Shown here: one piece after another, positions 1-64,000 of the stretch
Layout of the letters: each line of letters begins with the position of its first letter
How positions within the stretch are numbered: the first letter of the stretch is position 1
From: Armatimonas rosea
GTDB lineage: Bacteria; Armatimonadota; Armatimonadia; Armatimonadales; Armatimonadaceae
Length of the DNA: 64,000 nt
Assembly (NCBI RefSeq): GCF_014202505.1
Contig: NZ_JACHGW010000008.1
Coordinates: 62,001 to 126,000 of the forward strand
Direction: 5' to 3'
Notes under the pieces: generated by a model
The model's database searches: none
The model's input: only the letters and a program-made list of their open reading frames with translations
Told to the model about the DNA's origin: nothing
Program-made: the position numbers and the translations under genes

Positions 1-524
1 TGTTCTTCTACCAGACCAACACCCTGGGGCTCTCCAAGCAGTTTCTGGGGAACCTAACCCTGATCGGGGCGGCGTTTGGGCTCCTGACAGCGGCGGGGTA
101 CCACAAGTTCTGCCAGAAGGGGAGCATGCGGCTGATCCTCTATGTCAGCATCTTAGTTCATGCGCTGGGAACCCTCTTCTACCACTTCTACCAGACGCCC
201 GGCACGGCGATTGCGATCACTGCGCTGGAGGGAGTCACCCAGACCTTGGCGGTGCTGCCTGTCTACGATCTTGCGGCACGGGGAACTCCTCGGGGCAGCG
301 AGGCGTTAGGGTACTCGGTGATGATGAGTGTCTGGAACCTCACCAACTCCCTCTCGGACTGGGTGGGCTCGACTCTCTTCACGAAGTACGGCTTTGGCTT
401 CACCCACCTGATCTGGCTCAACGCCGGAACGACCGCGCTGGTGCTCCTGGTGATCCCGTTTCTTCCCCGTGAGCTACTCAACAAAACCGATGGGCTGCCT
501 CAGGGAAAAGACGACCATCCCTAG
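1..524 (+). CDS. C-terminal part of a BT1/MFS-type membrane transporter (5' end outside the window)
   Basis: An open frame runs in from the left edge (first full codon at nt 3) to TAG at 522-524, about 173 residues. It is very hydrophobic, with about four membrane segments. The opening stretch FFYQTNTLGLSKQFLGNL, followed by a glycine/alanine-rich helix and YHKF, resembles the repeat of the folate-biopterin transporter (BT1) branch of the major facilitator superfamily. The substrate cannot be told. An internal ATG at 126 is not the true start, because the homologous-looking sequence continues upstream of it. The gene ends 86 nt before nuoA and appears to be a separate transcription unit. Confidence 0.6.
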   Translation, partial: FFYQTNTLGLSKQFLGNLTLIGAAFGLLTAAGYHKFCQKGSMRLILYVSILVHALGTLFYHFYQTPGTAIAITALEGVTQTLAVLPVYDLAARGTPRGSEALGYSVMMSVWNLTNSLSDWVGSTLFTKYGFGFTHLIWLNAGTTALVLLVIPFLPRELLNKTDGLPQGKDDHP

Positions 525-555
525 GCGGGAAAACCGCTTCCTTAAACGACAACGA

Positions 556-585
556 TTGATTTTAGAAGGGGGTTTGTGATAAACT
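556..585 (+). promoter_or_regulatory. Candidate sigma70-type promoter of the nuo operon
   Basis: TTGATT (556-561) and TAAACT (580-585) are separated by 18 nt, and TGTGA precedes the -10. This is the only plausible promoter in the 86-nt gap before nuoA. The predicted start near 592 leaves a leader of about 20 nt. Confidence 0.5.
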
Positions 586-594
586 TCGCAAAGT

Positions 595-610
595 CAGACG
601 GACGCGTCTG
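595..610 (+). other. Hairpin directly abutting the nuoA start
   Basis: CAGACG-GACG-CGTCTG is a 6-bp stem with a 4-nt loop that ends immediately before the ATG at 611. It would mask initiation at 611 and no Shine-Dalgarno is visible there. This leaves open that translation starts at the ATG at 626. Confidence 0.4.
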
Positions 611-991
611 ATGAGAAACATAGCTATGCTCAACTCCTATATTCCGGTCTTGGTGATGGGGCTTGCCGCCGTGATCCTCTCGGCGGTCTTTATTCTGCTC
701 TCTGCGGTGCTCGGCCCGCGGCGACCCTCTCCGCAGAAGAACAGCCCCTACGAGTGTGGGGTGACTCCCATCGGCTCCGCGCGGGAGCGCTTCCCCATCA
801 AGTTCTATCTCATCGCCATGCTCTTTATCGTCTTTGATATCGAGACGGTCTTCCTCTATCCCTGGGCAGTGACCTACGGGGCCAGTGGGGGAATGATGCT
901 CTTCAACCTGGTGGAGATGGTGGTGTTTGTCGCGATCCTGTTTGTGGGCTACATCTATATCTGGCGTCGCGGCGCCTTCGAGTGGGGCTAG
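611..991 (+). CDS. nuoA: NADH-quinone oxidoreductase subunit A
   Basis: This is the small membrane subunit of respiratory complex I, 126 residues with three predicted membrane helices (about 8-30, 62-84 and 92-114). The conserved loop YECGV (Cys region) and the acidic helix [12 protein letters not shown] are both present and diagnostic. It is the first gene of the nuo operon; nuoB follows after 15 nt. Two in-frame ATGs (611, 626) are possible starts. Neither has a good ribosome-binding site, and 611 sits against a hairpin. Complex I function is certain from family and context; the exact N-terminus is not. Confidence 0.95.
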
Positions 992-1006
992 GAAACAAGA
1001 GTTATT

Positions 1007-1480
<474 letters not shown>

Positions 1481-1486
1481 TAAAAA

Positions 1487-2098
1487 ATGGTAGATGTTGA
1501 TGTTCGTCTGGGGCTCTCGGGCTCGGACTTAGCGATTCGCGACCGGACCTTCAAGGCCGATCTTGCGCGGCGGGGGGAGTCCAATCTCACGGCCGACGAG
1601 TCACCGGAGGTGAAGGCGCTCGTGGACGCGGGCTATGGCGCGGAGATTGTCGCCAGCAAGCGCTTCCGCGGCCAGGACTTTATCACGGTCAAGAAGGAGC
1701 GCATTGTCGGCCTGCTGACCGTGCTGCGCGATCACGCGTCGCTGGAGTACAAGCTGGTCTCCGATATCCTGGGCGTGGACCTGCTGGGCTTTGAGACCGA
1801 GCCGCGCTTCGAGGTGGTCTACAGCCTCTACTCGCTCAAGACCTACCGCCGGATCGTGGTCAAGGCGCAGGTGGGGGAGGACGACCCGACCATTGACACG
1901 ACCAGCGGGGTCTGGCCCGCCGCCGAGTGGCCCGAGCGCGAGATCTACGACATGCTGGGCATCACCTTCAACCACCACGCCGACCTACGCCGCATCCTCA
2001 TGCCCGACGACTGGGTGGGGCATCCCTTGCGGAAGGACTTCCCCTTGGGCGGCGAGGAAGTCGAGTTTTCTCACAATGTCCGGGAGCAAGGCAAGTAG
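1487..2098 (+). CDS. nuoC: NADH-quinone oxidoreductase subunit C
   Basis: This is the 30-kDa type subunit of the complex I hydrophilic arm, 203 residues. The C-terminal half carries the family signature EREIYDMLGI, then DLRRILMPDDW and HPLRKDFPLGG. The first 60 residues are less conserved and charged. It is not fused to nuoD, unlike the enterobacterial form; nuoD starts 3 nt after its stop. The ATG at 1487 is the first in frame after nuoB. Confidence 0.96.
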   Translation: MVDVDVRLGLSGSDLAIRDRTFKADLARRGESNLTADESPEVKALVDAGYGAEIVASKRFRGQDFITVKKERIVGLLTVLRDHASLEYKLVSDILGVDLLGFETEPRFEVVYSLYSLKTYRRIVVKAQVGEDDPTIDTTSGVWPAAEWPEREIYDMLGITFNHHADLRRILMPDDWVGHPLRKDFPLGGEEVEFSHNVREQGK

Positions 2099-2101
2099 AC
2101 C

Positions 2102-3349
2102 ATGAGCGCGTCTTTAGAGAAAGTGCCCCAAGCGGGCATCGAGATCGAGCGGTATCTGGACCCGGAGACGGCCCAGGAGACCATGACCATCAACATGGGG
2201 CCGTCGCATCCTTCCACGCACGGCGTGCTTCGGCTCGTGCTGGAGCTCGATGGCGAGACGGTCGTGCGCTGCACGCCGCATATCGGCTACCTGCACACTG
2301 GCATTGAGAAGACCATGGAGAACCTGAGCTACTACAAGGCTCTGGTGCTCACCGACCGCGAGGACTATCTCTCCAATCTCTGTAACAACCTCGCGTACTC
2401 GCTTGCCGTCGAGAAGCTGCTCGATGTGGCCATTCCGCCCAAGGCCGACTACATGCGTGTCCTACTCAACGAGCTGGAGCGGATCGCATCGCACTGCCTC
2501 TGGCTGGGAACCCATGCGCTGGATATCGGCGCGATGAGCATGTTCTTCTACACCTGGCAGGACCGCGACCGGATTCTGGAGCTCAAGGAGCACCTCTCTG
2601 GCGTGCGCACCAAGACCAGCTGGATCTGCCCCGGCGGCCTGCGCGGCGATGCGCCGCAGGGCTGGCTGGAGCGTGTCCGTGCGTTTCTGGACTACTTCCC
2701 GGCGCGCATCGAGCTCTACGAGGGCCTGCTGACCAACAACCCCATCTGGATCGAGCGTACGCGCGGGATCGGGATGCTCAGCGCCGAACAGGCGATCGCC
2801 TTTGGAATGGCCGGTCCAAGCCTGCGTGCCAGCGGTGTCGCGTTTGACCTGCGAAAAACCAACCCGTACTCCCGCTACGAAGAGTTCGATTTCGATATCT
2901 GCGTCGGCACCTATGGCGATGTCTACGACCGCTACCGGGTGCGTATGGCCGAGCTCTGGGAGTCTCTGAAGATCTGCGAGCAGTCCTACGCAAAGGTGGT
3001 CGAGATGGGCGCGAAGGCTCCCGTGCGCACTGCGGACCGCAAGATCGCCCCGCCACCCCGTGCCGAGCTGGACACATCGATGGAGGCCCTGATCCACCAC
3101 TTCAAGCTCTACACCGAGGGCTACCATCCGCCGGTGGGCGAGGCCATTGGTGCGGTCGAGGGCCCCCGCGGCGAGAAGGCCTACTACGTGGTCAGCGACG
3201 GCTCCAACAAGCCGTACCGGGTCAAGATCAAGGGCCCGAGTTTCTACAACCTTCAGGCGCTCCCCCAGATGTGTGAGGGGCGCATGGTCGCCGATGTGGT
3301 CGCCATCATCGGCTCGATTGATATTGTCCTGGGAGACATTGACCGCTAA
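2102..3349 (+). CDS. nuoD: NADH-quinone oxidoreductase subunit D
   Basis: This is the 49-kDa subunit forming the quinone-binding cavity together with NuoB; 415 residues, full length. The GPSHPSTHGVLR loop with the quinone-site histidine is near residue 37, and the C-terminus ends in DIVLGDIDR as in the family. Its TAA stop overlaps the ATG of the following acyltransferase by one base (TAATG). The guest gene is therefore translationally coupled to nuoD, which separates nuoD from nuoE. Confidence 0.97.
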   Translation: MSASLEKVPQAGIEIERYLDPETAQETMTINMGPSHPSTHGVLRLVLELDGETVVRCTPHIGYLHTGIEKTMENLSYYKALVLTDREDYLSNLCNNLAYSLAVEKLLDVAIPPKADYMRVLLNELERIASHCLWLGTHALDIGAMSMFFYTWQDRDRILELKEHLSGVRTKTSWICPGGLRGDAPQGWLERVRAFLDYFPARIELYEGLLTNNPIWIERTRGIGMLSAEQAIAFGMAGPSLRASGVAFDLRKTNPYSRYEEFDFDICVGTYGDVYDRYRVRMAELWESLKICEQSYAKVVEMGAKAPVRTADRKIAPPPRAELDTSMEALIHHFKLYTEGYHPPVGEAIGAVEGPRGEKAYYVVSDGSNKPYRVKIKGPSFYNLQALPQMCEGRMVADVVAIIGSIDIVLGDIDR

Positions 3350-4503
3350 TGCAAGTCCCTAATACCAGCGAACAGAAGGCCAATAAATTGGCCTTTCTGG
3401 ATGGTTTTCGAGGACTTGCTTGTGTCTATGTGGTGCTGTACCATTTTTGGTTTGAGCTCTCTATTGCCTACTCAAGTATTTTAACCCAGAATATAAAGTC
3501 ATACTTTAGGTTTTTGAATTTTGGGAACTGCTCCGTTGCGGCATTTATTGCGATTTCTGGCTATTGTTTGATGTTGTCGACTGTGAGATCATCAAGCGAT
3601 ACATTGAAAAATGGCTGGAGAGAGTTCCTAATTCGCCGGTGTCGGCGTATATTGCCTGGTTACTATGTGTGCCTATTATTAGGCATTGTTTTGATGAATG
3701 GCTCGGATGTTCTTCATAAAAGCCTTCTTTTTCAGAATGCAATTCCAGTAGATATGTTCTCAGGGGTGATATCCCATTTATTATTAATACATAATATTAA
3801 TCAGAATTGGGTTTTTAATATAAACCCGCCTTTATGGAGTGTGGCAGTGGAATGGCAGATATATTTCATGTACGCGTTTGTGATGATGCCACTGTACTCT
3901 AGATTTAAGGCAAATTCTTTATTATTATCTGGAGCAGCACTTTCTGTGGTTTTATTTGCGATATCGAGACTCCCAATCGCTTTTTCAAATAAATTTTTCT
4001 GGCCGCACTCCTGGTTTGTCTTTATCTTTGCCCTAGCTGCATACGCTGCATGGTATAATTACAGAGTTGCTATTAAAGGTATGTCTGATGCTGCGAGATT
4101 GATGTTTGTATCTGCTATACTTGCCGCGTTTTGTTTGTTATCTGTTTTGTTTTTTACCAGGGATGATAAATGGTTAGAGCATCATAACTATATCGTTGAG
4201 TTATTGTCAGGTGGTATCTCAATCGGGGTGATGGTTCTATGCATTGATGCAATTTTAGGGAATAAGAAGTCTTTCTTGGTTGGTTTTTTGTCGTTGCCTT
4301 TCCTTGTTTTTCTCGGGAAAATATCCTACAGTATCTACTTGTACCATTGCTTTGTGATGGCTGTGGTAATATTTTTAGTGATGAAGTACCTTGGGGCTGG
4401 CTTCTTATCCGTATTTGCCACACTCTCTCTAGCTCTGAGTCTTGTTGTGCTTCTCTCTTATTTTTCTTATAAATATGTCGAGCGACCGTTCATGCGGGTT
4501 TAG
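3349..4503 (+). CDS. Acyltransferase family 3 (OafA/NodX-like) membrane protein inserted in the nuo operon
   Basis: This 384-residue integral membrane protein has about ten hydrophobic helices. The N-terminal motif LDGFRGLACVYVVLYHF matches the RG...H start of acyltransferase family 3, whose members move acyl groups (often acetyl) onto cell-surface sugars. A C-terminal KYVERPF ending is also typical. Base composition is obviously AT-rich, with TTA, AAT and ATA codons common, against the GC-rich nuo genes on both sides. This indicates recent horizontal acquisition. It starts inside the nuoD stop (TAATG) and ends 21 nt before nuoE, so it is transcribed with complex I. No complex I role is known for this family; substrate unknown. 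Confidence 0.9.
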   Translation: MQVPNTSEQKANKLAFLDGFRGLACVYVVLYHFWFELSIAYSSILTQNIKSYFRFLNFGNCSVAAFIAISGYCLMLSTVRSSSDTLKNGWREFLIRRCRRILPGYYVCLLLGIVLMNGSDVLHKSLLFQNAIPVDMFSGVISHLLLIHNINQNWVFNINPPLWSVAVEWQIYFMYAFVMMPLYSRFKANSLLLSGAALSVVLFAISRLPIAFSNKFFWPHSWFVFIFALAAYAAWYNYRVAIKGMSDAARLMFVSAILAAFCLLSVLFFTRDDKWLEHHNYIVELLSGGISIGVMVLCIDAILGNKKSFLVGFLSLPFLVFLGKISYSIYLYHCFVMAVVIFLVMKYLGAGFLSVFATLSLALSLVVLLSYFSYKYVERPFMRV

Positions 4504-4524
4504 GAATTTTTAGGAATATTGGTA

Positions 4525-5061
4525 ATGTCTAAGTTTACGGAAAAAGATAAGGCACGCCTCGATGAGCTGATCTCGCGCTACCCGACCAAGAAGGCGGCGC
4601 TGCTACCGTCGCTCTGGGTGGCGCAAGAGGTGTACGGCGGCTGGCTCCCGCTGGAGGCCATGGACGAAGTGGCGCAGCACCTGGAGCTCCCGACGGCCGA
4701 TGTGCAGGGTGTGGCCACGTTCTACACCATGTACAACAAAGAGCCGCGCGGCCAGCACGCCATCGAGATCTGCCACAATGTCAGCTGCATGGTGCTCGGT
4801 GCCGAGCAGCTGATCCAGCACTGTGAGCGCAAGCTCGGGGTCTCCGCGACCGGCGAGACCACGGCCGATGGGGTCTTCACCCTGGCGCGGGTCGAGTGCT
4901 TGGGCGCGTGCTGCAATGCTCCTGCCGTGCAAGTGGGCGGAACCTACTACGAGAATGTCACCGCCGAGCAGATGGACGCGCTTTTAGAAAAACTCAAGAG
5001 CGCCCCGAGCGAGGTGGTCACCCCGCCCCAGTCTGCCATGCCTGAGATGAGGAAGTTCTAG
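4525..5061 (+). CDS. nuoE: NADH-quinone oxidoreductase subunit E
   Basis: This 24-kDa type subunit carries the N1a 2Fe-2S cluster and works with NuoF in NADH oxidation. Its cysteines are in CHNVSC and ECLGACCNAP, the thioredoxin-like ferredoxin pattern. The ATG at 4525 is chosen over an in-frame TTG at 4519 because TAGGAAT lies about 8 nt upstream; this gives 178 residues. The upstream sequence is the AT-rich tail of the inserted acyltransferase, so its ribosome-binding site probably arrived with, or was remade after, the insertion. Confidence 0.95.
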   Translation: MSKFTEKDKARLDELISRYPTKKAALLPSLWVAQEVYGGWLPLEAMDEVAQHLELPTADVQGVATFYTMYNKEPRGQHAIEICHNVSCMVLGAEQLIQHCERKLGVSATGETTADGVFTLARVECLGACCNAPAVQVGGTYYENVTAEQMDALLEKLKSAPSEVVTPPQSAMPEMRKF

Positions 5062-5063
5062 CC

Positions 5064-6371
5064 ATGAGTGAGCAACCCCAGCTTCTGTACAAACACCGTC
5101 ATGTTCCTGGCATCAACACCATCGATGTCTGGATGGCGCACGGCGGCTACGAGAACTTTAAAAAAGCCCTCGCGATGGAGCCCGATGCGGTGATCGAGGA
5201 AGTGAAAGTCTCCGGCCTGCGTGGGCGCGGGGGCGCGGGCTTCCCGACCCATATCAAGTGGAACGCTGTCCCCAAGAACCGCGATGTCGAGCACTATCTG
5301 ATTATCAATGCGGATGAAGGGGAGCCAGGGACTGCCAAAGACCGTGATCTGATGAACGGCCTGCCGCACCTACTGGTCGAGGGCTGTCTGATCTCCATGC
5401 ACGCCATCCGGGCGAGCAAGTGCTATATCTACATCCGCGGCGAGTACATCGAGCCCTGGAAGAGTGTCCAGAAGGCCATCAACGAGGCCTACGAGAAAGG
5501 CTTCTGCGGCAAGAATGTCCTAGGCTCCGGGCTGGACTTTGACATCTACACCCACCTCGGGGCGGGGGCCTACGAGTGCGGCGAGGAGTCCGCGCTGATG
5601 AGCTCCCTGATGGGCGAGCGAGGTATGCCGCGCATGAAGCCGCCCGCCGCGCCCCTGCCGATGATCTCCGGTGCGTGGAAGCGACCCAGCGTGGTCAACA
5701 ATGTCGAGACGGTATCGACCTTGTTGCCCATTATCGAGCTGGGTGGTGCCAAGTACGCCGAGATCGGCTATGGCTCACCGCGCTCGCGGGGCACCAAGCT
5801 CTTCTCCATCTCGGGCCATGTCGAGAAGCCTGGGGTCTACGAGATCGTGCTGGGGACGCCGTTTAGCGAGGTGCTGGAGCTCTGCGGTGGGGTTCGCAAG
5901 GGCCACACGCTCAAGACCTACATCCCCGGGGGGTCGTCGATGGGCTTTGCGCCGCCCACCCCGCTGGACTACCCCTTCGACTACGAGGGCATCCCCGCCA
6001 ATACGAAGACCCTGGGGCTGGGCTCGGGCGGGCTGATTGTCTTTGACGAGACGACGCCCATCGTGCCCATCACGCAGCGGCTGGTGGATTTTTATCATCA
6101 CGAGAGCTGCGGCAAGTGCACCCCCTGTCGTGAGGGGCTTAACTGGCTCCACAAGATCTACGGGCGCATTGTCGCCGGGGCAGGCAAGGAGAGCGATATC
6201 GACCTGATCTGGGATATCTGCGACAGTATCCGCGGCAAGAGCTTCTGCGCACTGGGCGAGGGAGCGATCTGGCCGGTGATGACGAGCTTGCTGCTCTTTA
6301 GAGACGAGTACTTGGCCTACATTCGGGGCGGGAAGGACGCGATGACCGATCTGACGACGATCGGTCTGTAG
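5064..6371 (+). CDS. nuoF: NADH-quinone oxidoreductase subunit F
   Basis: This is the NADH-binding, FMN-containing 51-kDa subunit, 435 residues. The glycine-rich nucleotide loop GRGGAGFPTHIKW is near residue 53, and the FMN-site ADEGEPGTAKDRDLM follows. The N3 4Fe-4S ligands are in SCGKCTPCREG, with the fourth cysteine in SFCALGEGA. It begins 2 nt after the nuoE stop and is followed after 9 nt by a glycosyltransferase rather than by nuoG. Confidence 0.97.
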   Translation: MSEQPQLLYKHRHVPGINTIDVWMAHGGYENFKKALAMEPDAVIEEVKVSGLRGRGGAGFPTHIKWNAVPKNRDVEHYLIINADEGEPGTAKDRDLMNGLPHLLVEGCLISMHAIRASKCYIYIRGEYIEPWKSVQKAINEAYEKGFCGKNVLGSGLDFDIYTHLGAGAYECGEESALMSSLMGERGMPRMKPPAAPLPMISGAWKRPSVVNNVETVSTLLPIIELGGAKYAEIGYGSPRSRGTKLFSISGHVEKPGVYEIVLGTPFSEVLELCGGVRKGHTLKTYIPGGSSMGFAPPTPLDYPFDYEGIPANTKTLGLGSGGLIVFDETTPIVPITQRLVDFYHHESCGKCTPCREGLNWLHKIYGRIVAGAGKESDIDLIWDICDSIRGKSFCALGEGAIWPVMTSLLLFRDEYLAYIRGGKDAMTDLTTIGL

Positions 6372-6380
6372 GGCTCTCCG

Positions 6381-7157
6381 ATGGTCAAGGGCCAGAAGGT
6401 GATGGTGGTGATGCCCGCCTACAACGCCGCAAGGACTCTGGAGAAGACCCTCTCCGAGATTCCGAGCGATATTGTGGACGAGGTCCTTCTGGTGGACGAC
6501 TGCTCGAAAGACGAGACCGTGGCGGTGGCGCAGAAGTTGGGGATTCCATATGTGGTGCACCCGAAGAACCGGGGCTACGGCGGCAACCAGAAGACCTGCT
6601 ACACCGAGGCGCTGAAGCGAGGGGCGGAGATTGTTGTGATGCTCCACCCGGACTACCAGTACACGCCCAAGCTGATTGGGGCGATGACTTGGTTGGTGGC
6701 ATCGGACGAGTTTGATGTGGTGCTGGGCTCGCGGATCTTGGGGAGCGGTGCGCTCAAGGGGGGGATGCCCTACTGGAAGTACGCCGCCAACCGCTGGCTG
6801 ACCGGCGCGGAGAATGTCCTGCTGGGCATGAAGCTCTCGGAGTACCACACCGGGTACCGGGCGTTCTCGCGTAAGGTGCTGGAGACCCTCCCGCTGGAGG
6901 AAAATAGCGACGATTTTGTCTTTGACAACCAGATGCTGGCGCAGGCGGTGCGCTTCGGGTTTCGGATCGGGGAGATCTCCTGCCCGACCAAGTACTTCCC
7001 CGAGGCATCGTCGATTAACTTCAAGCGCTCGGTAATCTATGGTCTAGGGGTGCTCGGGACGGCGGTGGCCTACCGGTTGCATGTGTGGGGCGTGAAGCGC
7101 TCGAAAATCTTTGAGGACGGGGGCAAGAAATTGCCCGGCGCGGTAAGAGAACAATAG
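6381..7157 (+). CDS. Family 2 glycosyltransferase (DPM1-like) inserted between nuoF and nuoG
   Basis: This 258-residue GT-A fold enzyme has the nucleotide-sugar motif VVMPAYNAARTL at its N-terminus, LVDDCSKDET, and a HPDYQYTP segment in the place of the usual DxD. The arrangement resembles dolichyl- or polyprenyl-phosphate mannosyl/glucosyltransferases without the C-terminal membrane anchors. It is co-directional, 9 nt after nuoF and 2 nt before nuoG, and has the same base composition as the nuo genes, so it looks like an old resident. The acceptor is unknown; a lipid carrier or cell-envelope glycan is inferred. Confidence 0.85.
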   Translation: MVKGQKVMVVMPAYNAARTLEKTLSEIPSDIVDEVLLVDDCSKDETVAVAQKLGIPYVVHPKNRGYGGNQKTCYTEALKRGAEIVVMLHPDYQYTPKLIGAMTWLVASDEFDVVLGSRILGSGALKGGMPYWKYAANRWLTGAENVLLGMKLSEYHTGYRAFSRKVLETLPLEENSDDFVFDNQMLAQAVRFGFRIGEISCPTKYFPEASSINFKRSVIYGLGVLGTAVAYRLHVWGVKRSKIFEDGGKKLPGAVREQ

Positions 7158-7159
7158 CT

Positions 7160-9022
7160 ATGGCGGACGAGAAACGAGAACAGACGCCGCAGGAAAAGGC
7201 GGACGCGGCGAAGGCCGTGGCGGATCAGGACAAGGCAGCGGCGGCGGGAGTCGAGCTGGTGAACCTGGTGGTGGACGGCGCACCGGTGGCGGTGCCCAAG
7301 GGAACCCTGGTGATCGAGGCGGCGTTTCGCGCCGGGAGCGATGTGCCCTACTTCTGCTACCACCCACGCCTCACCAGTGTCGGGGCTTGCCGCATGTGTC
7401 TGGCGAGTGTCGAGCTTGAGATGTTTGGGCAGCGGCGCGCCAGTATCATGGCCACCTGCACGATCCCCTGCTCCGAGGGCATGGTGGTCAAGACCCAGAC
7501 CCCCGAGGTCAAGAAGGCCCAGAACGGGATTCTGGAGCTGCTGCTGGCCAACCACCCGCTGGACTGCCCGATCTGTGACCGTGGCGGTGAGTGCCCGCTG
7601 CAGAACATGACGATCTCCTACGGCCCCCCGACCAGCCGCTACACCGAGGAGAAGCGCCACTACCCCAAGGCCAAGCCCATCTCGGACTATGTCGTGCTGG
7701 ACCGCGAGCGCTGCATCACCTGTATGCGCTGCACCCGCTTCGCCGACGAGATCGCCGGCGATGGCAAGCTGGACCTGATCAACCGCGGTGCCCAGACCGA
7801 GATCGGCCCCTTTATGGGCGCGAGCTTCGACTCCAACTTCTCGGGCAACACGATCGAGATCTGTCCGGTCGGGGCGCTGACCAGCCGCCAGTTTCGCTTT
7901 AAGGGCCGCCCGTGGGAAGTGAAGTCCGTGGACTCGGTCTGCTCCAAGTGCGGCAATGGGTGCAATATCGCCGTCGGCCATCGCCTCGGGGAGCTGGTGC
8001 GCATCAACGCCCGCACCAACGAGGAGATCAACGAGGAGTGGACCTGCGACCGCGGCAAGTTCGGCCACGCGTATGTCAATAGCGAGGAGCGCCTGACCAC
8101 GCCGCTGATCCGCGACATGGACGGCAAGCTCCAGCCTGCTAGCTGGGACGCTGCCCTGACCAAGATTGTCGAGGCGCTCAAGCACTACAAGCCCGAGCAG
8201 ATCGGTGGGATCGGCTCGACGCGGGCGACGCTCGAAGACAACTATCTCTTTGCCAAGCTGCTCAAGGGAGCGATTGGGACGGCCCATGTCGGGCATCAAA
8301 TGCACCCGTACCCGCTGATCCCGATGCAGACCAGTATCGCCGAGCTGGAGAGTGCGAAGAAAATTATCTCGGTTGGCATGAAGCTGGAAGACGACCAGCC
8401 GATTGTCTACCTGCGGGTGCACAAGGCGCGTAGCAAGAAGGGCGCGAGCTGGGTTCAGGCCGCGACGGTCGCTGAGGCGATCGAGAGCCTGAGCGAGGGC
8501 GCGGTCCTGCTCCTGCCTCACACGCTCTCGGAGGCGGACTACGCCGCTGCGCAGGCCGCGTGTGCGGAGAAGAGCGCAAAGCTCAATATCCTCCTGCCCG
8601 ATGCCAACTCCTGGGGAGCCGTGAAGGCGGGTGTCACCGGCGGCGAGCTCGCGCAGATTCTCTCCGGTAACCTAAAGATGCTCTATATCTTGGGCTCCGA
8701 CCCGGTTGTGCGGTATCATGACCCGGCAAAAGCGCGGGAGGCTGTCGCGAAGGCGGAGTTTGTGGTGGTGCAGGAGCTCTTCCTCACCGAGACCGCAAAG
8801 CTCGCTAGTGTGGTGCTCCCTGCCGCAAGCTTTGCCGAGAAAGACGGCACCTTCGTCAATATCGAGGGCCGCGAGCAGAAGATCAAGCAGGCAATCGCGC
8901 CGCGTGGCGACTCCCGCCCGGACTGGCGCATTCTTGCCGATCTGCTGGCCCGCCTCGGGAAAGCGCAGCCGTACTTCTCGGCGCGCGACATCTACCGCGA
9001 GTGGGAAAAGGCGCAAGGGTAG
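7160..9022 (+). CDS. nuoG: NADH-quinone oxidoreductase subunit G
   Basis: This is the 75-kDa type subunit that passes electrons along the peripheral arm; 620 residues. A charged lead of about 30 residues precedes the 2Fe-2S ferredoxin domain (CYHP, ACRMC, CTIPC). Then come the His-Cys cluster (HPLDCPICDRGGEC), a 4Fe-4S domain (CITCMRCTRF ... CPVGAL) and the extra N7-type cluster CSKCGNGCNI. The molybdopterin-oxidoreductase-like remainder is shortened relative to E. coli NuoG. The start at 7160 is 2 nt after the glycosyltransferase stop. Confidence 0.96.
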   Translation: MADEKREQTPQEKADAAKAVADQDKAAAAGVELVNLVVDGAPVAVPKGTLVIEAAFRAGSDVPYFCYHPRLTSVGACRMCLASVELEMFGQRRASIMATCTIPCSEGMVVKTQTPEVKKAQNGILELLLANHPLDCPICDRGGECPLQNMTISYGPPTSRYTEEKRHYPKAKPISDYVVLDRERCITCMRCTRFADEIAGDGKLDLINRGAQTEIGPFMGASFDSNFSGNTIEICPVGALTSRQFRFKGRPWEVKSVDSVCSKCGNGCNIAVGHRLGELVRINARTNEEINEEWTCDRGKFGHAYVNSEERLTTPLIRDMDGKLQPASWDAALTKIVEALKHYKPEQIGGIGSTRATLEDNYLFAKLLKGAIGTAHVGHQMHPYPLIPMQTSIAELESAKKIISVGMKLEDDQPIVYLRVHKARSKKGASWVQAATVAEAIESLSEGAVLLLPHTLSEADYAAAQAACAEKSAKLNILLPDANSWGAVKAGVTGGELAQILSGNLKMLYILGSDPVVRYHDPAKAREAVAKAEFVVVQELFLTETAKLASVVLPAASFAEKDGTFVNIEGREQKIKQAIAPRGDSRPDWRILADLLARLGKAQPYFSARDIYREWEKAQG

Positions 9023-9031
9023 TCAGAGATT

Positions 9032-10456
9032 ATGGATATCTGGCAGCAACTATTCGTCCTGCCGGGCGACAAGATTGAGTGGTGGGCCGAGGTGGTCCGC
9101 TCCGTCCTCCGACTGGTGATCGCGCTGGTGGGGGGGCTGGGGTCGGTGCCTATCTTGGTCTGGCTGGAGCGCCGGCTTCTGGGCTGGTACCAGGGGCGCT
9201 TGGGGCCCAACCGTGTGGGGCCGCAGGGCCTCCTCCAGCCCCTCGCCGATGCGCTCAAGCTCATCACCAAAGAGGACATCACCCCCACCAATGTCGATAA
9301 GATCCTCTACTACATGGCGCCTGGGGTGGCACTTGCTCCCGTGATCATGTCCCTGACCGTGCTTCCTTGGGGGAGCTCACGGGACTGGGGAGCGGTTGCG
9401 CCGCGCCTCGACACCGGCGGAATCCTGCTGCTCTTGGCCATCGCCTCCATCGAGGTCTATGGCGTGATCCTAGCGGGGTGGTCGTCGAATAACAAGTACT
9501 CGCTACTGGGGAGCCTCCGTGCGGCGTCGCAAGTGATCTCCTACGAGCTAGGAATGGGCCTCTCGATCCTGGCGGTCCTGCTCATGGCCGGCCAGGTCAG
9601 CACGATTGGCATTGTCCAGCACCAGGGAGTCTTTGAGCTGGGCCCGGATGGCGTCAGCGGCTACCCCATCGGGGAGTCTGCCTACACCTGGGCACCACAG
9701 GCCGTGAGCTCGGGCTTCTGGAACTGGCACTTCTTGGCCTTCTTCCCGCTTGGGCTAGTGGCCTGTGGCATCTATCTTATCTCGATGCTGGCCGAGACCA
9801 ACCGCGCCCCCTTCGACCTTCCCGAGGCCGAGACCGAGCTGGTGGCCGGCTTCCACACCGAGTACAGCTCCTTCAAGTTCGCGATGTTCTTCATGGGGGA
9901 GTATGCCAACATGGGCATTGTCTCCGCCATTGCGATCGTCCTCTTCTTCGGGGGCTACCTTGCGCCCTGGGGGCCGCTGGGCCACATCCCGATGAGCGTC
10001 TTCGGAGTGCCGGTCTGGGCGAGCCTACCGGGCTGGTTTGTCGATCTGAGCAACACAGGAATTGGGATTCTCTGGCTGGTGCTCAAGTGGTTTGCGCTGA
10101 TTGGCTTCTTTATCACGGTGCGCGCCACCCTACCCCGCCTGCGCTACGACATGCTGATGAAGCTGGGGTGGAAGGGGATCATCCCCGTGGCCCTGATCAA
10201 CCTGCTGCTGATCGCCCTCTCGATGGCGCTGCAGCAGACAAAGCTCGGCTGGTTTGGGCACTTTGTGGCGCTGGTTCCCGGTGTGGTGCTTCTGGGCGTG
10301 CTCTTCCTCTGGAAAAAATCCAGCTACGAAGCGGCGGCCAAAGAGGCGCTCTCGACCGCGCTGGTGCCTGCTGGAGAGAGTGTCGGGATCGCCCGCCTAC
10401 CGATCCGCCGCGAGCCTGTCACCGTGAAGATGGCCCCGAGAGTGAGCGAGGACTAG
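9032..10456 (+). CDS. nuoH: NADH-quinone oxidoreductase subunit H
   Basis: This membrane subunit contacts the quinone cavity. It has about eight to nine helices and the signatures RLGPNRVGPQGLLQPLADALK and ETNRAPFDLPEAETELVAGF with its acidic loop. At 474 residues it is longer than most NuoH; a polar C-terminal tail of about 50 residues follows the last helix, and there is an extra loop around residues 190-240. It lies between nuoG and nuoI with gaps of 9 and 3 nt. Confidence 0.96.
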   Translation: MDIWQQLFVLPGDKIEWWAEVVRSVLRLVIALVGGLGSVPILVWLERRLLGWYQGRLGPNRVGPQGLLQPLADALKLITKEDITPTNVDKILYYMAPGVALAPVIMSLTVLPWGSSRDWGAVAPRLDTGGILLLLAIASIEVYGVILAGWSSNNKYSLLGSLRAASQVISYELGMGLSILAVLLMAGQVSTIGIVQHQGVFELGPDGVSGYPIGESAYTWAPQAVSSGFWNWHFLAFFPLGLVACGIYLISMLAETNRAPFDLPEAETELVAGFHTEYSSFKFAMFFMGEYANMGIVSAIAIVLFFGGYLAPWGPLGHIPMSVFGVPVWASLPGWFVDLSNTGIGILWLVLKWFALIGFFITVRATLPRLRYDMLMKLGWKGIIPVALINLLLIALSMALQQTKLGWFGHFVALVPGVVLLGVLFLWKKSSYEAAAKEALSTALVPAGESVGIARLPIRREPVTVKMAPRVSED

Positions 10457-10459
10457 ACC

Positions 10460-10939
10460 ATGTCAGATTTCTGGGCAGATGTAAAACAGATAGCGACCGA
10501 GGTGGCCGCGCCCTTCAAGGGCTTGGCGACTATCGGGAGCAAGCTAACCGAGAAGAAAACCACGATCGCGTACCCTGAGTTTCGCCGACCGATGGGGGTG
10601 CGTGCACGCTGGCGCCATGTCCTCAACCGCTACGACAATGGCATGGAGAAGTGTATCGGCTGCTCGCTGTGTGCGGGTGCCTGTCCTGCCAATGCGATCC
10701 TCGTGGTGGCGGACGAGAACAAAGACAACGCCCGCTACTCGCCGGGGGAGCGCTACGCCAGCCGCTACGAGATCAACATGCTCCGCTGTATCTACTGTGG
10801 CTTCTGTCAGGAGTCCTGCCCGACCGGAGCGATCGAGCTGAAGGATATCTACGAGCTCGCGGAGGATAGCCGCAAGAAGCTGGTCTACACCAAGGAGATG
10901 CTGCTGGTCCCCGATCCAAACCGGGAGAGGGTGGACTAG
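10460..10939 (+). CDS. nuoI: NADH-quinone oxidoreductase subunit I
   Basis: This 8Fe ferredoxin-like subunit holds clusters N6a and N6b. Two canonical motifs are present, CIGCSLCAGACPANAI and CIYCGFCQESCPTGAI, in a 159-residue protein. An amphipathic N-terminal region precedes them. Its TAG stop is followed immediately by the nuoJ ATG. Confidence 0.97.
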   Translation: MSDFWADVKQIATEVAAPFKGLATIGSKLTEKKTTIAYPEFRRPMGVRARWRHVLNRYDNGMEKCIGCSLCAGACPANAILVVADENKDNARYSPGERYASRYEINMLRCIYCGFCQESCPTGAIELKDIYELAEDSRKKLVYTKEMLLVPDPNRERVD

Positions 10940-11620
10940 ATGATTCTCTTTTTGATGGTGGCGGCCCTGGCTCTTGTCGCGGCGCTCCTTGTGGTGCTCA
11001 ACCCCAACCCGGTGCGCTCCGCGCTCTTTCTGGTGGTGAACCTCTTCTGCATTGCGGGGCTCTATCTCCTGCTCAATGCCTACTTCCTCTCCGCGGTGCA
11101 GGTGATTGTCTACACCGGGGCGATCATGGTGCTCTTTCTCTTTGTCATCATGCTCCTGAACCTAGGCACCCCGGACCGGTCGCTCAACAAGCTCAAGGCC
11201 CAGACCCCGGTGGCGGTCCTGGGAGGGCTCCTGCTGGCGGGAGCGCTGGTCTGGTCCGTGACCAAGGGGACCGCGCCCGTGCCCGTGGAGCAGCATCGCA
11301 GTGAAGCTACGGAGAGCCCGGCAGAGAAAAAAGACGAGTCTTCCGAGTCCACTGAGGCCGCGCGTGAGGAGCAGAAAGAGCGAGGACGGGTCGAGCCGGA
11401 GCACGAGTCGGCGACTGCGGAGCGCCTGCCGCTGCGTGCAGAGCCGACGGTCGATGGCTACCCGCTGGGCTCGCCGCAGGGGATTGGCAAGACCCTCTAC
11501 AACCCGAAGCTTCCCTGGCTCTTCCCCTTTGAGCTAACGAGTATTCTCCTGCTGATCGCGGTGATTGGCTCCGTGGTACTGGCGCGCCGGGCCTACGGCG
11601 AGGAGGCGACAAAATCATGA
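10940..11620 (+). CDS. nuoJ: NADH-quinone oxidoreductase subunit J with a long charged insertion
   Basis: This is a membrane-arm subunit. Helices 1-4 cover about residues 1-112 and include the conserved YTGAIMVLFLFVIML helix. The last helix lies at about 198-220 (LTSILLLIAVIGSVVLARRA). Between them is an insertion of some 50 residues rich in Glu, Lys, Ser and Arg (AEKKDESSESTEAAREEQK), absent from ordinary NuoJ of about 165-185 residues; total length is 226. The frame overlaps nuoK by 4 nt. The insertion should be a solvent-exposed loop. Confidence 0.95.
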   Translation: MILFLMVAALALVAALLVVLNPNPVRSALFLVVNLFCIAGLYLLLNAYFLSAVQVIVYTGAIMVLFLFVIMLLNLGTPDRSLNKLKAQTPVAVLGGLLLAGALVWSVTKGTAPVPVEQHRSEATESPAEKKDESSESTEAAREEQKERGRVEPEHESATAERLPLRAEPTVDGYPLGSPQGIGKTLYNPKLPWLFPFELTSILLLIAVIGSVVLARRAYGEEATKS

Positions 11621-11931
11621 GCATGGCTGAAGTTCCCCTGTCCTGGTACTTGATTCTCTCCGCGCTGCTCTTTGCAACGGGCGTGGTCGGAGTGCTGATC
11701 AAGCGCAACCCGATCGTCATTTTTATGTGTGTCGAGCTCATGCTCAATGCCGTCAACCTGAGCCTGGTGGCCTTTGGCCGCTACCTGGGGGACGCAGGCG
11801 GGCAGATGCTCTCAATCTTCGTCATGGCGGTCGCGGCGGCTGAAGTGGCGGTGGGGCTGGGAATCCTCATCGCGATCTTCCGGCTCCGCGATAATATCAA
11901 CGTTGACGAAACCAACACGATGCGAGGCTAA
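11617..11931 (+). CDS. nuoK: NADH-quinone oxidoreductase subunit K
   Basis: This proton-channel subunit has 104 residues, three helices and the membrane glutamates in FMCVELMLNAVNLS and AVAAAEVAVGLGI that form the proton path in the family. ATG overlaps the nuoJ stop (ATGA), and nuoL follows after 2 nt. Confidence 0.97.
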   Translation: MSMAEVPLSWYLILSALLFATGVVGVLIKRNPIVIFMCVELMLNAVNLSLVAFGRYLGDAGGQMLSIFVMAVAAAEVAVGLGILIAIFRLRDNINVDETNTMRG

Positions 11932-11933
11932 CC

Positions 11934-13889
11934 TTGGAATTTCTCCCCTGGATCGTCCCGCTGCTACCGCTGGTGGGCTTTCTGATCAACGGCCTCATCG
12001 GGGCAAAGCTCCCCAAGACCGTCTCCGGTGGCCTGGCGACACTCCTGCTCTGGGTGGCCTTTGCGTGCTCCCTGGTTCTGCTAGGACAGGTACAGGCAGC
12101 AGAGGGCGCAAAGCGCATTTTCTCGTCGGAGTTTGTCTGGTTTGAGGCCGGCAACCTGAGTGTCAGCTTCAAGCTCTCCATCGACACGCTCACGGCACTG
12201 ATGCTCCTGATCATCACCGGAGTCGGGGCGCTGATCCATGGCTACTCGATGGGCTACATGAGCCACGAGAAGAACTACAGCCGCTACTTTGCCTACCTCA
12301 ACCTCTTTGTCTTCTTCATGCTCTTGCTCGTCATGAGCAGCAACCTGGTCGGGATGTTTGTCGGCTGGGAGGGAGTCGGGCTGGCATCGTACTTGCTGAT
12401 CGGCTTCTGGCAGGAGAAGAAGTCCGCCACCGATGCGGGCAAGAAAGCCTTCATTGTCAACCGAATCGGGGACGCCGCGTTTCTGATCGCGCTGTTTCTG
12501 ATCTTCCGCCACTTTGGGACCTTCGAGTTCTACGGCAAGAACGGCATCCTGACCAAAGAGGGAATCGAGGGCGCGAACGCGATCGGCTACGAGCTCGTGG
12601 CGACAACGGTCCCGATCCTGCTCTTCCTCGGTGCCTGTGGCAAGAGTGCGCAGATTCCGCTCTATGTCTGGCTCCCCGATGCGATGGAGGGCCCGACCCC
12701 GGTCTCCGCACTGATCCATGCCGCGACCATGGTGACCGCGGGTGTCTACCTGCTCTGCCGCACCCACGTGCTCTTTCTCATGTCGCCCAGTGCGATGACC
12801 CTCGTGGCCATTGTCGGCCTGCTGACAGCGCTCCTGGCAGCTAGTATCGGCCTGGCGCAGAACGACATCAAGAAAGTCCTCGCCTACTCGACTGTCTCGC
12901 AGCTCGGGCTGATGTTCTTGGCCTGTGGCACCGGCGCGTTTGGCGCGGCGATGTTCCATGTCACGACCCACGCCTTCTTCAAGGCCCTGCTCTTCCTGGG
13001 CTCCGGCTCGGTGATCCATGCGATGGGCGGCGAGCAGGACATGCGCCAGATGGGTGGGCTTGCCAAGAAGCTCCCAACCACCTACCTGACCATGTTTGTG
13101 GGGACCCTGGCGATCTCGGGGATCCCGGGGCTGGCGGGCTTCTTCTCCAAGGACGAGATCCTGCTCAATGCCTTTGGGGGAGTGGGCGGAAGCCCTCTAC
13201 TCTGGGCGGGTGGCCTGCTGGTCTCGGCGATGACCGCTTTCTACATGTGGCGCATGATGGCCAAGACCTTCCTGGGTGAGTTCCGCGGCACCGAGGAGCA
13301 AGCGCACCACCTACATGAGTCGCCGGTCTCCATGACCGCACCGCTAGGTATCCTGGCGCTTCTCTCCGCACTGGGTGGCCTCCTCAACCCCGCCGCGCTT
13401 AAGCCCTTGGGCGTGAGCCTGCCCGATACCTTTGGCCACTTCCTCGGCGAGAATGTCGAGTGGCGCACCGAGGCCAATGCCCTGCATGTCTCGTCGGAGC
13501 TGATGCTCCTGATCGCCTCCGCGGCTGTCGCGGTGGTGGTCTCCTTCCTCGCGTGGAGCCGGGTCAAGGCGGCCAAGAACGGCGAGCTCCTCACCGAGAA
13601 GCAGCGGGAGAGCGGCTGGTACCAGCTGGTCTACGACAAGTGGCGGGTCGATGAGTTCTACAATGACTTTTTTGTCCACCGGGGCAAGCTTCTGGCAAAC
13701 TGGCTCTGGCGGGTAATCGACCTACGCGGGATCGATGGTCTAGTGCAAGGGGTGAGCAATGGCTTTGCTGGGCTCTCCAATCAGCTCGCACGCTTCCAGA
13801 GTGGCTATGTCCGAAGCTACGCCCTGACCATGCTGGTGGGCGTGGTGCTCGTGATCCTGACATCGCTGCTGGGCCGGGGAGGGAAATAA
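11934..13889 (+). CDS. nuoL: NADH-quinone oxidoreductase subunit L
   Basis: This is the distal antiporter-like proton pump with the long lateral helix; 651 residues and about 16 helices. The functional acid in GWEGVGLASYLLIGFW and the lysine region KSAQIPLYVWLPDAMEGPTP ... HAATMVTAGVYL are intact. The C-terminal lateral helix and final anchor are present. Translation apparently begins at a TTG (11934), 2 nt after nuoK; no ATG lies nearby in frame. Confidence 0.96.
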   Translation: MEFLPWIVPLLPLVGFLINGLIGAKLPKTVSGGLATLLLWVAFACSLVLLGQVQAAEGAKRIFSSEFVWFEAGNLSVSFKLSIDTLTALMLLIITGVGALIHGYSMGYMSHEKNYSRYFAYLNLFVFFMLLLVMSSNLVGMFVGWEGVGLASYLLIGFWQEKKSATDAGKKAFIVNRIGDAAFLIALFLIFRHFGTFEFYGKNGILTKEGIEGANAIGYELVATTVPILLFLGACGKSAQIPLYVWLPDAMEGPTPVSALIHAATMVTAGVYLLCRTHVLFLMSPSAMTLVAIVGLLTALLAASIGLAQNDIKKVLAYSTVSQLGLMFLACGTGAFGAAMFHVTTHAFFKALLFLGSGSVIHAMGGEQDMRQMGGLAKKLPTTYLTMFVGTLAISGIPGLAGFFSKDEILLNAFGGVGGSPLLWAGGLLVSAMTAFYMWRMMAKTFLGEFRGTEEQAHHLHESPVSMTAPLGILALLSALGGLLNPAALKPLGVSLPDTFGHFLGENVEWRTEANALHVSSELMLLIASAAVAVVVSFLAWSRVKAAKNGELLTEKQRESGWYQLVYDKWRVDEFYNDFFVHRGKLLANWLWRVIDLRGIDGLVQGVSNGFAGLSNQLARFQSGYVRSYALTMLVGVVLVILTSLLGRGGK

Positions 13890-13892
13890 ACC

Positions 13893-15350
13893 ATGTCACT
13901 TCTGACCTATCTCATCCTGGTCCCTGCACTGGCCGCGCTCCTTATCGCCTTTCTGCCACGGGCACAGGCGCGTCTGATCGCCTGCCTTGGTGTTGCTGTT
14001 ACTTTCCTCCTCTCGCTTCTTCTGCTCCGCGGAACTCCGAATCTGGCGGGCTTCTACGAGAGCACGCTCCAGAAGAGCACCTGGCTACCTGTACTGGGAA
14101 TTAGCTACCAGGTGGGGGTCGATGGTATTGGGGCGCTCTTGGTGGTCCTGACGGGGCTCCTCGCCGCCCTCGCGGTGATCACCCCCTTCAAGGTCGCGGA
14201 GGGCAAGGAGAAGACCTACTTTGGGGCGCTCCTGCTGCTGGAAGCCACCCTGATCGGGGCGTTCTCTGCGCTGGACCTGATCCTGTTCTATGTCTTCTTC
14301 GAGGCCTGTCTGATCCCGGTCTGGTTCCTGATGGGAGTCTTTGGGGGAGAGAAGGCGACCAAGGCCCTGATGAAGTTCTTCATCTACACCGTGGTCGGCT
14401 CTCTGGTGATGCTGGCCGCGATTATCTGGCTGGGGGCACGCTACCAGAGCTTTGACTTCCTGCTGATTCAGGCAAGTCTCGCCAAGACACCCCTCATGGG
14501 GATGCTGGGGGTCTGGCTGATGCTGGGCTTCGCAGTCGCCTTTGCTATCAAGACCCCGCTCTTTCCCTTCCACTCCTGGCAGCCGGAGGCCTACGCCGCT
14601 TGTCCTACCGCGGGGGTCGTGCTGGTCTCGGGAGCGATGGCGAAGCTGGGAACCTACGGCTTCTACCGCTTCTGCCTCATGCTCTTCCCCGATGCCGCCC
14701 GTACCTATGCGCCGCTGTTTATCGGCCTCGCTGTCACCGGGATTCTCTACGGCGCGGTTGTCGCGGCGATGCAGCGGGATGTCAAGCGCCTGATCGCGTA
14801 CTCATCGATTAGCCACCTGGGCTATGTCGTGCTGGGGCTCTTCTCAGGGAGCGCCCAAGGGGTCTCGGGGGCGCTGCTGCAGATGATCAACCACGGTGTC
14901 ACGGTTGGGGGCCTGTTCCTGGTGCTGGGCCTGATCGAGGAGCAGACTGGGACGCTGCGCATCCGTAGCCTCGGCGGGCTCTGGGACAAGGTGCCGGTCC
15001 TGGCGCGGGTCTTTCTGATCCTGACCCTGGCGTCGGTGGCCCTGCCGCTGACCAATGGCTTTGTGGGAGAGTTCTTGATCCTGCTAGGCACGTTCCAGAC
15101 CTACCCGGGTGCGGCGGCTCTGGCGACAACGGGGGTGATCTGGTCGGCGGTCTACATGCTCTGGATGTTCCAGCGCGTGGTCTATGGAGCCGCCCGCACC
15201 GAGCATCCCATGAACGATCTTACGGGTATCTCACGTATCGTGCTGAGCGTGGTGGTCGTGCTGGTCTTTGTGCTGGGGGTCTACCCCCGTGCCTGCCTCG
15301 ATCTGATACGCCCCGGGCTCGTGGTCGCGGCACCGACGGAGGACAAGTAG
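13893..15350 (+). CDS. nuoM: NADH-quinone oxidoreductase subunit M
   Basis: This antiporter-like proton-pumping subunit has 485 residues and about 14 helices. The helix-5 glutamate is in FYVFFEACLIPVWFLMG, and KLGTYGFYR carries the central lysine. The signature usually written LPDAHxxAPTAGS reads QPEAYAACPTAGV here, so the Asp-Ala-His part has become Glu-Ala-Tyr. Start ATG 13893 is 3 nt after nuoL. Confidence 0.96.
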   Translation: MSLLTYLILVPALAALLIAFLPRAQARLIACLGVAVTFLLSLLLLRGTPNLAGFYESTLQKSTWLPVLGISYQVGVDGIGALLVVLTGLLAALAVITPFKVAEGKEKTYFGALLLLEATLIGAFSALDLILFYVFFEACLIPVWFLMGVFGGEKATKALMKFFIYTVVGSLVMLAAIIWLGARYQSFDFLLIQASLAKTPLMGMLGVWLMLGFAVAFAIKTPLFPFHSWQPEAYAACPTAGVVLVSGAMAKLGTYGFYRFCLMLFPDAARTYAPLFIGLAVTGILYGAVVAAMQRDVKRLIAYSSISHLGYVVLGLFSGSAQGVSGALLQMINHGVTVGGLFLVLGLIEEQTGTLRIRSLGGLWDKVPVLARVFLILTLASVALPLTNGFVGEFLILLGTFQTYPGAAALATTGVIWSAVYMLWMFQRVVYGAARTEHPMNDLTGISRIVLSVVVVLVFVLGVYPRACLDLIRPGLVVAAPTEDK

Positions 15351-15352
15351 TC

Positions 15353-17065
15353 ATGACAGAGACACTGGAGAACCTACAGGCGCTACTGGCCCCGCTGGTA
15401 GTGCTGATCTGCGGGATGCTTGTCCTGCTCCTAGACCTGCGCCGGAAGGCATTTGCCGAGCGCAAGTCGCTGGCTCTGACCTGCTTTGTTGGGCTGGCCC
15501 TCGGTGCCTTTGCGACCCTACCGGGTCTGGGAGCCGCGGCTCTCTCGGGGATCAAGCTGCAGGCCGCGGATCAGTCCCTCACCCGACTCTTCGGCGGGGG
15601 GATGACGGTTGATGGGTTTAGCTCCCTGCTGAGCCTCACTCTTTGCCTTGTCGCCGCACTGACCATCGGGATGTCGGGGCGGTATCTCGAAGATAAGAAG
15701 CTCCCCTTTGGCGAGTTCTACGCACTAGTCCTCTTTGCTACCGCGGGGGCCATGGTCATGGTCAGTGCGCTGGACCTGGTCAATGTCTTTGTGGGGCTTG
15801 AGGTGCTCTCGGTCGCGCTCTACATCCTCGCGGGCTACGCTCGCCGTGAGCTGCGCTCGGAGGAGTCCGCGGTAAAGTACTTCCTCCTGGGAGCGTTTGC
15901 GTCTGGTTTCCTGCTCTATGGAATCGCTCTGGTCTACGGCGCAGTGGGGATTGCGGTGCGCTCGGGGGCACTCGGTTCAATCCCTGGCTCGTTCACCAGT
16001 CTGATTACCCTCACCGAGGCACTCCATGGAACGGCAGGTACGGAAGCGGCTCTGGGACACTCCCCGCTCTTTCTGGCGGGAATCGCGCTGATCCTAGTGG
16101 GCCTTGGATTTAAGGCATCGCTCGTTCCTTTCCACTCCTACGCGCCCGATGTCTACCAGGGTGCCCCGGCTCCGATCGCGGCGTTTATGTCCGCCGCCGC
16201 CAAGATCGGGGCCTTTGTGGTCCTGGTCCGGCTCCTCATGCCCTTCGCGGAGCCGGGGGTTGGTGGGGAGGTCGTGCGTAACGCCTTGGTGGGAATCGCG
16301 GTCGCGACCATGCTGGTGGGAAATATCCTCGCCATTCGCCAGACTAACCTCAAGCGCATGCTCGCGTACTCGTCGGTGGCACACGCGGGCTACCTGCTCG
16401 TCGGCGTGATCGCGGCGAGCACTCCCAGTGCGAGTGGGCGGATCAGTGCACTGGCTGCCGATAGCGTTGGGTTCTACTTGCTGGCCTACTCCCTCATGAA
16501 CCTGGGAATCTTCGCCGTGACGGTCTGGCTGGGACGCTCAGGCGAAGAGGAGTTCTGTGAGATCGGTCGTTTTGCGGGGCTAGCTCGCCGCAACCCGGCG
16601 GCTGCCGCTGTGGTGACCATCCTCATGCTCTCGCTGGCGGGGATTCCGCTAACCGCAGGCTTCCTCGGGAAGTTCTACCTCTTCTACGCCGCGATGCAGG
16701 CAGGGCTGGTCTGGCTGGCAGCAGTGGGGCTGGTAATCAGTGTGATCGGGCTGGTGTACTACCTGAACCTTGTGGTGCAGATGTACTTCCGCGAGCCCGC
16801 CGACGATACCAACCCGGAGCTACGGGCGGGGGCTGCCAAGAACGTGGCGGTTGTCTGCGCCGTGCTGCTTCTTGTCCTAGGGATTCTCCCCTCAGGGATT
16901 CTTGGGCCGACCCGGATCACGGACAACCTCCAGCTCATGGGAGCGACCATCACCGACCCTGGGATGGCGGCCGGCCGGCCTCGTCCTGGTGGGGGTGGCC
17001 CCGCCGCGCCCCGTCCGGGCAACGCGCCCAATGCGGCTCCCGCCCCCGGCGGAGCGCCCCAATAA
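15353..17065 (+). CDS. nuoN: NADH-quinone oxidoreductase subunit N with a Pro/Gly-rich tail
   Basis: This is the last antiporter-like proton-pumping subunit and the last gene of the operon. It has about 14 helices; GLEVLSVALYILAGYARR carries the functional glutamate, and PFHSYAPDVYQGAPAP is the conserved channel motif. At 570 residues it is longer than usual: after the last helix it carries about 35 residues rich in Pro, Gly, Ala, Asn and Arg (GRPRPGGGGPAAPRPGNA), probably a disordered cytoplasmic tail. The ATG at 15353 is 2 nt after nuoM; the stop is followed directly by a terminator. Confidence 0.96.
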   Translation: MTETLENLQALLAPLVVLICGMLVLLLDLRRKAFAERKSLALTCFVGLALGAFATLPGLGAAALSGIKLQAADQSLTRLFGGGMTVDGFSSLLSLTLCLVAALTIGMSGRYLEDKKLPFGEFYALVLFATAGAMVMVSALDLVNVFVGLEVLSVALYILAGYARRELRSEESAVKYFLLGAFASGFLLYGIALVYGAVGIAVRSGALGSIPGSFTSLITLTEALHGTAGTEAALGHSPLFLAGIALILVGLGFKASLVPFHSYAPDVYQGAPAPIAAFMSAAAKIGAFVVLVRLLMPFAEPGVGGEVVRNALVGIAVATMLVGNILAIRQTNLKRMLAYSSVAHAGYLLVGVIAASTPSASGRISALAADSVGFYLLAYSLMNLGIFAVTVWLGRSGEEEFCEIGRFAGLARRNPAAAAVVTILMLSLAGIPLTAGFLGKFYLFYAAMQAGLVWLAAVGLVISVIGLVYYLNLVVQMYFREPADDTNPELRAGAAKNVAVVCAVLLLVLGILPSGILGPTRITDNLQLMGATITDPGMAAGRPRPGGGGPAAPRPGNAPNAAPAPGGAPQ

Positions 17066-17068
17066 GTA

Positions 17069-17104
17069 AAGTCCCCCCGGTGCGAGCCGGGGGGACTTTT
17101 TATT
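17069..17104. terminator. Strong intrinsic terminator at the end of the nuo operon
   Basis: A perfect 12-bp stem (17069-17080 with 17087-17098) around a TGCGAG loop is followed by TTTTATTTT. The nuoN and doxX ends converge here, and the opposite strand also shows a T-rich run (TTTACTTATT), so it may act in both directions. Confidence 0.92.
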
Positions 17105-17525
17105 TTCCTTTGAACGTGCAGTGGTCGCGGTGTGGCCTAAAGAATGGGAGGAAGTGCTCCTTGTGCCGCACCCCAATAAAGAGCGCCAGTCCCCCCAGAA
17201 CGACGACTACCGGGAGCCCCTTGGGATCGAAGAACAGATCGTAGAGGGCGATATTGACCAAGATCGGTCCCAAGACAAGCAGGCCTAGGGGAGCGAGCCG
17301 CCCCCCCAGGATCAGCGCTCCGCCGATCATCTCCAGCGCCTTGACCACGTGCAGATAGCCGGTGCTACTCAGCAGCCCGAGAAACTCCTCCGCCTTGGGA
17401 TTGGTCGGGGGCATCGGCAGAAAGTGCAGGAACCCATTGGCCCCAAAGACCAGAAATGCAAGGCTCAGGACGACCTTGGCAGCCGCGACGGGGAGATTCT
17501 TCGGCCCAACGGTCTCAGCTACCAC
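17100..17525 (-). CDS. DoxX-like small membrane protein
   Basis: This 141-residue protein has four hydrophobic segments (about 13-30, 62-82, 85-103 and 110-126). The spacing and the sequence LVFGANGFLHFLP ... ALEMIGGALILGGR resemble the DoxX/DoxX-like family, whose members are often linked to redox reactions. It probably starts at GTG 17525, overlapping the end of the upstream SDR gene by 7 nt, so the two form one operon. Precise function unknown. Confidence 0.75.
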   Translation of the reverse strand: MVAETVGPKNLPVAAAKVVLSLAFLVFGANGFLHFLPMPPTNPKAEEFLGLLSSTGYLHVVKALEMIGGALILGGRLAPLGLLVLGPILVNIALYDLFFDPKGLPVVVVLGGLALFIGVRHKEHFLPFFRPHRDHCTFKGK

Positions 17526-18241
17526 GGCAGGCGGTCTTGCTTGTGGAAGTAGCCACCCGTGGGGCCATCGGCAGGGAGGGTCGCCAGCCAGACACTGGTC
17601 TCCGCGCCCTCGGAGACCTCAAGCATTGCCCCTTCGCCGCCGAGCTCGGTCTTGACCCAGCCGGGGTGGGCGGCATTCACCTTGATCCCTGTTGGCTCCA
17701 GCTCACGGGCCAGGTGCACCGTGTACATGTTGACCGCCGCTTTCGACGCCCCGTAGGCCGCGGCAAACCCGGAGGCACCGTAGATAGGGGAGCCGGGCGT
17801 GGTTGCCATGGTCAGGGAGCCCAGGATGCTGGTCAGGTGGACGATCCGGCCGGCGTCGCTCTTTTGGAGTAGCGGCAGAAAGGCTTGCGTGGTCTCGACC
17901 AGCCCAAAGAGGTTGGTCTCAAAGGTCCAGCGCCAGTGGGCGAGGTCTTCCGTGGTCGTGGGCTTGTTGAAGGTCCCCAGCCCCGCGTTGTTGACCAGAA
18001 TATCCAGCTTGCCCTCTGCTGCCTCAATGGTTGCGACTGCCGCAGCAATGCTCGCGGTATCCGTGACATCGAGCTGGAGGGTGTGGACTGCGCCCGTGAT
18101 GGTCTTTGCCGCTGCCTCGCCCCTTGCAAGATCACGCGATCCCAGATAGACCGTGATCCCCTGCGCGGCGAGCTGCCGTGCGGTCTCTAGACCAATACCC
18201 TTGTTTGCGCCGGTAACCAGCGCGACTGTTGTGTTTCCCAT
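17519..18241 (-). CDS. Short-chain dehydrogenase/reductase
   Basis: This 240-residue Rossmann enzyme has the NADP/NAD motif TGANKGIG near residue 12, NNAG near 87, a catalytic serine around 138 and YGASK (Tyr-x-x-x-Lys) around 163. Its closest overall pattern is the carbonyl-reductase-like SDRs acting on small carbonyl compounds; no substrate can be assigned. It is first in a two-gene operon with the DoxX-like protein. Confidence 0.88.
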   Translation of the reverse strand: MGNTTVALVTGANKGIGLETARQLAAQGITVYLGSRDLARGEAAAKTITGAVHTLQLDVTDTASIAAAVATIEAAEGKLDILVNNAGLGTFNKPTTTEDLAHWRWTFETNLFGLVETTQAFLPLLQKSDAGRIVHLTSILGSLTMATTPGSPIYGASGFAAAYGASKAAVNMYTVHLARELEPTGIKVNAAHPGWVKTELGGEGAMLEVSEGAETSVWLATLPADGPTGGYFHKQDRLPW

Positions 18242-18292
18242 GCCCTCTAGTACAGCCAGCTCTCCGGGCGGTTCCCTGGCCTTTCGGGCAGG

Positions 18293-19327
18293 CTAGCCAA
18301 AGAGCCCCGGCGTGTCGAGGCGCTCGATATGGGTGAGCCTATGGACAATCCGAGGGCGCTCGAAGTCGGGGTGGGTGGTGGTGACCCGCTCGACACTCGC
18401 CCGCACGAGCCCTGCCAGCGGGATGCCCCGGAGCTGCAAGGCGCGGGCCTTGTCCACCCGGAGCGTGTAGGGCTGCTGGTCGCTCCCACACAGGATCTTG
18501 CACGAGCCCGCGACGATTGTCCCGGTCTGGAGCTCGCCGGTCAGGACGATATTCTCGACCTTGGTATGGGCATCGTCGAACCAGACCTGCCGCTCGGTGG
18601 CGTGGCGCGGGGTGAGCACGCCGGGCTGCGCGAGGTTCTTGGTGCGGAAGGTCATCACCAGCTGCTGGGCCGCGATCTGCTTCATCACCTGGACATAGCT
18701 ACGCCGCACCGAGTCGTTGGTCAGGTGGCTGCTGATCTGCTCGTGGGTCGCGTTGTCGTCGAGCATCTGCGCCAGCAGGTCTGCGGGGGTCTCGGGGTCC
18801 AGCTCGATCAGCTCAATCTGCCCTGTCTCGGCCTCGGTCTCCGGGACCAGGTAGAACGGCAGGCAAAACGCGCCGGGCTGGGTGGCAACCCCGGCCTGGA
18901 GGGTGAAGGGCTGGGTGGGAGTCAGGCGCTTGACCATCAGCTGGATATTGCGTAGCAGCTCCGCCAGCACCGCGAAGTCCATGCGCTGGTGGGCGACCCC
19001 AGCTCCCTCCCAGAGAATCTCCCCATCCGGCTCGCCCGCCTGCGCCACAGGAGTGGGCACGGCAAGAGGCTTCGGTTCCGGGCTGGGCGGAGGAAGCACG
19101 ACGGGAACCTCAACCTCAATCTCAACCGGAGGCTCTGCCTCTGAGTCAGGCTCAGTGGCAATGGGTTCTGGAGCCGCAACTACAGGAGCGGCTAGTGGCT
19201 CGTCGTCGTCAAAGAGGCCGCCCAGAGAGGGCGGAGAAGGGGGGGAGGGGTCTCGTCGCATGGGTTTACGTTTCTGCTTGCTCTTAGTTCGGGAAATCCC
19301 TCCCCGATTCCTACCCGTAAAAGACAT
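18293..19327 (-). CDS. Uncharacterised protein with Pro/Glu-rich N-terminus
   Basis: I do not recognise a family. After a basic start, a low-complexity region (about residues 25-105) is rich in Pro, Glu, Ala and Val (VEIEVEVPVVLPPPSPEPK). The remaining 240 residues look globular, without membrane segments or signal peptide, and include one Cys pair region (SCKILCGS). Starts at 19327 (used) and 19261 are both possible; neither has a clear ribosome-binding site. It is divergent from the ankyrin gene, with only about 39 nt between them. Confidence 0.65.
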   Translation of the reverse strand: MSFTGRNRGGISRTKSKQKRKPMRRDPSPPSPPSLGGLFDDDEPLAAPVVAAPEPIATEPDSEAEPPVEIEVEVPVVLPPPSPEPKPLAVPTPVAQAGEPDGEILWEGAGVAHQRMDFAVLAELLRNIQLMVKRLTPTQPFTLQAGVATQPGAFCLPFYLVPETEAETGQIELIELDPETPADLLAQMLDDNATHEQISSHLTNDSVRRSYVQVMKQIAAQQLVMTFRTKNLAQPGVLTPRHATERQVWFDDAHTKVENIVLTGELQTGTIVAGSCKILCGSDQQPYTLRVDKARALQLRGIPLAGLVRASVERVTTTHPDFERPRIVHRLTHIERLDTPGLFG

Positions 19328-19366
19328 AGCCTTGTCTGATACACTAAGAAGCAAGGAGTGACAAAG

Positions 19367-21091
19367 ATGCTTTCAACCGATGCCGATAAGGCCCTCTGGC
19401 TTGCGATTCTCGGCAAGGATGCCAAGGGAGTGGCGCTTGCTGCCCAACAAGGAGCGGATCTAAACGGGCGGGTGCCCCAGCTGAGCGTGAGTGTCGCGCT
19501 ACAGATACAGCATAGCCTGGCAAAGGAGCACGATACCCCGGTAGACGAGCGTACACAGGTTGCTCTCACAGAACATGCCCTCAGTACCTTGCAGCGTGAC
19601 CCACGCTCTCGCGATCACTTCACCGAGGCTACGTGGTCGCCCTTGTTGGTCGCGTGCCACTACGAGCTCGCCGAGGTTCGCAATGCCTTGCTCGCTGCCG
19701 GGGCCAATCCCGACGAAGCCGATGAGACGGGGCTGACACCGTTGCTAATCGCGGTACGGAAGGGCGACACGGAGGCGACACGAGCGCTTTTGGAGGCGGG
19801 GGCAGATCCCAATCACTCCCAGCCAAGAGCAGAACGTGGTGTGGGTGCGCAGGGGCATAGCCCGCTGGTACGGGCGGCCGGCGATGGCAACCTCGCGCTG
19901 GTGGAGCTGCTACTCGCTCATGGTGCGGAAGTGGATAGGCCCAACAGCGCAGGGCAGACCGCGCTCCTAGCCGCCTGTGGTCGTCCCCATGGAGCCGTGA
20001 GCTGGAGCGATCTCAGCGAGAGAGAGGACCGCGAAGAGACCTCGGGCGATCTCGTTGCGACGATGGCCGCCATGACGGAGCAGCTAGGAAAGCGGCGTGC
20101 GCCCGAGGAGCGTGTTGGGGACTGGGACGCGATTGTGACACTCTTGCTGGAGCGTGGCGCAGATATTGAGACGGAGGTTGAGGGAGAGTACCCGATAGTT
20201 GGGTTTGGGCTGACTGGGACACCCCTGATTCAGGCAGCAGGGCGCGGCGATCTCCCTCTTGTCGAGAAACTCCTCACCGCAGGCGCAGCGCCCCGTGCTG
20301 CGGGTGGAACCAGCCCTCTCCATGCCGCGCTCCAAGGAGCAGGATCGCTAGCGGTTCTCCAGCGCCTGCTGGACGCTGGCGCGGACCCTAATGTGCGCGA
20401 TAGTGAGCCAACACCAGTTGTGGGGCTCGCCGCCCGCTCGGGGAACATGGAGGCTCTAAAGCTCCTGCAAGCGTCTGGGGTAGACATCCATCAGCGTGGG
20501 GAGAAGTCGGGGGGAACCCTGCTTCATGTTGCGGCGGACACCGGAAAGACCGAGGTGCTTGCCTACCTGCTAGACCAAGGACTGGAGTGTGATGCCCCCA
20601 TGATCCGGCCATCACACACCGAACATACACAGAAGCTCCGTGATACGCTTGAGAAGCTCAAACGCGAGCCCCAGTCGTCTGTCTTACAAGAGGCTCTAGC
20701 GGCACCCCCTGAGACACCGGAGCCCCCCATCGAGGGAGTGACTCCTCTCATGGTAGCGGCGGTGCGTCACCGAACCGAAGCGGTTGCTCTCTTGCTGGAG
20801 CGTGGGGCCGACCCGCACCGGCGTGACAGTGCGGGCAAGACTGCACGTGACTATGTCCTATCGTCCGCGGAGCAGTTCCAGAGCAAGCGGGGTAAGGTGC
20901 AGGAGCTGATACAGCGCGATATTAAGCAAGACCTGGGAGATACCCTCGAGAAGCTCCCCGAGGCAACAAGGGCGGGACTGGACGAGCAGATGCAGAAGTT
21001 TCAGGCCACGTTTACGGGCATGTTCGACCAGATGTTTACCAAAAAACACCAAGCTGCTGAGGCGACTCTCGCACTGTTTCCAGAGAACTAG
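19367..21091 (+). CDS. Ankyrin-repeat protein
   Basis: This 574-residue soluble protein is built mostly of ankyrin repeats; about eight or nine units are visible, e.g. GLTPLLIAVRKGDTEATRAL, GHSPLVRAAGDGNLALVEL and GVTPLMVAAVRHRTEAVAL. Longer charged linkers separate some units (around residues 205-250 and 415-460). The last 75 residues are a helical, charged tail without repeats. There is no signal peptide, so a cytoplasmic protein-binding scaffold is inferred. The ATG at 19367 is preferred over GTG 19358 because AAGGAG lies 8 nt upstream of it. Confidence 0.9.
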   Translation: MLSTDADKALWLAILGKDAKGVALAAQQGADLNGRVPQLSVSVALQIQHSLAKEHDTPVDERTQVALTEHALSTLQRDPRSRDHFTEATWSPLLVACHYELAEVRNALLAAGANPDEADETGLTPLLIAVRKGDTEATRALLEAGADPNHSQPRAERGVGAQGHSPLVRAAGDGNLALVELLLAHGAEVDRPNSAGQTALLAACGRPHGAVSWSDLSEREDREETSGDLVATMAAMTEQLGKRRAPEERVGDWDAIVTLLLERGADIETEVEGEYPIVGFGLTGTPLIQAAGRGDLPLVEKLLTAGAAPRAAGGTSPLHAALQGAGSLAVLQRLLDAGADPNVRDSEPTPVVGLAARSGNMEALKLLQASGVDIHQRGEKSGGTLLHVAADTGKTEVLAYLLDQGLECDAPMIRPSHTEHTQKLRDTLEKLKREPQSSVLQEALAAPPETPEPPIEGVTPLMVAAVRHRTEAVALLLERGADPHRRDSAGKTARDYVLSSAEQFQSKRGKVQELIQRDIKQDLGDTLEKLPEATRAGLDEQMQKFQATFTGMFDQMFTKKHQAAEATLALFPEN

Positions 21092-21102
21092 GCACGTGGC
21101 GA

Positions 21103-21110
21103 GGTAGACT
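21103..21110 (+). promoter_or_regulatory. Leaderless-type -10 element for the glycosyltransferase gene
   Basis: GG-TAGACT ends 6 nt before the ATG at 21117. Its position puts the expected transcription start at or next to the start codon. Confidence 0.6.
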
Positions 21111-21116
21111 CCTCCC

Positions 21117-22379
21117 ATGCGTATCGTTCTTGCTACCTTGGGCTCCTTTGGTGACCTGCACCCCTTTCTTGCTGTCGGGCGGGGGCTGGTTGCGCGGGGG
21201 CACACGGTGACTCTGGCGTCGTGCCCGCAGTACCGCGCCAAGGTGGAGGCGGCGGGGCTGCGCTTCGCTCCGCTCCGGCCCGATGCACCCGCGCCGGAAG
21301 ATGCCAGCGAGCTCGCCCGTAAAGTGATGGACGCGCGCGAGGGCACCCGTACGGTGCTGAAAGACTGGGTCATGCCGGTCCTGCGGGAGACCTACGCGGA
21401 TCTAGCGGCCGCCTGCGACGGCGCGGACTTGCTAGTCAACCACACGATTGTCTTTCCGGGGCCGCTCCTGGCGCAGAAGACGGGCCTCCCTTTTCTCTCG
21501 GCGGTGCTCCAGCCGATTGTGTTTTTCTCCGAGTACGACCCCTGTGTCCCGCCGACCACGCCGCGCTGGCAGGGCTTTGCGCGGCTCCCAAGGCCGCTGG
21601 TGCGGGCGGCGTACCGGCTGGGCTGGCGCATGACCCGGCCCTGGCTCGCGCCGGTCGATGCCTTTCGCGCCGAGCTGGGGCTCCCCCCCGACCCGCGCCA
21701 CCCGCTGATCGAGGGACAGTTCTCGTCGCGGGGGACTCTTGCTCTCTTCTCGGCGGCGCTGGCCGCACCCCAGCCCGACTGGCCGATAAATACCGTCCAG
21801 ACCGGCTTTGCCTTCTACGACTCCCTCGATGGCAAGACCGAGGCGCTCCCCGCCGCGCTGGAGACCTTTCTGGCGAGCGGGGAGCCGCCCGTTGTCTTCA
21901 CGCTTGGCTCGTCGGCGGTGATGACCGCAGGGAATTTCTTTGAGCAGGCGGTGGAGGCCACGAAGACGCTCGGTTGCCGTGCGGTCTTGCTGACGGGGCG
22001 CGACCAGCCGGTGCCTCCAAACCTGCCCGCGAGCATCCTGGCCGTGCCCTACGCGCCGCACTCGCGCCTCATGCCACGGGCTGCGGTCAATGTGCACCAG
22101 GGAGGGGTGGGGACCACGGGGCAGGCGCTGCGAGCCGGCAAGCCGCAGGTGGTTGTCCCCTTCGCCCACGACCAGCCCGACCACGCCGCCCGTATCACTC
22201 GCGCGGGCTTGGGTGCGACCGTCTACCGCGACTCCTGCACGGCCCGAACCCTCGCTGCCGCCCTCCAGCCCCTCTTGAGAGATGCCGCCCTGCAAGAGCG
22301 GTGCCGCATGGTGGGAGAGCAGCTCCAGCAAGAAGACGGTGTCGCACGCGCCTGCGAGGCGATCGAGCGCGGGCATTAA
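21117..22379 (+). CDS. UDP-glycosyltransferase-like protein (MGT/sterol glucosyltransferase type)
   Basis: This 420-residue GT-B enzyme has the N-terminal domain start RIVLATLGSFGDLHPFLAVG, as in sterol- and macrolide-glycosyltransferases (GT1/GT28-like). The C-terminal donor site is VNVHQGGVGTTGQALRAG, followed by PFAHDQPDHAARI. It probably attaches a sugar from a nucleotide-sugar donor to a lipid or small hydrophobic molecule in the cytoplasm; the acceptor is unknown. No partner genes adjoin it, and it has its own promoter. Confidence 0.88.
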   Translation: MRIVLATLGSFGDLHPFLAVGRGLVARGHTVTLASCPQYRAKVEAAGLRFAPLRPDAPAPEDASELARKVMDAREGTRTVLKDWVMPVLRETYADLAAACDGADLLVNHTIVFPGPLLAQKTGLPFLSAVLQPIVFFSEYDPCVPPTTPRWQGFARLPRPLVRAAYRLGWRMTRPWLAPVDAFRAELGLPPDPRHPLIEGQFSSRGTLALFSAALAAPQPDWPINTVQTGFAFYDSLDGKTEALPAALETFLASGEPPVVFTLGSSAVMTAGNFFEQAVEATKTLGCRAVLLTGRDQPVPPNLPASILAVPYAPHSRLMPRAAVNVHQGGVGTTGQALRAGKPQVVVPFAHDQPDHAARITRAGLGATVYRDSCTARTLAAALQPLLRDAALQERCRMVGEQLQQEDGVARACEAIERGH

Positions 22380-22428
22380 AATACCCGACTTGCCCATGGG
22401 GAGCGCCCCGTGGGCGCGGAGAGTATTG

Positions 22429-22487
22429 TGTGCTGTGCGTCCCCGGGACGCTCCCAACCCGAGGCGGGGATTGGAAATCCCCGCCTC
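22429..22487. repeat. Intergenic repeat segment plus 12-bp hairpin upstream of the M48 protease
   Basis: The segment 22429-22455, ending GTCCCCGGGACGCTCCC, recurs almost exactly in inverted orientation at 63317-63345. A perfect 12-bp hairpin with a GGA loop follows (22461-22472 with 22476-22487), ending 14 nt before the -10 box. Confidence 0.7.
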
Positions 22488-22499
22488 TCCTCGAGCTCT

Positions 22500-22507
22500 G
22501 GTAAAAT
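22500..22507 (+). promoter_or_regulatory. Leaderless-type -10 element for the M48 protease gene
   Basis: GG-TAAAAT ends 7 nt before the ATG at 22515. Confidence 0.6.
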
Positions 22508-22514
22508 AGACACG

Positions 22515-23321
22515 ATGAGACGCTCCCCCCAACTGATGATTGCGCTGGTGATTGCTGTTGTCAGCACGATCAGCTACTTCGGCAACCGCACCAACAACGA
22601 GTACACCGGCAAGGTCCAGCACCTGGCAATGACCACCGACCAGGAGATCGCGGTGGGGCTACAGTCGGCACCTGAGATGGAGGCGCAGTACGGCGGGGAG
22701 AGCCGCGACCGAGCGGCGGTGGCGAAGGTCCAGGAGGTGGGCCAGCGGCTCCTCAGCCGGGCGATCAAGCAGACTCCCTACAAGTTCCAGTTCCACCTGC
22801 TCGCCGACCGAAACACGGTCAATGCCTTCGCGCTCCCCGGCGGCCAGGTCTTTATCACCGAGGCGCTCCTGCGAAAGCTCCACACCGAGGGCGAGCTTGC
22901 CGGGGTGCTGGGGCATGAGATGGGCCATGTGGTCGCGCGGCACGGGGCACAGCAGCTTGCCAAGCAGCAGCTCAGCCAGGGCCTGGTCGGGGCGGCGGGC
23001 GTGGCGGCCTACGATCCCAACAACCCCTCACGGAGCGCGGCAACGACGCAGATGGCCGCGCTGGTGGCATCCACGGTCAAGATGAAGTTTGGGCGGGGCG
23101 ATGAGCTAGAGGCCGACGAGCTTGGGGTGCGCTTCCTCCCCGCGGCCGGCTACGATCCCCGCGCGATGATCGGGGTGATGGAGACACTCCAGTCGGTGGG
23201 CGGGGGGCGACAGCCGGAGTTTTTCAGCACGCACCCCAACCCAGAGCACCGGATTGAGAAGATCAAGGCCGCCATCGAGCGCGAGTTCGCTAGCGGTATC
23301 CCCACCGGCCTGGAGCCCTAG
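22515..23321 (+). CDS. M48 family zinc metallopeptidase (BepA/YfgC-like core)
   Basis: This 268-residue protein has an N-terminal membrane anchor or signal (about residues 6-22), so the catalytic domain faces the periplasm. The zinc site HEMGHVVARH and the third ligand region ELEADELGVRF are intact, so an active protease is expected. The layout (GQVFITEALLRKL..EGELAGVLGHE) resembles the periplasmic proteases that police outer-membrane protein assembly, without their C-terminal TPR domain. The ATG at 22515 is selected from the promoter position and the hydrophobic N-terminus. Confidence 0.92.
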   Translation: MRRSPQLMIALVIAVVSTISYFGNRTNNEYTGKVQHLAMTTDQEIAVGLQSAPEMEAQYGGESRDRAAVAKVQEVGQRLLSRAIKQTPYKFQFHLLADRNTVNAFALPGGQVFITEALLRKLHTEGELAGVLGHEMGHVVARHGAQQLAKQQLSQGLVGAAGVAAYDPNNPSRSAATTQMAALVASTVKMKFGRGDELEADELGVRFLPAAGYDPRAMIGVMETLQSVGGGRQPEFFSTHPNPEHRIEKIKAAIEREFASGIPTGLEP

Positions 23322-23324
23322 CGC

Positions 23325-23942
23325 CTAGAGACGGGTCTGAATGGCCCGCTCCAGCTCTTTGGTGTCGATCTGCCCGCTCCAGTGCTGTAGGATCTGGCCG
23401 TCTTTGACCAGCAGCACCGATGGCACGGACTTCACGCCCCACGCCTGCCAGATGGTCTCGCCGTTTAGCAGGATCGGGTAGGTGAACTTGACCCGCGACT
23501 TGGCAAGAAACGGGACCACTTTCTTGGCCCCTTCTTCGTCGAGCGAGACCCCCAGCACGGTCAGACCCCTGGCGCTGTACTTTTCATGGAGCTTCTGCAG
23601 CTCGGGCATGGCTTTGACGCACGGGACGCACCAGGTCGCCCAGAAGTCCACTAAAATCAGCTTGCCCTTCAGGGACTCCAGCGTGACGGTCTCGCCGCTG
23701 GGGGTTTTCAGGGCAAACGGCGGCGCGGGGCGTGGAACCGGCGCGGGGAGGTAGGCCTCGGGGTCTTTGAGGAAGCGCTCTACCTCGCCTTTGTTGCAGA
23801 AGTAGTAGGTCTTGCCCTTGTAGCTCGCCGCCCCTGCAGGCTTCTCTTCCTCGGACTCACCGCTCTGGGAGCAGATAAAGCAGAGGGCCTTGGCGGGAAG
23901 CTTGCCCGTCACCCGTTGCGCTCTCTCTTGAAACCATCTCAT
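23325..23942 (-). CDS. YHS-like domain fused to a TlpA/ResA-type thioredoxin
   Basis: The 205 residues form two parts. Residues about 15-65 hold a CFIC motif and a YHS-like metal-binding segment (YKGKTYYFCNKGEVERFLKDPEAYL in essence: aromatic-rich, ending in Pro-x-x-Tyr). Residues about 75-205 are a redoxin with active site WCVPC and the cis-Pro segment SVPSVLLV. There is no signal peptide, so a cytoplasmic thiol-disulfide role is likely, unlike secreted TlpA. GAGGTG lies shortly upstream of ATG 23942. The 3' end faces the M48 gene end, 3 nt away. Confidence 0.85.
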   Translation of the reverse strand: MRWFQERAQRVTGKLPAKALCFICSQSGESEEEKPAGAASYKGKTYYFCNKGEVERFLKDPEAYLPAPVPRPAPPFALKTPSGETVTLESLKGKLILVDFWATWCVPCVKAMPELQKLHEKYSARGLTVLGVSLDEEGAKKVVPFLAKSRVKFTYPILLNGETIWQAWGVKSVPSVLLVKDGQILQHWSGQIDTKELERAIQTRL

Positions 23943-23950
23943 ACAGCACC

Positions 23951-24628
23951 TCAAAAATTCCTTGCAAAAGCGATCCCAATGCGTCGATTAAACGCCGCTA
24001 TCAGGCTGACACTCTCGCCGCGCTTGCCAAACCACGAGAGGGTCGTGTGGCCGTACTTGCCGTCGCACATCGGCAGGAGCACGAGGTTGTCCCGGAGCGC
24101 GACACTCGCCCCAAAGGGTATCAGCACCTCGCGGCCAAACTCGGAGTACGCCAGCCCGACATACGGCGCAAGTTTTCCCTCACTGCCTCCGAGCTGCTTC
24201 TGCGCCGAGACAAAGTAGCTCATCCCGCGCGGCGTCCCGATCCGGTCGCTGGAGAAGCCCGCCACAACTCCGGGACGGCTCTCGCTCTCCGGCTGGATAA
24301 AGTAGTTCCCCACCGGGTTGAGCTTCGCCTCGGGCGCACTGGCATTGAACTCCACCCCCAGCTGGAAGCGCGGCGAGATGCGCCCGGTCAGGGTCGTGCG
24401 CCAGCGGGGACGCTCCTGCACGGAGTCGACATAGCGCTGCGCGAACTGAAACTTTCCCTCGACACCACTCGCACGGAGCGGCGATCCCTCACCGGGTCAG
24501 CCCGTTCACGGCGGGAGTGTCGCGCGTAGCTTTTCCTTCACCGACTGGCCGCCTGCCTCCTGGGCCCACGCCGGAGCGATGCCGAGCGCGAGAACGCTCA
24601 GCAAGAGGCTAGTTGGTATCCGGTTCAT
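23951..24628 (-). pseudogene. Exported beta-rich (outer-membrane-like) protein gene interrupted by two in-frame TGA codons
   Basis: From ATG 24628 the frame encodes a signal peptide (LLLSVLALGIAPAWA-QEA) and then stops at TGA 24506-24508. Two codons later comes a second TGA, after which the same frame is open to 23951 for about 180 residues. That part is rich in alternating polar/hydrophobic strands (LTGRISPRFQLGVEFN, APYVGLAYSEFGREV) and ends in a Phe-containing C-terminus, as in outer-membrane barrels. Signal peptide and body lie in one frame, so this looks like a recently broken gene. Alternatives are readthrough, or a separate body ORF starting at GTG 24421 that could not be exported. Confidence 0.6.
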
Positions 24629-24635
24629 ATCGGTT

Positions 24636-24643
24636 ATGGTACC
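24636..24643 (-). promoter_or_regulatory. Leaderless-type -10 element for the interrupted exported gene
   Basis: On the minus strand GG-TACCAT ends 7 nt before ATG 24628. An intact promoter in front of a broken frame suggests the interruption is recent. Confidence 0.55.
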
Positions 24644-24674
24644 CTGTGCGTCAAAGAAAAAGGGAAGGCTCACC

Positions 24675-26030
24675 ATGACACCGTACAACCCGATTCGTCC
24701 TCATCTGACGGCCCTGCACGCTCTCGCCGTTCTGCGCTGGGATGCGGGCGAGCAAGCGATAGCACTCCGACTCTGGCAGCAGCTCTGCGCCGTGGTGGAC
24801 TGGTTAGAATCGCTCAAGGATGATCGAAGGTATTGGTATGGACACGACTACGATACCAAGGTGTATCTGGAAGCGCTGACCATGCTAGGGCGGGAGCGTG
24901 AGGCGCGGGCCGCTGTTGCAGAGTACAACCCTAAGTTTCCCAGTCTTTTTGAGAGCTATACCCAGCACATTCAGGTCGCGCTACGCCGCCGTCACCACAT
25001 ACCTGGGCCCGATGCCATGCCTCGTCCACAACGCATGAGCGTCCCTGGGCGAGTGGAAAGTGCCCTCGGTGCGGCAGACTGGGACCGGGCTCTCGCGCTC
25101 CTGGCAGAGGTCTCGCCCCACGCTCTCTATGAGAAACATAGGGCAGCACTTCGTGCCAAGGTTGCGGCGGCGCTGTGGCAAGCGGAGCAGACAGAGCGAG
25201 CGGTCGGGCTTCTGGAGCAAGCCGAGGCCGAGGCGCAGACGATCCTGCCGAGCCAGCGCAATGAGACACTCCACTGTATCGCCGAGGGCTGGGCGGTCTT
25301 TGATCGTGAGCAGGCGCTACGGGTCTACCGCGAAGCTGTCGAAACCCTGCAAACCATCCCAGAGCGCTCTCGTGGAGGCTCCGTGGATCACTTGATTCTC
25401 TCCCTGGAAACAAGCGGCTTCTACGGCGAAACCCCCGAGCTTCTCGACGAAGTCCCCGACTGGAACGAGCGCCCCGCCGCGCACAAAGCGAGCCTGTACC
25501 ATGGGATCAAGTGTGTCCAGCAAGGGCCCACCCCCGAGGCTTTAGAGGACCTCACCGATGCCCTACGCAGTGCCATTGTCGCTCTCCCGAGCGGCCCCTA
25601 CGAGAAAACCGTTCAACAGTCCGTCCGGGCGCTACTCGGCGCGAGCTACCTGCCTTTTGATCTGGCGGACATGAAGCGGCTACGGGAGCACCAGTGGTCG
25701 GAGCCCTTCGTGGAGTACTTCTGCTATCTCTATGAAAGCGACCAGTTGCCTGTAGAGTTCCGCTCTCTCTTGCCCCTGAAGGATGCCGAACAAAGGGCTA
25801 TCTGGCGGAGTATTCCCGAGACGAGTAAGAACCCCGAGCGAGTCGTGAAGTTTCTAAAGACGTTGCGGCCCTGTCTCGAACTTGCCTACACCCTAGCCCG
25901 CTTGGAGCGCTTCGAGGATGCACTGGCGACCGTGGAGCAAGTGATGCCAGAGGACTACTTACGGGAGCATACTCCCACTGCACGAAGTATCATTCGCATA
26001 CAGGCATCGGTAGGAATTACTCTCTTATGA
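24675..26030 (+). CDS. Helical-repeat (TPR-like) protein, tandem paralogue 1
   Basis: This 451-residue soluble protein is nearly all alpha-helical, with TPR-like pairs such as LTALHALAVLRWDAGEQAIA, ALAVAxWQAEQTERAVGLLEQAE and TLARLERFEDALATVEQV. No signal peptide, membrane segment or catalytic motif is visible. It overlaps the next gene by 4 nt, and that gene is clearly its paralogue (same opening HALAVxRWDAGE, WxxAL..I/LxELSPH and ALARLxxFDEA-like motifs). The ATG at 24675 follows GGGAAGG. Function unknown; a protein-interaction role is inferred. Confidence 0.8.
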   Translation: MTPYNPIRPHLTALHALAVLRWDAGEQAIALRLWQQLCAVVDWLESLKDDRRYWYGHDYDTKVYLEALTMLGREREARAAVAEYNPKFPSLFESYTQHIQVALRRRHHIPGPDAMPRPQRMSVPGRVESALGAADWDRALALLAEVSPHALYEKHRAALRAKVAAALWQAEQTERAVGLLEQAEAEAQTILPSQRNETLHCIAEGWAVFDREQALRVYREAVETLQTIPERSRGGSVDHLILSLETSGFYGETPELLDEVPDWNERPAAHKASLYHGIKCVQQGPTPEALEDLTDALRSAIVALPSGPYEKTVQQSVRALLGASYLPFDLADMKRLREHQWSEPFVEYFCYLYESDQLPVEFRSLLPLKDAEQRAIWRSIPETSKNPERVVKFLKTLRPCLELAYTLARLERFEDALATVEQVMPEDYLREHTPTARSIIRIQASVGITLL

Positions 26031-27373
26031 TGAGTCCTCCATCAGAACTAGAGTTACACCTGGAAGCCCTGCACGCGCTTGCGGTCATGCGCTGGGATGC
26101 GGGAGAGCATGAGGCGGCTCGTCGCTTCTGGCGGCAAGGCTGTGCGATCTACGAGAGCCTGAGCTGGGATCAGCAGCTCTGGTCTTCGTTTCCCTATACC
26201 GAGGCTTTGGTGATGCTGGGGCGCGACACGGAGGCGGAGAGACTGGTGAGGGAGAGCCGCCACGAGCGCTGGGAGCGTGCAAAGCTACACCCCGCCTGGC
26301 GACGGCTCGGGCGGCCTTTCGAGGACCCGGAGCGGGTAGCGGGCGACAGCCAGCCCTTGGACTCTGTTGCTCTCCGGGCGCAGATCTTACGGGACGCTGA
26401 GCAAGGGCGCTGGGCGGCGGCGCTCCAAGGAATCACGGAGCTCTCCCCGCACTTGCTCTACAACCACCATCCAGCGGCGGTGCGTGCAAAGGTCGCGGTT
26501 TTGCTGTGGCAGGCCGGTGAGCGGGAGTGGGCACGCTCGCTTTTGGATCAGGCGGAGGACGAAACACGCGCGATCCCGCTGCACTACCGGAGCGATACCC
26601 TCGCCTGTGTCGCGGAGGGCTGGAGTGTGGTGGACCGGGCGCGGGCAAGCACGCTCTACACCGAGGCCACCGAGGCGCTTCTGGCGGTCCCCTTTGGCTA
26701 CCGCTGGAAGCCGCTGGAGAAGCTCATCGGGTCGCTGACAAGCCAGGGCTTTTTTGCGGAGGCCACCACGCTTCTGGAGAGCACAGCGAGCTGGGAGCGG
26801 CAGAAAAACGGGCTGCGTGTCTTTCTCCGCGCGAGCCTGCGCCACGGGGCCGGTGTCCTCAGAGCCGGAGCCAACCCGCTTGCCCAGGAGCGTCTCTGGG
26901 AGACCGTCCGCCAAGCGGCCCCTCTGCTCAACGCGCCCAACGACATGGATACCTACGAAGACAAGGAGCTGATGCAACAAGCGCTGGAGCAGCTCGCGCG
27001 CACCCACACCCCGCTGAGCCCCTATGACTTTCTGCTCTTGAAAGATCTACGCTGGGGCGAGGCGCTCGCGGCATACTGTTGCCTCTCTTTTGAGCAAGGC
27101 AACCTACCTGATGAGCACCTGAAGCTCCTTTGCTACCTGCGTGGGGTGGCCTACGAGATCGCGTGGTATCTCTCCCTAAACTCCCCAAGCCCCGAAACGG
27201 CGGTGCGCTTCCTGAATCTCCTGCCTCCCACCGAGGCCGCTGCCTACGCCCTAGCCCGCTTGGGTTGCTTCGACGAAGCCCAGGGGATTGCCCGTCAGCT
27301 GTCAGACCAAGTACAGGGTGAGCAGGCACTGTCCGTGATTCAAAGACAAGCCGAAGCGGCGGCTACTCGATAA
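26027..27373 (+). CDS. Helical-repeat (TPR-like) protein, tandem paralogue 2
   Basis: This 448-residue paralogue of the preceding gene is collinear along its whole length, with the same motifs at similar spacing (LEALHALAVMRWDAGEHEAA near the N-terminus, AEGWSVVDRARASTLYTEA in the middle, AYALARLGCFDEAQGIARQ at the end). A tandem duplication with strong divergence is inferred. It is translationally coupled (ATGA) to the upstream copy. Its TAA stop lies inside the 20-nt direct repeat that brackets xisHI. Confidence 0.8.
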   Translation: MMSPPSELELHLEALHALAVMRWDAGEHEAARRFWRQGCAIYESLSWDQQLWSSFPYTEALVMLGRDTEAERLVRESRHERWERAKLHPAWRRLGRPFEDPERVAGDSQPLDSVALRAQILRDAEQGRWAAALQGITELSPHLLYNHHPAAVRAKVAVLLWQAGEREWARSLLDQAEDETRAIPLHYRSDTLACVAEGWSVVDRARASTLYTEATEALLAVPFGYRWKPLEKLIGSLTSQGFFAEATTLLESTASWERQKNGLRVFLRASLRHGAGVLRAGANPLAQERLWETVRQAAPLLNAPNDMDTYEDKELMQQALEQLARTHTPLSPYDFLLLKDLRWGEALAAYCCLSFEQGNLPDEHLKLLCYLRGVAYEIAWYLSLNSPSPETAVRFLNLLPPTEAAAYALARLGCFDEAQGIARQLSDQVQGEQALSVIQRQAEAAATR

Positions 27374-27386
27374 CTTTCCGGGCCGC
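27367..27386. repeat. Left copy of the 20-nt direct repeat bracketing xisHI
   Basis: TCGATAACTTTCCGGGCCGC matches 28160-28179 with one mismatch. It contains the stop codon of the helical-repeat gene and, read on the minus strand, would encode the last residues of the cyanophycinase-like protein. Confidence 0.8.
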
Positions 27387-27416
27387 AGGACGGTATGATA
27401 CTCTCACGGAGACGCT

Positions 27417-27836
27417 ATGGCACGAGATGTTTATCATGATCCGATTCGTCATGCGCTAGAGGCGGATGGTTGGATAATTACGGATGATCCCCTGACGCTG
27501 CGTTTTGGTGAGCAGAATGTCTTTGTGGATTTAGGAGCAGAAGCGCCGCTGGGGGCAGAAAAAGGGGGGCGGAAGATTGCTGTTGAAGTCAAGAGCTTTC
27601 TGGGGAAATCTGCCATTACAGAGCTCGAGCGTGCGCTGGGGCAGTTTGCTTTCTATCGGTTTCTTCTGCGGCGGGATCACCCAAACAGACTGCTTTATCT
27701 GGGAGTCTCGGAGGATGTGTATGTAGCACTCTTCGACACTGCGGATGGGCGAGACTTAATGGCAGATGCTCAGGTACGTCTTGTGGTTGTCAACATTGTC
27801 AAGGAGGAGGTTGTCGAATGGATCGAGATCGCCTAG
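27417..27836 (+). CDS. xisH: XisH-family protein (endonuclease-fold excision-controlling factor)
   Basis: This 139-residue protein matches the XisH family: MARDVYHD..RHALEADGWIITDDPLTLR, then VDLGAEA.., GRKIAVEVKSFLGKSAITELERALGQF and YLGVSEDVY. The family has a PD-(D/E)XK-like nuclease fold; D (VDLGAE) and ExK (VEVKSF) are present. XisH is required for excision of the fdxN element in Anabaena, and XisH/XisI pairs occur in many genomes without that element. GGTATGAT and GGAGACGC lie upstream of ATG 27417, so this is a leadered gene. It overlaps xisI by 19 nt. Confidence 0.93.
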   Translation: MARDVYHDPIRHALEADGWIITDDPLTLRFGEQNVFVDLGAEAPLGAEKGGRKIAVEVKSFLGKSAITELERALGQFAFYRFLLRRDHPNRLLYLGVSEDVYVALFDTADGRDLMADAQVRLVVVNIVKEEVVEWIEIA

Positions 27837-28159
27837 CACTATTTCGGAGGACGCTCCATCAGATTTTTGAGAAGTACAGCCAGTTCAAGCTGTCGTATGC
27901 GGATGTGGAGACCGAGCTCGTTCTCGATGATGAGCGAGGACACTATGAGCTCTGGCAGATTGGCTGGCAAGGGCCAAAGCGCATCCATGCCTGTATTTTG
28001 CATGTGGATATTAAAGACAGCAAGATCTGGGTGCAACACGATGGCATCCATGAAGGCATCACTGATGAGCTGCTAGAAGCTGGAATAGAGCCCCAAGAGA
28101 TTGTCCTTGCCTTCCATTCTCCTGCTGCCCGAAAGTACCTCCCCTTTGCGGTTGCCTAG
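27818..28159 (+). CDS. xisI: XisI-family protein
   Basis: This 113-residue partner of XisH has the family pattern: IFEKYSQF, DxETELVLDDERGHYELWQIGWQG, HxDIKDSKIWVQHDGIHEGI and a C-terminal EIVLAFHSPAARKYLPFAVA. It is coupled to xisH by a 19-nt overlap. Its TAG stop is read on the other strand as the TAG stop of the cyanophycinase-like gene (shared CTAG), so the two genes meet tail to tail with no spacer. Confidence 0.93.
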   Translation: MDRDRLALFRRTLHQIFEKYSQFKLSYADVETELVLDDERGHYELWQIGWQGPKRIHACILHVDIKDSKIWVQHDGIHEGITDELLEAGIEPQEIVLAFHSPAARKYLPFAVA

Positions 28160-29430
28160 TCGATAACTTTCCGGGCTGCGAGGTCATACTTTTTGCCGCT
28201 GGCGACCGACTCGGGGCCGGGTTTGCCCGCGTCGTAGAAGTTCACACGGGTGCGGCCGGTGATCTCGGCGACCGAGCCTTGGACAATCAGCGCCGTGGCT
28301 TCGTCGATGCCAACTCCTAACAACTGCGGATAGGTCTTGATAAGGAGCTCCATGTCCTTGAAGCGGTTCCGCTGGGTGAAGTGCTGGTCGATTGCCATGC
28401 CGGGGAGAAAGCCCAGGCCGCGCTCGTAGCCGGGGGCGATAATCTCCTCGGGGCCGAGAGGATTGCCGCGGGCCATGTACTCGCCCTGGATGGAAGCGCC
28501 TGCGCTGCTGCCTCCGATCACGCCGCCGCGCTTGAGGACCTCGTGCATGAGTTTTTCCGCCTTGGTGCCCTCGTAGGCATCGACAAAGCGCCACTGTCGC
28601 CCACCGCCAAACCAGACTCCCGTGGCGCGCTTGAGCAGGGCTAGTGCCTCGGGGCTATCGACGGTCTCGGGGGTGCGCCCGCGGAGCTCGACCACCTCCT
28701 TGGCTCCCGCGCGGCGTAGCGCCTCGGCCATGCCGTCTTTGGGTGGGAGCGGGTCGGGCATGGAGATGGGAATCACCGCGATCACGGCTTTCTCCGGCCC
28801 ACCGGCGAGCTCCACAAAGCGCTGCGTCAGCCCCTGCGGCATCCCGCCCCCACCGATAATCACCAGGGTCCCCGACGGCACCTTCGGCGTGGCGAGTGTC
28901 TTGGGAGGGAAGACGGGCTCGGTGCGCTGGCGGCTCCAGCGGCGCAGAGCGGTGAGGTCGGCGAGGCGCTTGCGACCCGCGAGGGTGACCCGCTCCTCGG
29001 GGCTGAACTTGGTCGCAACGAGGCGAATCGTCACGGGCACGGCCCCGAGAAGCTGTATCTCCCGCCCGACAACCGCCAGCGCCGCGCCCTCGGGGAGCTC
29101 GTAGCGAATCGCAGCATTGGCATCGGGGAGGAGCCCCTCGCGGAGTGCCACTTGCGTAAACGCCGTGTTCCCTCCGAGAGTGGCACCACGGGCCAGCGCG
29201 GCCTTCAGGGCATCGAGGATTTTCCCCTTGGGGGGCTCCTTCAGCTCCCACCAGACCCCCGTGGCCTCGGCGAGCTCGCGAAGGTCAGGGAGCTTGTCTT
29301 TCACCGCGACAAACTTGCCCTCCAGCGGCTTGGCGAGGCGCGTGAAGGTCAGAAATGCCTCCGGGGCGGCGGGGCCGGGGCCAGAGAGGATTAGTGCGCC
29401 AGGGATACCATCGGCGAAGCTTGGGATCAT
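28156..29430 (-). CDS. Cyanophycinase-like S51-family peptidase
   Basis: This 424-residue protein resembles cyanophycinase and related serine peptidases, which cut beta-aspartyl bonds. The nucleophile elbow is GGSSAGASIQG, with GVWFGGGRQWRFVDAY upstream and AIDQHFTQRNRFKDMELL carrying the family His/Arg-Arg motif. An extra N-terminal domain of about 180 residues looks like a degenerate second copy (GALILSGPG, ATLGGNTA). No signal peptide is seen. It overlaps the sulfatase gene by 4 nt, forming an operon. Whether its substrate is cyanophycin or another isopeptide is not resolved. Confidence 0.85.
   Translation of the reverse strand: MIPSFADGIPGALILSGPGPAAPEAFLTFTRLAKPLEGKFVAVKDKLPDLRELAEATGVWWELKEPPKGKILDALKAALARGATLGGNTAFTQVALREGLLPDANAAIRYELPEGAALAVVGREIQLLGAVPVTIRLVATKFSPEERVTLAGRKRLADLTALRRWSRQRTEPVFPPKTLATPKVPSGTLVIIGGGGMPQGLTQRFVELAGGPEKAVIAVIPISMPDPLPPKDGMAEALRRAGAKEVVELRGRTPETVDSPEALALLKRATGVWFGGGRQWRFVDAYEGTKAEKLMHEVLKRGGVIGGSSAGASIQGEYMARGNPLGPEEIIAPGYERGLGFLPGMAIDQHFTQRNRFKDMELLIKTYPQLLGVGIDEATALIVQGSVAEITGRTRVNFYDAGKPGPESVASGKKYDLAARKVID
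28160..28179. repeat. Right copy of the 20-nt direct repeat bracketing xisHI
   Basis: TCGATAACTTTCCGGGCTGC lies 793 nt from the left copy. On the minus strand it encodes the C-terminal AARKVID of the cyanophycinase-like protein. Confidence 0.8.
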
Positions 29431-30770
29431 GGTTGTTTTCCTGCGTTCGAGAAGCTGGGATAGCGGTCGAAGTCGTCGTTGCCGGCAGCGCGTGGGTCGC
29501 CGGTTTTTTGGAGGGTCTCGTCGAGCTGGGCACGGAGCCGGGCGAGGGTTGCGGCGTGCTTTGGACTTGCCGCGAGGTTGGTGAGCTGGTGCGGGTCGGC
29601 CTTGAGGTCGTAGAGCTCGTCGGCGGGGCGCTTGCCCGTTGCCCAGGCGGCAAAGCGCGGGTCGGTGCTCTCCACCACGGCCTGCTTGCTGGGCGAGCCC
29701 TTGAGAGAGCCCGCTTGGTCGATATCGGAGTAGAGCGGCGGCTCACCGGCGGGCCAGCGCTCAGGGGCGAGGTTGCGGATGTAGAGAAAGTCTTGGGTGC
29801 GGACAGCGCGTGCGGGATAGCCCAGGTTCCCGGTGCGCGCCTTCACAAAGTGCCGCTCCCGGCCAAAATACACCGCGTCGCGCTTCTGCTTCTTCCCCGC
29901 TGTGAGTAGCGGCAGGAGGCTCTGGCCGGTGATGGAATCGGGAACCTTGATACCGGCGGCCTCTAGGAATGTCGGGGCGAGGTCGGTGTGGCTGACGAGC
30001 TCGAGGCGCTTTTGACCGGGCTTGATGCGCCCCGGCCAGCGGAGGGCGAGCGGCATACGGGTGCCCGCATCGTAGAGGTTGGTCTTGCCATGGGGAAAGG
30101 GGAAGCCGTTGTCGCTGGTGACCACGACAAGCGTGTTTTGTGCCCGCCCCGTGCGCTCCAGGGTCGCCAAGAGCCGGCCCAGCTCACTGTCAAAGTCCTC
30201 GATCTCGCTGTAGTAGTCCAGCATATCCGAGCGCACCTCGGGGGTATCGGGTAGATAGGGAGGAACGACAACGCTCTCTAGTTTCTTGCCGCGCTTGCGC
30301 CCAATTCCCGCTTCATAGGTGCGGTGCGGGTTGAAGCTGCCAAACCAGAAGCAAAACGGGGCACTGTCGGGGACGGTCTTAAGAAACGCATCGAAGCTGG
30401 CGAACTGCGGCCCGGCAGGGTTGTTCTTACGTCCGTGCTTGGTAAAGTCCCCCGGTCCCCAGCCCTTACCGGTGTGCCCGACCGTATAGCCTGCCTCGCC
30501 CAGCAAGTCTGTGTAGACCGGCGCGGTGTTGGGCCAGAACGACCAGAGATTGGCGCCCTCGCCAAGCCGCCAGATATGCTGCCCCGTGAGAATCCCCCCG
30601 CGCGAGGGCGTGCACGACGGCGACGCGCAGAACGCATGGGTAAAGAGCGCCCCCTCCTTTGCCACTCTGTCGAAGTTTGGGGTCTGGGCCACGGGGTCCC
30701 CATAGGCACCAAAGTGGCTCCACGACGCATCATCGGCGATGACAAATAAAATGCTGGGCCGCGCTTCCAT
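29427..30770 (-). CDS. Type I sulfatase (alkaline-phosphatase superfamily)
   Basis: This 447-residue hydrolase of sulfate esters has N-terminal metal-binding ILFVIADDASW with the Asp pair, the formylglycine site CTPSRGGILTG (Cys-x-Pro-x-Arg, so modification by a sulfatase-maturing enzyme is required), HTGKGWG, FNPHRTY and VVTSDNG for the remaining metal and sulfate ligands. No signal peptide is present at ATG 30770, which is unusual for polysaccharide sulfatases; an upstream start is excluded by the intergenic repeat. Iduronate/choline-sulfatase-like by overall pattern; substrate unknown. Confidence 0.9.
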   Translation of the reverse strand: MEARPSILFVIADDASWSHFGAYGDPVAQTPNFDRVAKEGALFTHAFCASPSCTPSRGGILTGQHIWRLGEGANLWSFWPNTAPVYTDLLGEAGYTVGHTGKGWGPGDFTKHGRKNNPAGPQFASFDAFLKTVPDSAPFCFWFGSFNPHRTYEAGIGRKRGKKLESVVVPPYLPDTPEVRSDMLDYYSEIEDFDSELGRLLATLERTGRAQNTLVVVTSDNGFPFPHGKTNLYDAGTRMPLALRWPGRIKPGQKRLELVSHTDLAPTFLEAAGIKVPDSITGQSLLPLLTAGKKQKRDAVYFGRERHFVKARTGNLGYPARAVRTQDFLYIRNLAPERWPAGEPPLYSDIDQAGSLKGSPSKQAVVESTDPRFAAWATGKRPADELYDLKADPHQLTNLAASPKHAATLARLRAQLDETLQKTGDPRAAGNDDFDRYPSFSNAGKQP

Positions 30771-30836
30771 GGCTCATTATGCCACAGAGTCGTGCGAGTG
30801 TACGGAACCACGAAGGAAGCCCGGACAACGTAGAGA

Positions 30837-30925
30837 CCCGGACAACGAGTGTCCGGGCTTAAGAGGGCGACGCTCGCCTTCGCGAGCAGGAGATTCTGTT
30901 GGCTGCGAAGGCAGCCGTCGCCCTC
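30837..30925. repeat. Three-hairpin repeat element, copy A
   Basis: Hairpin 1 is CCCGGACA/TGTCCGGG (30837-30857). An outer stem GAGGGCGACG/CGTCGCCCTC (30863-30872 with 30916-30925) encloses hairpin 2, GCTCGC-CTTC-GCGAGC (30872-30887), and hairpin 3, GGCTGC-GAAG-GCAGCC (30901-30916). Copy B is at 49505-49593. It lies in the 207-nt gap between the GNAT 3' end and the sulfatase start. Confidence 0.85.
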
Positions 30926-30977
30926 TCAAGCCGAGACCCTTGTGGTTACGGCTGGTTACGGTAACTCGTCCCTTCGG

Positions 30978-31454
30978 TTAGAGTCTGCGGGCGTAGTGGA
31001 CCTGGCGCGCCACTTCCTCGAAGCCGAGACTGGGATACAAGTGCTGCCCGATGGGGTTCTGCTCCAGGGTCTCGATCTTGGCGACCTCCATGCCACGCTC
31101 CCGAAAGAACTCCAGCGCCCGCTCCAGCAGTGCCCGACCGATTCCCTGACCTTGGCACGCGGGATCGACCGCAAGATTCGGAATCCACCCGATCCCGCTG
31201 GCGGGCTGGAGTCGGGTCGTGACATAGCCGATGGGCCGGTCGCTCGTATCCACCGCCACGAAGACACCGTCGGGCTGAAGCTCACAGTCCAGCGCAATCG
31301 CCGCGAGCTTGCGCGCCTCCCACCCCGACGGCCCAAACGCCCCGAGGCGCTCCTCCATGTTACGGTCGATCGAGACCGGCCCAAAGGTCAGCGCCGTGAT
31401 CTCCTGCAAGCGCGGCAGATCGTCGGGGCGGAAGACGCGCAGAGCGGGAGTCAT
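30978..31454 (-). CDS. GNAT-family N-acetyltransferase
   Basis: This 158-residue protein has the GNAT acetyl-CoA loop in ACQGQGIGRALLERALEFF (Q-x-x-G-x-G/A) at about residues 105-123 and the following beta-strand/helix pattern ending in LYPSLGFEEVAR. The acyl acceptor cannot be predicted. It overlaps the end of the upstream membrane-anchored unknown gene by 4 nt. Confidence 0.88.
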   Translation of the reverse strand: MTPALRVFRPDDLPRLQEITALTFGPVSIDRNMEERLGAFGPSGWEARKLAAIALDCELQPDGVFVAVDTSDRPIGYVTTRLQPASGIGWIPNLAVDPACQGQGIGRALLERALEFFRERGMEVAKIETLEQNPIGQHLYPSLGFEEVARQVHYARRL

Positions 31455-31969
31455 CCGTGTGCTCGCATCAGCCGCAGTGTCACTTGCTCCGAGCTCCCAT
31501 CGGCAGTAGGGGAGAAGCGTGCGGTGATGTCCCAGGGCTCTGCGAGGTGGCTGATGCGAATCATCCCCAAGAGCTCGACCCCCCGCAGGTCACGGGAGAC
31601 ATCTGCCAGGTACTTCAGGCGCTCGAGAAGCGAGGGGAGTAAGTGCCCTGGTACCTGAAAGGCAGGCTCACCCTCAAGAGCGACGGTCAGCGGCAGCGCA
31701 TCGGCAGGGAGGATCATCCGTACCTGCTCTCCCTCGGCTTTGAGTGTCACCTCGGGCACCTTGGCCGCGATAACGGTTCGCAAGATCGTGTTTACCAGCC
31801 GCGCCGTGGGGCTCCCATCGTCTGAGGCCTCCGCAAGACGCCGTTTGGGTTCAGCATAGCCTTGTCGGTAGAAGGCAAACCAGGCGCGGCTCTGGGTGCG
31901 AAGGACAAGAAAGAGAAGGGCAAGGACGCCCAGCAAGATGGCACCAAGAAGAAGATAGATTCCCGTCAT
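31451..31969 (-). CDS. Unknown protein with an N-terminal membrane anchor
   Basis: This 172-residue protein has a single hydrophobic helix at residues 3-25 (IYLLLGAILLGVLALLFLVL) followed by a polar domain. I recognise no family. The start at ATG 31969 is fixed by a strong GAGGAGG six nt upstream. It is first in a two-gene operon with the acetyltransferase. Confidence 0.75.
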   Translation of the reverse strand: MTGIYLLLGAILLGVLALLFLVLRTQSRAWFAFYRQGYAEPKRRLAEASDDGSPTARLVNTILRTVIAAKVPEVTLKAEGEQVRMILPADALPLTVALEGEPAFQVPGHLLPSLLERLKYLADVSRDLRGVELLGMIRISHLAEPWDITARFSPTADGSSEQVTLRLMRAHG

Positions 31970-32087
31970 TTTAAACCTCCTCGGGGTAAGCTCAAAAGCC
32001 CGTAGAGACATCGTCGATCATGGCCTCAGTTTACCAGAGGAGCGGGCCCTTTTCCGGGTCGGGATTTTCCGGCGTAGTACTTGCCAC

Positions 32088-32546
32088 ATGAAAGAGACCA
32101 TGATCGGCGCGTGGGTGGGAACTAACCTCCTCAACCTTAGCTGGCTACCCAACCCGCAGTACCTCTCCGATGCCACCTTGACCGTGGCGCGAGTCGCGGG
32201 AGGGAACTTCTTTGAGGTGGCCTACACCTGGAGCCACGAGGAAATCCCCCACAGTGGCCGGATGCTCATCAGCGTGAATCCGGGCAATAGCAAGGCCCAG
32301 GTGGCCTGGTGCGACTCCTGGCACCAGAGTGTGGGGCTAATGCTCTGCGACGGCACCGTGGACGACACGGAGACGCTCACGGTCTTGGGGACCTACGGAG
32401 CGCCCCCCGGCCCGGACTGGGGCTGGCGCATCACGCTCGGCCAGCCCACCGACGAGACCCTGGAGCTGGTGATGGTCAATATCCCCCCCGGCGGCCCCGA
32501 CGATCTGGCGGTGCGGGCGACATTTACCCGGGCTATGTCAGCTTAG
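32088..32546 (+). CDS. Unknown protein resembling DUF1579
   Basis: This 152-residue soluble protein has repeated strands with aromatic pairs (AYTWSHEE, AWCDSWHQSVGLMLCDG, GPDWGWRITLGQ), similar to the DUF1579 family of small beta-barrel proteins of unknown function. Its 3' end overlaps the convergent phnE end by 14 nt. No clear ribosome-binding site precedes ATG 32088; GTAGTAC lies just upstream, a poor fit to the leaderless pattern. Confidence 0.6.
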   Translation: MKETMIGAWVGTNLLNLSWLPNPQYLSDATLTVARVAGGNFFEVAYTWSHEEIPHSGRMLISVNPGNSKAQVAWCDSWHQSVGLMLCDGTVDDTETLTVLGTYGAPPGPDWGWRITLGQPTDETLELVMVNIPPGGPDDLAVRATFTRAMSA

Positions 32547-33279
32547 CGCGAAGCTTGGCGCTGAAGAAGTCTACCAGCAAGACGGTCGCGACAATCCCGA
32601 TGACGATCATCCCGATCTCGGGCCAGTTGCCGCCCAAGCGCTGGATCTGGAGGAGGGTACCGATTCCCCCGGCGCCCACCAGGCCCAGCACCGATGCGGA
32701 GCGGACATTGAGGTCGAAGCGGTAGAGCGCAAACGAGAGGAAGTCCGGGAGAACCTCGGGGATGATGCCGTTGCGAAAGACCTCCAGCGGCGAGGCTCCC
32801 GTGGCGGCGAGGGCCTCCAGAGCGCCCTTGTCCACGGTCTCGATACGCTCTGCGTAGAGCTTGCCCACCATCCCAATCGAGTGAATGGCGATCGCCAGCA
32901 CGCCCGCAAACGGCCCCGGCCCCACGGACTTGATAAAGGCGATCGCCAGCAGGATCTCCGGGAAGGTGCGGATCGCGTTGAGGAGCAGCTTGCCCACAAA
33001 CGGGAGCGCCGCCAGCCGCGCGAGGTTGCGGGCCGCCAGCACGCCAAACGGAAGCGCCAGCACCGCCGCGATGGCCGTGCCTAACGCCGCGATCTGGATG
33101 CTCTCCCGCAGGCCCGTGAGCACATCGGGGAGGTAGCTTAGCTTGGGAGTCAGGAGCATCTGGCGCAGGATCTCGCCGGACTCCTTGGTGTTGGGTGGTG
33201 TCGAGTTCCGAATCCCTCCCAGGGACCAGGCCACCAGCGCCACCACTGCCAATGTGTAGACAATGCGCCAGGCTCTCAT
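32533..33279 (-). CDS. phnE: Phosphonate-type ABC transporter permease (second PhnE)
   Basis: This 248-residue inner-membrane permease has about six helices. The permease signature for ATPase contact is EALAATGASPLEVFRNGIIP, and SVLGLVGAGGIGTLLQ is typical of PhnE. It is last in the phnD-phnC-phnE-phnE operon. An 84-nt repeat element separates it from the first phnE; its start codon lies in the 11-nt sequence duplicated by that insertion. Confidence 0.9.
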   Translation of the reverse strand: MRAWRIVYTLAVVALVAWSLGGIRNSTPPNTKESGEILRQMLLTPKLSYLPDVLTGLRESIQIAALGTAIAAVLALPFGVLAARNLARLAALPFVGKLLLNAIRTFPEILLAIAFIKSVGPGPFAGVLAIAIHSIGMVGKLYAERIETVDKGALEALAATGASPLEVFRNGIIPEVLPDFLSFALYRFDLNVRSASVLGLVGAGGIGTLLQIQRLGGNWPEIGMIVIGIVATVLLVDFFSAKLRAKLT

Positions 33280-33281
33280 AC
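33271..33281. repeat. Target-site duplication, left copy
   Basis: GGCTCTCATAC is identical to 33366-33376. It contains the phnE(2) start codon (CAT on this strand). Confidence 0.8.
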
Positions 33282-33365
33282 TTCCCCCCTAACCCCCGTG
33301 CAACGGGGGGACAAATTTGAACCGGATTCCGCTTTTTTCCCCCGCCGGGCGGGGGTTAGGGGGTA
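33282..33365. mobile_element. MITE-like repeat element, copy 1, with target-site duplication
   Basis: The ends are CCCCCTAACCCCCG (33285-33298) and its inverse (33350-33363). Each end folds into its own G/C hairpin. The centre holds a degenerate GGAATC-GATTCC palindrome (ACCGGATTCC). It has no coding capacity. The flanking 11-nt direct repeats show that it inserted as a unit. Confidence 0.85.
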
Positions 33366-33376
33366 GGCTCTCATAC
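33366..33376. repeat. Target-site duplication, right copy
   Basis: GGCTCTCATAC contains the phnE(1) stop (TCA on this strand). The pre-insertion junction was evidently an ATGA start/stop overlap. Confidence 0.8.
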
Positions 33377-34165
33377 CAGCCTCCCGCGGAGCCAGGTGGA
33401 GAAGGAGTCGATCAGGAAGACAACCCCAAAGGTAATCAAGATCACCAGCCCGACCCGTGTGTACTGGAGCAGAGAGAGCGACGACTGCAAGACCATGCCG
33501 ATCCCGCCCGCGCCTACCACGCCCAGCACCGACGCGGCACGGACATTGATCTCAAACGAGTAGAGCGTGTAGGCCAGGTAGTCCGGCCCCACCTGCGGGA
33601 AGACCGCGCAAAACGCCTGCTGGAACCGTGTGCCGCCTGCCGCTGCGATCGCCTCCATCGGGCCGGGGTCGATGGTCTCGACGCTATCGCAGAGGAGCTT
33701 TCCCACCACCCCGAAGCTAAAGACCAGGAGCGCCAGAAAGCCCGCCATTGGGCCGATCCCAAACGAGGCCGCCAGCAAGGTCGCCAGCACGAGGTCCGGG
33801 ACAGAGCGCACGAGGTTGAGCACGGCCCGACCTGCGGTGTAGAGTGCCTTCCCTGCAAGGGTCCGTGAGGCGATCAGGGGAAGAGGGAGGGCCAGGAGCG
33901 CTCCAAACAGGCTCGCCGCCAGCGCGATACGCAGGGTCTCGATCAGCCGCTTGGTGATCTCCGGGAGCATCTCGGTAGGCCAGGGCTTGCCCTCGCTAGG
34001 GAAGAGCTTGCGGAAGAACTCCCCGATAGCGGGCAGGTTCTTGCTTAGCTCCGAGCCGCTAAAGCCCGTCCCCAGGGCGCTCCAGTAGAGCACCCCAGCG
34101 ACAATAGCCGCCGCCAGCCAGCCCTTCCAAGCTCCCCCACTCTTGGGGGCCGGGGGGGCACTCAT
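33371..34165 (-). CDS. phnE: Phosphonate-type ABC transporter permease (first PhnE)
   Basis: This 264-residue permease has about six helices. The cytoplasmic contact loop is MEAIAAAGGTRFQQAFCAVFPQ, and SVLGVVGAGGIGMVLQ is the family hallmark. It is paralogous to the downstream PhnE; the two probably form a heterodimeric channel. The start overlaps the phnC stop by 4 nt. Confidence 0.9.
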   Translation of the reverse strand: MSAPPAPKSGGAWKGWLAAAIVAGVLYWSALGTGFSGSELSKNLPAIGEFFRKLFPSEGKPWPTEMLPEITKRLIETLRIALAASLFGALLALPLPLIASRTLAGKALYTAGRAVLNLVRSVPDLVLATLLAASFGIGPMAGFLALLVFSFGVVGKLLCDSVETIDPGPMEAIAAAGGTRFQQAFCAVFPQVGPDYLAYTLYSFEINVRAASVLGVVGAGGIGMVLQSSLSLLQYTRVGLVILITFGVVFLIDSFSTWLRGRLV

Positions 34166-34944
34166 TCGCCCGCGCCTCGGAGGTCGTCGGGGCGGATCTT
34201 GCGGTTGTAGATACGCTCGAAGTCCGCCTCTTGCATGCCACGGGCAGGGCCATCGTAGACCAGCTCTCCGGCGCGCAGGCCGATCACGCGGTCCGCGTAC
34301 TCCTGCGCCATGTCGATAAAGTGCAGGTTGACCAGAGTAAGCAGGTTCTCCTCGCGTGCCAGATCGCGCAGGTCCCGCATGACTTGGTGGGCCGTGGGCG
34401 GGTCGAGCGAGGCGACCGGCTCATCGGCCAGGAGGATGGTCGGCTGCTGGGAGAGCGCACGGGCGATCGCCACCCGTTGCTGCTGGCCGCCCGAGAGCTG
34501 GTCGGCGCGAACCCCCTCTTTCTCGGAGATTCCCACACGGGCTAGCGACGCCTTCGCCAGCGCGATATCTTCCTTGGGATAGAGCCCCAGCAGGGTCTTC
34601 CAGGTCGGCAGGTGCGCCAGGCGGCCGTCCAGAACATTCTTCAAGACCGACTTGCGGCGCACCAAATTGTAGTTCTGGAAGATCATCCCCACCCGCGAGC
34701 GCACCCGCCGCAGCCCGGCATCGTCGAGCCCCACCAGCTCCACGCCATTGACCATCAGGCTCCCCGATGTTGGGGTGACCAGGCGGTTGATGCAGCGGAT
34801 CAGGGTGGACTTGCCCGCCCCCGAGAGCCCGACCACGGCGATAAACTCACCGGGGACAAACGAGAGCGAGACACTCTTGAGCGCTTGGTGACCGTTGGGG
34901 TAGGTCACGCTCACATCGCGGAAGGCAACGATCGGTTCGGGCAT
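34162..34944 (-). CDS. phnC: Phosphonate-type ABC transporter ATPase
   Basis: This 260-residue ABC ATPase has Walker A GLSGAGKSTL, a Q-loop (FQNYNLV), the signature LSGGQQQRVAIARAL, Walker B ILLADEPVASLDP and the switch His in LVNLHFIDMA. PhnC-specific features include the RRKSVLKNVLDGRL segment. It energises uptake with the two PhnE permeases and PhnD. It is 3 nt after phnD. Confidence 0.93.
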   Translation of the reverse strand: MPEPIVAFRDVSVTYPNGHQALKSVSLSFVPGEFIAVVGLSGAGKSTLIRCINRLVTPTSGSLMVNGVELVGLDDAGLRRVRSRVGMIFQNYNLVRRKSVLKNVLDGRLAHLPTWKTLLGLYPKEDIALAKASLARVGISEKEGVRADQLSGGQQQRVAIARALSQQPTILLADEPVASLDPPTAHQVMRDLRDLAREENLLTLVNLHFIDMAQEYADRVIGLRAGELVYDGPARGMQEADFERIYNRKIRPDDLRGAGE

Positions 34945-34947
34945 GGC

Positions 34948-35961
34948 CTACTTTTTCGGTGCTCCCGCGGGAGCGGCAGGGGCGGCAGCGGGGGCTTTGG
35001 GCTTGGGCATGTAGTTGTCGAGCGGGACATTGAGCGCCTTGGCCACATCCCGCACCACGTCGTAGTCGCCGTCTTTCGCCTCCGCAAAGCCCTCGACCTC
35101 GTAGATCGCCTTAAGGGTCTTCTTGCCCTCTTCGGACTCGGCGTACTTGAGGAAGGCGGCCTTGATCTTCTGGACCAGCTCGGGATCGAGCCCGGCGCGC
35201 ACGGAGATCGTGTCGTTGGGGATCTCGTCGGTCTCGCCGATCTTGATCACTTTTGTCTTGACATCGGGGAGGGTCTTCTCCACTTTGTTGCGCGCATCGT
35301 CGTAGACCGCCGCCACATCAACCTGGCCGTTGTAGACCGCACGCACCGCGCTATCGTGGCCGCCGGCAAACGTGGTCTGGGCAAAGAAGCTGTCGGCGTC
35401 GATATTTTTCTTCTTCAAGTAGTAGCGCGGAAAGAGGTTCCCCGAGGCGGACTGGGGATCGACAAAGGCCATGCGCTTGCCCTTGGCCTCCTCGATACTC
35501 TTGATCCCCGAGTCGGCGCGGGTGATGAACATCGAGTGGTAGGTTGTCTTGACCTCTTTGGTCGCCGGAATCTCGCGGGCGGTCTTGAGGATAACATCGG
35601 CGGCGCTCTTGTCTTTGGCCAGGACATAGCCCAGAGTCGGGAGGGAGCCGATATCGACCTTCTTGCTCGCCATCGCCTCGATCAGCCCGACATAGTCCGT
35701 GGAGACAAACGACTCGACGGGAATCCCGAGCTCTTTTGTGAGATAATCGGCCAGAGGCTTGGCATTGGCGACCGCTTTATCGGCCTCCACCGAGGGAACG
35801 AAGCCTAAAATCAGCTTGGTGGGCTTGTCGGTGGGAGCGGAAGCGGTGCCCGAGGGGCCGCTTTTTCCCGCGTCCGACGACGGGTTGCAACCTGCAAGCG
35901 CGATGCTGGTCAGAGTAAGTGCTGCGGCGAAGATAAGTGAGCGACGGCGGATTGGGTTCAC
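34948..35961 (-). CDS. phnD: Phosphonate/phosphite-type substrate-binding lipoprotein
   Basis: This 337-residue periplasmic binding protein has a lipobox (SIALAG-C). The body matches PhnD-like proteins: LILGFVPSVEADKAVANAKPLADYL at the start, then SKKVDIGSLPTLGYVLA and DPQSASGNLFPRYYLKK. The C-terminus is Ala/Pro-rich. GTG 35961 is taken as the start because GAGGAG lies 7 nt upstream. It is first in the operon. No C-P lyase or phosphite dehydrogenase genes adjoin it, so the ligand could be phosphonate, phosphite or phosphate. Confidence 0.9.
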   Translation of the reverse strand: MNPIRRRSLIFAAALTLTSIALAGCNPSSDAGKSGPSGTASAPTDKPTKLILGFVPSVEADKAVANAKPLADYLTKELGIPVESFVSTDYVGLIEAMASKKVDIGSLPTLGYVLAKDKSAADVILKTAREIPATKEVKTTYHSMFITRADSGIKSIEEAKGKRMAFVDPQSASGNLFPRYYLKKKNIDADSFFAQTTFAGGHDSAVRAVYNGQVDVAAVYDDARNKVEKTLPDVKTKVIKIGETDEIPNDTISVRAGLDPELVQKIKAAFLKYAESEEGKKTLKAIYEVEGFAEAKDGDYDVVRDVAKALNVPLDNYMPKPKAPAAAPAAPAGAPKK

Positions 35962-36042
35962 GGGAACTCTCCTCAAAACGGATTGGTATAATGCCGTTAA
36001 ATTTCGCTTGTCAGTATACCCGACAGAATCAAGGAGACAGCG

Positions 36043-37221
36043 GTGGACGTACTGGAGAAACTCAATCGGCGCTTTACGGATGCCTACGAAAAGCTTTTCA
36101 AGGGCCAGGGGGACGACGAGCTACGGCCACGCGATATCTTGCGTCGGGCGGTGCTGGCGATGGAGGATGCCCGCCGTGAGGGGCTCGATGGTCAGAGCTA
36201 TGTCCCCAATGTCTATGCCCTGACGATCGCGGTCGAGGACGACGAGGAGCGGCAGCTGGTCCGGGCCTTCCTCGATGCCGATGAGCTGGCTCAGGCGCTC
36301 GCCGAGAAGATCGGGCAGCACGGCTACAAGACACGCGGTCCCCTACAAGTGATCCTGGACGAGGTCGAGGCGGGCGAGGGAGTCGAGCGCGTGAAGATCG
36401 CCACCCGCTGGGAGGCGGGGCCGCTGGCCGCGACACCGGCCGCTCCCGGGGAGGAGCCGCTCGTGGCCGCCCCCGAGCCCACCCCCAAGGAGCTGGGCGA
36501 GCTGGGCACGGTCCCCGCGCCGCGCCCGCACAGCCCCGGCGAGACCCTGGCGATCCTGACGGTCCAGGGCAGCGATGGCCGCACCGAGGAGCTCCCGCTC
36601 ACCGCGAGTGGGCTCCAGATCGGGCGGGGCAAGCAGGCGGGCAACGACCTGGTGCTCGCCAGCGATGGCATGGTCTCCAAGAAGCACGCACGACTTGCCT
36701 GGGAGGGCGGGCGCTTTGTCCTCTACGACGAAGGCAGCACCAATGGAACCTACGTGGGGGGCGAGCGTCTTACCCCGGGAAAAGGCATGCCCCTCGCCGA
36801 TAGCGATGAGCTGCTCGTGGGGCAGACCCGCCTGCGCCTGCACGTCCCTCAGGACTCGCTGACGGTGCCCTCGCCCTTTGCCAAGCCCACTGCTCCGCCG
36901 CCGCTTCCGGGTGCCGGGGGAGCCGGGCCGACCTACCGCCTGGTCTCCGACACCGGGGAGGTATTTCCGCTGGCATCCCGAATGTTACTGGGGCGCGCCC
37001 TCACCGATGATATTGTCTTGGTGGGCGAGGGAGTCTCCCCACAGCACGCACGGGTGACCCTGCGCGAGGGGATGGTCCGTATCGAGGACCTGGACTCCAA
37101 GGCGGGGACCGTGGTCAATGGGGAGCGTATCCCGGCCAACTTCCCGGTGGCGCTCTACCCCGGCGACACGATCCAGCTCGGGGGGCTCCAGCTACGGCTC
37201 CAGCAAGGGACGGGCGGATGA
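36043..37221 (+). CDS. FhaA-like protein: DUF3662 domain plus two FHA domains
   Basis: Residues about 1-125 match the DUF3662 N-terminal domain of mycobacterial FhaA (LNRRFTDAYEKLFKG at the start, PNVYALTIAVED). FHA domain 1 (about 180-265) has the phosphothreonine-binding elements IGRG, SKKHARL and GSTNGTYV. FHA domain 2 (about 305-390) has GRAL, SPQHARV and SKAGTVVNG, with Gly-Thr retained but the usual Asn changed. It is a cytoplasmic adaptor in a block with a tiny FhaB-like peptide, a PP2C phosphatase and a kinase, as in actinobacteria. GTG 36043 follows AAGGAG by 6 nt; GGTATAAT at 35985-35992 is its likely -10. Confidence 0.9.
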   Translation: MDVLEKLNRRFTDAYEKLFKGQGDDELRPRDILRRAVLAMEDARREGLDGQSYVPNVYALTIAVEDDEERQLVRAFLDADELAQALAEKIGQHGYKTRGPLQVILDEVEAGEGVERVKIATRWEAGPLAATPAAPGEEPLVAAPEPTPKELGELGTVPAPRPHSPGETLAILTVQGSDGRTEELPLTASGLQIGRGKQAGNDLVLASDGMVSKKHARLAWEGGRFVLYDEGSTNGTYVGGERLTPGKGMPLADSDELLVGQTRLRLHVPQDSLTVPSPFAKPTAPPPLPGAGGAGPTYRLVSDTGEVFPLASRMLLGRALTDDIVLVGEGVSPQHARVTLREGMVRIEDLDSKAGTVVNGERIPANFPVALYPGDTIQLGGLQLRLQQGTGG

Positions 37222-37319
37222 GCCCCGTTCTGCTGAGCCTCTTGCGCGTCGTCTTTGCCCTCTCCTTGCTGGGGTTTATTCTTGCACTACTGTTCTCCCT
37301 GCGACGGGAGCTGAAATAA
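37218..37319 (+). CDS. 33-residue membrane peptide resembling the FhaB anchor without its FHA domain
   Basis: A complete short frame (ATG 37218, TAA 37317-37319) overlaps the FhaA-like stop as ATGA and ends 4 nt before the phosphatase gene. The product begins MSPVLLSLLRVVFALSLLG, continues hydrophobic, and ends with LRRELK: one membrane helix with a basic cytoplasmic tail. In actinobacteria the gene at this position, fhaB, begins with just such a segment and then carries an FHA domain. Here only the anchor remains. Its coding nature is inferred from the coupling and the fit, not from length. Confidence 0.65.
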   Translation: MSPVLLSLLRVVFALSLLGFILALLFSLRRELK

Positions 37320-37323
37320 CGCT

Positions 37324-38817
37324 ATGTCTACGCTTTCGATCCAACTGGCCGCCGATACCCACAAGGGAATGCGCCGCTCTGGCAATGAGGACACGTTTGG
37401 GGTGTTCGCGATCCCCGGCTACGAGGCCGCTTTTGTGGTCTGTGATGGGATGGGGGGGCTCCAGGCAGGCGATATCGCGGCCAACGAGGCGGTCCGGGTG
37501 ATCGAGGCCACGCTCAAGGCACGCCTCCTGCCCGACTCCGACCCCGCCCAAGTGCTCCTCGCGGCCCTGCGCGGTGCCAACGATGCGGTCAACTCGCTGG
37601 CGCGCCCGCGGTCCGACGACGACGAGCCGACACAGGGCAACGAGCCCGCGCCCAGCAACGCTCTGATGGGGACGACGGTCGTGGCGGGTGTGGTGCGGGC
37701 GGGGACACTCTGGGTGGCGCACGCGGGCGACTCGCGGGCCTACCGCTTCCGCAGCGGGCGGCTGGAGCGCCTCACCAACGACCATAGCTTTGTCGATGAG
37801 CAGGTGCGCGCCGGCAACATGACCGAGTCCGAGGCGCGGGTCTCGCGGTTTCGCAACATGATCACCCGGGCCATTGGGATCGATGCGGTCCTAGAGCCCG
37901 AGGTGCGCCAGGAGACCCTCCTGCCCGGCGACACGATCCTGGTCTGTAGCGACGGCCTCACGACGATGCTCCTCGACGACGAGATCGCGCCCTTGCTGGC
38001 CGAGCCACGCGGGAGCCTGGAGCGCCAGGTGCAGGTCCTGATCGACGCGGCCAACCGCAAGGGCGGCCACGACAATATCACCGTGCTCCTGGTGGGCGCG
38101 GGGGGCAAGGGCGCAAGCGAGGGCGACACTGCGCCTCTGGAGAAGCGCGGCGGCGGAACCCGCGCCCCGGAAGGAAGCCGCGAGAGCCGTCGGCGACGCA
38201 AGCCCGCTGGCCCCTCGACGGTCGTGCTCATGCTGGCGATGCTCGGTGGGCTGGCATTTCTCACCCTGCTCCTGCTGGCGCTCTCCCCGATCCTGCGCAG
38301 CCAGCTCGCGGCCAACCTCAGCGGGAAGCCCACCACGCTCTCCGCCCCGGTCCTGCCCGACTACCGTCGTCTGACCTACAGCGACACCCCCCTGCGCATT
38401 GTCGATAGCCCGCTTGCCAGCCGGAGCCAGCTCGCGCTCCTCCCCGAGGGAAAAGTGGTCTTTGTCCGCAACTCCGGCGAGCAGGTGATCCTGGCGCACC
38501 CCAGCGGCCCCGAAAAGGTGCTCGTCAGTGACCTAAAGGTGCCCGATAAAGTCCAGGCAGACATGAGCTCGCCCGATAACGAGGTCTATGTCGCCACCGA
38601 CCCCCAGGGAAATATCTACATCTCCTACGCCGGGCGTGGGGTGATCAAGAAGCTCAGCCCCGAGGGAGCCGAGCTGACCCGCATCTCCAAGCTGGACCGC
38701 CCCGGCGCACTCACGATCGAGCCCAAGAGCGGGGACATCTACTTTATCGATGCCACCAACCATGTCCAGGTGCTACGGGCCAAGCTTGTCGCCTCGGCAA
38801 AGCCCTCCCCCAAGTAA
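37324..38817 (+). CDS. PP2C-type Ser/Thr phosphatase with membrane anchor and external propeller-like domain
   Basis: This 497-residue protein has residues about 1-260 as a bacterial PP2C (PstP/Stp) domain: GMRRSGNEDTFGV, VVCDGMGGLQAG, WVAHAGDSRAYRF, LVCSDGLTTML and GGHDNITVLLV, with all metal-binding aspartates present. A charged linker is followed by one membrane helix (about 298-322). The extracytoplasmic part of about 175 residues contains strands of an NHL/SMP30-like kind (NEVYVATDPQGNIYISYAGR). It probably opposes the kinase encoded 6 nt downstream. Confidence 0.92.
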   Translation: MSTLSIQLAADTHKGMRRSGNEDTFGVFAIPGYEAAFVVCDGMGGLQAGDIAANEAVRVIEATLKARLLPDSDPAQVLLAALRGANDAVNSLARPRSDDDEPTQGNEPAPSNALMGTTVVAGVVRAGTLWVAHAGDSRAYRFRSGRLERLTNDHSFVDEQVRAGNMTESEARVSRFRNMITRAIGIDAVLEPEVRQETLLPGDTILVCSDGLTTMLLDDEIAPLLAEPRGSLERQVQVLIDAANRKGGHDNITVLLVGAGGKGASEGDTAPLEKRGGGTRAPEGSRESRRRRKPAGPSTVVLMLAMLGGLAFLTLLLLALSPILRSQLAANLSGKPTTLSAPVLPDYRRLTYSDTPLRIVDSPLASRSQLALLPEGKVVFVRNSGEQVILAHPSGPEKVLVSDLKVPDKVQADMSSPDNEVYVATDPQGNIYISYAGRGVIKKLSPEGAELTRISKLDRPGALTIEPKSGDIYFIDATNHVQVLRAKLVASAKPSPK

Positions 38818-38823
38818 AAAACA

Positions 38824-40518
38824 ATGCCCATTGGCCAGATTGGAAAGTACGAGCGGCTAGAGATCCTAGGGCACGGTGCCTCGGGGATTGTCTACCTTGC
38901 CTGGGACACGCTGCTACGGCGCAATGTCGCGCTGAAGGAGATCCGCGCCGCCGGCCCCGAGCAGGAAAAAGTCCTCTCAGAGGCACGTGTGCTGGACCGC
39001 CTGCGCCACCCGCATATTATCGAGGTGCACTCGGTGGACCTGCAAGAGGGCGTGATCCTGCTGGACATGGAGCTGGTGCGCGGCAAGAACCTCGCGGAGG
39101 TGCTCCGGGACCGGATGGGAAGCCCGCTGGAGCCCGCCGCCGCGGTGAAGATTGTCCTCGCGGTGCTCGATGCGCTGGCCTTTGCCCACGAGCGGCGGAT
39201 TCTGCACAAAGACATCAAGCCCGCCAATATCCTGATCGGCGACGATAACACGACCATTAAGCTCACGGACTTTGGGCTCGCCGAGGCACTGGGGACCGCC
39301 TCGGTGGCCGGGGGCGGGGGAACCTATCCCTACATGGCCCCCGAGGACTTCGCCGAGCAGGCCGACTCAGACTGGCGCTCCGACCTCTGGGCCGTGGGAG
39401 TTGTGCTCTACGAGCTGGTCACGGGCAAGCGCCCCTTCGCCGCCGCCGATACCCGCAACCCGTTTTCCTGGAAGGCGGCGATCGAGACCGAGGCGCCTCC
39501 GCCCACCGGGGTGAGCGAGGCACTCGATGCGGTCGTGGTCAAGGCGCTCGCCAAGGACAAGGCCGGCCGCTACCAGACCGCCCGTGCCTTCGCCGAGGCG
39601 CTCCAGGCCGCCGCCACGGGGCTCCCGGCTCCCGCGCCTGCGCCCGCTCCGGGGCCCCCCCCTGCCCCCGTGGCCGCCCCCGACCGCCTGGTCTTCTCCG
39701 ATGGCACGGTGGTCCAGACACTCGATGAGCTCCTCACCGGGGCGGCACGCAACTGGGACGAGTCCCGGCGGGCGCTGATCGAGGGGCGCTTTGAGACCTT
39801 CTTGCGGGCGATTGGCGAGCCCTTTATCGCCGACCTGGCGCGAGAGCTCGCGGGCCGCGCCGACCGCGGCCCCGACCGAAAGCTCCGAGAGTTCTTGGAG
39901 CGCGCTCGCCCCGAGGACCCGGTGGAGCAGCCCGACGATGCCGAGCATACGATTCCCTTCTCCGCGCTGAAGGAGCGCCTCGCCCGCTTCGATCTGGCGG
40001 GAGAGCTCCACGCCGGGGGAGGACAGGCGCAGCTCACCCCGCTCGTCACGACACCGGCCCCGGCCCAAAAAGTCCAGATCGAGGCGGTGGTGGGCGAGAA
40101 GGCGCTCCCTAAAGAGGGCATGCGCTGGTGGTTTATTCCGCTACTCTTGCTCACGCTGGCACCAGCCGCCGCAGGGTTTGGCTCGGCTGGGGGGGCGAGG
40201 CTCAATAGTGGCCTCGCCCTGACCGGGCTCGTGAGCGCGATGCTCCTGCTGGTCTCGATTGGCACGCGCCAGCCGCTCTGGACACGGGTCTTGGCGCTCT
40301 TCCCCGTGGCGATTGGGGTGATGGCGGGCGGTGTCCTGGCGGCAAGGGCGATCCAAGGCAGTCCGACTCCCGGTGCGCTCCTGACGGTCTCGGTGATGGC
40401 GCTCCTACCACTGGGCATCCTCCTGATCCAAGCCGCCACCGCCCGCCGGCTCTGGCGTCTCTGGCTGGCCCTAACCCTGCTCCTGGCACTGGGGGCCGCG
40501 TTTTTCCTGCGTTCTTAG
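38824..40518 (+). CDS. Ser/Thr protein kinase with a multi-pass C-terminal membrane domain
   Basis: This 564-residue protein has a kinase domain of residues about 9-265 with a Gly loop GHGASGIVYLAW, Lys38, Glu53, HKDIKPAN (128-135) in place of HRD, DFG 149-151 and a glycine-rich activation loop ending in YMAPED. A Pro/Ala linker and a helical region follow; the last 140 residues hold about five membrane helices. There are no PASTA repeats, so the sensor part differs from PknB. It is the fourth gene of the fhaA-like operon and probably phosphorylates ligands for the FHA proteins. Confidence 0.92.
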   Translation: MPIGQIGKYERLEILGHGASGIVYLAWDTLLRRNVALKEIRAAGPEQEKVLSEARVLDRLRHPHIIEVHSVDLQEGVILLDMELVRGKNLAEVLRDRMGSPLEPAAAVKIVLAVLDALAFAHERRILHKDIKPANILIGDDNTTIKLTDFGLAEALGTASVAGGGGTYPYMAPEDFAEQADSDWRSDLWAVGVVLYELVTGKRPFAAADTRNPFSWKAAIETEAPPPTGVSEALDAVVVKALAKDKAGRYQTARAFAEALQAAATGLPAPAPAPAPGPPPAPVAAPDRLVFSDGTVVQTLDELLTGAARNWDESRRALIEGRFETFLRAIGEPFIADLARELAGRADRGPDRKLREFLERARPEDPVEQPDDAEHTIPFSALKERLARFDLAGELHAGGGQAQLTPLVTTPAPAQKVQIEAVVGEKALPKEGMRWWFIPLLLLTLAPAAAGFGSAGGARLNSGLALTGLVSAMLLLVSIGTRQPLWTRVLALFPVAIGVMAGGVLAARAIQGSPTPGALLTVSVMALLPLGILLIQAATARRLWRLWLALTLLLALGAAFFLRS

Positions 40519-40536
40519 CCACCCAAGACACAAGCA

Positions 40537-40544
40537 GGTACAAT
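40537..40544 (+). promoter_or_regulatory. Leaderless-type -10 element for the M24 aminopeptidase gene
   Basis: GG-TACAAT ends 7 nt before ATG 40552. Confidence 0.62.
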
Positions 40545-40551
40545 CCGGGCC

Positions 40552-41724
40552 ATGAATGGAATTTCTGTGGCAGAGTATGCAGCACGGCGTGAGCGGGTGC
40601 TGGAGGGCCTGGGAGGCGCGGCCGGGGTGGTCTTCGCGGGGGAGGGCGGCCCGCCGCTCCTGGGGCGCTGGACCGCAAACAAGCACTTTATCTACCTGAC
40701 GGGCATCACCAACGAGCCGGGAGCCGCCGTGCTCTTCGACCCGACCTCGCCCGACCCGAGCAAGCGTATCACGCTGCTCTTAAGATCCCGAGACCCCGAG
40801 CGGGAGCACTGGGACGGCTACCGCGATCCGCTCAACCATGCCCTGAAAGAGAAGACGGGCTTTACGAGCATTGCGCGCAGCGGCGGGATCGCCGGGGCAC
40901 TCACCAGCGCGGCCCGGCGCGGTCGGCGTTTTGCCTGCCTGCATCCCTACTCGGTCTATCCCGGCGCGGTCTCGCCCGACCTGGCGGCGTTTCGCCAAGT
41001 GACGGAGCGCGTTCCGGGTGTCGCCATTGAAGATAAAACGCAGCTGCTAATAGAAATGCGCTCGATTAAGTCCGAGGCGGAGCTGGCGCTGATGCAGAAA
41101 GCCGTGGACGCGACAGTCGATGGCTACAAGGCTGCACTGGCCGCGATCCAGCCGGGCGTGAGCGAGCGCGTGGTGGCCGAGGCGCTGGAGAGTGCGTTTC
41201 GCAAGCACGGCGGGGAGCATGCCTACAACCCGATTGTCGGTGGTGGGATGAATGCGACTGTCCTGCACTACATGGACAACGACCAGGTTCTCAAGGAGGG
41301 CGAGCTGGTGCTCATCGACGCTGGGGCGAGCTTTGCGGGCTATGCCGCCGATGTGACACGTACCTACCCCGTCTCGGGGCGCTTCACCGACGAGCAACAG
41401 TATCTCTACAACCTGGTGTTGGAGTCCGAGCTGGCGGGGATTGCGGCCTCGCGCGCCGGGGCCGCGATGTGGGAGGTGGACCGCGCCGCCCGCGCCGTGT
41501 TCGAGAAAGCGGGGATGCCGGACTGTTACACCTACGGGGTCGGGCATGGCCTCGGTCTCGATGTCCACGACGCCCTCCCCGATGGTGTTTTGAAGCCTGG
41601 CATGGTCATCACGATCGAGCCGGGCCTCTACCTGGCCGACAAGGCGCTGGGAATCCGCATCGAGGACGATATCCTCATCACCGACGGCGACCCGATCAAC
41701 CTCACCGCTGCGATCCCGAAGTAA
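40552..41724 (+). CDS. Xaa-Pro aminopeptidase (M24B)
   Basis: This 390-residue dimetal peptidase releases N-terminal residues before proline. An N-terminal creatinase-like domain (about 1-140) is followed by the pita-bread domain with metal ligands in LIDAGASFAGYAADVTRTYP (two Asp), GVGHGLGLDVHD (His), ITIEPGLY (Glu) and IRIEDDILIT (Glu). All five are in place, so it should be active. It is monocistronic; its 3' end is followed by repeat copy 2. Confidence 0.93.
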   Translation: MNGISVAEYAARRERVLEGLGGAAGVVFAGEGGPPLLGRWTANKHFIYLTGITNEPGAAVLFDPTSPDPSKRITLLLRSRDPEREHWDGYRDPLNHALKEKTGFTSIARSGGIAGALTSAARRGRRFACLHPYSVYPGAVSPDLAAFRQVTERVPGVAIEDKTQLLIEMRSIKSEAELALMQKAVDATVDGYKAALAAIQPGVSERVVAEALESAFRKHGGEHAYNPIVGGGMNATVLHYMDNDQVLKEGELVLIDAGASFAGYAADVTRTYPVSGRFTDEQQYLYNLVLESELAGIAASRAGAAMWEVDRAARAVFEKAGMPDCYTYGVGHGLGLDVHDALPDGVLKPGMVITIEPGLYLADKALGIRIEDDILITDGDPINLTAAIPK

Positions 41725-41728
41725 CTTG

Positions 41729-41808
41729 CCCCCCTAACCCCCGTGCAACGGGGGGACAAATCGGAATCCGATTCCTTGTATTCCCCCCGCCGGGCGGGGG
41801 TTAGGGGG
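41729..41808. repeat. MITE-like repeat element, copy 2
   Basis: Inverted ends lie at 41730-41743 and 41795-41808. A perfect central palindrome GGAATC-C-GATTCC spans 41763-41775. It sits between two convergent stop codons. No target duplication is recognisable. Confidence 0.85.
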
Positions 41809-41816
41809 CGGGGAGG

Positions 41817-43661
41817 CTAGAAATTCGGCTTGGGAACCGCGACTCCGAAGCCCCAGCCGTGGACGGCGTTGGTGATCTTGACCAGAATCCGGTTGACCCC
41901 CTCCTCCAGGCGGATCGAGGCCTGATCCTCTTTTTCCGTGTAGCCACGGAGGGCATCGTTGTCGTGGACGACGACCCCGTTGATCCAGATCTTAATGCCA
42001 TCGTCGGAGCCGCACTTGAGGATGGTCTCCCGGGCATGGACCGACTCCAGCTCGGTGTAGGCGTAGGCCACGGCGTTGTCGTGGTTGCCGATGGCGCGGC
42101 CCAGGTTCACGTAGCCCTTTTTATTGGCGATGGTCTCGCGCCAGCCGGTCTTGTGCTCCCCGCTGGCAAAGATGTCTTCGTCCACATCGGGCGCGACCCA
42201 GCCGGTGCTGACACCGCTCTCGCCGAACGGTCGAACAAACGGCCCTAAGACGCGCCAGCTCAGGAGATCGTCCTCGTGCCCCTCTTTCTGGGCGGCGTCC
42301 CAGCTCGCCCGGAGCTCTTGGGGTGTCGGGGGATTGAAGGTCTTGCCGCTCGTGGGAACCAGGGTCTTCTTCGTATCAATAGGCGGCAGTAAGTCTCCGT
42401 GGGCGACAATCAGCTCATCGCACATCTCCACAATCTGGTCTGTGGAGAGGGTGGCACCGGTGAGCGGGTCGAACATCGCGGCCTGGTAGATATGGTCGCG
42501 GCGGCCCTCTTGCGCGGCGCGGATAAAGAGCTCGTGCTGGGTGACATGCGGCATCATGTAGCCAATGAGCTGCGGCGGCAGCGCCCCGACCGTCGTGAAC
42601 TGCAGGCCGGCCCGGTCCACCAGGGTCGGCACCTCGGCGATGGCATCGTTGGGCAGGTTGGAGATCGCGCCGTTGTTGGGCATGTTCCCGTAGACCACCG
42701 ACGGCGTCCCCGTGACGATCGAGTGAATAATAGTGGAGCCGTACTCATGGGACTTGTGCACCGTGATCGGATCGTCGGAGCGGGCAAAGACCTTCATGCG
42801 CTCGAACTCATCGACAATCCCATCGCAGCGCCGCAGGTACTCGTCCATGGGCACCGAGAACTCCGCGATCTTATCCTTGCCGCGCGGGATAAACCACGGG
42901 TTGTACTCCGCGTTGTGCTCGCTAGACTCGGTGATGAAGTAGCCCAGGCGCTTCATGAGCTCAAAGCGCACCTTGTTCTTGGCAAAGATCGCCGGATCGC
43001 CCATCGCCTCAAAGAGCCGCGGATACAAGTCCTGGCCCTCGCGCTCCAGCTTGGTGTAGAAGGCCATGTGGTTGATCCCGGCACACGTGAAGCCCACCTC
43101 ACTTGGGTTCACGCCGATATAGCCCATGATCTGGTTCAGCGTGCCTTGGACGCTATGACACAGCCCGACCGCCTGGATATTGGAGCTGCGGGTGATGGTC
43201 TGCATGTTCATGCTCATGGGGTTGGAGTAGTTGAGCAAGACCGCCTTCGGGCAGATCGCCATCATGTCCTCGACCAAGCCCTTGAGCATGGGGTAGGTGC
43301 GGAGGGCGCGGAAAAATCCCCCCGGCCCGGTCGTGTCGGCGATCGTGAAGCCGAGGCCGTACTTGCGGGGAATCTCAAAGTCCACCAGGGTCGAGTCGAA
43401 GCCGCCGATCTGGACCATGTTGATCACAAAGTCCGCGCCCTCCAGCGCCTTCTTGCGGTCCAGGGTCGCCTCGATGGTCGGGCTGGCTCCGAGCGCCGCA
43501 CCCACCTTGCGGCACAGCGCGGCCCCGACTTCTAGGCGGTCCGCGTCGATATCCATGTAGGAGAAAGTCGCGTCCTTGAACTCAGGAAACGAGAGAATAT
43601 CACCGGTGAGGTTTTTTGAAAAGACGACGCTGCCTGCGCCAATCATGGCTACTTTTATCAT
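41817..43661 (-). CDS. GH4 alpha-galactosidase-type glycosidase with C-terminal carbohydrate-binding-like domain
   Basis: Of 614 residues, about 1-450 are a GH4 NAD- and metal-dependent glycosidase: MIKVAMIGAGSVVFSKNLTGD at the N-terminus, then VLLNYSNPMSMN and VGLCHSVQGT (metal Cys and His), closest to the MelA/alpha-galacturonidase branch. About 150 C-terminal residues form an extra domain (CGSDDGIKIWINGVVVHD, LEEGVNRILVKITNAVHGWGF) resembling the PA14-like 'conditional ligand' modules found on glycosidases. It has no signal peptide. The start is fixed at 43661 by the promoter and NAD motif. Confidence 0.88.
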   Translation of the reverse strand: MIKVAMIGAGSVVFSKNLTGDILSFPEFKDATFSYMDIDADRLEVGAALCRKVGAALGASPTIEATLDRKKALEGADFVINMVQIGGFDSTLVDFEIPRKYGLGFTIADTTGPGGFFRALRTYPMLKGLVEDMMAICPKAVLLNYSNPMSMNMQTITRSSNIQAVGLCHSVQGTLNQIMGYIGVNPSEVGFTCAGINHMAFYTKLEREGQDLYPRLFEAMGDPAIFAKNKVRFELMKRLGYFITESSEHNAEYNPWFIPRGKDKIAEFSVPMDEYLRRCDGIVDEFERMKVFARSDDPITVHKSHEYGSTIIHSIVTGTPSVVYGNMPNNGAISNLPNDAIAEVPTLVDRAGLQFTTVGALPPQLIGYMMPHVTQHELFIRAAQEGRRDHIYQAAMFDPLTGATLSTDQIVEMCDELIVAHGDLLPPIDTKKTLVPTSGKTFNPPTPQELRASWDAAQKEGHEDDLLSWRVLGPFVRPFGESGVSTGWVAPDVDEDIFASGEHKTGWRETIANKKGYVNLGRAIGNHDNAVAYAYTELESVHARETILKCGSDDGIKIWINGVVVHDNDALRGYTEKEDQASIRLEEGVNRILVKITNAVHGWGFGVAVPKPNF

Positions 43662-43667
43662 GGGCGT

Positions 43668-43675
43668 AGTGTACC
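43668..43675 (-). promoter_or_regulatory. Leaderless-type -10 element for the GH4 gene
   Basis: On the minus strand GG-TACACT ends 6 nt before ATG 43661. Confidence 0.6.
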
Positions 43676-43719
43676 CAATCCCGCCAAGCGCACGCTGGAA
43701 AAACCGAAAAAGAAAACAC

Positions 43720-43748
43720 TTGTTTTCTTTTTCAGGGCGTGCTACACT
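43720..43748 (+). promoter_or_regulatory. Promoter of the DinB-family gene
   Basis: TTGTTT and TACACT (43743-43748) are separated by 17 nt; the -10 ends 6 nt before ATG 43755. This is the only leaderless-type site here with a clear -35, and it lacks the GG in front of the -10. Confidence 0.6.
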
Positions 43749-43754
43749 GGCCGC

Positions 43755-44222
43755 ATGACAGTTCAGCAACACCTTGTGCAGGTCACCAAAGAGTCTGCCG
43801 CAGAGTTCTTTCGCTACGCCGCCACCGTCCCCGAAGAGAAGCTCGACTGGGCTCCCCTGGAGCTCGGGCAGTCGGTTCTCTCGATGTGCCGTGAGATCGC
43901 CGCGACACCGGGCTGGGGGCTGGATGTGATGCTGGCGACACAACGAACCGACGAAGAGCGGCAAGCGGCGTTTGCCCAGATGCAGTCGTGGACCACGATA
44001 ACGCAGTGCCAGGAGGAGTTCGAGAAGCGCTTTGCCCTCTGGGCACCGTATGTCGAAGCGCTACCTGACACCCAGCTCACCGAGACACGCTGGCTTCCCT
44101 TCAACGGCGGCCGCGACCACACCTACCTGGAGATGCTGGAGTACCCCCGCTGGAACTGCACCTACCACCTCGGGCAGGTTGCCTATATCCAGACCCTCTA
44201 CGGCGACAAAGAGCTACACTAG
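43755..44222 (+). CDS. DinB-like four-helix-bundle protein
   Basis: This 155-residue protein resembles the DinB/YfiT family, metal-binding four-helix bundles often acting as thiol-dependent transferases. Characteristic elements are the helix starting AAEFFRYAATVPEEKLDWAP and the C-terminal WNCTYHLGQVAYIQTLYGD with the last histidine ligand. The enzyme activity and thiol cofactor are unknown. Confidence 0.8.
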   Translation: MTVQQHLVQVTKESAAEFFRYAATVPEEKLDWAPLELGQSVLSMCREIAATPGWGLDVMLATQRTDEERQAAFAQMQSWTTITQCQEEFEKRFALWAPYVEALPDTQLTETRWLPFNGGRDHTYLEMLEYPRWNCTYHLGQVAYIQTLYGDKELH

Positions 44223-44234
44223 CCGCCTAAGGAA

Positions 44235-45131
44235 TTAGAGCGCCCCAAGCTCCCACAAGCGCGCCACCAAGACCTCGGCTTGCGCCGCAGTCAGGGGGCG
44301 TAGGGGCGGGCGCGGCGCTCCCACGGGAACTCCCACTCCCTCCATGATTGCCTTGCCGCTGGGAAGCCCCGGATTCTGGAGCAGGGCGCGGACGGCATCC
44401 ATCACGACATCGGAGAGGCGTCGTGCCTCGGCCTGGTCGCCCGCCGCAAACGCTGCGCGGAGCTTGTGGTAGAGCGGCGCGGAGTAGTTGTAGGTGCTGC
44501 CCACGAAGCCAACCGCCCCGACACTCAGCGCCGGGAGCATGCACTCATCGGAGCCCCAGAAGATATCGTAGCGCCCGTTCTCAAAACGCAGGCAGGCAGC
44601 GAACTCTAGGAGATCATTGTGGGTGAACTTGAGGCCCGCAAAGCTGGGGATGCGGTCGGTGGCCTGCTCCAGCAGTGGGATCATGGGTAGCGCCGCGCCG
44701 GTCAGTGCGGGAATGTGGTAGTAGAAAAACGGCAGCTCGGGCGCGGCGGCGGCGACCGGCGCCATAAAATCCAAGAGCTGCCCTACCCCGGCGGGCTTAA
44801 AATAATACGGAGCCAGCGCCGAGATACCGTCTGCGCCCGCCGCTTGTGCATCGGCTGCCAGCTCGGCTGCATCAGGAATGCTCGTGTGCCCCACATGGAC
44901 AATCACCTTCAGCCGCCCCGCCGCGAGCTCTACCCAGCGCCGCGCCACCGCCTTGCGCTCCGCCCCGCTCAGCGAGACCCCCTCGCCCGTCGAGCCACAG
45001 ACAAACGCGCCGATCACGCCATCGGTAATTAACTTCTCGCACTGTTTCTCAATAACGCCAAGATTGAGGGAGCCATCGGCGGCGAACGGCGTGTGGGGAG
45101 CCGCAATGAGCCCCGTCCAGTTGGTCTTCAT
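44235..45131 (-). CDS. DHDPS/N-acetylneuraminate-lyase-family aldolase
   Basis: This 298-residue TIM-barrel aldolase has the substrate carboxylate motif GSTGEG, the catalytic tyrosine in FYYHIPALTGA, and a Schiff-base lysine in GLKFTHND. The YxIPxLTG and KFTHND patterns are closer to N-acetylneuraminate lyases than to lysine-pathway DapA. A sialic-acid or related 2-keto-sugar-acid role is plausible but unproven. It has its own promoter. Confidence 0.85.
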   Translation of the reverse strand: MKTNWTGLIAAPHTPFAADGSLNLGVIEKQCEKLITDGVIGAFVCGSTGEGVSLSGAERKAVARRWVELAAGRLKVIVHVGHTSIPDAAELAADAQAAGADGISALAPYYFKPAGVGQLLDFMAPVAAAAPELPFFYYHIPALTGAALPMIPLLEQATDRIPSFAGLKFTHNDLLEFAACLRFENGRYDIFWGSDECMLPALSVGAVGFVGSTYNYSAPLYHKLRAAFAAGDQAEARRLSDVVMDAVRALLQNPGLPSGKAIMEGVGVPVGAPRPPLRPLTAAQAEVLVARLWELGAL

Positions 45132-45137
45132 GAGGGG

Positions 45138-45145
45138 ATTCTACC
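45138..45145 (-). promoter_or_regulatory. Leaderless-type -10 element for the aldolase gene
   Basis: On the minus strand GG-TAGAAT ends 6 nt before ATG 45131. Confidence 0.6.
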
Positions 45146-45149
45146 AAAA

Positions 45150-45962
45150 TTATCTCTCAGGGGTTGGGGCGTTTTCCCGAATCCGCCGGATGCGCTCTTT
45201 TAGGCCATCGGGGAGCTTCTCTATCGAGTTCTGTGTCGCTCCAGACGAGAGAGCGTACTCCTTTAGGATCGCCTGCACCACTCGCTCTGGGTCGCCGATA
45301 ACTTTCACGGCAAACGCATCGGCAGCCTTTTCGCGACGGTCTCTCCAGATTGTTGTGGCAGTGATCATACCAAGCATGAGCACTCCCCGTATCCCCTCGA
45401 CCGTGAGTGCCGCACGGCCAAGGGGAGTACCAAACCGGTGCTGAAGCCACTCTTGCAGCCCTGTGGTGAAGAGTCCCAGGATACCGTAGCTGGCAAAGCC
45501 CAGAAGGGGAGCCCACTTGATCGCGCCAAGGTGGATGTTGTGGGCGATAAGCACCTCGGCCTCGCGTGGGGTCAGGTTGCGCAGGAGGGCGCTGGAGAGA
45601 CAGAGGGAGCCTGCGGGAGTGCGGTAGGCGTCGACCTTGGAAGAGGGGAAGACATACAGGCGCTGGATAACCACACCCGAGCGTGCCGCAAATGTCCCCG
45701 CACTCTCCGCCATGGGGTGGTCGTTCTCCAGGCGAGTGCGGGTTCTCGCCCTTGCCCACCAGCCCACCGCCACCCAGCTGGCAATGAAGAGAAGGTTCCC
45801 CAGAAGGAAAAGCAACCGCCACAAGGTGACAGAGAGGCCCTCTAGCAGAAAGAAGCCATAGTAGAGAAGTCCTCCCGCAATCAGAGGGTAGAGGGAGAAG
45901 CTCAAGATAACTGCGAGGGGGACTTTGTCCTCGGGGAGCGTGGCTTGCTGCTGTGAGCGCAT
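45150..45962 (-). CDS. M48-like membrane protein with a broken zinc/catalytic motif
   Basis: This 270-residue protein has two N-terminal membrane helices (about 20-45 and 53-75) and further hydrophobic stretches near 170 and 205. The M48 architecture is recognisable (SSKVDAYRTPAGSLCLSSALLRNLTPREAEVLIAH, then DRREKAADAFAVKV), but the HExxH motif reads HNIHL, losing the catalytic glutamate. A non-catalytic homologue is inferred. The start at 45962 lies 8 nt after the stop of the PQQ-propeller gene, with which it probably forms an operon. Confidence 0.75.
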   Translation of the reverse strand: MRSQQQATLPEDKVPLAVILSFSLYPLIAGGLLYYGFFLLEGLSVTLWRLLFLLGNLLFIASWVAVGWWARARTRTRLENDHPMAESAGTFAARSGVVIQRLYVFPSSKVDAYRTPAGSLCLSSALLRNLTPREAEVLIAHNIHLGAIKWAPLLGFASYGILGLFTTGLQEWLQHRFGTPLGRAALTVEGIRGVLMLGMITATTIWRDRREKAADAFAVKVIGDPERVVQAILKEYALSSGATQNSIEKLPDGLKERIRRIRENAPTPER

Positions 45963-45970
45963 CTCAGGGG

Positions 45971-46990
45971 CTACCGGAAGCAGTAGACATAGCCGTCGTC
46001 GGAGCCGACCAATACTTGGCCGTTGAGGACGCAGGAGGAGCCCATGACGGGGCGGCCAATCGGGAAACTCCAGACTTGCTTGCCATCGGCCAGGTTCAGG
46101 AAGTAGAGCCGCCCGTCCTCCGAGCCAATCACCACCTTGCCGTCGCAAATGACCGGGGAGCCGTCGATCTTGCCGCGCGTGCGGAATCTCCAGAGCGCCT
46201 TGCCGGTGTCTTTGTTGAGGCAGTGGACAAACTTATCGCGCCCCCCGATCACCATACGGTCCCCGAGCACGGCGGGCGACGAGTAGTACGGGAAGCCGCG
46301 GTCGCGGTAGGTCCAGACGTTCTTGCCCGATGCCAAGTCTACACACACCACCGCGTTGCCGTAGTGCCCCAGGTAGACCCGGCCGTCCTCGATGGTCACC
46401 GAGCCGGCGATGTAGTCCCCGATATCGATACTTGTGAGCTTCTTACCATCTGCGATACTCACGACATGGAGGATGCCATCGCAGCCGCCAAAGACCACTT
46501 TTCCCTGGTAGATCGCGGGCATACCATTGACATAGTTGTCGGTCTCGTAGGTCCAGTTCAGCTTTCCGGTGTTGGCATTGACACAGTGGACCCGGTTGTC
46601 GTAGCTACCAAAGACGAGCCAGGGGGTCTTGCCATCGGGAGCGGTCGTGAGGTTCGCCGCGCCTAAAATCTTATCGTCGGTCTTGTACTTCCACACCAGC
46701 TTACCCGTGGCGGCATCAAGGGCGTAGAGGCGCGCATCCGACGAGCCAATCACCACGAGCTTTCCTACCAGACGCGCCGTGGCCTCGATCTCGCCGTTGG
46801 TGGGGGTTGCCCAGAGCTTCTTCCCATCGGCGAGGCGCACGGCGTAGACCTTTTTATCCGCCGAGCCAAAGAAGACACGCCCGGCGCTGTCTACCACGGG
46901 CGACGATAGCACGGGCTTGCCGGTCTTGAACCGCCATGCCTGCTTGAGTGCGTTTGCCAGCTTCCCTGGCGCGATTCGGAACTGCTGCAT
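45971..46990 (-). CDS. PQQ-type beta-propeller protein (BamB-like repeats)
   Basis: The 339 residues consist of about eight propeller blades with the repeating pattern GxxDxxLYALDAATGKLVWKY. No signal peptide, lipobox or dehydrogenase residues are visible, so it is more likely a binding or scaffold protein than a quinoprotein enzyme. It lies downstream of a similar longer propeller gene, from which repeat copy 3 separates it. Confidence 0.85.
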   Translation of the reverse strand: MQQFRIAPGKLANALKQAWRFKTGKPVLSSPVVDSAGRVFFGSADKKVYAVRLADGKKLWATPTNGEIEATARLVGKLVVIGSSDARLYALDAATGKLVWKYKTDDKILGAANLTTAPDGKTPWLVFGSYDNRVHCVNANTGKLNWTYETDNYVNGMPAIYQGKVVFGGCDGILHVVSIADGKKLTSIDIGDYIAGSVTIEDGRVYLGHYGNAVVCVDLASGKNVWTYRDRGFPYYSSPAVLGDRMVIGGRDKFVHCLNKDTGKALWRFRTRGKIDGSPVICDGKVVIGSEDGRLYFLNLADGKQVWSFPIGRPVMGSSCVLNGQVLVGSDDGYVYCFR

Positions 46991-47000
46991 AATTTTTAGG

Positions 47001-47079
47001 CCCCCTAACCCCCGCCCTGCGGGGGGGATTTGCGGAATCGGATTCCTATTTGTCCCCCCGTTCCACGGGGGTTAGGGGG
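47001..47079. repeat. MITE-like repeat element, copy 3 (inverted orientation)
   Basis: Ends lie at 47001-47014 and 47066-47079; the central palindrome GGAATC-G-GATTCC is at 47034-47046. The hairpin-loop sequences show it is inverted relative to copies 1 and 2. It lies between two co-directional propeller genes. Confidence 0.85.
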
Positions 47080-47086
47080 CTGGTAG

Positions 47087-48361
47087 CTACCGCCCCACGC
47101 AGTAGAGTTTATCCCGGGTTCGGATGAAAAGATTGTTGTAGGCAACGGCGATACTGGAGCGAATATCGGCCCCTTCGGTGTCCATGGGGTTCTCTGCTAG
47201 GAGCTTACCCGTTGCTGCCTCAAAGACAAACACGACTCCGTTAAGGTCGATCACGTAGAGCTTGCCGTCGGCGAGGGTGGGGGAGCCCCAGCACATCTGC
47301 CGACCGGGTGTCGGGACACTCCAGACAACCGCGCCGCTCTTGGCCTCGATACAGGAGAGCGATTTTTTCACATCACTGAGGACATAGAACTTGCCCTGGC
47401 CAAAGCACGGCGTGGGGACATCGCTGGTGACATTGCTGCGCTCCTCACTCTTCCAGGCGGGTGTCGCGGTCTCAAGCCGGGTCGCGTAGACCGGGGCGCG
47501 CTTGGGAGCACAGACCAGCACGACTCCCTCGCCCGCGACCGGTGAGGGGACGAGACGCCACCACTGCTCGCGGTGGCCCTCGTTCCAGGTCCCCCAGCGC
47601 CAGAGCTCCTTGCCCGTCTCCGGGTCGTGGCCGGTGACCACATCGCCGCCGGAGATCAGCAGCTGGGTCTTTCCCTTGACGGTGTGGGGGATCGGGGTGC
47701 CATACGACTCACGAGACTCATTACTCGCCTCGCTGGGACGCGCACTCCGCCAGAGCTCCGCGCCCGTGCTGGGGTTGAGCGCCAGCAGAAACGACTCGGG
47801 GACTCCCTTGCCGCGCGGCCCGACCGGCTGGTTGCGCTGGAGGATCTGGATGTAGAGCTTGTCCTTCCAGAGCTGGGGGCTGCTGGAGAAGGTCCACTGG
47901 AAGGCAAAGTCGCCGTAGTCTTTCTGGAGGTTGCGCTGCCAGAGCTTCTTGCCGCTGTGGGTGAAGGCCGCCAGGTCGCCGTTGCCAAAGAAAAAGACCA
48001 CCCGCTTGCTGTCGGCGACTGGCGACGGTGCGGCGTAGTGGCTGCGCTCATCGAGGCGGACCTTGTTGCCCTGGCCGCCGGGCTGGTAGCCGCTCCCCAT
48101 CGCGTCCTGCCACTTCACCTTCCCGGTCTTGCGGTCCAGGCAGTAGGCGAGCAGGAGCTGCTTGTCGATATCCGCCGACGTGATATAGACACTGCTACCC
48201 AGCACGATCGGGGTGGCGGCGGTGGGGCCAGGCATGGGGGCAGTCCACTTCAGGCCGGTTGTCGGGGAGAACTTCACGGGCAGGTCGCTGGCATCGGTGG
48301 AGCCGTTGTAGCTCGGGCCGCGCCAGTTTGCCCAGTCCTGTTTACTCGTTCCGTCTTGCAT
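47087..48361 (-). CDS. PQQ-type beta-propeller protein
   Basis: This 424-residue propeller begins DWANWRGPSYNGSTD, the typical opening (W..RG...G) of planctomycete-style PQQ-repeat proteins. Blades such as LLLAYCLDRKTGKVKWQD and LLAYxxxTGxxLW follow. It lacks the signal peptide usually carried by such proteins. It begins 3 nt after the alcohol dehydrogenase stop and is probably co-transcribed with it. Confidence 0.85.
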   Translation of the reverse strand: MQDGTSKQDWANWRGPSYNGSTDASDLPVKFSPTTGLKWTAPMPGPTAATPIVLGSSVYITSADIDKQLLLAYCLDRKTGKVKWQDAMGSGYQPGGQGNKVRLDERSHYAAPSPVADSKRVVFFFGNGDLAAFTHSGKKLWQRNLQKDYGDFAFQWTFSSSPQLWKDKLYIQILQRNQPVGPRGKGVPESFLLALNPSTGAELWRSARPSEASNESRESYGTPIPHTVKGKTQLLISGGDVVTGHDPETGKELWRWGTWNEGHREQWWRLVPSPVAGEGVVLVCAPKRAPVYATRLETATPAWKSEERSNVTSDVPTPCFGQGKFYVLSDVKKSLSCIEAKSGAVVWSVPTPGRQMCWGSPTLADGKLYVIDLNGVVFVFEAATGKLLAENPMDTEGADIRSSIAVAYNNLFIRTRDKLYCVGR

Positions 48362-48364
48362 AGG

Positions 48365-49486
48365 TCACAGTGCCTTTCGGTAGAGCCCGGCGAGGTCCAC
48401 AGCGGTTACCGGGCGTGGGTTGAAGCTCGCGGTCCACTGCCGCGCGGCCTCCGTGGCAAGGGTCTCGATCGCCTCGCCGCTGACTCCACATTCACCAAGC
48501 GTGGTCGCCATCCCTGCCTGCTGGAGCCAGAGCGTCACTTGCTCGCTCAGCGCCTCGGGGCTCTGACCGAGGGCCGCGTAGGCGCGTCGCGTCGTGGTGT
48601 CCTCGGCGTTGAAGGCGATCACGTGGGGGAGCATCACCCCGACCGCTTGCCCATGGACCACCCCAAAGTGCGCGGTCAGCGGGTTTGCCACCGAGTGGGC
48701 GATCCCCAGCATCGAGTACTCAATCGCCAGCCCCGCCCAGGTCGCGCCCAGCAGCATCGCCTCGCGCGCCTCCAGGTCGCTCGAGTTTTCCAGGACTCTG
48801 GAGAAGCTCGACGAGAGTAAGCGAAAGGCCTCGTGGGAGAAGAGCAGCGAGTGTGGTGTGCGTGGCTTGGTGACCGCGGTCTCGATCGCATGGACCAGGG
48901 CATCGATCCCGGTCTGGGCAGTCACGGAGCGTGGGAGGGTGAGGGTGAGCTCGGGGTCGAGGAGCGCGAGGGTGGGCTCGGCTCCGGTCTCTCCGAGGGC
49001 CATCTTGGCGTGGCTCTGGGAGTCGGCGATCAGGGCGTGGCACTGCACCTCGCTGCCCGTGCCCGCCGTCGTGGGGATCGCGATGGTCGGCAAGAGCGGC
49101 TGGGTGAGCCCGCGGCGGCTCGGGCTGGCGACCCAGAAATCGCTCAGGGGGCCGCCGTTGGTGAGGAGGAAGTTGGTCCCCTTGGCCGTGTCCATCGCCG
49201 AGCCCCCGCCCAGCGCGATGAGAAGATCCGGGGCAAAGTCTTGGGCAACCTCCAGACAGGCAGCGACATCTGCGGTGGTTGGGTTCTCGTGGACCTGGGC
49301 AAAGACCGCGGTCGCCACGCCCGCTGCCTGCAAGATCGCCTCTGCCCGCCCGAGGTGGCCTGCCTGCACAATGCCGGGGTCGGTGACGAGCAGCGCCCGC
49401 GTCCCGAGCCCCCGTGCGAGCTCGCCCAGCCGTGCCAGTGCCCCCGCGCCGCAGACAATCCGCGTGTGTAGCTGCCAGTCAAACAT
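48365..49486 (-). CDS. Iron-containing (group III) alcohol dehydrogenase
   Basis: This 373-residue enzyme has the cofactor motif ALGGGSAMDTAKG near residue 95, PTTAGTGSEV, and metal ligands in GIDALVHAIET (Asp, His) and HSVANPLTAHFGVVHG (two His). The family oxidises or reduces alcohols/aldehydes with NAD(P). The substrate is not predictable. It is first gene of the minus-strand operon with two PQQ-type propellers and the M48-like protein. Confidence 0.93.
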   Translation of the reverse strand: MFDWQLHTRIVCGAGALARLGELARGLGTRALLVTDPGIVQAGHLGRAEAILQAAGVATAVFAQVHENPTTADVAACLEVAQDFAPDLLIALGGGSAMDTAKGTNFLLTNGGPLSDFWVASPSRRGLTQPLLPTIAIPTTAGTGSEVQCHALIADSQSHAKMALGETGAEPTLALLDPELTLTLPRSVTAQTGIDALVHAIETAVTKPRTPHSLLFSHEAFRLLSSSFSRVLENSSDLEAREAMLLGATWAGLAIEYSMLGIAHSVANPLTAHFGVVHGQAVGVMLPHVIAFNAEDTTTRRAYAALGQSPEALSEQVTLWLQQAGMATTLGECGVSGEAIETLATEAARQWTASFNPRPVTAVDLAGLYRKAL

Positions 49487-49492
49487 GGGGGG

Positions 49493-49500
49493 ATTGTACC
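49493..49500 (-). promoter_or_regulatory. Leaderless-type -10 element for the alcohol dehydrogenase operon
   Basis: On the minus strand GG-TACAAT ends 6 nt before ATG 49486. Confidence 0.62.
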
Positions 49501-49504
49501 TAAT

Positions 49505-49593
49505 TGCCCGAGGAACAAGTCCTCGGGCTTAAAAGGGCGACGGGCACCTACGTGCCCAGTGTATTCGGTTGGCTGCGAAGGCAGCCGTCGCCC
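49505..49593. repeat. Three-hairpin repeat element, copy B
   Basis: Hairpin 1 is GCCCGAGGA/TCCTCGGGC (49505-49527). The outer stem AGGGCGACG/CGTCGCCCT (49533-49541 with 49585-49593) encloses hairpin 2, GGGCAC-CTAC-GTGCCC (49541-49556), and hairpin 3, GGCTGC-GAAG-GCAGCC (49570-49585). Stems 1 and 2 differ from copy A in sequence yet remain fully paired. Confidence 0.85.
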
Positions 49594-49663
49594 TCTTAAG
49601 CCTGGACACTCGTTGTCTGGGTTTCTGCGTTGTCTGGGCTGATCTGTCTGGGCCTACCGTCCG

Positions 49664-49671
49664 GGTACAAT
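49664..49671 (+). promoter_or_regulatory. Leaderless-type -10 element for the VanX-like gene
   Basis: GG-TACAAT ends 6 nt before ATG 49678. Confidence 0.62.
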
Positions 49672-49677
49672 CTCCCC

Positions 49678-50367
49678 ATGCCGCGCCGCCTCCACACTGC
49701 GACTTTTGACCCGGCGCTCGCTGCCCGCCTGCGTGCCGTGAGTGGCCCGGAGCCCATTGCCGCGCTGAACCGGGTGAAGGAGCACGAGTGTGGCGAGCCG
49801 CTGGTGGATATCCGCAAGCACTGCCCGGGTGTGCAGGTCTCCCGAAAGTGCCTGCCCTATCTCCGCCGCACGGTCGCCGACAAGCTCAACCAGGCACAGG
49901 CGGCCCTTCCCACCGGCTACCGCCTCCGAGTCACCACGGCTCTGCGCACCAAAGAGACCCAGCAAGGGCTCTTTGACACGTACTTCGCCGAGCTCACCGA
50001 GAAGCACCCGGACTGGAGCTACGCCACCCGCCGCCGCCAGACCTGCCGCTTCTTCGCTCCCTACGACCAGCCCGCCCCGCCTGGCCACTGCACCGGCGCT
50101 GCGGTCGATGTCCACCTGCTCCTGCCCTCCGGCAGGCTCGCCGAGCTACGCAAGCCGCTCACGGGCTGGAAGTCCGCGCGGAGCCTCGTGCATGGTCTGA
50201 GCGAGCGTGCCGTCCGCAACCGGGAGCTGATCTTCACCGCCATGCTGGAGGCGGGCTTCTCCAACTGCGCCGAGGAGTTCTGGCACTACAGCTGGGGCGA
50301 TGCCGGCTGGGCCGTGCGGGTCGGGGAGCGCACCTGCGTGTACGGCTGGGTAGAATTACCCCGATGA
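49678..50367 (+). CDS. M15-family D-Ala-D-Ala dipeptidase-like protein (VanX/DdpX type)
   Basis: This 229-residue zinc peptidase has the metal site GHCTGAAVDVHLL (His-x6-Asp) and catalytic Glu plus third ligand His in EEFWHYSWGD. The family removes D-Ala-D-Ala dipeptide or trims peptidoglycan stems. There is no signal peptide, which favours a cytoplasmic dipeptidase. The last four bases overlap the next gene (ATGA). Confidence 0.88.
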   Translation: MPRRLHTATFDPALAARLRAVSGPEPIAALNRVKEHECGEPLVDIRKHCPGVQVSRKCLPYLRRTVADKLNQAQAALPTGYRLRVTTALRTKETQQGLFDTYFAELTEKHPDWSYATRRRQTCRFFAPYDQPAPPGHCTGAAVDVHLLLPSGRLAELRKPLTGWKSARSLVHGLSERAVRNRELIFTAMLEAGFSNCAEEFWHYSWGDAGWAVRVGERTCVYGWVELPR

Positions 50368-50648
50368 TTCAGAACCTGCGCCGCCTTGGCCTGATCGAGG
50401 CCCTCTCGTTTCTCTTGCTCACCGGAGTCGCCATGCCCCTCAAGTACCTGGCGCACAAGCCCGAGGCCGTGAAGATTGTCGGCACCGCCCACGGCGCGCT
50501 CTGGGTGCTCTATATCGGGATGCTGGGAGTCGCCTTTCTCACCAAAAAGCTCCCCTTCACCCTCGCTCTCTTGCTCGGGGTGGGCTCCGTGCTCCCCTTT
50601 GGCCCCCTGCTCTTTGAGAAAAAGCTCAAGGCGCTGGAGTCGAAGTAG
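50364..50648 (+). CDS. DUF3817-type small membrane protein
   Basis: This 94-residue protein has three membrane helices and the DUF3817 pattern (RxxGLIEALSFLLL, MPLKYL, HGALWVLYI and a C-terminal LPFGPLLFEKKL). Function unknown. It is translationally coupled to the dipeptidase gene; GG-TAGAAT 7 nt before its ATG (50349-50356) could give an additional leaderless transcript. Confidence 0.8.
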   Translation: MIQNLRRLGLIEALSFLLLTGVAMPLKYLAHKPEAVKIVGTAHGALWVLYIGMLGVAFLTKKLPFTLALLLGVGSVLPFGPLLFEKKLKALESK

Positions 50649-50657
50649 CGGTACACG

Positions 50658-51137
50658 ATGCCATCCCTAGAGCTTGCTCTCGAACTCACTCCCCTGGAGC
50701 TGGTGGATCTCCAGCGGTTCGCGGGCGAGAGGGGGGTGAGGTTTGAGACACTGATTAGCCAGTGGGTTCGGGAGAGAATCCAGCAGGAGCAAGAACGGCA
50801 GGCACAAGAGGCTAGGGAGTGGACCGCCCAAGACGTCCAGGAAGCCATTGCGCAGCTGGAGCGCTACAAGACCAATATCTACCAGCCCAAAGCCCTGCAA
50901 GCGCTCTACAAGCTAGAGAGAATCGCCCGAGAGAAGCCCATGCCCGGCCTGCGAGCCGCGCTGCCTTTCTTACGTCCCAACTGGTTCATGCTCACTCTTC
51001 CCACAGAGTATGCTGCCCTTCGAGCGACTATCGAAGCAGCCACCGCGCAGTGGAAAGACCTGCCCCGGCCGGCTGAGAGCGACGACGAGCTCCTCGATGC
51101 TGACTTGCCCCGGCCCGTCTCCCCGCCTGACGTATAA
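50658..51137 (+). CDS. Unknown protein, short member of a local paralogous pair
   Basis: The 159 residues begin MPSLELALELTPLELVDLQR, a strand-helix pattern like a ribbon-helix-helix start, then a long charged helix rich in Glu, Gln and Arg (RERIQQEQERQAQEAREW). The C-terminal 65 residues carry a motif shared with the next gene: ALPFL...W, ATAQWKDLP, AESD and LPRPV. No known family is recognised. It lies 9 nt after the DUF3817 gene. Confidence 0.7.
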   Translation: MPSLELALELTPLELVDLQRFAGERGVRFETLISQWVRERIQQEQERQAQEAREWTAQDVQEAIAQLERYKTNIYQPKALQALYKLERIAREKPMPGLRAALPFLRPNWFMLTLPTEYAALRATIEAATAQWKDLPRPAESDDELLDADLPRPVSPPDV

Positions 51138-51138
51138 T
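51133..51138 (+). promoter_or_regulatory. TATAAT box for the long paralogue
   Basis: A perfect TATAAT ends 8 nt before ATG 51147. It overlaps the stop of the preceding gene and lacks the GG seen at other leaderless sites. Confidence 0.5.
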
Positions 51139-51146
51139 AAAGGCCC

Positions 51147-52043
51147 ATGCCCGAGCTGATAATCTCCCTGACCGATGAGCAGCTTCAGCTCCTGCGCCGC
51201 GAGGCGGACCAGCAGCAGCTCACCCCCGAGCGGCTCGTCCTGCGCGTTCTCCAAGAGCAGCTACAGTTTCCCTATCCCACCTCTGAACCCGATGAGCCGC
51301 TTCCGCTCTGGCGCCAGGAGGAGGAAGCGCTGATTCCCTTGCTGGAGTCCTCGGACTCTCAGGAGCAGCAACGGGTGAAAGAGGTGCTCCAGCGGCGTGG
51401 CACGGGGGCCTTTGATGCGCTAGAGCAGGGGCTGAACCACCCCAGCCCGGTGGTGAGACACACGGTGTCGGAGCTGATCGTGGAATCGGACTCAATCCTG
51501 GCTCTACGTCCCTTGCTGATTGTCTACTCACAGGCCGAAGCCATGTACAAGGCCGCGTGTTACCAGGAGCTAGAGACACTCCTGGGACGCTACAGCCAGC
51601 TCCCCGACGATGCCTGGCGCGCGATTCGGCTCTGCACGCTCCGCACCGCGCCGCTCGTGGCGCGGCAGCTCAAGACGACCCTGGCCCTACCGCTGGGGCC
51701 AAAGGACGAGCTCGACCCACTGGTCTTTCGGGAAGAGTCCACGAGCCCCGAGATCGCGTCGCTGACCGCCCTCCTGCGCTGGCAGCGCACCGGAGAGGCC
51801 GCCAAGCTCGCCGCACAGGCGCTCCACCAGATCGCTCTGGCACACCCCGTTCCCACGCTCCGCCAGGCGCTTCCCTACCTCAACCGCGCCTGGCACATCC
51901 GCTTCGCCCACCCGGAGCTGATCCAGGCGCGCAAGGCAATCGAGGACGCCACCGCCCCCTGGAAAGACCTCCCGATCCTCGCCGAGAGCGATACCGACGT
52001 GTCGGGACGAGGCCTCCCGGTGCCTGTGGATAACTCGCCCTAG
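51147..52043 (+). CDS. Unknown protein, long paralogue with a HEAT-like middle
   Basis: This 298-residue protein has an N-terminus (PELIISLTDEQLQLLRREAD) and a C-terminus (ALPYL..AW, ATAPWKDLP, AESD, LPVPV) that mirror the preceding 159-residue protein. A central helical region (about 70-230, e.g. ALEQGLNHPSPVVRHTVSELIVESD) looks like HEAT-type repeats and has been inserted or lost. No signal peptide. The last codons lie within the first of three DnaA-box-like sequences. Confidence 0.7.
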   Translation: MPELIISLTDEQLQLLRREADQQQLTPERLVLRVLQEQLQFPYPTSEPDEPLPLWRQEEEALIPLLESSDSQEQQRVKEVLQRRGTGAFDALEQGLNHPSPVVRHTVSELIVESDSILALRPLLIVYSQAEAMYKAACYQELETLLGRYSQLPDDAWRAIRLCTLRTAPLVARQLKTTLALPLGPKDELDPLVFREESTSPEIASLTALLRWQRTGEAAKLAAQALHQIALAHPVPTLRQALPYLNRAWHIRFAHPELIQARKAIEDATAPWKDLPILAESDTDVSGRGLPVPVDNSP

Positions 52044-52065
52044 CCTGTGGATAACCTGTGGATAA
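52025..52065 (-). other. Cluster of three perfect DnaA boxes
   Basis: TGTGGATAA occurs at 52025-52033, 52046-52054 and 52057-52065, i.e. TTATCCACA on the minus strand, all in one orientation within 41 nt. The first lies in the last codons of the long paralogue. Confidence 0.7.
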
Positions 52066-52092
52066 CTCATGATCCCCCATGGAAATCGCCAG

Positions 52093-52235
52093 GACGGTAA
52101 ACGTCCGGCTATGGGGCGAGCAAGTCGCCGCCTCGCTTCGCTCGGAATAATTTTGTACCGACGAGGAACGAGGAGGCGGCCGAAGGCCCTATAGCCCGAC
52201 GTTTACCGTCGAGGAATGCGGGACGTTTACCGTCC
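52093..52235. repeat. Nested inverted repeat between the DnaA boxes and GH127
   Basis: The 25-nt arm at 52093-52117 pairs with 52186-52210 (23 of 25). Inside, GCCGCCTC (52127-52134) pairs with GAGGCGGC (52173-52180). Each arm contains a self-complementary GACGGTAAACGTC-like core, and a further hairpin-forming GGACGTTTACCGTCC lies at 52221-52235. No coding potential. Confidence 0.8.
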
Positions 52236-52252
52236 ACGCAAAGACCCGTGCA

Positions 52253-52260
52253 GGTATCAT
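52253..52260 (+). promoter_or_regulatory. Leaderless-type -10 element for the GH127 gene
   Basis: GG-TATCAT ends 6 nt before ATG 52267. Confidence 0.6.
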
Positions 52261-52266
52261 AAGCCC

Positions 52267-54045
52267 ATGGCCGACTCTGTAATTGTAGACACCCGGCGCA
52301 GTGCCCATGCCGCGCTTCGCCCCGTGCCTGTTGCTTCCGTGGTCCTGACCGATCACTTCTGGGCACCGCGTCTGGAGCGCAACCGAACCTCGACGATTCC
52401 TGGACAGCTCGCCCACTGCGAGGCAACGGGGCGGATTCAGAACTTCCAGCGCGCCGCGGGCAAGCTCGATGTCCCGTTTGAGGGGCTCTTTGCCTTCAAC
52501 GACAGCGATGTCTACAAGTGGCTCGAAGCCGCCGCGTGGTCACTGGCAAGCCACCCGGACCCGGAGCTGGACGCAAAGGTGGACGCCGTGATCGCGGAGG
52601 TGGCTGCGGCGCAGCAGCCCGATGGCTACCTCAACACCTACTTCATGTTCGAGCGGGAGAGCGAGCGCTTCACCAACCTGCGGGACATGCACGAAATCTA
52701 CTGCGCCGGACATCTTTTCCAGGCCGCCGTGGCGCACTTCCGGGCAACCGGCAAGCGCTCCCTGCTGGAGGTCGCCTGCAAGCTCGCCGACTGTCTCGCG
52801 CGGGTCAATCCGGGGGCCTGCGGCCACCCCGAGGCGGAGCTGGCACTGGTCGAGCTGTTTCGCGCGACCGGCGAGGGGCGCTACCTTACACTCGCCAAGC
52901 ACATGATCGCGGTGCGCGGCCAGAAGCCCGCGCTCTGTGGCGGCGGTGCCTACTGGCAGGACCACGTCCTCTACACCGAGCTGACAGAAGTCACCGGCCA
53001 CGCCGTCCGCATGCTGTATCTAGCATCGGGGGCGGCCGATGTGGTCCTCGAAGACGGCGACCCGGCGCTCCTAGCCGCGCTCCAGGCCCAGTGGGAGAGC
53101 TTCACCACCCGGCGGATGCATGTCACCGGCGGCGCGGGCGCGCGCTGGGAGGGCGAGGCCTTTGGCAAGGACTACGAGCTCACCAGCGAGCGCGCCTACA
53201 CCGAGACCTGCGCCGCGATCGCCAGCGTGATGTGGAGCTGGCGTCTGTTCTTATTGACAGCCGATGCAAAGTATATCGATCTATTGGAGTGGACTCTCTA
53301 CAACGCCGTCCTCCCCGGGCTCTCGCTCAGCGGGACGGAGTACTTCTACCAGAACCCGCTCGCGGACCGGGGAGGCCACCGGCGCAAGGAGTGGTTTGGC
53401 TGCGCCTGCTGCCCGCCCAACCTCGCCCGCACCTTGGCCCAGCTTCCGGGCTACTTCGCCGCCGAGCGCGACGGCGATATCTACCTGACGCTCTACGCCG
53501 ATGCGACCTTAGAGGTGGGGGACACGACCATCACCGTGGAGACAAGCTACCCCGAGCGCGGGCAGGTGCATGTCATCGCACACGGCTCGGCGCGGCGGCT
53601 GTTTCTGCGTATCCCGGAGTGGGCCGGTGGGCCGAGCTGGCACATTGTCCCCTTGGAAGACCGCGAGGCGACCGTCACCCTGGACTTCCCGCTGACCCCG
53701 CGCCGGCTCTACGCCAACCCGCGCGTGCTGGCCTGCCGGGGCCAGGTCGCGGTGGCTCGTGGCCCGCTGCTCTACTGCGCCGAGGAGGCCGACCATGCGG
53801 GGGTGGACCTCTGGGACGCTACCCTGCCCGCCCAAGCGCCCCTCACCGAAGCGCCGCGCCCCGAGCTTCTGGGCGGCATTGTCGCGCTTCAGGCCACGGG
53901 GACGGTCCTAGAGGGGGCCGGGCCGCTCTATGCCTCCGCTCCGCACGGGCCGGGGCAGGAGCGCACCCTGACCTTGATTCCCTACTACGCCTGGGCCAAC
54001 CGCACGCCCGGCACGATGACAGTCTGGCTAAAGGAGGACAACTAA
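52267..54045 (+). CDS. GH127 beta-L-arabinofuranosidase-family protein
   Basis: This 592-residue glycoside hydrolase has an (alpha/alpha)6 barrel region with DSDVYKWLEAAAW and QQPDGYLNTY motifs, the acid Glu in TETCAAIASVMW, and the zinc/nucleophile cysteines in WFGCACCPPNLARTL. These are the diagnostic Cys-Cys-Pro-Pro-Asn residues of GH127. The C-terminal beta domain is complete. There is no signal peptide, so it should act inside the cell on imported arabinosides or related sugars. The metal hydrolase gene follows after 3 nt. Confidence 0.92.
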   Translation: MADSVIVDTRRSAHAALRPVPVASVVLTDHFWAPRLERNRTSTIPGQLAHCEATGRIQNFQRAAGKLDVPFEGLFAFNDSDVYKWLEAAAWSLASHPDPELDAKVDAVIAEVAAAQQPDGYLNTYFMFERESERFTNLRDMHEIYCAGHLFQAAVAHFRATGKRSLLEVACKLADCLARVNPGACGHPEAELALVELFRATGEGRYLTLAKHMIAVRGQKPALCGGGAYWQDHVLYTELTEVTGHAVRMLYLASGAADVVLEDGDPALLAALQAQWESFTTRRMHVTGGAGARWEGEAFGKDYELTSERAYTETCAAIASVMWSWRLFLLTADAKYIDLLEWTLYNAVLPGLSLSGTEYFYQNPLADRGGHRRKEWFGCACCPPNLARTLAQLPGYFAAERDGDIYLTLYADATLEVGDTTITVETSYPERGQVHVIAHGSARRLFLRIPEWAGGPSWHIVPLEDREATVTLDFPLTPRRLYANPRVLACRGQVAVARGPLLYCAEEADHAGVDLWDATLPAQAPLTEAPRPELLGGIVALQATGTVLEGAGPLYASAPHGPGQERTLTLIPYYAWANRTPGTMTVWLKEDN

Positions 54046-54048
54046 ACC

Positions 54049-54762
54049 ATGATAACGACCTACTTGGGGCACTCCACCGTGCTCATCGAGACACAAAACA
54101 GCAAGCGCATCCTGATCGAGCCCTGGACCTACGGCAACCCGGCCTGCCCCGCGGCGCTGAAAAATCCCGGCCCGCTGGACTTAATCCTCATCACCCACGG
54201 CCACTCCGACCACATGGGCGATGCCGTGCGCCTCGCGCAGGAGAGCGGGGCAACCGTGGTGACGATGTTTGAGATCGCGCTCTTTCTGGGCAGCAAGGGA
54301 GTGGCCGAGAGTCAGCTGATCGGGATGAACCTGGGCGGCTCGGTGTCCCTGCCCGAGCTGGGGCTCACGGTCACCCAGGTGCCCGCACTCCACTCCAGCC
54401 GGATCGACGACGGGGGAGAAGTGGTCTATGCGGGAAGCGCGTCGGGCTTTGTCGTAACCGAAACGGGTGGTTCTGCGTTCTATCATGCAGGAGACACCGC
54501 GCTCTTTAGCGACATGCGGCTCATCAGCGAGCTCTACGCCCCGACCTTGGCGTTCCTGCCGATAGGGGACCGCTTCACGATGGGCCCCCGCGAGGCCGCC
54601 TATGCCCTGGAGTTTTTAAGCTCGGTCACCGAGGTGATCCCGATCCACTGGGGGACGTTTCCCCTCTTAGCGGGAACCCCCGAGGCGCTGGAGGCAGAGC
54701 TGGCAAAGCGAGGGCGAGCGGTCCGTGTGCATGGCCTAAAGCCCGGAGAGTCGCTTGCCTAG
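54049..54762 (+). CDS. UPF0173/UlaG-like metal-dependent hydrolase
   Basis: This 237-residue metallo-beta-lactamase-fold protein begins TYLGHSTVLIET, has the metal motif THGHSDHMGD, then HAGDTALFSD and PIHWGTFPLL with the later ligands. The UPF0173 family substrate is unsettled; UlaG relatives open lactones. Its place directly after the GH127 gene suggests a sugar-lactone or sugar-derived substrate (inference). Confidence 0.88.
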   Translation: MITTYLGHSTVLIETQNSKRILIEPWTYGNPACPAALKNPGPLDLILITHGHSDHMGDAVRLAQESGATVVTMFEIALFLGSKGVAESQLIGMNLGGSVSLPELGLTVTQVPALHSSRIDDGGEVVYAGSASGFVVTETGGSAFYHAGDTALFSDMRLISELYAPTLAFLPIGDRFTMGPREAAYALEFLSSVTEVIPIHWGTFPLLAGTPEALEAELAKRGRAVRVHGLKPGESLA

Positions 54763-54998
54763 GGGCGATCTAGAGTGCGAAAAAAAATAATCAAAAAAAA
54801 TATACTCCGGACGGAACAAAAGAAACCGGAAGTTTGTCCATAAAAAACTTCTGGATTTTTCGGAAGAAAGTTCTGAGAGCTCTAATACCTCTCACTCTCA
54901 GAATGGACCGATAGAAAAACGGGAAGTGCCTCTGGCTCTCTTGCTGCTACCCCCTCAAAGAGAGAGTCAGAGGGCCCTTTGGGTAGGTGGAGACGGCT
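54763..54998. other. AT-rich intergenic region with hairpins upstream of nnr
   Basis: About 235 nt without a gene. The first 80 nt are strikingly A-rich for this genome (runs of A at 54779-54801). CTGAGAG/CTCTCAG brackets a short loop near 54873-54901. A 13-bp stem with one G-T pair lies at 54930-54942 with 54958-54972. No GGTANNNT site stands next to the nnr start, so nnr is probably read from a promoter here with a structured leader. Confidence 0.6.
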
Positions 54999-56510
54999 AT
55001 GAGAATCGCGACGGCAGCAGAGCTACGGGAGGCGGACCGCCAGGCGATAGACGACCTGGGAATTCCCGGTGCCTGCCTGATGCAGTCCGCGGGTGAAGCA
55101 CTCGCCCGCGCCTGTGCCGGGGCGCAGCGGATCGCGTTTCTCTGTGGCAAGGGCAACAACGGCGGGGATGGGTTTGCGGCGGCGCGGCTTCTGGCAGTGG
55201 CAGGGAAAGAGATCACAGTTCTGCTCACGACGTCCGAGGAGGAGATCACCGGACTTGCCGCCACCCACCTCGCCCCGTTGCGTGCCTCGGGGGTCACGGT
55301 CGCTCCCTTCAGCGATGCCGCTCTTGCCGGCCATGACTTGCTGGTGGACTGCCTGCTGGGAACAGGCACACGCGGTGCGCCCCGTGGCCTAGTCGCCGAG
55401 GCGATTCGGGCGGCCAATGCCTCTGGGATTCCCCTCGTCGCTTGTGATCTTCCCTCAGGAGTCGATGCCGACACGGGGGAGGTTCCCGGCGACGCGATCC
55501 GCGCACGCGCGACCGTCACCCTCTCGGCACTCAAGCCCGGGCTCTTGCTCTATCCCGGCGCGGAGCTGGTTGGAGAACTAACCCTCGCCCCGATTGGCCT
55601 GCCGATTCTCACGCCACCGACACAAGAGCTGACAACGATTGGCTGGGTTCGCGCCACACTGCCCAAGCGCCAGCAAGGCCGGGATGCCAATAAAGGGGCG
55701 TTTGGGACGGTCTTGGTAGTGGCAGGTGCACGGGGGATGGCCGGGGCCGCCGTGCTCACCGCCACTGCCGCGCTTCGTGCCGGCGCAGGGCTGGTCTATC
55801 TCGCGGTCCCGGAGAGCCTCGTGGCGACGGTCGCCGCGCTCTCTGCGGAGGTGGTTGTCCGCCCTCTGCCCGAGACACCCGACGGCACCCACGGGGGAGA
55901 GGGGGCGCTTGAGACGCTCCTGCCGCTGGTGGCCCGCGCCGATGCAATTGCGCTGGGGCCGGGTCTCACCGCGGGTGCGGCTGTCCAAGACTTTGTCGAG
56001 GCGCTCCTGACACACACAAACCTGCCGCTTGTGATCGATGCCGATGGCCTCAACTGTATCGCCCAGAGAGCCGCGCTCCTGAGTCGCCTCAGCGGGCGGG
56101 AGCGGGTCCTCACTCCCCATCCCGGCGAGCTAGGGCGGCTCTTGGGGCTTCCTACCCGCGCGGTGCAGGCGAGCCGCACGGAGGTCGTGGGGCGTGTCGC
56201 GCAGAACTTTGGCTCGGTGACCTTGCTCAAGGGGGCCCGCACCTTGGTCGCGAGCCCGGCAGGTCAGCTATACTACAACCGAGAGGGCTCGGTGAGTCTG
56301 GCGACCGCGGGAAGTGGGGATGTCCTCACGGGCGTGATCGCGGCCCTGCTGGCCCAAGGGCTGACTGCGGAAAACGCCGCGCGCTGTGGTGCCTACTGGC
56401 ACGCACTGGCGGGGGAGTCGCTCCCCGTGGGCTCTCTGGCAGGAGAGATTCGTGATGCCCTGCCCGCCGCACGGCTACGCTTAGAATCGGGGGATATTGG
56501 CGACCTATGA
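54999..56510 (+). CDS. nnr: Bifunctional NAD(P)H-hydrate epimerase/dehydratase
   Basis: This 503-residue enzyme repairs damaged NAD(P)HX. The N-terminal epimerase domain (about 1-210) has FLCGKGNNGGDGFAAARLL and CDLPSGVDADTG. The C-terminal ribokinase-fold ADP-dependent dehydratase has GTVLVVAGARGMAGAAVL, TPHPGELGRLL and ATAGSGDVLTGVIAALL. The ATG at 54999 follows AGGTGGAG by 6 nt. It overlaps the first FHA gene (ATGA), an unexpected link between a metabolite-repair enzyme and a signalling block. Confidence 0.93.
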   Translation: MRIATAAELREADRQAIDDLGIPGACLMQSAGEALARACAGAQRIAFLCGKGNNGGDGFAAARLLAVAGKEITVLLTTSEEEITGLAATHLAPLRASGVTVAPFSDAALAGHDLLVDCLLGTGTRGAPRGLVAEAIRAANASGIPLVACDLPSGVDADTGEVPGDAIRARATVTLSALKPGLLLYPGAELVGELTLAPIGLPILTPPTQELTTIGWVRATLPKRQQGRDANKGAFGTVLVVAGARGMAGAAVLTATAALRAGAGLVYLAVPESLVATVAALSAEVVVRPLPETPDGTHGGEGALETLLPLVARADAIALGPGLTAGAAVQDFVEALLTHTNLPLVIDADGLNCIAQRAALLSRLSGRERVLTPHPGELGRLLGLPTRAVQASRTEVVGRVAQNFGSVTLLKGARTLVASPAGQLYYNREGSVSLATAGSGDVLTGVIAALLAQGLTAENAARCGAYWHALAGESLPVGSLAGEIRDALPAARLRLESGDIGDL

Positions 56511-57382
56511 AGACACAACTAACCGCACTTGCTCTTGTCCTGGCGACGGGCGCACTGGCCCAGACACCGAAGCTGGAGCCGCCCAAGACCACCCTCGCCG
56601 CGACACCCACCCCCGCGCCCAAGGAGGCAGGCACCAAGGCGACACCCACCCCCGATCCCAAGGCGACGCCGGATCCCAAGGCCGCAACGGCAACCCCGAC
56701 ACCCGACCCGAAAGCCGCTACGCCTGCGCCCGCCGCGACTCCCGCGCCTATTGTTGTCGTGGTTCAGTCGCAAAAAGAGCCTGAGCAGAACAATGGCAGC
56801 AGCCTAATCGCCGGGTGGCTCGGTCTCGCGGTTCTCGGGGTGGGTGGGTTCTTTGGCTGGCGTGCGCTCAAGAGCAAGGGCCTGACGGTCACGGGAGCCT
56901 TCAAGCAGCTCGGGGTCGAGCTTCCGCAAGAGGCGCCCCCTGCCGCCGCCCCTGTGGGCAAGCCCGCGGTGGCCCCGCTCCCGCCGCTCCCCTCGCTCTC
57001 CGAACTGCCCTCGGCGGGTGCCGCACCCGCTGGTGTCGCCGTTGCCACGGGAGCCTCTGCCCCTGCCGCTCCACCGCTTCCCGCGCCCAGCGGCCAGCCC
57101 AAGCTGGTTGGCTACAGCGGCCCCGCCGCCGGAAAAGTCATCCCTCTGATGGACGCCCTCACCGTGGGCCGGGAGCCCGACAACGCGCTCTCCCTTCCCA
57201 CCGACAGCACGGTCAGCCGCAAGCACGCGGTCTTTCTCCCCACCGGCACGGGCTGGGAGCTCTCCGACAGTGGCTCGGCCAACGGGACCTTTGTCAATGG
57301 CCAGCGCCTCGCCAACCCGCAGGTGCTCTCCCACGGCGATGAGATCAAGATCGGCTCCTCGAGGTTGCGCTATGAAGCGTGA
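56507..57382 (+). CDS. Membrane-anchored FHA-domain protein with Pro/Thr-rich outer segment
   Basis: This 291-residue protein has an N-terminal signal peptide (about 1-19, ALAQ cleavage region). Residues 20-85 are low-complexity repeats of TPTPDPKA type. A membrane helix follows at about 98-117, then a Pro/Ala linker and an FHA domain (about 205-290) with VGREPDN, SRKHAVF and GSANGTFVNGQ. The predicted topology puts the repeats outside and the phosphothreonine-binding domain in the cytoplasm. It is coupled to nnr by ATGA and followed by a second FHA gene across repeat copy 4. Confidence 0.85.
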   Translation: MKTQLTALALVLATGALAQTPKLEPPKTTLAATPTPAPKEAGTKATPTPDPKATPDPKAATATPTPDPKAATPAPAATPAPIVVVVQSQKEPEQNNGSSLIAGWLGLAVLGVGGFFGWRALKSKGLTVTGAFKQLGVELPQEAPPAAAPVGKPAVAPLPPLPSLSELPSAGAAPAGVAVATGASAPAAPPLPAPSGQPKLVGYSGPAAGKVIPLMDALTVGREPDNALSLPTDSTVSRKHAVFLPTGTGWELSDSGSANGTFVNGQRLANPQVLSHGDEIKIGSSRLRYEA

Positions 57383-57388
57383 TACCAA

Positions 57389-57468
57389 CCCCCTAACCCC
57401 CGCTGGGCGGGGGGACAATAAGGAAGGGGAATACCTCTTTTCCCCCCCGCGGAGCGGGGGCTGGGGGG
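57389..57468. repeat. MITE-like repeat element, copy 4 (diverged)
   Basis: Ends are CCCCCTAACCCCCG (57389-57402) and a diverged CGGGGGCTGGGGGG (57455-57468); the central palindrome has decayed. Its purine-rich right end supplies the likely ribosome-binding site for the FHA gene starting at 57476. GCTATGAA at 57369-57376 recurs at 57472-57479, a possible but offset target duplication. Confidence 0.75.
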
Positions 57469-57475
57469 GAGGGCT

Positions 57476-58801
57476 ATGAACTTTCCGTCGCGCATCTTGC
57501 TCTTCCTGCTGGCGGGAGCCGCCGCCGGGCTCCTTGTCGTCTTCCTCACCGATGTCACCGGAATCCTACGCATCACCGACCAGTGGCCACCCACCAAGAC
57601 CGACCTGAACAACACGACCGCGGCGGCGGTCTGGTTCGGCGGCTTCCTCGGGGCGCTCTTTGGAGTCGCCAGTAACCTGGCATCAGGGACCCGGGACTGG
57701 GTACGCGCGATTGGCTTTGGACTGGGAATCGGGATCGCGGCGGGGTTTGTGGGGATCACGTTTGGGATGGCGGTCTTTGCCCCACTCTATGTGGAGAAAG
57801 CGCGCAACCCGCTGGCATTTCTGGGCAACGTGGTCGCCCGTGGCCTCGGCTGGTGCTTTATCGGGGCGCTCGCCGGGACCGCGGAGGGCTGGCGCAAGCA
57901 GAGCGTCCGTGTGGGCCGCAATGGCTTGATTGGAGGCGCGATTGGGGGCCTCTTGGGCGGAGCGGTCTTTGAGATCGCGCCCTATCTCATGCCCGGCGTC
58001 CGCGCCGGGGCCGTCTCGCGCACCCTGGGCTTTGTGATCACCGGCGCGATGATCGGGCTGTTTATCGCGCTGGTTCAAGAGTGGCTCAAAGAGGCCTGGG
58101 TGAAGATCCAGGTGGGCCGCAATGAGTTCAGCAAAGAGATCCTTTTAGAGAAAGCCGAGAGCAAGATCGGGCGCAACGAGCTCTGCGATATCCCGCTTTT
58201 TGGCAACCCGCAGATCGGACGGAGCCATGCGCTACTGGTCGCGCTCCCCAGTGGCGGCTACGCCGTGCGCGATACCGGCGAGTCCCCGATTGGGGTCTTG
58301 GTCAATGGCGCAAAGATCGCTGGGGAGCAGAAGCTACGCTCCGGCGACCAGATTCAGATCGTGGACCGGGTGCTGGTGTTCTTTGAGAAGCAGGTCCGCC
58401 AGCGCACCGTGCTCGAAAATCGGGATGTGAAGCAAGCGCCCGCCGTGCCGGTCGCACAGCCGGGTGTGTCGCCGTATGCTTTGAACCCATCCCCCGGCCC
58501 CTTCCCTGCCACAGGGAAGGGGAGTAAGCTGGTTGTCGTTGCGGGGCCGCATGCGGGGCAGAGCTTTGCCTTGCAAGCGGGGCTGGTCTTTGGCCGCGAC
58601 CCGGGCAACAGCGCCGCGCTTCCCGCCGATACCAAGGCATCGCGGCGGCACGCACAGCTTGTGGCCGAGGGCAGCGGCGTGGCACTGGAGGATATGGGGA
58701 GCACCAACGGGACCTTTGTCAATGGCCAGCGCATCACCCGTGTCGCGCTCGCGCCGGGCGACCAGATCGTGATCGGCAGCAGCACCCTGAGAGTGGAGTA
58801 G
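57476..58801 (+). CDS. Polytopic membrane protein with two FHA domains
   Basis: This 441-residue protein has residues 1-205 with about six glycine-rich membrane helices of no recognised family. FHA domain 1 (about 215-305) has IGRNE, GRSHALL and SPIGVLVNGA. FHA domain 2 (about 345-441) has FGRDPGN, SRRHAQL and GSTNGTFVNGQ. The linker between them (NPSPGPFPATGKGSK) is encoded by an 11-bp perfect DNA hairpin at 58498-58522, so it probably came from an inserted repeat. It is part of the nnr-FHA-FHA-VWA row, 4 nt before the VWA gene. Confidence 0.88.
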   Translation: MNFPSRILLFLLAGAAAGLLVVFLTDVTGILRITDQWPPTKTDLNNTTAAAVWFGGFLGALFGVASNLASGTRDWVRAIGFGLGIGIAAGFVGITFGMAVFAPLYVEKARNPLAFLGNVVARGLGWCFIGALAGTAEGWRKQSVRVGRNGLIGGAIGGLLGGAVFEIAPYLMPGVRAGAVSRTLGFVITGAMIGLFIALVQEWLKEAWVKIQVGRNEFSKEILLEKAESKIGRNELCDIPLFGNPQIGRSHALLVALPSGGYAVRDTGESPIGVLVNGAKIAGEQKLRSGDQIQIVDRVLVFFEKQVRQRTVLENRDVKQAPAVPVAQPGVSPYALNPSPGPFPATGKGSKLVVVAGPHAGQSFALQAGLVFGRDPGNSAALPADTKASRRHAQLVAEGSGVALEDMGSTNGTFVNGQRITRVALAPGDQIVIGSSTLRVE

Positions 58802-58805
58802 AACT

Positions 58806-60158
58806 ATGGATCAGACAATTCGCGTGAATCCGACAATGATGGGAGGCGATCCCAACCGCACCCAGATGGCGCAGCCGACCGTGATGGGCGGTTTCCCCCA
58901 AGCCGCGCCGGGCGGCCCGTCGCTGGCGCTCAACGTTAAAGTGAGCAATCGCTACGCCTTTGCGGGCGACCGGACACGGGCGCACGTGCTGACACAGATT
59001 TCCGCAGGCGGCGCGGGGGGCTTTGTGCCGGGCGGCAAGCGCTTGCCGGTGAATGTCTGCCTGGTGATCGACCGCTCGGGCTCCATGGACGGCTCCCCGA
59101 TCCAGTATGTCAAGAAGGCCTGCGAGCACGTCGTGGACCTGCTCACCCCCGACGATGTGCTCTCGATCGTGACCTTTGAGGAGTCGGTGGAGGTGCTCAT
59201 GCCCGCGCGGCGTGTGACCGACCCGAATCTGATCAAGCAACACATCCAGCGCATTGTCGCCGGAACCACGACCAACCTCTTCGACGGCCTCTACGCTGGC
59301 GGCTCCCAGGTGGCGTCGGTGCCGATGGCGGGCTACGTCACCCGCGTCCTACTCCTCACCGACGGCGAGCCGACTGCGGGGCTCAAAGACTTCCAGAGCA
59401 TTGTCCAGCAAGTTGCGGACCTAAAAGCACGCGGCATCACGGTCACGGCGCTGGGCTTCGGACCAGAGTACAACGAGGAGCTCATGGCTGGGATCGCCCG
59501 CCGCTCCGGGGGGAACTACTACTACATCGAGCGCCCCGAGCAGATCCCCGAGGTCTTCCAAAAAGAGATGCTGACGATCCTTGGTGTGACCGCCAAGAAC
59601 ATTCGCCTCACCCTCACGCTCCCGCGCGGGGTCACCGTCCGCCAGTGCTACGGCTCCCCGCCCGAGCTGGGCGCCCGCCACGCCGCGATCTCATTGCCCG
59701 ATATCGAGCGCGGCGCGACCGTCACCAAGCTCTGGGAGGTGGACTACGACCCACACGCCGTGGCTACCTTCCGCACCGCAAAAGTTATCCTCTCCTGGGA
59801 CGATGGCGCGACCGGCCAGCGCGAGACCCTCACCGCCAACGCCGTGGTTGAGTTCACCGGAGACGCTGCCCGCGTCCCCTCGGGTGCTGACCCTCTCGTC
59901 TCCCAAGAGCTCAACGCCATGCAAGCTGCCCGTGACCTCGAAAAAACGATGATGGGCATGCGCACTCAGCAGCTCAACCTCGCGGACCTAACCGCTGCTC
60001 TCAATAAGACGCAGCAGATGTTCACCCAGCAAGGCAACACCGAGGCCGCCAAGACCGTCCAGATGGCCGCGCAAGCCGCCCAGCGCGGCGACACCGGCGG
60101 CGCGGAGAAGACTCTGATTGGGACGATCTACAGCCTCGATCTCGGGAAGAGGAGCTAG
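58806..60158 (+). CDS. VWA-domain protein with threonine-rich N-terminal tail
   Basis: This 450-residue cytoplasmic protein has an N-terminal tail with four threonines (positions 4, 10, 19, 25), twice in the form PTxMGG, preceding the folded part. The VWA domain (about 80-255) has an intact MIDAS: DRSGSM at 89-94, then TTTNLFDGL and LLTDGEPT. A C-terminal beta region and a helical tail (NKTQQMFTQQGNTEAAK) follow. The tail resembles sites that kinases phosphorylate to recruit FHA domains; neighbours on both sides carry FHA domains. Confidence 0.88.
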   Translation: MDQTIRVNPTMMGGDPNRTQMAQPTVMGGFPQAAPGGPSLALNVKVSNRYAFAGDRTRAHVLTQISAGGAGGFVPGGKRLPVNVCLVIDRSGSMDGSPIQYVKKACEHVVDLLTPDDVLSIVTFEESVEVLMPARRVTDPNLIKQHIQRIVAGTTTNLFDGLYAGGSQVASVPMAGYVTRVLLLTDGEPTAGLKDFQSIVQQVADLKARGITVTALGFGPEYNEELMAGIARRSGGNYYYIERPEQIPEVFQKEMLTILGVTAKNIRLTLTLPRGVTVRQCYGSPPELGARHAAISLPDIERGATVTKLWEVDYDPHAVATFRTAKVILSWDDGATGQRETLTANAVVEFTGDAARVPSGADPLVSQELNAMQAARDLEKTMMGMRTQQLNLADLTAALNKTQQMFTQQGNTEAAKTVQMAAQAAQRGDTGGAEKTLIGTIYSLDLGKRS

Positions 60159-60198
60159 GGCACTCCCCCAGAACACTCCCCCGGCTCGTTCCTCGCCA

Positions 60199-60241
60199 CC
60201 CCCTCTCCCTCTGGATCCACGTTCCGTGGGAGGAGAGGGGG
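60199..60241. repeat. Hairpin-on-hairpin repeat 1 in the VWA/J-FHA gap
   Basis: CCCCCTCTCC (60199-60208) pairs with 60232-60241; the smaller CCACG/CGTGG stem (60217-60229) sits inside. Confidence 0.7.
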
Positions 60242-60285
60242 TAGGTAGAGCAGAGGGAGTATGTAAACGTGAAGCCCCTCAGACT

Positions 60286-60334
60286 CCCCCTTCCTTCGCC
60301 CCTCGGAACGAGGGTTTCAGGCGAAGGAAGGGGG
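60286..60334. repeat. Hairpin-on-hairpin repeat 2 in the VWA/J-FHA gap
   Basis: A perfect 15-bp stem (60286-60300 with 60320-60334) encloses a second hairpin CCTCG-gaa-CGAGG (60301-60313). It ends 22 nt before the next start codon. Confidence 0.75.
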
Positions 60335-60356
60335 CCGGGGGGATGGATGCAAAAAA

Positions 60357-61355
60357 ATGCTTGATTACTACGCCATTCTAGGAGTCTCGACCAGCGCGAC
60401 CGAGAGCGAGATTCGCACCGCCATGCGCGAGAAAACCCCCGCGGCCCAGCAGGACCCGGACACATTCGCGATCCTGATGGATGCCTTCGAGACGCTCAAA
60501 GACCCGCAAAAACGCGCCGAGTACGATGCGCAGCGCTCGGCCTCCCCTGCCCCCACGAGTGGGGGAGCCCGCGTGGCGGGTGGGGCGCTTGTCGTCGCCG
60601 GGGCGTGCCCGGTCTGTAACACGCTTGCGCCTGCCGACGAGGGCTTCTGCTCGGAGTGCGGCTACCTGCTCAGCAGCACCGTGGGGGCCACGCCGCAGGC
60701 CTCGCCCTTGCCCAAGCTGGTCGAGGAGAGCGGGCGTGAGCTGATGCTACGTGTCGGGGAGAGTATCGTGGGCCGCGAGGGCGCCGATGTCGCGCTGCCG
60801 CACCCGACCATCTCCCGCCGCCATGCGCGCTTCATTGTCTCGGGCGGCAACTATGTCACGCTGGAGGACCTTGGGAGCACCAACGGCACCAATGTGGCAG
60901 GCCAGCCGCTTCCCGCCGGGAGCCAGAAAGCCCTCACCCACGGTCAGGCGATCCAGTTTGGCTCGGTGAAACTCACAATCCAGATTCCCCATGTCGCCCA
61001 GCCGGAGCGCCGCTCGCTCGGTGCCAAAGACCCCGGCCGCGCCCCCATCGCCGCCCTCAGTGGCAGCGTCAGTGGAGCAAGACTGGAGGGGCCGTCGGGC
61101 TCGCACACGCTCAAGGCTGCGGTCACGACCGTGGGCCGGAAAGTCGGCAACGACATTGTGATCTCGACCGACTCGTTTGTTTCGGGGAGCCATGCCAAGC
61201 TTGTCTTTGAGAATGGTAAGTACTCCGTGATAGATATTGGGAGCACCAACGGGACGCGGCTCAACGGGCGCAAGCTCAGCGCCAATGTCCCCGAGGCACT
61301 TGCCAGCGGCGACACGATCCAGTTCGGCCAGACCGCGTTTACGTTTAAGGGGTGA
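60357..61355 (+). CDS. J-domain-like, zinc-ribbon and double FHA protein
   Basis: The 332 residues begin with a J-domain-like helix set (MLDYYAILGVSTSATESEIR to about 60) that lacks the HPD motif needed to stimulate Hsp70. A zinc ribbon follows (CPVC 84-87, CSEC 98-101). FHA domain 1 (about 120-210) has VGREGAD, SRRHARF and GSTNGTNV. FHA domain 2 (about 240-332) has VGRKVGN, SGSHAKL and GSTNGTRLNG. The linker at residues 61-75 is encoded by a CCCCCAC/GTGGGGG hairpin (60550-60565). Last gene of the FHA block. Confidence 0.88.
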   Translation: MLDYYAILGVSTSATESEIRTAMREKTPAAQQDPDTFAILMDAFETLKDPQKRAEYDAQRSASPAPTSGGARVAGGALVVAGACPVCNTLAPADEGFCSECGYLLSSTVGATPQASPLPKLVEESGRELMLRVGESIVGREGADVALPHPTISRRHARFIVSGGNYVTLEDLGSTNGTNVAGQPLPAGSQKALTHGQAIQFGSVKLTIQIPHVAQPERRSLGAKDPGRAPIAALSGSVSGARLEGPSGSHTLKAAVTTVGRKVGNDIVISTDSFVSGSHAKLVFENGKYSVIDIGSTNGTRLNGRKLSANVPEALASGDTIQFGQTAFTFKG

Positions 61356-61360
61356 GTGGC

Positions 61361-61429
61361 GCTTGACCAGCGGGCGGCTAAAGCGGCACCGCTGGTGCGG
61401 CAAGCAGGCTAAAGCCCGCTCAGGCTTGC
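61361..61429. repeat. Paired hairpins between convergent genes
   Basis: GCTTG-ACCAGC (61361-61371) pairs with GCTGGT...CAAGC (61391-61405), and GCAAGC (61400-61405) can alternatively pair with GCTTGC (61424-61429), so the two structures compete. CGGCTAAAGC and AGGCTAAAGC are repeated inside. No T-run follows, so it is not a standard terminator. Confidence 0.6.
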
Positions 61430-61818
61430 TTAGGTAGGTGCGCGTGGACGGCATCCCAGAGCGCTTGGAACTTGTGGCGGTCGGGATGGGGGGAGTCGGC
61501 GGGAGCGATGACGTACTTTTCTACTCCGTTCCAGCGAAGGACCAGGAGGTAGGTAGAGAGATAGTCGTCGCTGCAGCCACTTGGCGGCGGTGCGGGGAGC
61601 TGGTCAGGAAGCAGTGCAAAGCCAAGCTCCTCAAATCGGAGCAAGAGCTGGAGCACGGCGTCCTGCCCCAGAAAAACCTGCTCTTGACGCGTCTCATTCG
61701 GAGAGTCCTGAATCCACTGGAAGAGATTGCCTTCGTCGTCGATACAGAGCTGCCATTTCGTAAAGTCGTAGAAACCGCCGGCCTGAAACTGCGCCCCAAT
61801 CACCGCCCCCGGAGGCAT
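61420..61818 (-). CDS. Unknown small protein downstream of metX
   Basis: This 132-residue soluble protein begins MPPGAVIGAQFQAGGFYDF, continues through CIDDEGNLFQWIQD and ends in an aromatic/acidic helix (FQALWDAVHAHLPKQ). No family recognised. The start at 61818 is preferred; an in-frame extension would overlap metX by 120 nt. It follows metX in the same direction after 37 nt and may be co-transcribed. Confidence 0.6.
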   Translation of the reverse strand: MPPGAVIGAQFQAGGFYDFTKWQLCIDDEGNLFQWIQDSPNETRQEQVFLGQDAVLQLLLRFEELGFALLPDQLPAPPPSGCSDDYLSTYLLVLRWNGVEKYVIAPADSPHPDRHKFQALWDAVHAHLPKQA

Positions 61819-61855
61819 GAGCTTTCCCGAACGAAAAAACGCACGCGCTCGCAAT

Positions 61856-63001
61856 CTAGCCGCCCGTAATCCCGTCCATGAACGCGCGGAGAGGGGGGAG
61901 CATTTTTCGGTATTCCACCAGGAAGGCATCGTGGCCGTAGGACGAGTCCACGATAAAGCTGGTGACATCGACCCCACGGGCCTGCATGCGCTCGATCATC
62001 TCGTGGCTCTCACGGACCGGGAAGAGGTCGTCGCTGGAGATCCCGATCACGAGGCACTTGGCCTGGATGCGCGCCAGGGCATCGGTGAGCGACGGGTAGC
62101 CGCGGGAGACATCGTGGAGATCAATAGCCCGTGACAGATACAGATAGCTATTGGCATCAAAGCGCTTAACCAGCTTCTCGCCCTCATCGTGGAGGTAGCG
62201 CTCGACATCGAAGCGAGCGTGCAGGTCGTGGCGGAAGGCGGACTCCTGGTCGGTGCGGGTGCGGCCAAACATGTCCTGCATCGTCGCATCGGTCAAAAAC
62301 GTGATGGTCGCGATCATGCGGGCCAGCGCGAGGCCGGAGTCGGGGCCGCCGCCTTCGCTGTCGTAGTAGCTGCCGCGCTGCCACTTGGGGTCGAGCAGGA
62401 TCGCGCGGCGGGCGCACTCGTTGAAGGCGATGCTCCGCGCCCCGACCCGTGCGCTCGTGGCGATGGGAATGCAGTTCTTGACACGCTCCGGGTAGATCAC
62501 GGCCCACTCCAGCGCCTGCATCCCGCCCATCGAGCCGCCCGTGACTACCGCTAGCTCCGTCACCCCGAAGTGCTCGCGCAGGAACTGCTCCTGCACCCGC
62601 ACCATGTCCCGGACCGTGATGATCGGGAAGGTCATGGCGTAGGGCTTGCCGGTCAGCGGGTTCACCGACGATGGCCCGGTCGTCCCGCGGCAGCCGCCCA
62701 GCACGTTGGGCGCGATCACACAGTACTTGTCGGTGTCGAAGACCTTCCCCGGGCCGATGAAGCCGTCCCAGTAGCCCAGGCTCCGGTTGCTCCAGTCGTA
62801 CTTCCCGGCGGCGTGCGACGAGCCGGTGATGCCGTGGAGCACCAGGATCACGTTGTCCTTGGCCGCGTTGAGCTCGCCGTATTTTTCGTAGGCGACCGTC
62901 ACTTCCGGGAGGGTCTGGCGGTTCTCGCAGATAAACTCCCCGAGAGTCACACTCTCTTTGGTCACCAGCCCGATACTACACTCGACCTCATCGGGGCTCA
63001 T
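61856..63001 (-). CDS. metX: Homoserine O-acetyltransferase
   Basis: This 381-residue alpha/beta hydrolase activates homoserine for methionine synthesis. The oxyanion/nucleophile region GGSMGGMQALEWA, VLHGITGSSHAAG near the N-terminus, the Asp in ISSDDLFPV and the catalytic His in YGHDAFLVE are all present. Acyl-donor specificity (acetyl versus succinyl) cannot be settled by eye. The ATG at 63001 overlaps the stop of the NIL-domain gene (ATGA). Confidence 0.93.
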   Translation of the reverse strand: MSPDEVECSIGLVTKESVTLGEFICENRQTLPEVTVAYEKYGELNAAKDNVILVLHGITGSSHAAGKYDWSNRSLGYWDGFIGPGKVFDTDKYCVIAPNVLGGCRGTTGPSSVNPLTGKPYAMTFPIITVRDMVRVQEQFLREHFGVTELAVVTGGSMGGMQALEWAVIYPERVKNCIPIATSARVGARSIAFNECARRAILLDPKWQRGSYYDSEGGGPDSGLALARMIATITFLTDATMQDMFGRTRTDQESAFRHDLHARFDVERYLHDEGEKLVKRFDANSYLYLSRAIDLHDVSRGYPSLTDALARIQAKCLVIGISSDDLFPVRESHEMIERMQARGVDVTSFIVDSSYGHDAFLVEYRKMLPPLRAFMDGITGG

Positions 63002-63264
63002 CTGCCAATCACCCACTCGTCTTCACCGGTCGCCCCACCCACCTGAACCTCAATTCCCTCGGTCGCGGCCCACTCCAGGGCGGCGTCGATATTGGCGCGG
63101 GTACCGGTCAGGTCCAGTACGGTGTAGCCGCCGATCTTGGAGTCGATATTGGCCTTGCGGATGGAGAACTTCAGGTCCCAGTCGTGGGCGAAGTGCCAGA
63201 TAATGGGCTTGGTGGCCTCGGCCAGCGGGAAGTTAAGCTGCACGCGGATGGTCTCAGTAGTCAC
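62998..63264 (-). CDS. NIL-domain protein coupled to metX
   Basis: This 88-residue ferredoxin-like fold of the NIL type (VQLNFPLAEATKPIIWHFAHDWDL in essence, then SKIGGYTVLDLTG) is found in methionine-related transporters and as short partners of sulfur-assimilation enzymes. It starts at GTG 63264 and overlaps metX, so the pair is a methionine-biosynthesis unit. It may bind methionine or handle sulfur (inference). Confidence 0.85.
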   Translation of the reverse strand: MTTETIRVQLNFPLAEATKPIIWHFAHDWDLKFSIRKANIDSKIGGYTVLDLTGTRANIDAALEWAATEGIEVQVGGATGEDEWVIGR

Positions 63265-63270
63265 GCCTTT

Positions 63271-63278
63271 ATTGTACC
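63271..63278 (-). promoter_or_regulatory. Leaderless-type -10 element for the NIL-metX operon
   Basis: On the minus strand GG-TACAAT ends 6 nt before GTG 63264. It lies in the left arm of the large inverted repeat. Confidence 0.62.
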
Positions 63279-63412
63279 GGGGATTGGCCGGGCAATAAAT
63301 TACCCGGCAGAGAGTGGGGAGCGTCCCGGGGACGCGCAGAGCACAAGCCCTTCCCCGCGTCCTCGGGACGCTCTCTCCCTGTGCCGGGTAATTTATTGCC
63401 CGGCCAATCCCC

Positions 63413-63420
63413 GGTACAAT
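63413..63420 (+). promoter_or_regulatory. Leaderless-type -10 element for the exported beta-barrel-like gene
   Basis: GG-TACAAT ends 5 nt before ATG 63426. It lies in the right arm of the inverted repeat. Confidence 0.6.
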
Positions 63421-63425
63421 ATTCC

Positions 63426-63842
63426 ATGCGATCTTTGCTTCTTAGCGTCGCCCTTGCTCTCCTCACCCTACCTGCAGCGGCGCAGGTGCAGGTTCAGCTG
63501 GGCGGGACTGCGGGGTTTGGCTCGTCGGACCCGTACTCCGTGGGGGATGCGTACGCGTCTGCCTCGCTTAAGGTGGGAAGCGCCTTGCATCTCTACAGCG
63601 AGAGCCTCTACGCGCTACGCCGCAGCCGCCAGGGCTTTAGTGGCACGGGAGTCTCGCTCCAGCTCGATGTGGACTCAGGCTACTTTGGCGCGGGTGTCGG
63701 TAGCTACGGCTGGCGCGGCACGGGGACACGGCTCTTTATCGGCTGGCCGACCGGGCCCCACCAGACCTTCGAGCTCTCCTACACGCGCCTCCGCACCGGC
63801 GGCCCCACCGACCCCGTCTTCACCTATGGCATTCGATTTTAG
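63426..63842 (+). CDS. Exported beta-rich protein, probably a small outer-membrane barrel
   Basis: This 138-residue protein has a signal peptide (SLLLSVALALLTLPAAA-Q, about 20 residues) and a mature part of short amphipathic strands rich in Gly, Ser and Tyr (YASASLKVGSALHLYSESLY, TFELSYTRLR) ending in a C-terminal Phe (YGIRF), as in outer-membrane proteins. No family recognised. It supports a double-membrane cell envelope. Confidence 0.75.
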   Translation: MRSLLLSVALALLTLPAAAQVQVQLGGTAGFGSSDPYSVGDAYASASLKVGSALHLYSESLYALRRSRQGFSGTGVSLQLDVDSGYFGAGVGSYGWRGTGTRLFIGWPTGPHQTFELSYTRLRTGGPTDPVFTYGIRF

Positions 63843-63852
63843 GAGAGCGTCC

Positions 63853-64000
63853 ATGCAAAAACAGAAACCGCAAACCCCTTTCGTGCAGCTCCAGCCGCAG
63901 CCCATCACGCCGCTGGCTTGGGTGCTGATGGCGATGATCCAAGTCCTCGCGTTTCTCGGCTCGGTGAGGCTGAGCATGCACCACGGGGAGTCGCAGGCGC
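63853..64000 (+). CDS. N-terminal part of a small membrane protein (runs off the window)
   Basis: An open frame from ATG 63853 to the window edge has AGGAG 7 nt upstream of the start. The first 49 residues are a Gln/Pro-rich tail followed by one membrane helix (PLAWVLMAMIQVLAFLGSV). It lies 10 nt after the exported protein gene, so probably in the same operon. Function unknown. Confidence 0.6.
   Translation, partial: MQKQKPQTPFVQLQPQPITPLAWVLMAMIQVLAFLGSVRLSMHHGESQA

Follow-up and report, generated by a model that had tools for sequence, protein, structure and literature searches.

The gene pair xisH–xisI of Armatimonas rosea lies between two copies of a 20-nt direct repeat in the window, by which we mean the whole stretch of DNA analyzed here (64,000 nucleotides of contig NZ_JACHGW010000008.1), and it was probably acquired by horizontal insertion of a 773-bp unit with duplication of 20 bp of the target. 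The acquired unit, consisting of little beyond xisH and xisI, would have landed in the 3′ end region that two convergent genes had in common. Because 20 bp of the target would have been duplicated, the ends of both neighbors would have been spared, and each neighbor would have retained an intact end.

A direct repeat brackets xisH and xisI

The 20-nt repeat, TCGATAACTTTCCGGGC(C/T)GC, occurs at positions 27367–27386 and 28160–28179, and its two copies, which differ by a single base (C/T), exactly bracket xisH–xisI, as had been proposed in a preliminary description of this locus. The best ungapped repeat is somewhat longer, with 22/24 identity between 27363–27386 and 28156–28179 (both plus strand) at a spacing of 793; the right copy abuts the stop codon of xisI. 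Shuffles of the window gave 0.01 matches on average at ≤3 mismatches, and the 20-mer is unique to the two flanking copies genome-wide (≤3 mismatches).

The gene upstream, a helical-repeat gene (26027–27373, plus strand, 448 aa) in which no Pfam family was found, stops inside the left repeat, within which its TAA stop codon falls. A convergent peptidase S51/cyanophycinase-like gene (28156–29430, minus strand, 424 aa) terminates within the right repeat. The gene coordinates confirm the earlier placement of the upstream stop in the left copy and of the cyanophycinase-like tail in the right copy. On the minus strand, the right copy encodes AARKVID-stop and the left copy would give AARKVIE-stop.

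Composition of the unit between the repeats

The unit (27387–28159, plus strand, 773 bp) comprises a short leader that carries a GGAG ribosome-binding site, followed by xisH and xisI, and ends at the xisI stop codon. Its GC content is 51.7%, versus 64% and 67% in the neighboring genes. xisH (27417–27836, plus strand) encodes a 139-aa PD-(D/E)XK nuclease-like protein matching PF08814 (8e-47, 159.2 bits), and xisI (27818–28159, plus strand) encodes a 113-aa protein matching PF08869 (1.3e-36, 125.8 bits). Both scores exceed the Pfam cut-off of 25 and the genes are adjacent, which identifies them as members of the XisH and XisI families. The start of xisI sits 19 nt within the end of xisH and is preceded by AAGGAGGAGG. 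Relatives in the PDB are 2inb and 2okf for XisH and 3d7q, 2nlv, 2nwv, and 2nvm for XisI.

XisH has been assigned to the PD-(D/E)XK nuclease superfamily (PMC1189080). The predicted active-site residues D38, E57, K59, and Q76 are invariant (D38, E57, and K59 in 13/13 aligned sequences), and XisH of A. rosea retains the D...E-x-K residues of a PD-(D/E)XK nuclease.

xisH and xisI are the only genes in the 773-bp unit, which contains no transposase or recombinase, and no terminal inverted repeats pairing its ends were found. The unit contains no methyltransferase and is not a restriction-modification system. Neither XisF nor element borders were detected in the unit or in the neighboring genes listed or scanned, and a PADLOC search of xisHI gave no match.

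Comparison with the sister genome

The locus was compared with L041 of G001, the sister genome and the sole other genome of the genus compared. XisH is absent from G001, which shares the upstream synteny block (22500–24606 of the window) and has a counterpart of the S51/cyanophycinase-like gene with 90% identity. At the corresponding locus, G001 holds one copy of the site, GCGACAGCTACTCAATCACTTTCCGGGTGGCGAGGTC. BLAST aligned 27355–27382 of the window with 4125–4152 of L041, and the homology restarts at 28156 of the window, which aligns from 4133 of L041 onward. Both alignments cover the same 20 nt of L041 (4133–4152) with no xisHI-like sequence between them, and DNA homologous to the inserted unit is absent from the G001 locus. 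The 13 nt to the left of the core in G001 match the left-copy flank at 10/13 positions versus 4/13 for the right-copy flank, and on the right, 49/60 positions agree with the right-copy flank versus 18/60 with the left-copy flank. The stop context in G001 is Glu-stop, the same as in the left copy.

The left neighbor in G001 is a PQQ-type dehydrogenase (named by eye from the sequence), not the helical-repeat gene, and a search for this PQQ-type neighbor in the genome of the window gave no match. Since the left neighbors differ, the comparison is limited to the tail of the right gene and ~13 nt beyond it. Judged from these alignments, the G001 site appears empty-site-like, with the pattern expected for an unoccupied target, clean on one side only. 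The preliminary description had recommended looking for an empty site in a close relative and had taken a relative without xisHI but with both repeats as evidence against insertion; G001 lacks xisHI and has one copy of the 20-mer. The locus has the repeats exactly outside the genes and the single-copy empty site of an insertion with long target duplication, the left flank being comparable over ~13 nt. The insertion with target duplication is well supported by the empty-site-like G001 locus and by the recurrence of the scar described below. The former tail-to-tail overlap of the present neighbors, also part of the preliminary description, is one that we infer, because the helical-repeat gene is missing in all 11 other family genomes, G001 included.

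The same comparison could be read in the opposite direction, with xisHI and its repeats being ancestral and the unit having been lost in the sister genome via recombination between the copies, one of which was left. Direct-repeat recombination would yield exactly the single copy of G001, and there is one relative only to polarize the change. However, the patchy presence of XisH (17/291 genomes of the phylum, with many copies truncated) and the low GC content of the unit favor gain, and we consider such a loss quite improbable. Loss would also be silent on the origin of the repeats, so that an earlier insertion with duplication would still be required.

Direct repeats at other xisHI loci

We surveyed xisHI pairs from this phylum and other bacteria, mostly cyanobacteria; 122 pairs were linked, and 113 were non-redundant and testable. 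A strong direct repeat was found in the 150-bp flanks of 12 of the 113 testable pairs, while a cross-locus control, in which left flanks were matched to the right flanks of other loci, gave 1/678. Shifted segments of the same size on the same contigs gave 4/472, compared with 8/59 for xisHI. When a gapped score was used with a gene-boundary control, repeats were found at 12/112 xisHI loci versus 1/377 neighboring genes (p = 1.4e-7), and after related units and shared neighborhoods were collapsed, at 10/83 clusters (p = 2e-7). With 400-bp flanks, 17/113 xisHI pairs had a repeat versus 3.5% of shifted segments. The controls are resident genes. The preliminary description had counted it against insertion if xisHI loci elsewhere were never flanked by direct repeats, and the 12/112 loci show that others are so flanked; ca. 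85–90% of xisHI pairs have no flanking repeat. Four XisH genes are present in the A. rosea genome, and no repeat of this kind flanks the other three. XisH was not found in phages and was found in two viral contigs.

The repeats are 20–130 nt long, and their sequences are unrelated between loci except for co-inherited ones (L119 and L139); that is, both length and sequence differ by locus, as in variable duplication. Often the repeat duplicates one end of a gene, and the neighbor thereby remains intact. The copied sequence is the 3′ end of an isochorismate synthase gene at L112, of a gene for a methylase with an Eco57I-type domain at L109, of a family-2 glycosyltransferase gene at L090, and of sufS at L092, and the 5′ end of a methyltransferase gene at L119 and L139. 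By eye, the repeat at L130 is the start of a pyrC-like gene and that at L076 an upstream promoter region. At L059, which also belongs to this phylum, a second copy of 59 nt from the 3′ end of ruvA follows xisHI (57 matches), and relatives without xisHI at this place have a single ruvA tail. The repeat at L094 was rejected as a target duplication, since by eye it resembles two related antitoxin-like gene starts (paralogous neighbors).

Among the weaker survey cases, L095 and L128 have terminator-like repeats, and L105 has a common intergenic repeat. Terminator-like repeats of this kind would suit the view that the repeat in the window is due to chance or is a shared regulatory or terminator sequence, with no insertion involved. 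This is extremely improbable, because the expected count in the window is 0.01 and the two copies are the coding tail of a neighbor, matched by the single site of G001; the empty-site comparison contradicts it.

The repeat could also be the att core of a trans-acting recombinase; a minimal integrative element would then sit at the 3′ end of a gene, with the two copies as its attL and attR. Such gene ends are classical att sites, the copies differ by one base as if one had arrived with the element, and in Anabaena XisH and XisI assist the serine recombinase XisF in excision of the fdxN element (work cited in PMC4853749). However, the unit encodes no recombinase, each xisHI locus has an unrelated repeat with lengths ranging from 20 to 130 nt, and the genome contains no further copy of the 20-mer, which together make an att origin very doubtful. 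A conserved att site was also sought in 61 related genomes and rejected: matches to the 20-mer (≤3 mismatches) lay at scattered, unrelated places and a reversed control pattern matched many genomes, so that there was no sign of such a site.

Other cassettes with the same scar

In an adjacent-gene-pair control, three strong repeats were found, one at another xisHI and two at DUF433/DUF5615 pairs. These two pairs, at L125 and L130, are flanked by 48- and 71-nt repeats and represent 2/12 of all fetched DUF433/DUF5615 loci. DUF433/DUF5615 is a toxin–antitoxin-like combination that is PIN-like and presumably RNA-cutting. In wider windows within this phylum, repeats with a score of ≥18 were found at 3/24 HepT, 1/24 DUF5615, and 4/22 XisH loci; of the three HepT cases, one resembles a tandem gene copy and one an intergenic repeat. 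Since HepT, an acquired-gene control, also has some repeats, the scar need not be confined to nuclease or toxin modules. An XisHI-specific mechanism of duplication is unlikely because unrelated toxin–antitoxin-like pairs carry the same scar. The scar at PIN-like pairs points to a general process of the host, visible chiefly at places that have kept an addiction-type cassette. Its occurrence in several families suggests a general, unexplained insertion route for small addiction-type cassettes, and the flanking repeats provide a simple searchable signature to date and map such insertions.

Possible route of insertion

Insertion of the xisHI unit with target duplication may have occurred when the unit was joined to a break whose two strands were nicked at distant positions, or through template switching during replication, in which the target was copied a second time. 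Selection would have retained insertions that left both neighbors unharmed. The pair may persist because the XisH nuclease would be checked by XisI, by analogy with restriction-modification and toxin–antitoxin modules. The insertion is probably one case of a recurrent event, in which small two-gene nuclease or toxin–antitoxin-like cassettes, including xisHI, enter chromosomes with duplication of ca. 20–130 bp of the landing sequence.

XisH could itself drive this spread, the nuclease making a staggered break or stalling a fork and repair copying the cassette in with target duplication. Such a process would be a narrower form of insertion with target duplication and is compatible with it. The PD-(D/E)XK active-site residues are kept, flanking repeats are enriched around xisHI, and the same scar is found at restriction-modification systems, which are likewise nuclease-based. 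Nevertheless, DUF433/DUF5615 pairs, which are PIN-like, bear the same scar, no target motif is shared, and three of the four local copies have no repeat, so that a driving role of XisH seems rather unlikely. The preliminary description had gone as far as a self-contained mobile cassette, which exceeds the evidence: there is no mobilizing enzyme, the ends are not conserved, and 3/4 of the genomic copies lack the repeat. We likewise give a low probability to xisHI being an autonomous selfish module in which DNA breaks made by XisH, under the control of XisI, would lead to insertion of the module itself with a long target duplication. If this were true, xisHI would join restriction-modification systems as transposase-free mobile gene pairs across many phyla.

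Relation to known systems

In many bacteria, the only role that annotations give to XisH and XisI is to assist excision of the fdxN element. The Anabaena pair and the pair described here belong to the same families, PF08814 and PF08869, with solved relatives. The Anabaena pair, however, helps excise a large element, whereas here the pair itself appears to have been inserted. Beggiatoa is among the organisms reported to carry xisHI but not xisF (PMC4853749).

Insertion with long target duplication was first described for Helicobacter restriction-modification genes (Nobusato et al. 2000, cited in PMC1643837) and was extended by Furuta et al. 2010, with long, variable duplications of ~100 bp (PMC3874152 and PMC3031569). 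As in those insertions, xisHI is a small unit of a nuclease plus a partner with no transposase, the long and variable repeats derive from the target, the neighbors are spared, and a relative has an empty site. In contrast to them, the cassette is xisHI and has no methyltransferase, the duplication in the window is 20 nt versus roughly 100 bp typical there, and the xisHI scars occur across bacterial phyla versus strains within one species. No earlier report tying xisHI to target duplication was found in the literature. With these observations, a little-understood type of gene mobility comes to include a gene pair that is itself widespread and poorly understood, and the entry of xisHI with a scar of the restriction-modification type suggests that the pair may usually act as a self-preserving nuclease module.

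The type II toxin–antitoxin cassettes DUF433/DUF5615 and HepT/MntA resemble xisHI in being two small adjacent genes that are patchy and multicopy with many broken copies. XisH differs from them in its predicted DNA-nuclease fold, theirs being PIN or HEPN, and two of the DUF433/DUF5615 pairs bear the same kind of repeat.

Truncated or frameshifted xisH genes were found among many of the copies in the phylum Armatimonadota (genomes G007, G016, G017, G036, G046, G081, and G088). Since such copies are numerous, xisH appears to be gained and lost rapidly in this phylum. At L003:91-1632, a further xisHI pair of the Armatimonas rosea genome adjoins a TnpB-like (IS605-type) gene, named by eye from its sequence.

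The adenosylhomocysteinase gene ahcY was located immediately upstream of xisHI in the loci L089, L095 (Nostoc), L131 (Anabaena), and L128 (Chloroflexi), an arrangement common to cyanobacteria and one Chloroflexi genome. The position downstream of ahcY is possibly a preferred site of xisHI.

To the left of xisHI in the window, two neighboring helical-repeat genes (24579-27373) share 38% identity. Both were missing from the sister genome (G001), in which a PQQ-type dehydrogenase gene (named by eye) with a cytochrome-like start occupies their place.

DUF433/DUF5615 toxin-antitoxin-like pairs at L125:2849-3541 and L130:2064-2740 were flanked on both sides by direct repeats of 48 and 71 nt, respectively. 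In L130, TAA closes the repeat immediately ahead of the pair, and the repeat looks like the final codons of the upstream gene.
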